From a bacterium (lineage in GTDB: Bacteria; SZUA-182; DTGQ01): 17,975 nt of DNA. Positions 1 to 17,975 of the stretch are shown here, piece after piece (position 1 is the first letter of the stretch; each line of letters starts with the position of its first letter). The position numbers and the translations under genes are program-made. The notes under the pieces are model-generated. The model did no database searches. It was not told the DNA's origin and was given only the letters and a program-made list of their open reading frames with translations. The stretch spans positions 1 to 17,975 of the forward strand of contig JAILZY010000071.1 in the NCBI GenBank assembly GCA_023512255.1. Direction: 5' to 3'.

Positions 1-76
1 CTATTGTCTTTTACCTCAATACCCTTCCCCTGCAGCTTATCTACTTCTCCTAATTTTAAATATGGGGAACATCTGG
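1..76 (-). repeat. Left copy of inverted repeat shared by both window ends
   Basis: Read on the minus strand, these bases match 17898-17972 on the plus strand over about 75 bp, with roughly six differences including one extra A in an A-run. The right copy reads as an open frame starting MFPMFKLGGGDK. In this left copy the extra A shifts the frame and gives an early stop, so it would be a broken copy if the repeat is coding. The matching stretch ends just before a TTGACA box that points inward in both copies. It could be a dispersed repeat at which the assembly broke, the 5' end of a duplicated outward-facing gene, or a promoter-linked element. Confidence 0.75.
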
Positions 77-92
77 AAAGCTTTCCCCTATC

Positions 93-121
93 TTGACATT
101 CAGCGTTAAAGATGCAATAAT
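93..121 (+). promoter_or_regulatory. Sigma-70 type promoter for the rplC operon
   Basis: A perfect -35 box TTGACA lies at 93-98, followed by a 17-bp spacer and a -10 box AATAAT at 116-121, one mismatch from consensus. Transcription would start near 128. This gives a leader of about 250 bases before rplC that contains both 28-bp direct repeats. Confidence 0.55.
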
Positions 122-376
122 TATCTCTTTAAGAAATTTGCAATCGGCTACTACCCCTCATCTCTTTCTCTTTTTGGCCACGGTCCCACTCCCCGGTGAG
201 GAAGAAAGCCGCGGCCTTTGCCTGCCTAAGCAGGGCGGTAACGGTCCCACTCCCCGGTGAGGAAGAAATCGGGCGGTATAGAGTGAGGAGAGTTTATCAG
301 ACGAGAGCCGAACAAGTCAATTGTGGCTAACATGAATCTTTCAGCCTATCTATCCAGTAGAATAAGGAGAATCAAT
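122..376 (+). other. Long rplC leader region
   Basis: No convincing gene is visible here. The region holds two identical 28-bp direct repeats (180-207 and 241-268). The segment between them contains a short hairpin, CCTGC-CTAA-GCAGG. The rplC ribosome binding site lies at the 3' end. An in-frame upstream ATG at 323 could add 18 residues to rplC, but the good Shine-Dalgarno sits before the later ATG at 377. Confidence 0.6.
180..268. repeat. Two identical 28-bp direct repeats, CRISPR-like spacing
   Basis: The 28 bases at 180-207 recur without change at 241-268 and begin ACGGTCCCACTCCCC. The intervening segment is 33 bases, so the period is 61 bp, the repeat-spacer size of many type I-E arrays. 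The repeat ends in GAAGAAA and has only weak dyad symmetry. There is no third copy 61 bp to either side and no cas gene in the window. It may be a minimal or relic CRISPR unit, or a duplicated leader-RNA element. Confidence 0.6.
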
Positions 377-1039
377 ATGCCGATGGGTATTATAGGGAAA
401 AAGATTGGAATGACCCAGATCCTGCAGCCAGGCAGCGGGGAGGTTATTCCGGTAACGGTTATTCAGGCTGGTCCCTGTACGGTGGTGCAGAAAAAAGTGA
501 AAGATACCGATCACTACAACGCCCTTCAACTAGGATTTATGGACAAAAAAGAATCCCGGACTATAAAACCACTTCAAGGGCATTTTAAGAAGGCTGGCCT
601 TAGCCCGAAAAGATTTCTCAGAGAAATTCGTTTGGACGATGCGGAAATCAACAGTTATGAAGTTGGTCAGGAAATCAAGGTCGATTTTCTTTTTCAGGCT
701 GGTGATTATGTTGACGTAGTGGGGACTTCAAAGGGCCGGGGCTTTGCCGGGGTCATCAAGCGGCATGGATTCCGCGGGGCTCCTGGATCTCATGGAACCC
801 ATGATTACAGCCGACACGGTGGGTCTGTGGGTAGCAATACCTTTCCTGGCCGAGTATTTAAGGGGCTGCGGATGGCTGGCCGTATGGGAGGGGATCGGGT
901 AACCGTCCAGAACTTGAAAGTGGTTGATATTCGTCCAGAACAGAATCTGATTCTGGTAAAGGGGGCAGTACCTGGAGCGAATAACGGGATACTGATCATC
1001 AAAAAAGCGATTAAGAAGGTGGCCAATAAAGTTCAATAA
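377..1039 (+). CDS. rplC: 50S ribosomal protein L3
   Basis: L3 is an early-assembling protein of the large ribosomal subunit whose long loop reaches toward the peptidyl-transferase centre. The 220-residue product begins MPMGIIGKKIGMTQI and carries the core GRVFKGLRMAGRMGG motif followed by VTVQNLKVVDI and VKGAVPGANNG. The start at 377 is chosen because AAGGAG at 364-369 sits seven bases upstream and the protein then begins as other L3 proteins do. The E. coli Gln150 methylation site (NQTPG) is NTFPG here. L3 normally lies between rpsJ and rplD in the S10 operon. Here it is followed after 58 bp by an acetyl-CoA synthetase, so it has either moved or is an extra copy. Short 19-bp tandem repeats overlap its stop codon. 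Confidence 0.97.
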   Translation: MPMGIIGKKIGMTQILQPGSGEVIPVTVIQAGPCTVVQKKVKDTDHYNALQLGFMDKKESRTIKPLQGHFKKAGLSPKRFLREIRLDDAEINSYEVGQEIKVDFLFQAGDYVDVVGTSKGRGFAGVIKRHGFRGAPGSHGTHDYSRHGGSVGSNTFPGRVFKGLRMAGRMGGDRVTVQNLKVVDIRPEQNLILVKGAVPGANNGILIIKKAIKKVANKVQ

Positions 1040-1088
1040 AGCTTGATACTTACAATAAAGCTCGATAATACTAAATAGAGCTCTAGAT
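1034..1088 (+). repeat. 19-bp tandem duplication over the rplC stop
   Basis: CAATAAAGCTTGATACTTA at 1034-1052 contains the rplC stop codon and is repeated imperfectly from 1053 (CAATAAAGCTCGATAATA). A third, degenerate relative (AATAGAGCTCTAGATA) follows at about 1074-1088. This fills most of the gap to the next gene. Confidence 0.6.
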
Positions 1089-1097
1089 AGGGTAAAA

Positions 1098-3197
1098 ATG
1101 CTCGAAAAATTTTTTTCTCCACGCTCAGTAGCTATTGTCGGTGCTTCGCGAGAGCAGGGGAAGGTTGGTCATGAGATTGTCAAGAATCTGCTCCTTGGTG
1201 GGTTTGAAGGTCAAATATTTCCGATCAACCCAAAAGCTACCACTATTTTGGGGAAGAAAGTTTATGCTAAGATCACCGATATCCCAGCCGAGGAGGTTGA
1301 TCTGGCCATTATTGTGATTCCGGCCCAGCAGGTTAAGGATGCGCTTATCCAGTGCGCTCAAAAGGGTATTAAGTCGGCGATCGTTATCTCAGCAGGGTTT
1401 AAAGAATCGGGGAAGGATGGGGCTCAACGGGAGAGAGAGCTCCTTCAGACTGCTCAAGAGTATGGAATCAGGATTTTGGGGCCGAATTGTCTAGGGCTCA
1501 TTAATACCTCGGCCAATCTTAATGCCTCCTTTTCAACCGAGATGCCCCCCAAAGGGAATATTGCTTTTTTTTCTCAATCCGGTGCTCTTGGGACAGCTAT
1601 TTTGGACTGGGCAGTGGGCCAAAAAATAGGATTTTCCAAATTCATCAGCCTGGGCAATAAGGCTGATCTGGCTGAGAGCAGTATCATGGAGGCTCTGTGC
1701 CAGGATCATGATTCCAGGGTCATTTTAGGCTACCTTGAAGGAATAGAGAAGGGCCAGGAATTCCTTCACAAAGCAAGACAGGTAAGCAAAGTCAAGCCGA
1801 TCATCATTACCAAATCAGGGAGTACCTCGGCTGGCACAAGGGCCGCATCTTCCCACACCGGCAGTCTTACTGGATCAGATGTCGCCTTTGAGGCTGCCTT
1901 CAAACAGACCGGGGTGATTCGGGCGAGAACCATCGAGGAGCTGTTCAACTATGCCCTGGCCTTTGCCTATCAGCCCTTGCCTCAGGGGCCGAACCTGGCT
2001 ATCATTACCAATGCTGGCGGACCAGGTATTCTGGCGGCTGATGCTGCTGAAAAAAATAATCTTAATCTCCTGTTTCTCAGTAAAGAAACCACCGACAAGC
2101 TGGCTGCTTTGCTTCCTCCAGCAGCCAGTGTCTATAATCCTGTGGATATTCTGGGAGATGCCAAGGCGGATCGGTATCAGAAAACTCTCGAGGTAGTGCT
2201 TGAGGATCCCAAGGTTCATGGTGTGCTGGTGATCCTCACCCCGCAGGCTATGACTGAGATCCCGCAGACTGCCGAGGTTATCGGTGAGATGTCGATGTCC
2301 ACAGAAAAGCCGATTCTGGCCTCCTTTATGGGAGAGTATGCGGTCAGAGAAGGGATCGAGCGGCTGGCAAAATATAAAATCCCTAACTACAGCTATCCTG
2401 AGCATGCCATTGAGTCTTTTCACACTATGTGGAAATACCGCAGATGGCAGGAGCAGCCGCCGCTTACTTATGTATCTCTCGATGCGGATCGGGAGAGGGT
2501 TCGTCAGATCATCGAGCAGGTCCGAAAGGAGGGCCACCTTGAAATTGGCGATCTGAAAGCCAGAGAGATTTTAGCTGCTTACCGGTTTGAGGTTCCTTTC
2601 TCTCGAGTAGCTGAGGATTCGAGTATGGCGGTGGCTTTGGCCGAAGAGATTGGCTATCCGGTGGTTATGAAAATTGTCTCTCCAGATGTCCTGCACAAAT
2701 CCGATGTCGGAGGGGTGAAGGTAGGATTAAAAACTCCTGAGGAGGTTCATGCCGCCTTTCATGAAATCATGGCCAAGGTGCGAAAGTTTATGCCTCAGGC
2801 CCTGATTCAGGGAGTGTCTATTCAGAAGATGTATGATGGAAAACGAGAGGTCATTTTGGGTATGGCCAGAGATCCCCAATTTGGTCCTCTCATTATGTTT
2901 GGGCTTGGGGGGATCTATGTTGAAGTGCTCAAAGATGTCTCTTTTCGAATCGCGCCTATCTGTCGCGAGGAGGCCCAGGCCATGATCACAGAGATCAAAT
3001 CATATCCTATGCTCAAAGGGGTGCGGGGACAAAAACCTGTTGACATGAACGCTATTGTCGATGCTCTCCTTCGGCTCTCACAACTGGCAGTAGATTTTCC
3101 CGAAATTCTCGAGGCGGATATCAATCCGCTGATTATGAAAGAATCTGGTCAGGGAGCTGTGGCTGTAGATGCCCGCTTTACCATTAGCCCAAACTAA
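1098..3197 (+). CDS. Acetate--CoA ligase (ADP-forming), fused alpha-beta
   Basis: Members of this family convert acetyl-CoA (or another acyl-CoA), ADP and phosphate to the free acid, CoA and ATP. In anaerobes they make ATP by substrate-level phosphorylation. The 699-residue protein has the full fused layout. A CoA-binding Rossmann domain starts at SVAIVGASREQGKVG (residues 10-24). A succinyl-CoA-ligase-like middle part carries the expected phospho-His253 in SSHTGSLTGSD. A C-terminal ATP-grasp domain (about 480-695) includes YPVVMKIVSPDVLHKSDVGG and ends at EADINPLI. No key element appears missing. The ATG at 1098 has only a weak ribosome binding site (GATAGGG). It lies 58 bp after rplC and 42 bp before a phosphotransacetylase-like gene, which fits a shared role in acetyl-CoA metabolism. 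The acyl substrate cannot be read from sequence. Confidence 0.93.
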   Translation: MLEKFFSPRSVAIVGASREQGKVGHEIVKNLLLGGFEGQIFPINPKATTILGKKVYAKITDIPAEEVDLAIIVIPAQQVKDALIQCAQKGIKSAIVISAGFKESGKDGAQRERELLQTAQEYGIRILGPNCLGLINTSANLNASFSTEMPPKGNIAFFSQSGALGTAILDWAVGQKIGFSKFISLGNKADLAESSIMEALCQDHDSRVILGYLEGIEKGQEFLHKARQVSKVKPIIITKSGSTSAGTRAASSHTGSLTGSDVAFEAAFKQTGVIRARTIEELFNYALAFAYQPLPQGPNLAIITNAGGPGILAADAAEKNNLNLLFLSKETTDKLAALLPPAASVYNPVDILGDAKADRYQKTLEVVLEDPKVHGVLVILTPQAMTEIPQTAEVIGEMSMSTEKPILASFMGEYAVREGIERLAKYKIPNYSYPEHAIESFHTMWKYRRWQEQPPLTYVSLDADRERVRQIIEQVRKEGHLEIGDLKAREILAAYRFEVPFSRVAEDSSMAVALAEEIGYPVVMKIVSPDVLHKSDVGGVKVGLKTPEEVHAAFHEIMAKVRKFMPQALIQGVSIQKMYDGKREVILGMARDPQFGPLIMFGLGGIYVEVLKDVSFRIAPICREEAQAMITEIKSYPMLKGVRGQKPVDMNAIVDALLRLSQLAVDFPEILEADINPLIMKESGQGAVAVDARFTISPN

Positions 3198-3239
3198 ACG
3201 TATCATGAGGTTAACTTTTTTGCTCTGGAGGAAAGATTA

Positions 3240-4307
3240 ATGATTTCCTTATACATAGGCTCAACATCCGGTTATTCGGGAAAGAGTCTGGTTTGTTTAG
3301 GGCTCGGGAATCGGTTTGCCCAAGATGGCTATCGCCTAAGCTATATGAAACCCATCGGCAAACCTACTGCTCAGGTGGGAGAGACGATCACGGATGAGGA
3401 TGCCATTTTCATCGCTAAAGCGCTCTCACTCAGCGACCCCTTGGAAACCATCTGTCCTATCGTTGTAACCCAAGATATGATCGTTCAGGCATACCAGAAT
3501 AAGACAGAGGGGCTAGAGGGGAGATTGATCAATGCCCATCAAAAGTTATCCCAACATCGAGATATTATGCTGATTGGTGGGGGAAGCGATCTGTATGAAG
3601 GAGCATTCTTGGGGCTGTCCGGTCTGTATATCGTCAAGCGGCTCCTTGATGCCAAAGTGATCCTAATTGACCGGTTTACTAATGAGGTTTGCGTTGATTG
3701 CATTCTTGGAATAAAGGAATCTCTGGGAGATCGGCTCTGTGGTGTGATCCTAAATCGGGTCGTTCCAGAAAGAATTGATTATGTTCAGCGCAGAATTATC
3801 CCATTTTTAAGCACAAGAGGTATTGATACCTTCGGTATCATCCCCTACGATCAACTGCTGAATGCAGTAACGGTAAAAGAATTGAGCGAGGCCCTAGGTG
3901 CCGAAATTATCTGCTGTCATGACCAAGTGGATGAGCTGGTGGAAAACTATGTCATCGGTGCGATGACTGTTGACCGGGCACTTAAGTATTTTCGACAAAA
4001 AAAGAACAAAGCAGTTATTACCGGGGGAGATCGGCCGGAAATTCAGCTAGCGGCTCTTGAGACATCTACCAAGTGTATTATTTTGACCGGCAATCTCTAT
4101 CCCAGCGAACTTATCCTGGTCCAGGCTGAAGAACATCATGTTCCGGTTATGGTAGCCAAGGACGACACTCAGGCTACGGTCGAGAAGGTAGAGCGGATCT
4201 TTGGCCGAATTAGGGTCCGTGATCAGCGCAAGGTAGCGAGGGCGCTTGAGTTGATCGATCAGTGTATAGATTTCCCCACCTTGTACAGAAAGATCGGATT
4301 AGCTTAA
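3240..4307 (+). CDS. BioD-like/DRTGG phosphotransacetylase-family protein
   Basis: This 355-residue cytoplasmic protein matches the COG0857 layout: a BioD-like P-loop NTPase domain followed by a DRTGG domain, as in the N-terminal region of long phosphate acetyltransferases. The P-loop is GSTSGYSGKS at residues 7-16. The DRTGG-like part begins near residue 237 (VIGAMTVDRALKYF) and contains KAVITGGDRPEIQLAAL. The C-terminal catalytic PTA domain is absent, so it should not make acetyl phosphate by itself. In long Pta enzymes this region is regulatory, and a nucleotide-dependent sensing or regulatory role is inferred. GGAGG at 3227-3231, eight bases before ATG 3240, supports the start. Its place directly after the ADP-forming acetyl-CoA synthetase suggests it acts on or regulates that enzyme. 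Confidence 0.85.
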   Translation: MISLYIGSTSGYSGKSLVCLGLGNRFAQDGYRLSYMKPIGKPTAQVGETITDEDAIFIAKALSLSDPLETICPIVVTQDMIVQAYQNKTEGLEGRLINAHQKLSQHRDIMLIGGGSDLYEGAFLGLSGLYIVKRLLDAKVILIDRFTNEVCVDCILGIKESLGDRLCGVILNRVVPERIDYVQRRIIPFLSTRGIDTFGIIPYDQLLNAVTVKELSEALGAEIICCHDQVDELVENYVIGAMTVDRALKYFRQKKNKAVITGGDRPEIQLAALETSTKCIILTGNLYPSELILVQAEEHHVPVMVAKDDTQATVEKVERIFGRIRVRDQRKVARALELIDQCIDFPTLYRKIGLA

Positions 4308-4365
4308 GAGACGAGAAAAAAGAGGCATTAAACCATAATTGCACGAGGGAGAAAACAGATAAGCT

Positions 4366-5274
4366 ATGTCTTTAACCATAGGATGGTTTACCACGGCTGA
4401 GGATAAAAAAGCGCACGATCTTTTTACTAGCACTTATAAGGCAATTCAGGAATCGGATATTAAGGCTAATATCGCTTATCTTTTTTGCGATCGCCAGCGA
4501 GGGGAAGATGCAACAAGCGATCAATTTTTAGATTCTGTCCAAGATTTGGGACTTAATCTTATCACCTATTCTTCGCAGGAATTTCAAAAAAGCCTCCAAT
4601 CCCACCCGAACGAAAAAGAAACCAGCCTCCCCCCTGACTGGTTCGATGAATACCACCGGCAGATTATGGAAAAAATTTCCACCTATCCCATAGATATTGC
4701 TCTTCTGGTAGGCTATACACCTCGGGTCAGTGTTGAATTCATCAAAAAGTATACAACCATTCAATTTCGATCAGCCCTTCCTGATGGGCCTTCGGGCAAT
4801 TGGCAGACGGTTATCTGGCAATTGATCGGAACCAGGAGTGCTGAAGCAGGAGCTACGCTGCATCTTTTGACTGAAGAAGACCCTGATCGAGGAATTCCCA
4901 TTACCTACTGTAATTATTTTATCAAGAAGAAAGAATTCTCTTCCCTATGGCAGGATCTTGACCAAAAGATGCGAACCCAGTCTTTGATTCAGCTTATGAC
5001 CACCGAAGGCGAAAGCCTGCCTCTATTTACGGCCATCAAAGATGCCGGAGAGGAGGTAGAGAGCCCTCTCATCAACCTCACTCTAAAGGAGCTCAGCTCA
5101 GGGGTAATCAGCTTCAAAGACCACCAGGTCTACCGCAATGGCGAGCTTCTGGTGAATGGCTACTGCCTGACCCAGGAGATTGAAAATTTTCTCATCAAAC
5201 AGGAGGAAGGGGAAGAAGAGAAGTTTTTAGAAGAAGAGAAGTCTTTAAAAGAGGGAGAGGAAGCGCACACATGA
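4366..5274 (+). CDS. Formyltransferase-fold protein with altered active site
   Basis: The 302-residue product resembles PurN-type formyltransferases. IGWFTTAEDKKAHDLFTSTY is at the N-terminus, DIALLVGYTPRVSVEFIKKY at 110-129, and GATLHLLTEEDPDRG at 162-176. In PurN the catalytic Asn and His sit in an N-I-H motif just after the GY segment. Here those positions read Gln133-Phe134-Arg135, followed by SALPDGPSGNWQTVIWQLI. The Asp of the later DELD motif may be kept as Asp174. Formyl transfer by the classical mechanism is therefore doubtful. A binding, regulatory or different acyl role is possible. The last 35 or so residues are a Glu/Lys-rich tail. It follows the acetyl-CoA synthetase and DRTGG genes by 58 bp and probably ends that operon. 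The Shine-Dalgarno (GAGGGAG) is unusually far from the ATG. Confidence 0.75.
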   Translation: MSLTIGWFTTAEDKKAHDLFTSTYKAIQESDIKANIAYLFCDRQRGEDATSDQFLDSVQDLGLNLITYSSQEFQKSLQSHPNEKETSLPPDWFDEYHRQIMEKISTYPIDIALLVGYTPRVSVEFIKKYTTIQFRSALPDGPSGNWQTVIWQLIGTRSAEAGATLHLLTEEDPDRGIPITYCNYFIKKKEFSSLWQDLDQKMRTQSLIQLMTTEGESLPLFTAIKDAGEEVESPLINLTLKELSSGVISFKDHQVYRNGELLVNGYCLTQEIENFLIKQEEGEEEKFLEEEKSLKEGEEAHT

Positions 5275-5296
5275 GTTGATCCATAAATGCCCGACC

Positions 5297-5322
5297 ATAA
5301 GGGTTTATAACTTGACCCTTAT
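5297..5322 (+). terminator. Possible weak terminator hairpin
   Basis: ATAAGGGT (5297-5304) pairs with ACCCTTAT (5315-5322) around a 10-base loop, and TTATT follows. The stem is AT-rich and the T-run is interrupted, so this is a weak candidate terminator for the operon ending at 5274. Confidence 0.35.
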
Positions 5323-5427
5323 TTATTAGCTATCATTAAGAAACATAACCATAATAAGAGCTAAGCCCCTTGGAGGGTTTATGGTTGTTCTGATATAGGG
5401 TTTATGGTGTCTGATATATAAGAGCGA
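5319..5427 (+). repeat. 110-bp dispersed structured repeat, copy A
   Basis: This segment is about 95% identical to the reverse complement of 11046-11155. Within it AACCATAA (5347-5354) and CCCT (5367-5370) can pair with AGGG-TTTATGGTT (5374-5386) around a three-base loop, leaving a 12-base bulge. One of the few differences between the copies (TGG versus TCG) falls in that loop. Two tandem units starting AGGGTTTATGGT follow (5374-5396 and 5397-5417). Both copies lie downstream of a gene and in the sense of its transcription. Confidence 0.85.
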
Positions 5428-5542
5428 ACTTGACATAATGGCGTATACTCGTTCAAGAATAGCTAATCAAAAATCATGCCTGGAAAAACCAAAGTTGAAG
5501 CACTATAGCAGTGAATAAGTGAAATAATTAGCCTGGTCGGGA

Positions 5543-5551
5543 TGTTATAAT
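5543..5551 (+). promoter_or_regulatory. Extended -10 promoter for the COG4030-DUF1015 pair
   Basis: TGTTATAAT has the form TG-N-TATAAT, a perfect extended -10 box. No good -35 box is seen at 17 bp. Transcription would start near 5558, favouring translation from the ATG at 5588 over the TTG at 5561. Confidence 0.45.
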
Positions 5552-5587
5552 TCATTATGGTTGGTCGCTTATCGGGCGGTTTTCCTC

Positions 5588-6733
5588 ATGAATCAAGGGT
5601 TGAAAAAAGAACGATCTCACCGGCAGGTCAATCTGGCCTGCCAGGGTTTAATTACAAGAAATAATAATGCCTTTGAGCTTGCCCGCCATTTTATTCCCAA
5701 GGGTGATCTTCTGCTTTGGCGACTTGAGAGATATGATCTCTTTCGGGGTGAGGCCTCACTCCTTGAGGGAAGCCAAAAAGGATATCCTTACCAAGAGGTA
5801 GGGAAATTTCTCATTTATCTTATTCCCTTCCTCAAGGCCTTTGGAGCCACTGAACAGCGGGTTGCAGAATATTCGACCGTTAGCCTTTCGCTGATGCCAG
5901 GAGCTGAAAAGTTTCTGCAGATGCTTCAGGCAGCCTCTATCCCCTGCTTTATCGTCAGCTCTGCCTTTCGGCCATTCATTCGCTCACTGTGCCGGCTGCT
6001 CGGCTTTGAAGAGTCGCTGACTTACTCTACCCCACTAGATATAGATGATGTGGCGATCGACATTTCGGAGCAGGAAGTGCTGAAAGATATTGCTGATGAA
6101 ATTCTTAATATGCCTCTTTTGTCTTGGAGAAATGATTCGGCCGCTCCTCAATGCCGGCAGGTATTCCTGAAGGAGCATATTTCATATTGCCAGAGGCTTG
6201 AGAGCATATTAAATGATGAAATCGCCAATATGCAGATTGGAAAACTTCTGAGCCGAGGGCTTGCTTTGGCTGGGAAGGGGAAAGTAGCTGCTATTAAAGA
6301 CAGCTTGGAAAAAACTGGCAACCCTGCCGAGGGGGTTATATACTTCGGCAGCAGTATCCTGGATGCGGCTGCTCTTTCCTGGGTGAGAGCGGCAGGAGGG
6401 CTGGCTGTTTCCTTTAACGGGGATCGGGCAGCTTTGCAATCTGCTGAAGTAGCCGTTATGTCAGGAAATTCGGCCATCTTGGCCATCCTCAGCGATATTT
6501 TTTACTATCAGGGAAAAGAAGCTGTCCTTGAGTTGATCAATACCTGGGACCTTCAACATATCCAAATTCAAACCGAAAAACTCAAGATTCATCCATCTCT
6601 TATCAGTGAGTTGTTTTCCCACGAGCCTGAGTCTTTTCCCTTGCTCGATCTGATTACCGATGAAAACCTTGAAAGACTCGTTGAGGCAAGCCAATCCTGC
6701 CGTCGGATGACCCTTGGGGAAGTATGGGAGTAG
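5588..6733 (+). CDS. COG4030 HAD-like protein, apparent pseudophosphatase
   Basis: The 381-residue protein resembles COG4030 (annotated in methanogens as EhaR-type HAD proteins), with NNNAFELARHFIPKGD near the N-terminus and GGLAVSFNGDRAALQSAEVAVMSGN near residues 270-294. HAD phosphatases use an Asp nucleophile in a DxDG-like first motif. Here the matching stretch reads LACQG (residues 16-20), so the nucleophile is Ala17 and the second acid is Gln19. The last motif, normally GDSxxD, reads GSSILD (254-259), losing the first metal-binding Asp. Ser124/Ser125 of motif II are kept. The long intact frame argues against a decaying gene and for a non-catalytic role. The start is uncertain: ATG 5588 has a poor ribosome site, and a TTG at 5561 would add nine residues. 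The DUF1015 gene starts eight bases after the stop. Confidence 0.75.
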   Translation: MNQGLKKERSHRQVNLACQGLITRNNNAFELARHFIPKGDLLLWRLERYDLFRGEASLLEGSQKGYPYQEVGKFLIYLIPFLKAFGATEQRVAEYSTVSLSLMPGAEKFLQMLQAASIPCFIVSSAFRPFIRSLCRLLGFEESLTYSTPLDIDDVAIDISEQEVLKDIADEILNMPLLSWRNDSAAPQCRQVFLKEHISYCQRLESILNDEIANMQIGKLLSRGLALAGKGKVAAIKDSLEKTGNPAEGVIYFGSSILDAAALSWVRAAGGLAVSFNGDRAALQSAEVAVMSGNSAILAILSDIFYYQGKEAVLELINTWDLQHIQIQTEKLKIHPSLISELFSHEPESFPLLDLITDENLERLVEASQSCRRMTLGEVWE

Positions 6734-6740
6734 GAAAAGC

Positions 6741-8090
6741 ATGGCTGAAATCAGACCTTTTCATGGTATCGTTTATAATCAGGAGCGGATCAAAAATCTC
6801 TCCCTGACTATTGCTCCGCCCTATGATGTCATTTCCGATGAAGCCAGAGAGAGGCTCTACCAAAATAGCCCGTATAACATAATCCGACTGATCAAGGGAA
6901 AAGCCGAGCCAGGGGATAATGATTTTGAAAATCAGTACACCCGGGCCGCCCGCTTTCTAACATCTTGGCTCGATGAGGGAATACTCCAGCAGGATACAGA
7001 GGCTTGCCTATATCTAATGGAGGATGAATACAGCCTGCCGGGAAGCGGACAAAAGCTTATCCGCCAAGGATTCACTGCCCTCATCAAGCTGGAAGAGTAT
7101 GGATCGGGCAAGATTTTGCCCCATGAGAAAACCCTGTCTCAACCCAAAGAGGATCGCCTGAGGCTCCTTTGCGCCTGCCGAGCCAACCTTAGCCCGATCT
7201 TTGCTCTCTATTCTGATCCAGCCTGCATGACCAACGCTTTGTTCAATGAGGCTAAGGCTGAAACCAGGCCCTTCATTGATATCCTCTCCCAAGAGAGGAT
7301 CGTTCATCGGGTTTGGAGAATAACTTCACCCCGGGTTATTCAGGCGATTATTGAGGAGATGAAACCGAAGGCCGTTCTTTTGGCTGACGGACACCACCGA
7401 TATGAGACCGCCTTAGCCTATTGCCGGAAAATGCAGGCTAGCTTACAGAATAAACCATTCAGCCATGAATATTCCTATGTGATGATGTACTTTGCCAATA
7501 TGGATGCCCCTGGTCTGACCATTCTCCCCTATCATCGCCTGCTCAGGCACCTGCCGGCAGAAAAAATCCAAAACTGGAAGGCGATAATCCAGCCCTTCTT
7601 CAAGATTGATAGTTTTCCCTTTAATGGCTTGACTACCAGTGAGCCTAGGGCTAGAGAGAGTCTGCTCTTTCACTTATCGGCCAAAGGGAAAGACTTTCGG
7701 CCTGCTTTTGGCCTGTATACCGCAGATAAAAACTACTATCTGCTTACCCTAAAGCCTGAGGTTGATCTTGAGCGGGAGATCTCTGGCGATCAGCCCTTGG
7801 TTTGCAAGCAACTTCCAGTAACTATTTTAGATCATCTCCTGATCAACCGGATTTTGGGTGCCAACGCTAACCAGATTAAAGAGAAATGTCTTGGATTCTC
7901 CCATGATCATCGTCAGGCGATCGACGAAGTTAACAGCCAGCAATATCAGATGGCCATATTTGTCAATTCGACCCCAATTCATTTGGTGAATCAGATTGCT
8001 TGCCTGGGCCAGCAGATGCCGCAAAAATCGACCTTCTTCTATCCGAAGCTACCAACAGGCCTGGTTCTGCGAAAGATACTCGAAGATTAA
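6741..8090 (+). CDS. DUF1015 family protein
   Basis: The 449-residue protein belongs to DUF1015 (COG4198). Hallmarks are MAEIRPFHGIVYN at the start, IAPPYDVIS at 24-32, SPYNIIRLIKGK, LPHEKTLSQPKEDRL near 125-140, and DGHHRYETA at 216-224. The conserved His/Glu/Arg sets suggest an enzyme, but I know of no firmly established reaction for the family and do not assign one. It is predicted cytoplasmic, with no signal peptide or membrane segment. ATG 6741 is chosen because AGGA lies just upstream and the protein then begins at the conserved family N-terminus; a longer frame from 6714 would overlap the previous gene. It is tightly coupled to the COG4030 gene, so the two probably work together. Its 3' end faces the GH57 gene across a repeat-rich spacer. 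Confidence 0.88.
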   Translation: MAEIRPFHGIVYNQERIKNLSLTIAPPYDVISDEARERLYQNSPYNIIRLIKGKAEPGDNDFENQYTRAARFLTSWLDEGILQQDTEACLYLMEDEYSLPGSGQKLIRQGFTALIKLEEYGSGKILPHEKTLSQPKEDRLRLLCACRANLSPIFALYSDPACMTNALFNEAKAETRPFIDILSQERIVHRVWRITSPRVIQAIIEEMKPKAVLLADGHHRYETALAYCRKMQASLQNKPFSHEYSYVMMYFANMDAPGLTILPYHRLLRHLPAEKIQNWKAIIQPFFKIDSFPFNGLTTSEPRARESLLFHLSAKGKDFRPAFGLYTADKNYYLLTLKPEVDLEREISGDQPLVCKQLPVTILDHLLINRILGANANQIKEKCLGFSHDHRQAIDEVNSQQYQMAIFVNSTPIHLVNQIACLGQQMPQKSTFFYPKLPTGLVLRKILED

Positions 8091-8104
8091 GCGGCTACTT
8101 CCTA

Positions 8105-8268
8105 AAGGCAGCCCTTGGTTGTGCAGCTTAAATTGAATTGAGACCGCCCCCCTCAAGGTCCTGGCCACCAAAGCAGCCCTTATTGCAGGCAGAATTTCCC
8201 ACGCGCCGCACACCCCAAGGCCCTTGCCGCCAAGGCAGCCCTTGCAAGGCAGCCCTTGGTTGTGCAGC
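8105..8268. repeat. Cluster of CAAGG-cagc-CCTTG mini-hairpins between convergent genes
   Basis: A 23-base sequence beginning AAGGCAGCCCTTGG occurs identically at 8105-8127 and 8246-8268. A 14-bp core is tandemly repeated at 8232-8259, and looser relatives occur near 8168-8178 and 8216-8226. Each unit can fold as CAAGG-CAGC-CCTTG or similar. The cluster fills the spacer between the DUF1015 and GH57 stop codons. It may act as a REP-like element or help end converging transcripts, but no T-run follows. Confidence 0.6.
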
Positions 8269-8289
8269 CTAATTGCTGCTTTGTCTGGC

Positions 8290-10740
8290 CTATCCCATAT
8301 TAAACTTCAGCAGCCTTCCAAGCTGTCGAAGCTCTTCAATCCGCTCATTGGATAATTTTGAGCTGGAAACATTGCCGCCTCGCAGCAGTTCGGGATAATT
8401 TTGCAGTATGGCGGAGAAAAAATTTTGCATTTGCCAAAGATTCATGGACAGTTGAAGCTTTTCAGCTATGGCGAACAGATACCGAATAGTGGCCAGATCA
8501 TCAGCCGCGGGATCTTTGGCCAGCAGGCGGAACCTGTTTTCAAGTTGCTGGCGGATCAGCAAGCCAACCTCTTGGGTGGAGAGTTTTACCTGCCAGTGTT
8601 CGGCCTGTTCCATGATACTTGAAAGCTTGTTGCGACTTGCCTCGTCTGCCGGAGTAGCCAGATTTTTTAATTGGTTGATAAACTCATCATAGAGGAAGTA
8701 TTCCGCGGCGACTAAAAATCCCTTAGGGATGGGGACCTCAACCTCCCGCAGGTAGTCCATCATCCGGTAGTGCTCAAGGTAGAGGCTGCGGTAGGTATCA
8801 GTAAAGTGTTTGAGAATGTGTTTGCTGATCAGCGAAGTAATCTTAATGCGCTCCTCCAGGAATAGCTCTCCGAGGCTTAAATAATTGGAGCCGAAGTTTT
8901 CAGTAATGATCCGATTGACCCCCTCGATGTCCGAGCGGGCAAAGTACGCCAGCAGATTTTGCTTAAACTCCTCACTGGGGATATTTTCTTTGGCGGCATC
9001 AGTGATGAGAAGATAAGAGCGAAGATCAAGACCAGCAGGATGAAAAACAACAAAGGCAGCATGGTGAGTTTCCCAGGTAATCTGGCTTGATGCGATCACC
9101 TTGCCGATAGCTAAGTGACTTGAATTTGCCTCCCTTTTCTCAAAGTCCTCTTTTATCAGTCGATAGGTATAGATATCCTGCTGCTGTCCCCAATCCTCAT
9201 AGAGAGAGCTAATTGCATAGTGGGTCAGAACCCTTCGGAAGTCAACCTGTGAGGGGAGAACCTGTTTTCGAAAAATATCGGCTCCTGTTCCCATCTCACA
9301 AATGTTGCTTTTGGCCTCAGCCAGCTTATCAAGCAATGCCTTCTCAATCTCTGGGGCTCCACCCACTTCGCGGGCCAGCTGGATGGCACGGGCTGCATAC
9401 TTGAGAATCTGTACAGTCTCAATTCCTGAAATATCATCGAAAAACCAGCCGCAGCTGGTAAACATAAGAAGGCCGCAGCGCTGCATCTCAAGGAGCTTTA
9501 GGACCTGTACCTTTTCGTCTGCCTCTAGGGGGCGCCGCTGGTGTCGGGCTAGAAACTGTTCGACATTTTCCCGTGCCCGATTTAGAATGACCTCAATATA
9601 GGCATCTCTGGCTGCCCAGGGATCGGCCAGGTATCGTCCACCCTCCCGTTCGAATAGCTCATCCAGCGATGATTTTAGCCGGTCCAGCCCCTCGCGCAGA
9701 GGCTGTCGCCAGTGCTGGTTCCAGCCATAATATCTCCCCGAGTTACAGCCGCAATTAGCGCGCCAGCGCTGAATCCCATGAGCGCAACTCCAGGAGGTAT
9801 TTTCAAAAATTTCGACTTGAAACTTAGGGGGATACTTTTCCAGATATTCACCATAGTTAGTAAGCTTGGCAATGTTATTTCTCTCGATGTAATCGAGAGC
9901 ATAGGTCAAGGCCATCTCGCCAAATTTGAAGTGATGGCCGTAAGATTCTCCATCGGTAGCTAAATTGAGAATCTGCGGCCAGACTCGGCCATCATTGAAC
10001 CCTTTCATGATCCTCTGGACAAAATAGTCTCCGCTTTCAAGCACTCGATCGAAAGCTATCGAGAACGAAATTGGGGCATCGTAAAAGAAGATGACGATCG
10101 AGTAACCATCCCTGAGAAAGCACTTGTAGGCAAGGGTTGGATCAATATTCCCCTGGCCGGTGTCCATCCACTCTTCGGCTCCGATTTTACGGATTCTCCG
10201 GGCCTGGTGAGGAGCCAGAATAGTAAATTTAATTCCCTGCTCGCTTAAGGTTTGGAGCACCTCCATATTGACTGCTGTTTCAGGCAGCCACATTCCTTCT
10301 GGCTTTCGCTGGAAATGGTACTCAAAATCCTTGATCGCCCAGATTACTTGGGTCTTTTGATCCCTTTTTGAGGCCAGGGGCATAATGATATGATTATACC
10401 CTTGGGCAATAGCATTGCCATGTCCTGACCGCTCCTTCTGGCTGAGGCGATCAGCCTCGATGATTCGGCTGTAAGTTTCGGCACTATATTTTTTTAGCCA
10501 GGAAAGCAGAGAGGGACCAAAATTAAAACTTAATTTCTGGTAGTTATTGATAATCTTAAGAATCTGATTCTTGCTATCAATTATTCGGGAGGCGGAATTT
10601 GGTGCGTAGCACTCAGCGGCAATTTTCTCATTCCAATCATGATAGGGAGCGGCCGTAGGTTGGATTTCAATTTCCTCAAGCCATGGGTTCTCCCTGGGGG
10701 GCTGGTAAAAATGCCCATGAATACAAAGATATTTTTCCAC
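8290..10740 (-). CDS. GH57 family glycosidase-like protein with DUF3536 region
   Basis: The 816-residue protein begins with a glycoside hydrolase family 57 domain: HGHFYQPPRENPW at residues 8-20 (GH57 motif 1), EGMWLPETAV at 148-157 with likely nucleophile Glu154, and NLATDGESYGHH at 259-270 with likely acid/base Asp263. The second half matches the DUF3536 extension seen in this subgroup. GH57 enzymes act on alpha-glucans (amylases, branching enzymes, 4-alpha-glucanotransferases). The exact activity here cannot be read from the sequence. There is no signal peptide, so it likely works in the cytoplasm on storage glucan. Both catalytic acids are present. It is a single-gene minus-strand unit with a good sigma-70 promoter about 130 bp upstream, but no clear Shine-Dalgarno before the ATG. 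Confidence 0.9.
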   Translation of the reverse strand: MEKYLCIHGHFYQPPRENPWLEEIEIQPTAAPYHDWNEKIAAECYAPNSASRIIDSKNQILKIINNYQKLSFNFGPSLLSWLKKYSAETYSRIIEADRLSQKERSGHGNAIAQGYNHIIMPLASKRDQKTQVIWAIKDFEYHFQRKPEGMWLPETAVNMEVLQTLSEQGIKFTILAPHQARRIRKIGAEEWMDTGQGNIDPTLAYKCFLRDGYSIVIFFYDAPISFSIAFDRVLESGDYFVQRIMKGFNDGRVWPQILNLATDGESYGHHFKFGEMALTYALDYIERNNIAKLTNYGEYLEKYPPKFQVEIFENTSWSCAHGIQRWRANCGCNSGRYYGWNQHWRQPLREGLDRLKSSLDELFEREGGRYLADPWAARDAYIEVILNRARENVEQFLARHQRRPLEADEKVQVLKLLEMQRCGLLMFTSCGWFFDDISGIETVQILKYAARAIQLAREVGGAPEIEKALLDKLAEAKSNICEMGTGADIFRKQVLPSQVDFRRVLTHYAISSLYEDWGQQQDIYTYRLIKEDFEKREANSSHLAIGKVIASSQITWETHHAAFVVFHPAGLDLRSYLLITDAAKENIPSEEFKQNLLAYFARSDIEGVNRIITENFGSNYLSLGELFLEERIKITSLISKHILKHFTDTYRSLYLEHYRMMDYLREVEVPIPKGFLVAAEYFLYDEFINQLKNLATPADEASRNKLSSIMEQAEHWQVKLSTQEVGLLIRQQLENRFRLLAKDPAADDLATIRYLFAIAEKLQLSMNLWQMQNFFSAILQNYPELLRGGNVSSSKLSNERIEELRQLGRLLKFNMG

Positions 10741-11144
10741 GTTATATCACACAATAAGTATTTATGAATTATGAATCGAAGATTTATTCTAAGATTTTCT
10801 CTTCGTCTACGCGAGTCTGATTTTTCCTCCAGACACTTTTTTGGTATTTTGAAATATTATTTTTTTAAGTAATAACACCTTTTGTTCACTCTGTCAACGG
10901 AGAGCATTCGAGAAAAATATTCAAAAGGCAAAAACAAAGATAATTTGCACTCATTTTACATAAATTATCTGTATAAATCAAGACATTTCGGGAACAAATT
11001 TAGAATAAATCCAAGATTATATCTACTCAACCTGCTTAAAAACCATCGCTCTTAATATATCAGACACCATAAACCCTATATCAGAACAACCATAAACCCT
11101 CGAAGGGGCTTAGCTCTTATTATGGTTATGTCTCTCAATGGTAG
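10741..11144. other. AT-rich intergenic region upstream of the GH57 gene
   Basis: No gene is supported here on either strand. It carries a sigma-70 promoter for the GH57 gene (10869-10897, minus strand), then about 150 bp of AT-rich sequence with no clear structure, then most of repeat copy B from 11046 onward. Confidence 0.6.
10869..10897 (-). promoter_or_regulatory. Sigma-70 promoter of the GH57 gene
   Basis: On the minus strand a perfect TTGACA (10892-10897) is followed by a 17-bp spacer and TATTAC (10869-10874), preceded by TG-N as in an extended -10. The predicted leader to the ATG at 10740 is about 120 bases. Confidence 0.6.
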
Positions 11145-11155
11145 CTAATAAATAA
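11046..11155 (-). repeat. 110-bp dispersed structured repeat, copy B
   Basis: This is the inverted partner of 5319-5427, with about five substitutions and one indel. On the minus strand it starts at the very end of the DJ-1 gene, so the last few codons and the TAG stop of that gene lie inside the repeat. The stem sequences of copy A are kept, and the loop reads TCG instead of TGG. Confidence 0.85.
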
Positions 11156-11714
11156 AAGCGAAAACCATAGCCTGGGCAATTTCTGCGGCTTTTTGTTTGC
11201 CGAAAAGAATTTCAACCAATTTCAAAGCAAACTCAATGGCAGTGCCCGGCCCGCGGCTGGTTACACACGTGCCATCCACGACTACTCTTGACTCTGCTGC
11301 CGTGCTATCTTTCAGCTGCTGAACAAAATTCGGATGGCAGGTTGCCCGGCGATGCTCCAGTAAACCGTGAGACTGCAAAACAACTACTGGAGCAGCGCAT
11401 ATGGCTGCATACAGCCCGTCTTGCTCCACCTGGCGTTTCAAAATTGCAGCTAATTCTCTTGAATCCCGAAGATGTTCCGCCCCAGGCATCCCGCCCGGTA
11501 GGGCGATCAGATCATAGGTTTCATCCAGGCAGCTTTTGATACTCTTATCCGCCACTAACTTCACTCCCCGTGAGGCAGTAACTTGCAGCCGCTCATGAAC
11601 CGAGGCTACAGTTACTAGGGCTCCTGCCCGTCTTAAAATATCGATGATGCTTACAGCCTCTAGTTCTTCAGTATCATCGGCGATTGGCACCAATACTTTT
11701 TTGGTCATAGTCAT
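11145..11714 (-). CDS. DJ-1/PfpI family protein
   Basis: This 189-residue protein is a typical single-domain DJ-1/ThiJ/PfpI member. It has VLVPIADDTEELEAV at the N-terminus with conserved acidic residues (Glu16/Glu17), DLIALPGGMPGAEHL at 68-82, and the nucleophile-elbow cysteine Cys106 in AAICAAPVVVL. Family roles include glyoxalase/deglycase-like activity, chaperone function and oxidative-stress sensing. Which applies here is not visible. It is predicted cytoplasmic. AGGAGAGGA directly precedes ATG 11714, and a second in-frame ATG lies two codons in. The C-terminal residues FIY and the stop are encoded within dispersed repeat copy B, suggesting the repeat inserted at the gene end. It is divergent from the small Cys-rich gene. 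Confidence 0.92.
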   Translation of the reverse strand: MTMTKKVLVPIADDTEELEAVSIIDILRRAGALVTVASVHERLQVTASRGVKLVADKSIKSCLDETYDLIALPGGMPGAEHLRDSRELAAILKRQVEQDGLYAAICAAPVVVLQSHGLLEHRRATCHPNFVQQLKDSTAAESRVVVDGTCVTSRGPGTAIEFALKLVEILFGKQKAAEIAQAMVFAFIY

Positions 11715-11780
11715 TCCTCTCCTTAGTTTCAGTTAGTGCTTTTAATTTTTCATTTCGGTCGTTTTTTAAATTTCACTTAT

Positions 11781-11809
11781 ATTTTAATGAAGATTAACTG
11801 CTGCTGCAA
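11781..11809 (-). promoter_or_regulatory. Possible promoter of the DJ-1 gene
   Basis: On the minus strand TTGCAG (11804-11809), a 17-bp spacer and TAAAAT (11781-11786) lie about 70 bp before the ATG. The -10 is good and the -35 poor. Confidence 0.3.
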
Positions 11810-11944
11810 CAGAAAATATGGCTGCTGATTAGACGTAATATTTCTGCCAAACTATCGTCTAGCAAAAAGATCTGCAAGGATATGCCGATTATAGCAACTA
11901 TAAGGTCGATTTTCTCTAAAATTTTCATGAGGTGAGAAAAACAA

Positions 11945-12130
11945 GTGAAAAAGATAAGCATGGAAAATAGGTTGTACTCCGTTTTGGAAGCGCTGGACAT
12001 TCGGCCTAAGAACCCTGCCGGAGAGCAATCTGTCCCTGATAGAGTTGACCACTGTAAGGCCGCCAAGTCAAAGAAGTGCGATCACCAGTGTGTTGACTGT
12101 TTTTTACTCTTCTGTCAGGAGCCTGCTTAA
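11945..12130 (+). CDS. Putative small Cys-rich protein
   Basis: A 61-residue frame starts at GTG 11945 (or ATG 11960). GAGGTGAG lies about ten bases before the GTG. The C-terminal third is cysteine-rich: C-x7-C, then CDHQCVDCFLLFC, giving C-x3-C-x2-C-x4-C spacing. That spacing suggests metal binding (zinc or an iron-sulfur cluster). There is no signal peptide. I do not recognise the family. Support for a real gene is the ribosome site, the concentrated Cys motif, and the position just upstream of, and co-directional with, the metallophosphoesterase. Against it are the short length and non-ATG start. The opposite-strand frames here look like chance. Confidence 0.5.
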   Translation: MKKISMENRLYSVLEALDIRPKNPAGEQSVPDRVDHCKAAKSKKCDHQCVDCFLLFCQEPA

Positions 12131-12147
12131 GATGGCTACACATAAAT

Positions 12148-12182
12148 CACCTACTGGGAGATGAGGTAGTAAAGATAAGGTG
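12148..12182 (+). other. Inverted repeat before the metallophosphoesterase gene
   Basis: TCACCT and AGGTGA bracket a shorter CTAC/GTAG pair in the gap between the small Cys-rich gene and the phosphoesterase. It may be a weak regulatory hairpin. The downstream arm could also mimic a Shine-Dalgarno. Confidence 0.3.
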
Positions 12183-12194
12183 ACTTGAAGGTAT

Positions 12195-12866
12195 ATGAGC
12201 ATCCGAATTATTGCTTTTGGCGATCTTCACGACTATGTCGCCAATATCGGTAAAATTGAGGGGATCGCTGATGCCTCCCTGCTCATTATTACCGGAGATC
12301 TGACCAACCGTGGCGGAGCCGACCGGGCCGGGAGGGTTATCGAGCAGGTAAGGCACTATAACCCCAGAGTCTATGCCCAGGCAGGCAATATGGACCAGAG
12401 GGAGGTTGAAGACTACCTCATCGAGCAGGGAATAAACCTTCATGGACAGGGATATATGGTTGCGGAATCTGTCGGCATATTCGGTGTGGGAGGATCAAAC
12501 CCCACACCCTTTAATACCCCGAATGAATTTGACGAAAATGAGATAGCATCTTTCATTCTCCAGGGGTATGGTCGCATTGAAGATGCTCCCTTGAAAATCC
12601 TCATCTCCCATGCGCCTCCGCGAGGCACGAGGGTTGACAGGACCTTGAGCGGCCAGCATGTGGGGAGCAGGGCAGTCAGGGAATTCATCGAAACATATCA
12701 GCCGGATATATGCCTCACCGGGCATATCCATGAGGCTAGAGGAGAAGACCTCATCGGGCGGACCAAGATCTTCAATCCTGGAATGCTGAAAAATGGCGGA
12801 TATGTAGAGGTGCATCAGGAAGGATTATCTTTGATCGGGAGTTTAAAACAGATAGCGGGAGGATAA
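12195..12866 (+). CDS. Calcineurin-like metallophosphoesterase
   Basis: The 223-residue protein has the ordered motifs of a binuclear metallophosphoesterase: GDLHD (residues 9-13), TGDLTNRGG (33-41), GNMD (64-67), SHAPP (138-142) and GHIHEARGE (176-184). GNMD replaces the common GNHD/E; the metal-bridging Asn65 is kept while the usual His is Met66. I recall this variant from Icc-related COG2129 proteins. Substrate is unknown: phosphodiesters, cyclic nucleotides or phosphoproteins are all used in the superfamily. There is no signal peptide. GAAGG shortly before ATG 12195 supports the start. It lies 64 bp after the small Cys-rich gene and ends before a strong terminator. Confidence 0.9.
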   Translation: MSIRIIAFGDLHDYVANIGKIEGIADASLLIITGDLTNRGGADRAGRVIEQVRHYNPRVYAQAGNMDQREVEDYLIEQGINLHGQGYMVAESVGIFGVGGSNPTPFNTPNEFDENEIASFILQGYGRIEDAPLKILISHAPPRGTRVDRTLSGQHVGSRAVREFIETYQPDICLTGHIHEARGEDLIGRTKIFNPGMLKNGGYVEVHQEGLSLIGSLKQIAGG

Positions 12867-12947
12867 GCTTGCGGCCTTGAGCTTGCGCAATCACTTCCTT
12901 TGAGCTTGTAATCCCTTTCGGCAAGATCCCTTGACGATGAAAAAATC

Positions 12948-12988
12948 AAAAAGGCCCGCTAAGATGTTCACTCTTAGCGGGCCTTTTT
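12948..12988. terminator. Strong bidirectional rho-independent terminator
   Basis: A perfect 17-bp stem (12948-12964 pairing with 12972-12988) has a GGCCCGCTAAGA core and a seven-base loop. It is flanked by A-runs on the left and T-runs on the right, so it works in both directions. It serves the plus-strand phosphoesterase and the converging minus-strand glycine-rich gene. Confidence 0.92.
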
Positions 12989-13042
12989 TCAGGTGAAAGG
13001 GACTTCAGCTAAAGAATTTTATTTAATTATTTCATAGAAGAA

Positions 13043-13109
13043 CTAATATTTCAGAACGCTAGCCACGCTAAATTTTTAAGATTAAATACTCAGAGCGCTG
13101 GCCACGCTT
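13043..13109 (-). repeat. Echo of the glycine-rich gene's 3' end
   Basis: Sequence at 13082-13109, covering the last codons and stop of the glycine-rich gene, is repeated imperfectly at 13043-13070, a 39-bp period. The downstream echo can encode SVASVLKY-stop, mirroring the genuine end SVASALSI-stop. It looks like a decayed tandem duplication of the C-terminus. Confidence 0.5.
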
Positions 13110-13792
13110 GCCAATCCAGTACTGGCCAGGCTTCCGGTACCAAGGCCAGCTAGTCCACCCAAACCACCAAGGCCGCCCATAAGTCCCAAGCCGCCTAGAC
13201 CACCTCCACCAAGCGCTCCCAAACTTCCCAAACCGAGCATTCCGCCATAGAGCCCGCCTAAGCCGCCACCCAAGCCGCCCAAGCCACCATAGAGTCCGAG
13301 TCCAGCACCGCCGAGAGCCCCTAAGCCACCAAGACCGCCGTAGAGCCCAATTCCCCCCAAGCCACCGTACATACTTCCAAGACCGCCATAGAGACCGCCC
13401 AAGCCGCCGTAGAGCCCGGCGCCGAGAGCTCCCAAGCCACCCCCCAGACCGCCATAGAGCCCACCACTGTATAGACCGCTATAGAGCCCGCCTCCATACC
13501 CACCTAGTCCACCGCCATAGTACATGCTGCCCAAGCCGCCGTAGCTCCCATAGCCGCCGTAGCCACCATAGCCTCCCAAGCCGCCGTAGAGGCCGCCTAT
13601 GCCGGTGTATGCCCGGTAATAACCAGCGTATGTAGATGGATATGATATATATCCAGGACCTCCGTATGTTGAGTAGCCCGGATACGATCCGTAAGAGGTC
13701 AATTGTGCCTGCGACAGGTGAGCGAAAATAAAAAGCCCGAAAAAAACCACCAATGAAACTACTGCCCATTTAACTTCATTCTTGAAACTCAT
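13082..13792 (-). CDS. Secreted Gly/Tyr/Leu-rich repeat protein
   Basis: The 236-residue protein opens with a clear Sec signal peptide: Lys4/Lys8, a hydrophobic core from about 10 to 24, and likely cleavage after SQA at Ala29. The mature chain is low complexity. A Tyr/Pro/Ser-rich section comes first (about 30-60), then 14 YGG triplets in patterns such as LYGGLGG, then a Gly/Leu-rich section ending in a short Ala/Ser tail. The roughly 207 mature residues contain one charged residue (Arg60) and no Cys. Such composition recalls silk- or cell-wall glycine-rich proteins and suggests self-assembly, surface coating or adhesion. No catalytic domain is visible and I do not recognise a family. AAAGG precedes ATG 13792 weakly. 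It follows a response regulator gene by 250 bp and ends at the strong terminator. Other open frames here are composition artefacts. Confidence 0.85.
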   Translation of the reverse strand: MSFKNEVKWAVVSLVVFFGLFIFAHLSQAQLTSYGSYPGYSTYGGPGYISYPSTYAGYYRAYTGIGGLYGGLGGYGGYGGYGSYGGLGSMYYGGGLGGYGGGLYSGLYSGGLYGGLGGGLGALGAGLYGGLGGLYGGLGSMYGGLGGIGLYGGLGGLGALGGAGLGLYGGLGGLGGGLGGLYGGMLGLGSLGALGGGGLGGLGLMGGLGGLGGLAGLGTGSLASTGLASVASALSI

Positions 13793-13865
13793 ACTCTCTA
13801 ACCTTTCATCTCTCTGCTCTTCAAGTTTTTTCTGAGGAGATTAAGTATTTTAACTTATAATAACT

Positions 13866-13895
13866 TTTATACTAATTAATAGTAATTATTATCAA
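13866..13895 (-). promoter_or_regulatory. Possible promoter of the glycine-rich gene
   Basis: On the minus strand TTGATA (13890-13895), an 18-bp spacer and TATAAA (13866-13871) lie about 75 bp before the ATG. The surrounding AT richness raises the risk of a chance match. Confidence 0.4.
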
Positions 13896-14042
13896 TTTAT
13901 TCATTAATTTATTCATTACCTGAATAAACCGATACCCTGACTTGCCGTGTTTTTCTTCTCTCTCTGTTTAACTCTATTTATTAACTAATATTAACTAAAT
14001 ATTCATTCCGCCCCCCTTATTCCTCCTTAATAAAACCTGAAA

Positions 14043-14408
14043 CTATTGTGCCTCGATGGTCTCAATAATCTGATCTAGCACTTGAAACATCTGACTATTT
14101 TTCCTGACGCATTCATAGGCACCAAGTTCCTTGGCCATGGAAATGTTGTTTTGGTCAAGATAAGAAGAAACCATAATTATCTTCATCTCAGATGAGATCT
14201 GCCTGGCGATCTTTAGAAGATCAAGTCCCTCGATATCATTGAGGTGAAGATCAAGTAACATAAGATCGAATTGGCCGGTGTTTATTTTTTCCTGAAATTC
14301 TTGATAACATGTGCTTATTTCAACCTCATAACCCTTATTGAGGAGATGATACCTCAGAGCATTACAGAGAATAAGCTCATCATCAACAATTAAAATTCTA
14401 TTAATCAT
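14043..14408 (-). CDS. Single-domain response regulator (CheY-like)
   Basis: The 121-residue protein is a stand-alone receiver domain. The acidic pair is Asp9/Asp10, the phosphoacceptor Asp53 is in LMLLDLHL, the Ser81 switch residue is in MVSSY, and Lys103 is in CVRKNS. There is no output domain, so it would act by protein contact, in a phosphorelay, or as a phosphate sink. It is on the same strand as the NtrC-type regulator and histidine kinase, about 600 bp away. A sigma-54-like promoter lies about 100 bp before its ATG, which suggests control by that neighbouring activator. The ribosome site (TAGGGT) is weak. Confidence 0.9.
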   Translation of the reverse strand: MINRILIVDDELILCNALRYHLLNKGYEVEISTCYQEFQEKINTGQFDLMLLDLHLNDIEGLDLLKIARQISSEMKIIMVSSYLDQNNISMAKELGAYECVRKNSQMFQVLDQIIETIEAQ

Positions 14409-14444
14409 GATACCCTACGCCCAAATAGCTTCAAGAAGTGTGCG

Positions 14445-14475
14445 GTCAAATTTGCTGGCAGAGCGAAGATTTGAC
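14445..14475. promoter_or_regulatory. Operator-like dyad before the receiver gene
   Basis: GTCAAAT (14445-14451) and ATTTGAC (14469-14475) form a perfect 7-bp inverted repeat with a 17-base gap. It sits between the sigma-54-like promoter and the ATG. It could be an operator or a leader hairpin. Confidence 0.35.
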
Positions 14476-14509
14476 GTGTTCTTGTTTCGTGTTGTTGTTT
14501 ACTGAAAGA

Positions 14510-14526
14510 TGCATTTATCAGGCCAA
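14510..14526 (-). promoter_or_regulatory. Sigma-54-like promoter of the receiver gene
   Basis: The minus strand reads TTGGCCTGATAAATGCA. GG and GC are exactly ten bases apart, as in the -24/-12 promoter consensus YTGGCACGRNNNTTGCW, with three mismatches at informative positions. Transcription would begin about 90 bases before ATG 14408. A sigma-54 activator gene lies nearby. Confidence 0.5.
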
Positions 14527-14616
14527 GATCAGAATTTTTTAAAATTTCCATGAACTATATTTTTGCATTTTTTTGTAACTATTTGAAATATCAAACTTTA
14601 TACTAACCATTTTTCA

Positions 14617-14693
14617 TCATCCTGAGCGAAAACGCTAAATTCACTAATATTAAGTATTAAGTGGTCCTGATTCTTGCGTTTTCGCAGGAATGA
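14617..14693. repeat. Inverted repeat with two GCG-N4-CGC dyads
   Basis: TCATCCTGAGCGAAAACGC (14617-14635) is nearly the reverse complement of GCGTTTTCGCAGGAATGA (14676-14693). Each arm is itself a perfect small dyad: AGCG-AAAA-CGCT (14625-14636) and TGCG-TTTT-CGCA (14675-14686), with centres 50 bp apart. They lie about 119 and 169 bp upstream of the sigma-54-like -12 box, where activator sites usually are. A REP-like repeat is the alternative. Confidence 0.6.
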
Positions 14694-14826
14694 CGTAAAA
14701 TGCAAGGGTATAGCTAGGATATATAACAATAATAGTAAGGGGAAAATTGGCAGGGTATATCCTGCAAGCAGGAGAGACAAGGTCCCAAGGTGGGATGGTT
14801 GGCTGTCCCTTGGCATCCCAAAATGA

Positions 14827-14974
14827 TATGCCCGGCAGTGGTTCAGTTTAATTTAAAAATACCTTGAGATGAGGTTACAGTCAGTTGAAAATCAAAACTT
14901 AAGGTCTATTTTATAATTAGTTGATTTTATTTGAGTTTTAATTAAACTGAACTAGTGCCGTATGCCCGGCAGTG
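14827..14974. mobile_element. MITE-like element flanked by 14-bp direct repeats
   Basis: TATGCCCGGCAGTG occurs at 14827-14840 and again at 14961-14974. Just inside are inverted GTTCAGTTTAATT (from 14841) and AATTAAACTGAAC (to 14952), extending imperfectly to about 18 bp. A second inner inverted pair, AAAATCAA and TTGATTTT, lies further in. There is no coding sequence. The size and terminal inverted repeats suit a non-autonomous miniature element. A related transposase is not present in the window. Confidence 0.5.
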
Positions 14975-14981
14975 TGGAAGA

Positions 14982-15024
14982 GAAATCTACGGGAGGTCGG
15001 TGGAGGGAAATCTACGATAGGTCG
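14982..15024 (-). repeat. 25-bp tandem duplication over the NtrC-type gene's stop
   Basis: GAAATCTACGGGAGGTCG (14982-14999) and GAAATCTACGATAGGTCG (15007-15024) repeat with a 25-bp period. The right copy contains the regulator's TAG stop and the left copy duplicates it downstream. Confidence 0.6.
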
Positions 15025-16427
15025 CCCTCAAGGCTGGCCAGCTTTCGAAAGAGGGTAGAGCGACCGATCCCAAGCAGTTTGGCGGCCTGTTCCTTATTAC
15101 CACCAGCTTGCTTTAGGGCCTTGAGAATATGAGCTTTCTCCATTTCAGCCAAGGTCAGAAACTTCTCTGGCTGCTGCGTTGGCTGATCAGCTTCGGCAGG
15201 CTGAAGATAAGCTGAGGTGTCGTCAGTTAGTATCGGTTCAGCAAAAAACATCTCCCCCTTAGGAAAGTGGAGAGAGCTTGGAGTGATCAGCTCACTATCT
15301 TCGATAATCATAGCTCGCTCGATGATATTTTTTAACTCTCTGATATTTCCGGGATAGGTATAATTAACCAAAAGCTGAGCCGCCTGCTGATTGAACCCTT
15401 GAATATTTAGGTGAAGTTTTTGATTAAACCTTTGGATAAAAAAATTGGCCAAGGGCATAATGTCTTCTTTGCGCTCTCGGAGTGGCGGGATGGTGATGGG
15501 AAACACATTTAGCCGGTAGAAGAGATCCTCCCTGAATTCACCCCGGCTGACCTTTTTAGCCAAGTCTCGGTTTGTGGCCGCGATTATTCGGATATCCACT
15601 TGGCGGTCAATTGTACTTCCAATTCTTCGGAAGGTTCGCTGTTCAAGGAAACGAAGCAGCTTAGCCTGCACGGAAAGATTCAGAGTAGCGATTTCATCCA
15701 GAAACAAGGTTCCGCCATCAGCTAGCTCAAGCAAACCCTGTTTTGCGCTCTTGGCATCGGTGAAGGCTCCCTTTTCGAATCCAAAGAGCTCACTCTCAAC
15801 CAGGGAATCGGGCAGAGATGAACAGCTAATATCAATAAAGGCTTTTTCTGGATTAGGGCTGAGGTTGTGGATTGTCCTGGCTACTACCTCCTTTCCCGTG
15901 CCGCTTTCTCCGATAATGAGTACCGTGCTGTGCTCTTTTTGGGCTATCTTTTCAATTAATTGATAAACCAGCCTCATCGGCGAGCTTTCCGTAACCAGGC
16001 AATATTGATTTATTCTCTCCTGGGTCTGCCTCTTTAAGAGAGCATTCTCTTTGGCCAGGCTAGCGGTTTTGAGGGCTTTTTTAGCCACCAGTTGCACCGC
16101 TTCTTCCATATCTGAGGATTTAATCAGATAATCATCAGCTCCATGCTTCATGGCCCAAATCGCATCGTGGATATCCTGCGAGGCAGTTAGAATGACTACC
16201 TGAAGATCGGGATAATCAGCCTTGATCCCTTCCAGGGTTTGAAAACCATCGAGTCCAGGCATTGAAAGATCGAGCAATACCAGGTCAAACTCTTCCCTCT
16301 TGAGTACCCGCATAGCATCTTCCCCGCTGTGGACAACAAATCCTAGGAAACCCTCAGATTCAAGGCATCGACTTAAACTCCTAGCCATTAAATGATCATC
16401 ATCAACAATGAGAACCCTATAGGCCAT
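15012..16427 (-). CDS. NtrC-family sigma-54 response regulator
   Basis: The 471-residue protein has the three-part NtrC/AtoC layout. A receiver domain comes first (Asp9-Asp11, phosphoacceptor Asp53, Lys103). A central AAA+ domain has Walker A GESGTGKE (173-180), the sigma-54 contact loop GAFTDA (220-225) and Walker B LFLDE (241-245). A C-terminal Fis-type helix-turn-helix reads NKEQAAKLLGIGRSTLFRKL. The loop is GAFTDA rather than canonical GAFTGA, a variant seen in some activators. A Gln/Thr-rich linker precedes the HTH. It would bind upstream sites and drive open-complex formation at -24/-12 promoters after phosphorylation, very likely by the adjacent kinase. TAGGAT before ATG 16427 supports the start. 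A 210-bp AT-rich gap with a MITE-like element separates it from the kinase. Confidence 0.95.
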   Translation of the reverse strand: MAYRVLIVDDDHLMARSLSRCLESEGFLGFVVHSGEDAMRVLKREEFDLVLLDLSMPGLDGFQTLEGIKADYPDLQVVILTASQDIHDAIWAMKHGADDYLIKSSDMEEAVQLVAKKALKTASLAKENALLKRQTQERINQYCLVTESSPMRLVYQLIEKIAQKEHSTVLIIGESGTGKEVVARTIHNLSPNPEKAFIDISCSSLPDSLVESELFGFEKGAFTDAKSAKQGLLELADGGTLFLDEIATLNLSVQAKLLRFLEQRTFRRIGSTIDRQVDIRIIAATNRDLAKKVSRGEFREDLFYRLNVFPITIPPLRERKEDIMPLANFFIQRFNQKLHLNIQGFNQQAAQLLVNYTYPGNIRELKNIIERAMIIEDSELITPSSLHFPKGEMFFAEPILTDDTSAYLQPAEADQPTQQPEKFLTLAEMEKAHILKALKQAGGNKEQAAKLLGIGRSTLFRKLASLEGDLS

Positions 16428-16499
16428 GATTTTATCCTACTGGATTTATAATATAATTATTTATTTAATATATATAATTATTTACTTATATAATTATCT

Positions 16500-16614
16500 A
16501 CTAAATAGTTCTTTCGCTAAGTAAATATACTTTAATGATAACCTCATCGAGGCCAAAACCTTAAGATTGGCCTTTAGTTAATGTTACATACTTAGCGAAC
16601 AGACCACTAAATAG
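16500..16614. mobile_element. Small MITE-like palindromic element
   Basis: ACTAAATAG occurs at 16500-16508 and 16606-16614, like a 9-bp target duplication. Inside are the perfect 11-bp inverted repeats TTCGCTAAGTA (16513-16523) and TACTTAGCGAA (16589-16599). A nested GGCCAA/TTGGCC pair is near 16551-16572. It has no coding capacity. The repeats do not abut the direct repeats exactly, so this could instead be a structured intergenic element. Confidence 0.4.
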
Positions 16615-16638
16615 CAGATGATTCAGTGCACTAATAAT

Positions 16639-17724
16639 TCATGAGCAGGCAGGGATGGTTATCCTGACGGTAGTCCCTTTCCCTTCTTGGCTCTGGATGC
16701 TGATCGAGCCATGGTGAAGCTCTATTATCTTGAAGGCAATCGATAGTCCAAGGCCTGTCCCCTGGGATGACTTTGAAAAAAACGGATCAAATACGTATGG
16801 CAGATCTTCCTCTTTAATGCCAACGCCATTGTCCTGAATGATTACCTGCACCCTCTGGCCCTGTCTAGCAGCAGGCTCACCAGCAGGCAGGAGAGCAGTT
16901 TGGACAGTAATTTCACCTCCCCCTGGCATGGCAGCTATGGAATTGAGAAGGATATTAAAGAAAACCTGCTGCATTTTCGCCGAATCGATCATGACCTTCG
17001 GAGCTTTTGGGTCGTAGATTTTCCTGATCTTGATCCTCCCTGAGCTCAATTTTTTGCTTAGCAGGCTCAAGGTATTGTCGAGCGGCTGATGGATATGAGC
17101 CTTCTTTATGACAAATGGGCTTGGTTTAGCAAAATTCATGAGGCTTTCAAGCAGACCTTCTAGCCGATGGACCTCATGCAATATGCTCTCAAGATCTTGG
17201 TAGAGCGCATCTTTTTGATTCAAGCGCTCCATAACCGATACCGTCATCAGACCAATACCAGCCAGGGGATTTTTAATTTCATGGACGATAGAGGAGGCTA
17301 GCTCGCCCATAATTTTCAATCTCCCCTGATGCTGGATTTCCTGTTGCATTTTCAACTCCCCGGTGATAACCCGACCGATCTCAAATACTCCCTGAAGCGC
17401 TCCATGGTCATCATAGATGGGATGTCGGGTGATTAAGACCTCATCATTTCCAAGAGAGATAACCAATTTCTCAGCCGGATCGTTTCCGACCCAGCTGTGG
17501 AGCAGAGGACAATCTTCACACGGCTCATGCCGATTCCGTACAATCGCATAGCACTTGTTTCCAATACACTCATCAGCAGATTTATTCAATAATTTCTCAT
17601 AAGCCTTATTGACCATCAAAATAGTGTAATCAGTATCGATCAGAGATACAATATCGACCACTCCGTAGAAGATACCTTTAAATTTATCCTTGTAATCCAT
17701 ACCCTCTAAACCCACCCAATCCAT
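16639..17724 (-). CDS. PAS-domain sensor histidine kinase
   Basis: The protein is about 361 residues and soluble, with no membrane segment. A PAS domain (about 15-120) includes a Cys cluster reading ECIGNKCYAI and EPCEDCPL, of a type seen in redox- or ligand-sensing PAS domains. The dimerisation helix has the phospho-His in SSIVHEIKNPLAGI. The ATPase domain has the N box ILLNSIAAMPGGGE, DNGVGI, FDPFFSKS and GTGLGLSI. It likely phosphorylates the NtrC-type regulator encoded just downstream and perhaps the stand-alone receiver. The start is unclear: a 24-bp tandem repeat duplicates the start region, giving in-frame ATG 17700, ATG 17724 and GTG 17739. None has well-spaced Shine-Dalgarno sequence, and 17724 is a compromise. 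Confidence 0.93.
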   Translation of the reverse strand: MDWVGLEGMDYKDKFKGIFYGVVDIVSLIDTDYTILMVNKAYEKLLNKSADECIGNKCYAIVRNRHEPCEDCPLLHSWVGNDPAEKLVISLGNDEVLITRHPIYDDHGALQGVFEIGRVITGELKMQQEIQHQGRLKIMGELASSIVHEIKNPLAGIGLMTVSVMERLNQKDALYQDLESILHEVHRLEGLLESLMNFAKPSPFVIKKAHIHQPLDNTLSLLSKKLSSGRIKIRKIYDPKAPKVMIDSAKMQQVFFNILLNSIAAMPGGGEITVQTALLPAGEPAARQGQRVQVIIQDNGVGIKEEDLPYVFDPFFSKSSQGTGLGLSIAFKIIELHHGSISIQSQEGKGTTVRITIPACS

Positions 17725-17741
17725 ATCCTCTAAACCCACAC
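17694..17741 (-). repeat. 24-bp tandem duplication of the kinase start region
   Basis: Two 24-bp units (17694-17717 and 17718-17741) differ at two positions. On the minus strand each contains GGGTTTAGAGG followed by ATGGATT. Because 24 is divisible by three, the duplication is in frame and adds eight residues or a second start. Confidence 0.75.
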
Positions 17742-17887
17742 ACCCCGCACCGAGCGAGCCTTGTTGCTCTTTGCCGAGCCCCTTATTTATTGCTCTCCGA
17801 GAAGAGCCTTAAAAAGCTTGAATTACCTTTTCAGCCCCTTTCGATATTCACCTCTATAATATAAAAGTTATATTTTTACAAATTAGA

Positions 17888-17893
17888 TGTCAA
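17888..17893 (-). promoter_or_regulatory. Possible -35 box for the kinase operon
   Basis: A perfect TTGACA lies on the minus strand just inside the right-end repeat, mirroring the one upstream of rplC at the left end. The best -10 candidates (TATAAC at 15 bp, TAACTT at 17 bp) are weak. Confidence 0.3.
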
Positions 17894-17897
17894 GGAT

Positions 17898-17972
17898 GCA
17901 GATGTTCCCCATGTTTAAATTAGGAGGAGGAGATAAGCCGCAGGGGAAGGGTATTGAGGTAAAAGATAATAG
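17898..17972 (+). repeat. Right copy of inverted repeat shared by both window ends
   Basis: This is the inverted partner of 1-76. On the plus strand it may be the start of a gene that leaves the window. AAGGA at about 17892-17896 is followed by ATG 17902 and an open frame beginning MFPMFKLGGGDKPQGKG, still open at the window end. There is too little sequence to name a product, and a non-coding repeat is equally possible. Confidence 0.75.
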
Positions 17973-17975
17973 TAT

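Follow-up and report, generated by a model that had tools for sequence, protein, structure and literature searches.

Features of the locus

The window, by which we mean the whole 17,975-nucleotide stretch of DNA that was analyzed, carries on one strand a block of four genes: a soluble PAS histidine kinase, an NtrC-type regulator, a stand-alone receiver domain (REC) and, last in the block, a small silk-like secreted protein (Table 1). The start of the kinase gene is probably closer to 17697. We compared five genomes of the order, among them the window's own 3.8-Mb genome (G000), a congener (G001) and a member of the same family (G003).

Table 1. Positions of the genes and sequence features identified in the window
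Feature	Position	Strand	Remarks
Intrinsic-terminator-like hairpin downstream of silk-like gene	12948..12988	-	17 pairs, T tail
Decayed copy of the silk-like CDS 3' end, past the stop	13051..13069	-	source 13090-13108; 17/19 identical
Silk-like secreted protein CDS	13082..13792	-	ATG start, 236 aa; orthologue in G001:C30 (L030 8167-8754)
Mature low-complexity region	13085..13705	-	207 aa, G/L/Y-rich; R60 sole charge
Signal peptide, residues 1-29, MSFKNEVKWAVVSLVVFFGLFIFAHLSQA	13706..13792	-	called by eye
Ribosome-binding leader, GAGGTTAAAGAGTATG type	13793..13807	-	conserved in paralogues
Stand-alone REC, upstream of silk-like gene	14043..14408	-	Pfam PF00072; orthologues L030 74%, L034 60%
Sigma-54 (-24/-12) promoter candidate, TGGCCTGATAAATGCA	14510..14525	-	16 bp; upstream of REC and silk-like gene
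NtrC/AtoC-type sigma-54-dependent response regulator	15012..16427	-	Pfam REC, Sigma54_activat, HTH_8; syntenic orthologues 79%, 70%
Soluble PAS histidine kinase	16639..17739	-	Pfam PAS_4, HisKA, HATPase_c; orthologues 77%, 63%

Residue counts bore out the original prediction of a signal peptide followed by 207 residues with 14 YGG triplets and Arg60 as the sole charge. The signal peptide contains K4, E6, K8 and H25, and R60 is the only charged or histidine residue in the mature part, which is made up of G92 L40 Y27 S16 A12 T6 I4 M4 P3 Q1 R1 V1 (44% Gly, 19% Leu and 13% Tyr). When the 24% of charged residues in nine neighboring proteins was taken as the reference rate, the binomial probability of one charge or fewer in 207 residues was ~2e-23. 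The YGG triplets are accompanied by an equal number of LGG triplets, and the predicted gradient was also present, with 11 Tyr and 3 Pro among the first 40 mature residues and a drift from a Tyr/Ser/Pro-rich to a Gly/Leu-rich composition. Glycines recur with a weak period of 3 (autocorrelation 0.29), and tyrosines in a paralogue with YGGL repeats show periods of 4 and 7. Synonymous codons vary across the YGG and LGG repeats, indicating that the protein repeat has been maintained while the DNA diverged. A secretion signal and low-complexity Gly-rich repeats are thus both present, as in silk-like self-assembling materials. AlphaFold, run on the single sequence, modeled the signal helix (residues 3-34) with high pLDDT and the remainder with low confidence (mean pLDDT 54); the helices that it placed within the repeats were disregarded because of their low pLDDT. 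The protein had no match in Pfam or NCBIfam, nor did a phmmer search of PDB sequences return one at E ≤ 1.

A decayed duplication at the 3' end of the gene had been taken as a sign of growth by repeat expansion. The duplication itself held up, as its match score was reached by 0 of 2000 shuffles. However, the duplicated stretch consists of C-terminal codons outside the YGG repeats, and the G001 orthologue lacks the end that was copied; the duplication is therefore no direct evidence on how the repeat array grew. Repeat expansion is supported instead by copy-number differences among orthologues and paralogues. The hairpin further downstream is the sole terminator-like site in the scanned stretch, with none between the REC gene and the silk-like gene; such hairpins are expected by chance here (shuffle mean 1.5), and the stem length and location of this one fit a terminator.

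The silk-like gene is under purifying selection

The frame is of low complexity and lacks Pfam and NCBIfam matches, as might be seen if a GC-rich repeat were open by chance and encoded nothing. The congeneric orthologue, however, is identical at 125 of 182 aligned residues, with a dN/dS of ~0.33 over the 182 aligned codons (synonymous sites near saturation); a second orthologous pair (G000:C161 and G001:C13) gave 0.26, and the values for both pairs depend on the alignment of the repeats. For the signal region alone (30 residues) of the window's orthologue pair, dN/dS was 0.29. The alignment of paralogues and orthologues showed a conserved signal-peptide motif, MSxKNxVK...FGLF...AQ, and the relatives vary in length. 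A GAGGTTAAAGAGTATG-type leader precedes the start codon, with small variations, in seven of the eight members compared from three genomes, which points to shared descent rather than convergent composition. These observations, together with the promoter candidate and the synteny described below, refute a spurious frame, an explanation that we regard as scarcely credible. We conclude from the sequence comparisons that the ORF is a real gene under purifying selection.

A family of Gly/Tyr-rich secreted proteins within one order

The window's own genome contains at least 24 Gly/Tyr-rich ORFs, almost every one with a discernible signal peptide, and at least two further members (L175 and L176) can be added to them; the gene count, which comes from pattern and profile matches at own-genome loci, is a lower bound. 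A 61-position N-terminal profile found clear relatives in all five order genomes (E 1e-29 to 1e-7), so that the outcome named in advance as telling against the original prediction, that no relative encodes a comparable protein, did not materialize. Its expectation that such a protein is unusual in bacteria was likewise upheld. A search of genome contigs with the entire low-complexity protein returned no relative, probably since matches of such low complexity fail tblastn confirmation. A DNA pattern encoding YGG(hydrophobic)(G/Y)GG had 77 matches in the window's own genome (0 in the reversed control), 80 in the congener and 6 to 32 in the other three order genomes, versus at most two in each of the 285 non-order genomes of a 290-genome survey. 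In one order genome, G002, the reversed control was also raised (32 vs. 13).

A C-terminal domain of ~115 aa with the motif GxWxGxW is present in 13 of the 24 members in the window's own genome. In the five order members its profile detected 20, 24, 7, 4 and 6 copies, and in the other 55 genomes searched it detected 0; comparison of the paralogues' domain with Pfam, NCBIfam and PDB sequences gave no match. The window protein has the (Y/L)GG and YGGL-type repeats and the signal motif typical of the order-specific family and lacks the C-terminal domain, which places it in the domain-less subfamily; its own Gly content is extreme. Across the genomes surveyed, this Gly/Tyr-rich secreted repertoire is confined to one bacterial order.

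A conserved two-component block with a sigma-54 promoter candidate

The four-gene block is kept in three genomes, namely that of the window, the congener (L030) and the same-family genome (L034), while the genes flanking it differ. The promoter candidate agrees with the consensus at 9 of the 12 positions scored. It recurs identically at G001:C30:65572-65587 and as TGGCATAATAAATGCT at G002:C141:7499-7514, in both cases before the same gene pair, and a search of five whole genomes with the shared pattern gave only one further match (G000:C93:9211-9226). Since rpoN is also present in the window's own genome, every sequence feature of a sigma-54-dependent operon was found, namely a -24/-12 candidate, an enhancer-binding activator and the sigma factor gene. 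Among 44 family genes, 5 are preceded by sigma-54 sites scoring at least 10/12, versus 0.6% in shuffles (p ~6e-6, an optimistic value because paralogues are not independent). The silk-like gene lies 250 bp from the REC gene, a gap that leaves room for a promoter of its own.

Four cysteines in the kinase PAS domain (C44, C49, C60 and C63 in aligned numbering) are invariant across the three genomes, making the domain a possible redox or metal sensor. Taken with the 27 tyrosines among the 207 mature residues, these cysteines would suit a Tyr-rich matrix dedicated to a particular physical function, for instance cell-to-cell electron hopping or the binding of metals or minerals, and placed under redox control by the kinase. 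The protein, though, has no haem- or metal-binding residues, and no result here links its tyrosine content to conduction. We consider such a function very improbable.

Gene neighborhoods and export

Secreted S8 subtilases adjoin or lie near family genes at five loci (G000:C58, G000:C160, G001:C13, G002:C7 and G003:C345). At the first of these (L152 8482-10704), a PilZ-domain protein and a sigma-54 activator also lie beside two silk-like genes, and both have counterparts at G003:C345 (L043). The PilZ neighbor suggests that part of the family may be under c-di-GMP control, and a subtilase accompanied by PilZ and sigma-54-activator neighbors is what would be expected of a regulated surface material. 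At G002:C204, the neighbors are a sulfatase-TPR protein and a SurA-like PPIase.

No dedicated outer-membrane exporter is adjacent to the silk-like gene, and only a Sec-type signal is visible in the protein. It might therefore be exported and then retained in the envelope, as a periplasmic or outer-membrane-associated hydrophobic filler or coat rather than an extracellular fiber, sheath or cement. Two GspD-type secretins scored over the cut-off, however, indicating that type II export is available, and the large set of paralogues and the subtilase and PilZ-domain neighbors fit a surface or secreted material better. Retention in the envelope is for these reasons an unlikely explanation, although the most plausible of the alternatives that we weighed. 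A curli-type system, with CsgA-type repeats and a CsgG exporter next to the gene, was not recognized, as the protein has no Pfam match and CsgG gave only two borderline matches, on another contig (G000:C10). A search for tyrosinase, a cross-linking candidate, returned no match, but control genomes gave none either.

Proteins with an N-terminal sulfatase domain and C-terminal TPR repeats recur near silk-like genes (L040 1975-4539, L031 1481-4090 and L039 1429-4026), and a role for them in modifying surface material is possible. Separately, a domain-less paralogue at G000:C161 (L028 10295-11116) lies near a cell-division cluster of ftsZ, ftsA and mur genes (names assigned by eye), and its G001 copy (L032) has another neighborhood.

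Comparison with known systems

The family's genome organization appears most like that of the mycobacterial PE_PGRS proteins and its chemistry most like that of animal glycine-rich silks and cements; homology to either was not detected. PGRS repeats take the form GGA/GGX, whereas the silk-like repeats are YGG/LGG, with Tyr and Leu. PE_PGRS proteins carry a PE domain and use type VII export, in contrast to the ordinary Sec-type signal peptide here; a Pfam search found no PE domain in the silk-like protein, and the tests run detected no homology. The likeness is that both families are lineage-specific, secreted, Gly-rich and repeat-variable with a conserved N-terminus, PE_PGRS forming a large set (PMC7550000). 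Mycobacteria are known to have a surface protease acting in the processing of type VII substrates (PMC6819658), and subtilases lie beside family genes here. A multicopy family of this kind, rich in Gly, variable in length, conserved at the N-terminus and associated with proteases, could follow the same logic, the protein being a variable low-complexity display or contact surface for cells, phage or minerals and not a bulk material. Several observations speak against this: neither PE nor another known display domain was found by Pfam, the orthologues keep their composition and place at a dN/dS of ~0.3 with no diversifying pattern seen, and the folded-looking domain carried by over half of the counted members is absent from the window protein. 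A display surface is accordingly improbable, more so than retention in the envelope.

Animal silks, eggshell proteins and shell-matrix glycine-rich proteins are Gly-rich, with short Tyr/Leu repeats after a signal peptide. The window protein resembles them by convergent composition, but it is bacterial, far shorter and not homologous to them. Silk-like metazoan proteins are surveyed in PMC4944945. A tick cement glycine-rich protein (PMC11794139) is secreted, disordered and Gly-rich with periodic aromatics and Arg, phase separates, ages to a gel and adheres. The likeness lies in a Gly-rich secreted chain with aromatics, a kind of sequence that can phase separate and gel; the tick protein, however, is from an animal and not homologous, and Arg together with aromatics drives its phase separation, whereas the window protein has a single Arg. 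The Methanospirillum sheath amyloid (PMC6242892), an extracellular prokaryotic protein that assembles into a tubular sheath, resembles the window protein in proposed role only, as a functional model.

A literature search for bacterial silk-like or Gly/Tyr-rich matrix proteins, which covered few subscription journals, returned only animal, materials, mycobacterial and unrelated papers. Since there is neither a Pfam, NCBIfam or PDB match nor homology to PE_PGRS or animal silks, this previously unnamed family appears to be a new, order-specific form of secreted glycine-rich structural protein.

Proposed mechanism

We propose, with a probability of about 0.62, that the window protein is secreted, associates with itself and serves as a structural component of a matrix, sheath or cement, and that it is made on demand through a two-component, sigma-54-dependent system. 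The selected gene, its export signal, the order-restricted expansion of its family, the conserved regulatory block and the promoter candidate are read directly from the DNA; from them we infer co-transcription, passage of the outer membrane, self-assembly and the role of the material. Composition, export signal, family expansion and neighbors together suggest that the protein may self-assemble and may have a sheath or adhesive role.

In the proposed sequence of events, the PAS kinase would phosphorylate the adjacent NtrC-type regulator, which would drive sigma-54 transcription from the promoter candidate through REC into the silk-like gene. The product would be exported by Sec, lose its signal peptide and cross the outer membrane, for instance through the type II machinery present in the genome. 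The mature charge-free Gly/Leu/Tyr chain would be disordered or adopt a glycine-rich extended form (polyglycine-II- or beta-like) and would associate with itself, and probably with paralogues too, by stacking of Tyr, contacts between Leu residues and hydrogen bonding of the backbone, ending as an insoluble extracellular or cell-surface material.

More tentatively, and at somewhat less than even odds, the whole order may build extracellular structures from a dedicated set of silk-like proteins that evolved independently. The set, numbering at least two dozen genes in each genome of this genus, would have a capping domain and maturation proteases of its own and would be controlled by a sigma-54 two-component system. 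If true, the order would possess a bacterial equivalent of the silks or cements of animals. Silk-like bacterial proteins have rarely been described; in this uncultivated order they occupy dozens of genes per genome, accompanied by recognizable regulation and linked proteases. The genes could serve as a marker of matrix or sheath formation in the order and as a test case for the independent evolution of Gly/Tyr-rich structural proteins, and they offer natural short silk-like sequences for materials work.

Other secreted proteins in the order

Several further secreted proteins came to light during the survey. A 1,084-aa secreted protein of the window's own genome (G000:C122, L154 3243-6497) has HYR-like repeats (recognized by eye) and a short YGGLYGGIFGGLYG tail, as though a silk-like repeat had been joined to an adhesin-like protein. 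Five tandem secreted paralogues of about 185-195 aa at G000:C62 (L159 633-3899) share the motif (L/M)PPYN(I/V)LWPLWSP, and the congener has two copies (G001:C30, L029 8197-9465); these proteins make up another secreted family that is specific to the lineage and not related to the YGG family. At G002:C34 (L041 2890-16548), approximately nine secreted low-complexity proteins are encoded on one strand, one of them with a signal peptide of the window type, and CGGCATTAAATTTGCT occurs there three times, each time upstream of a different gene.
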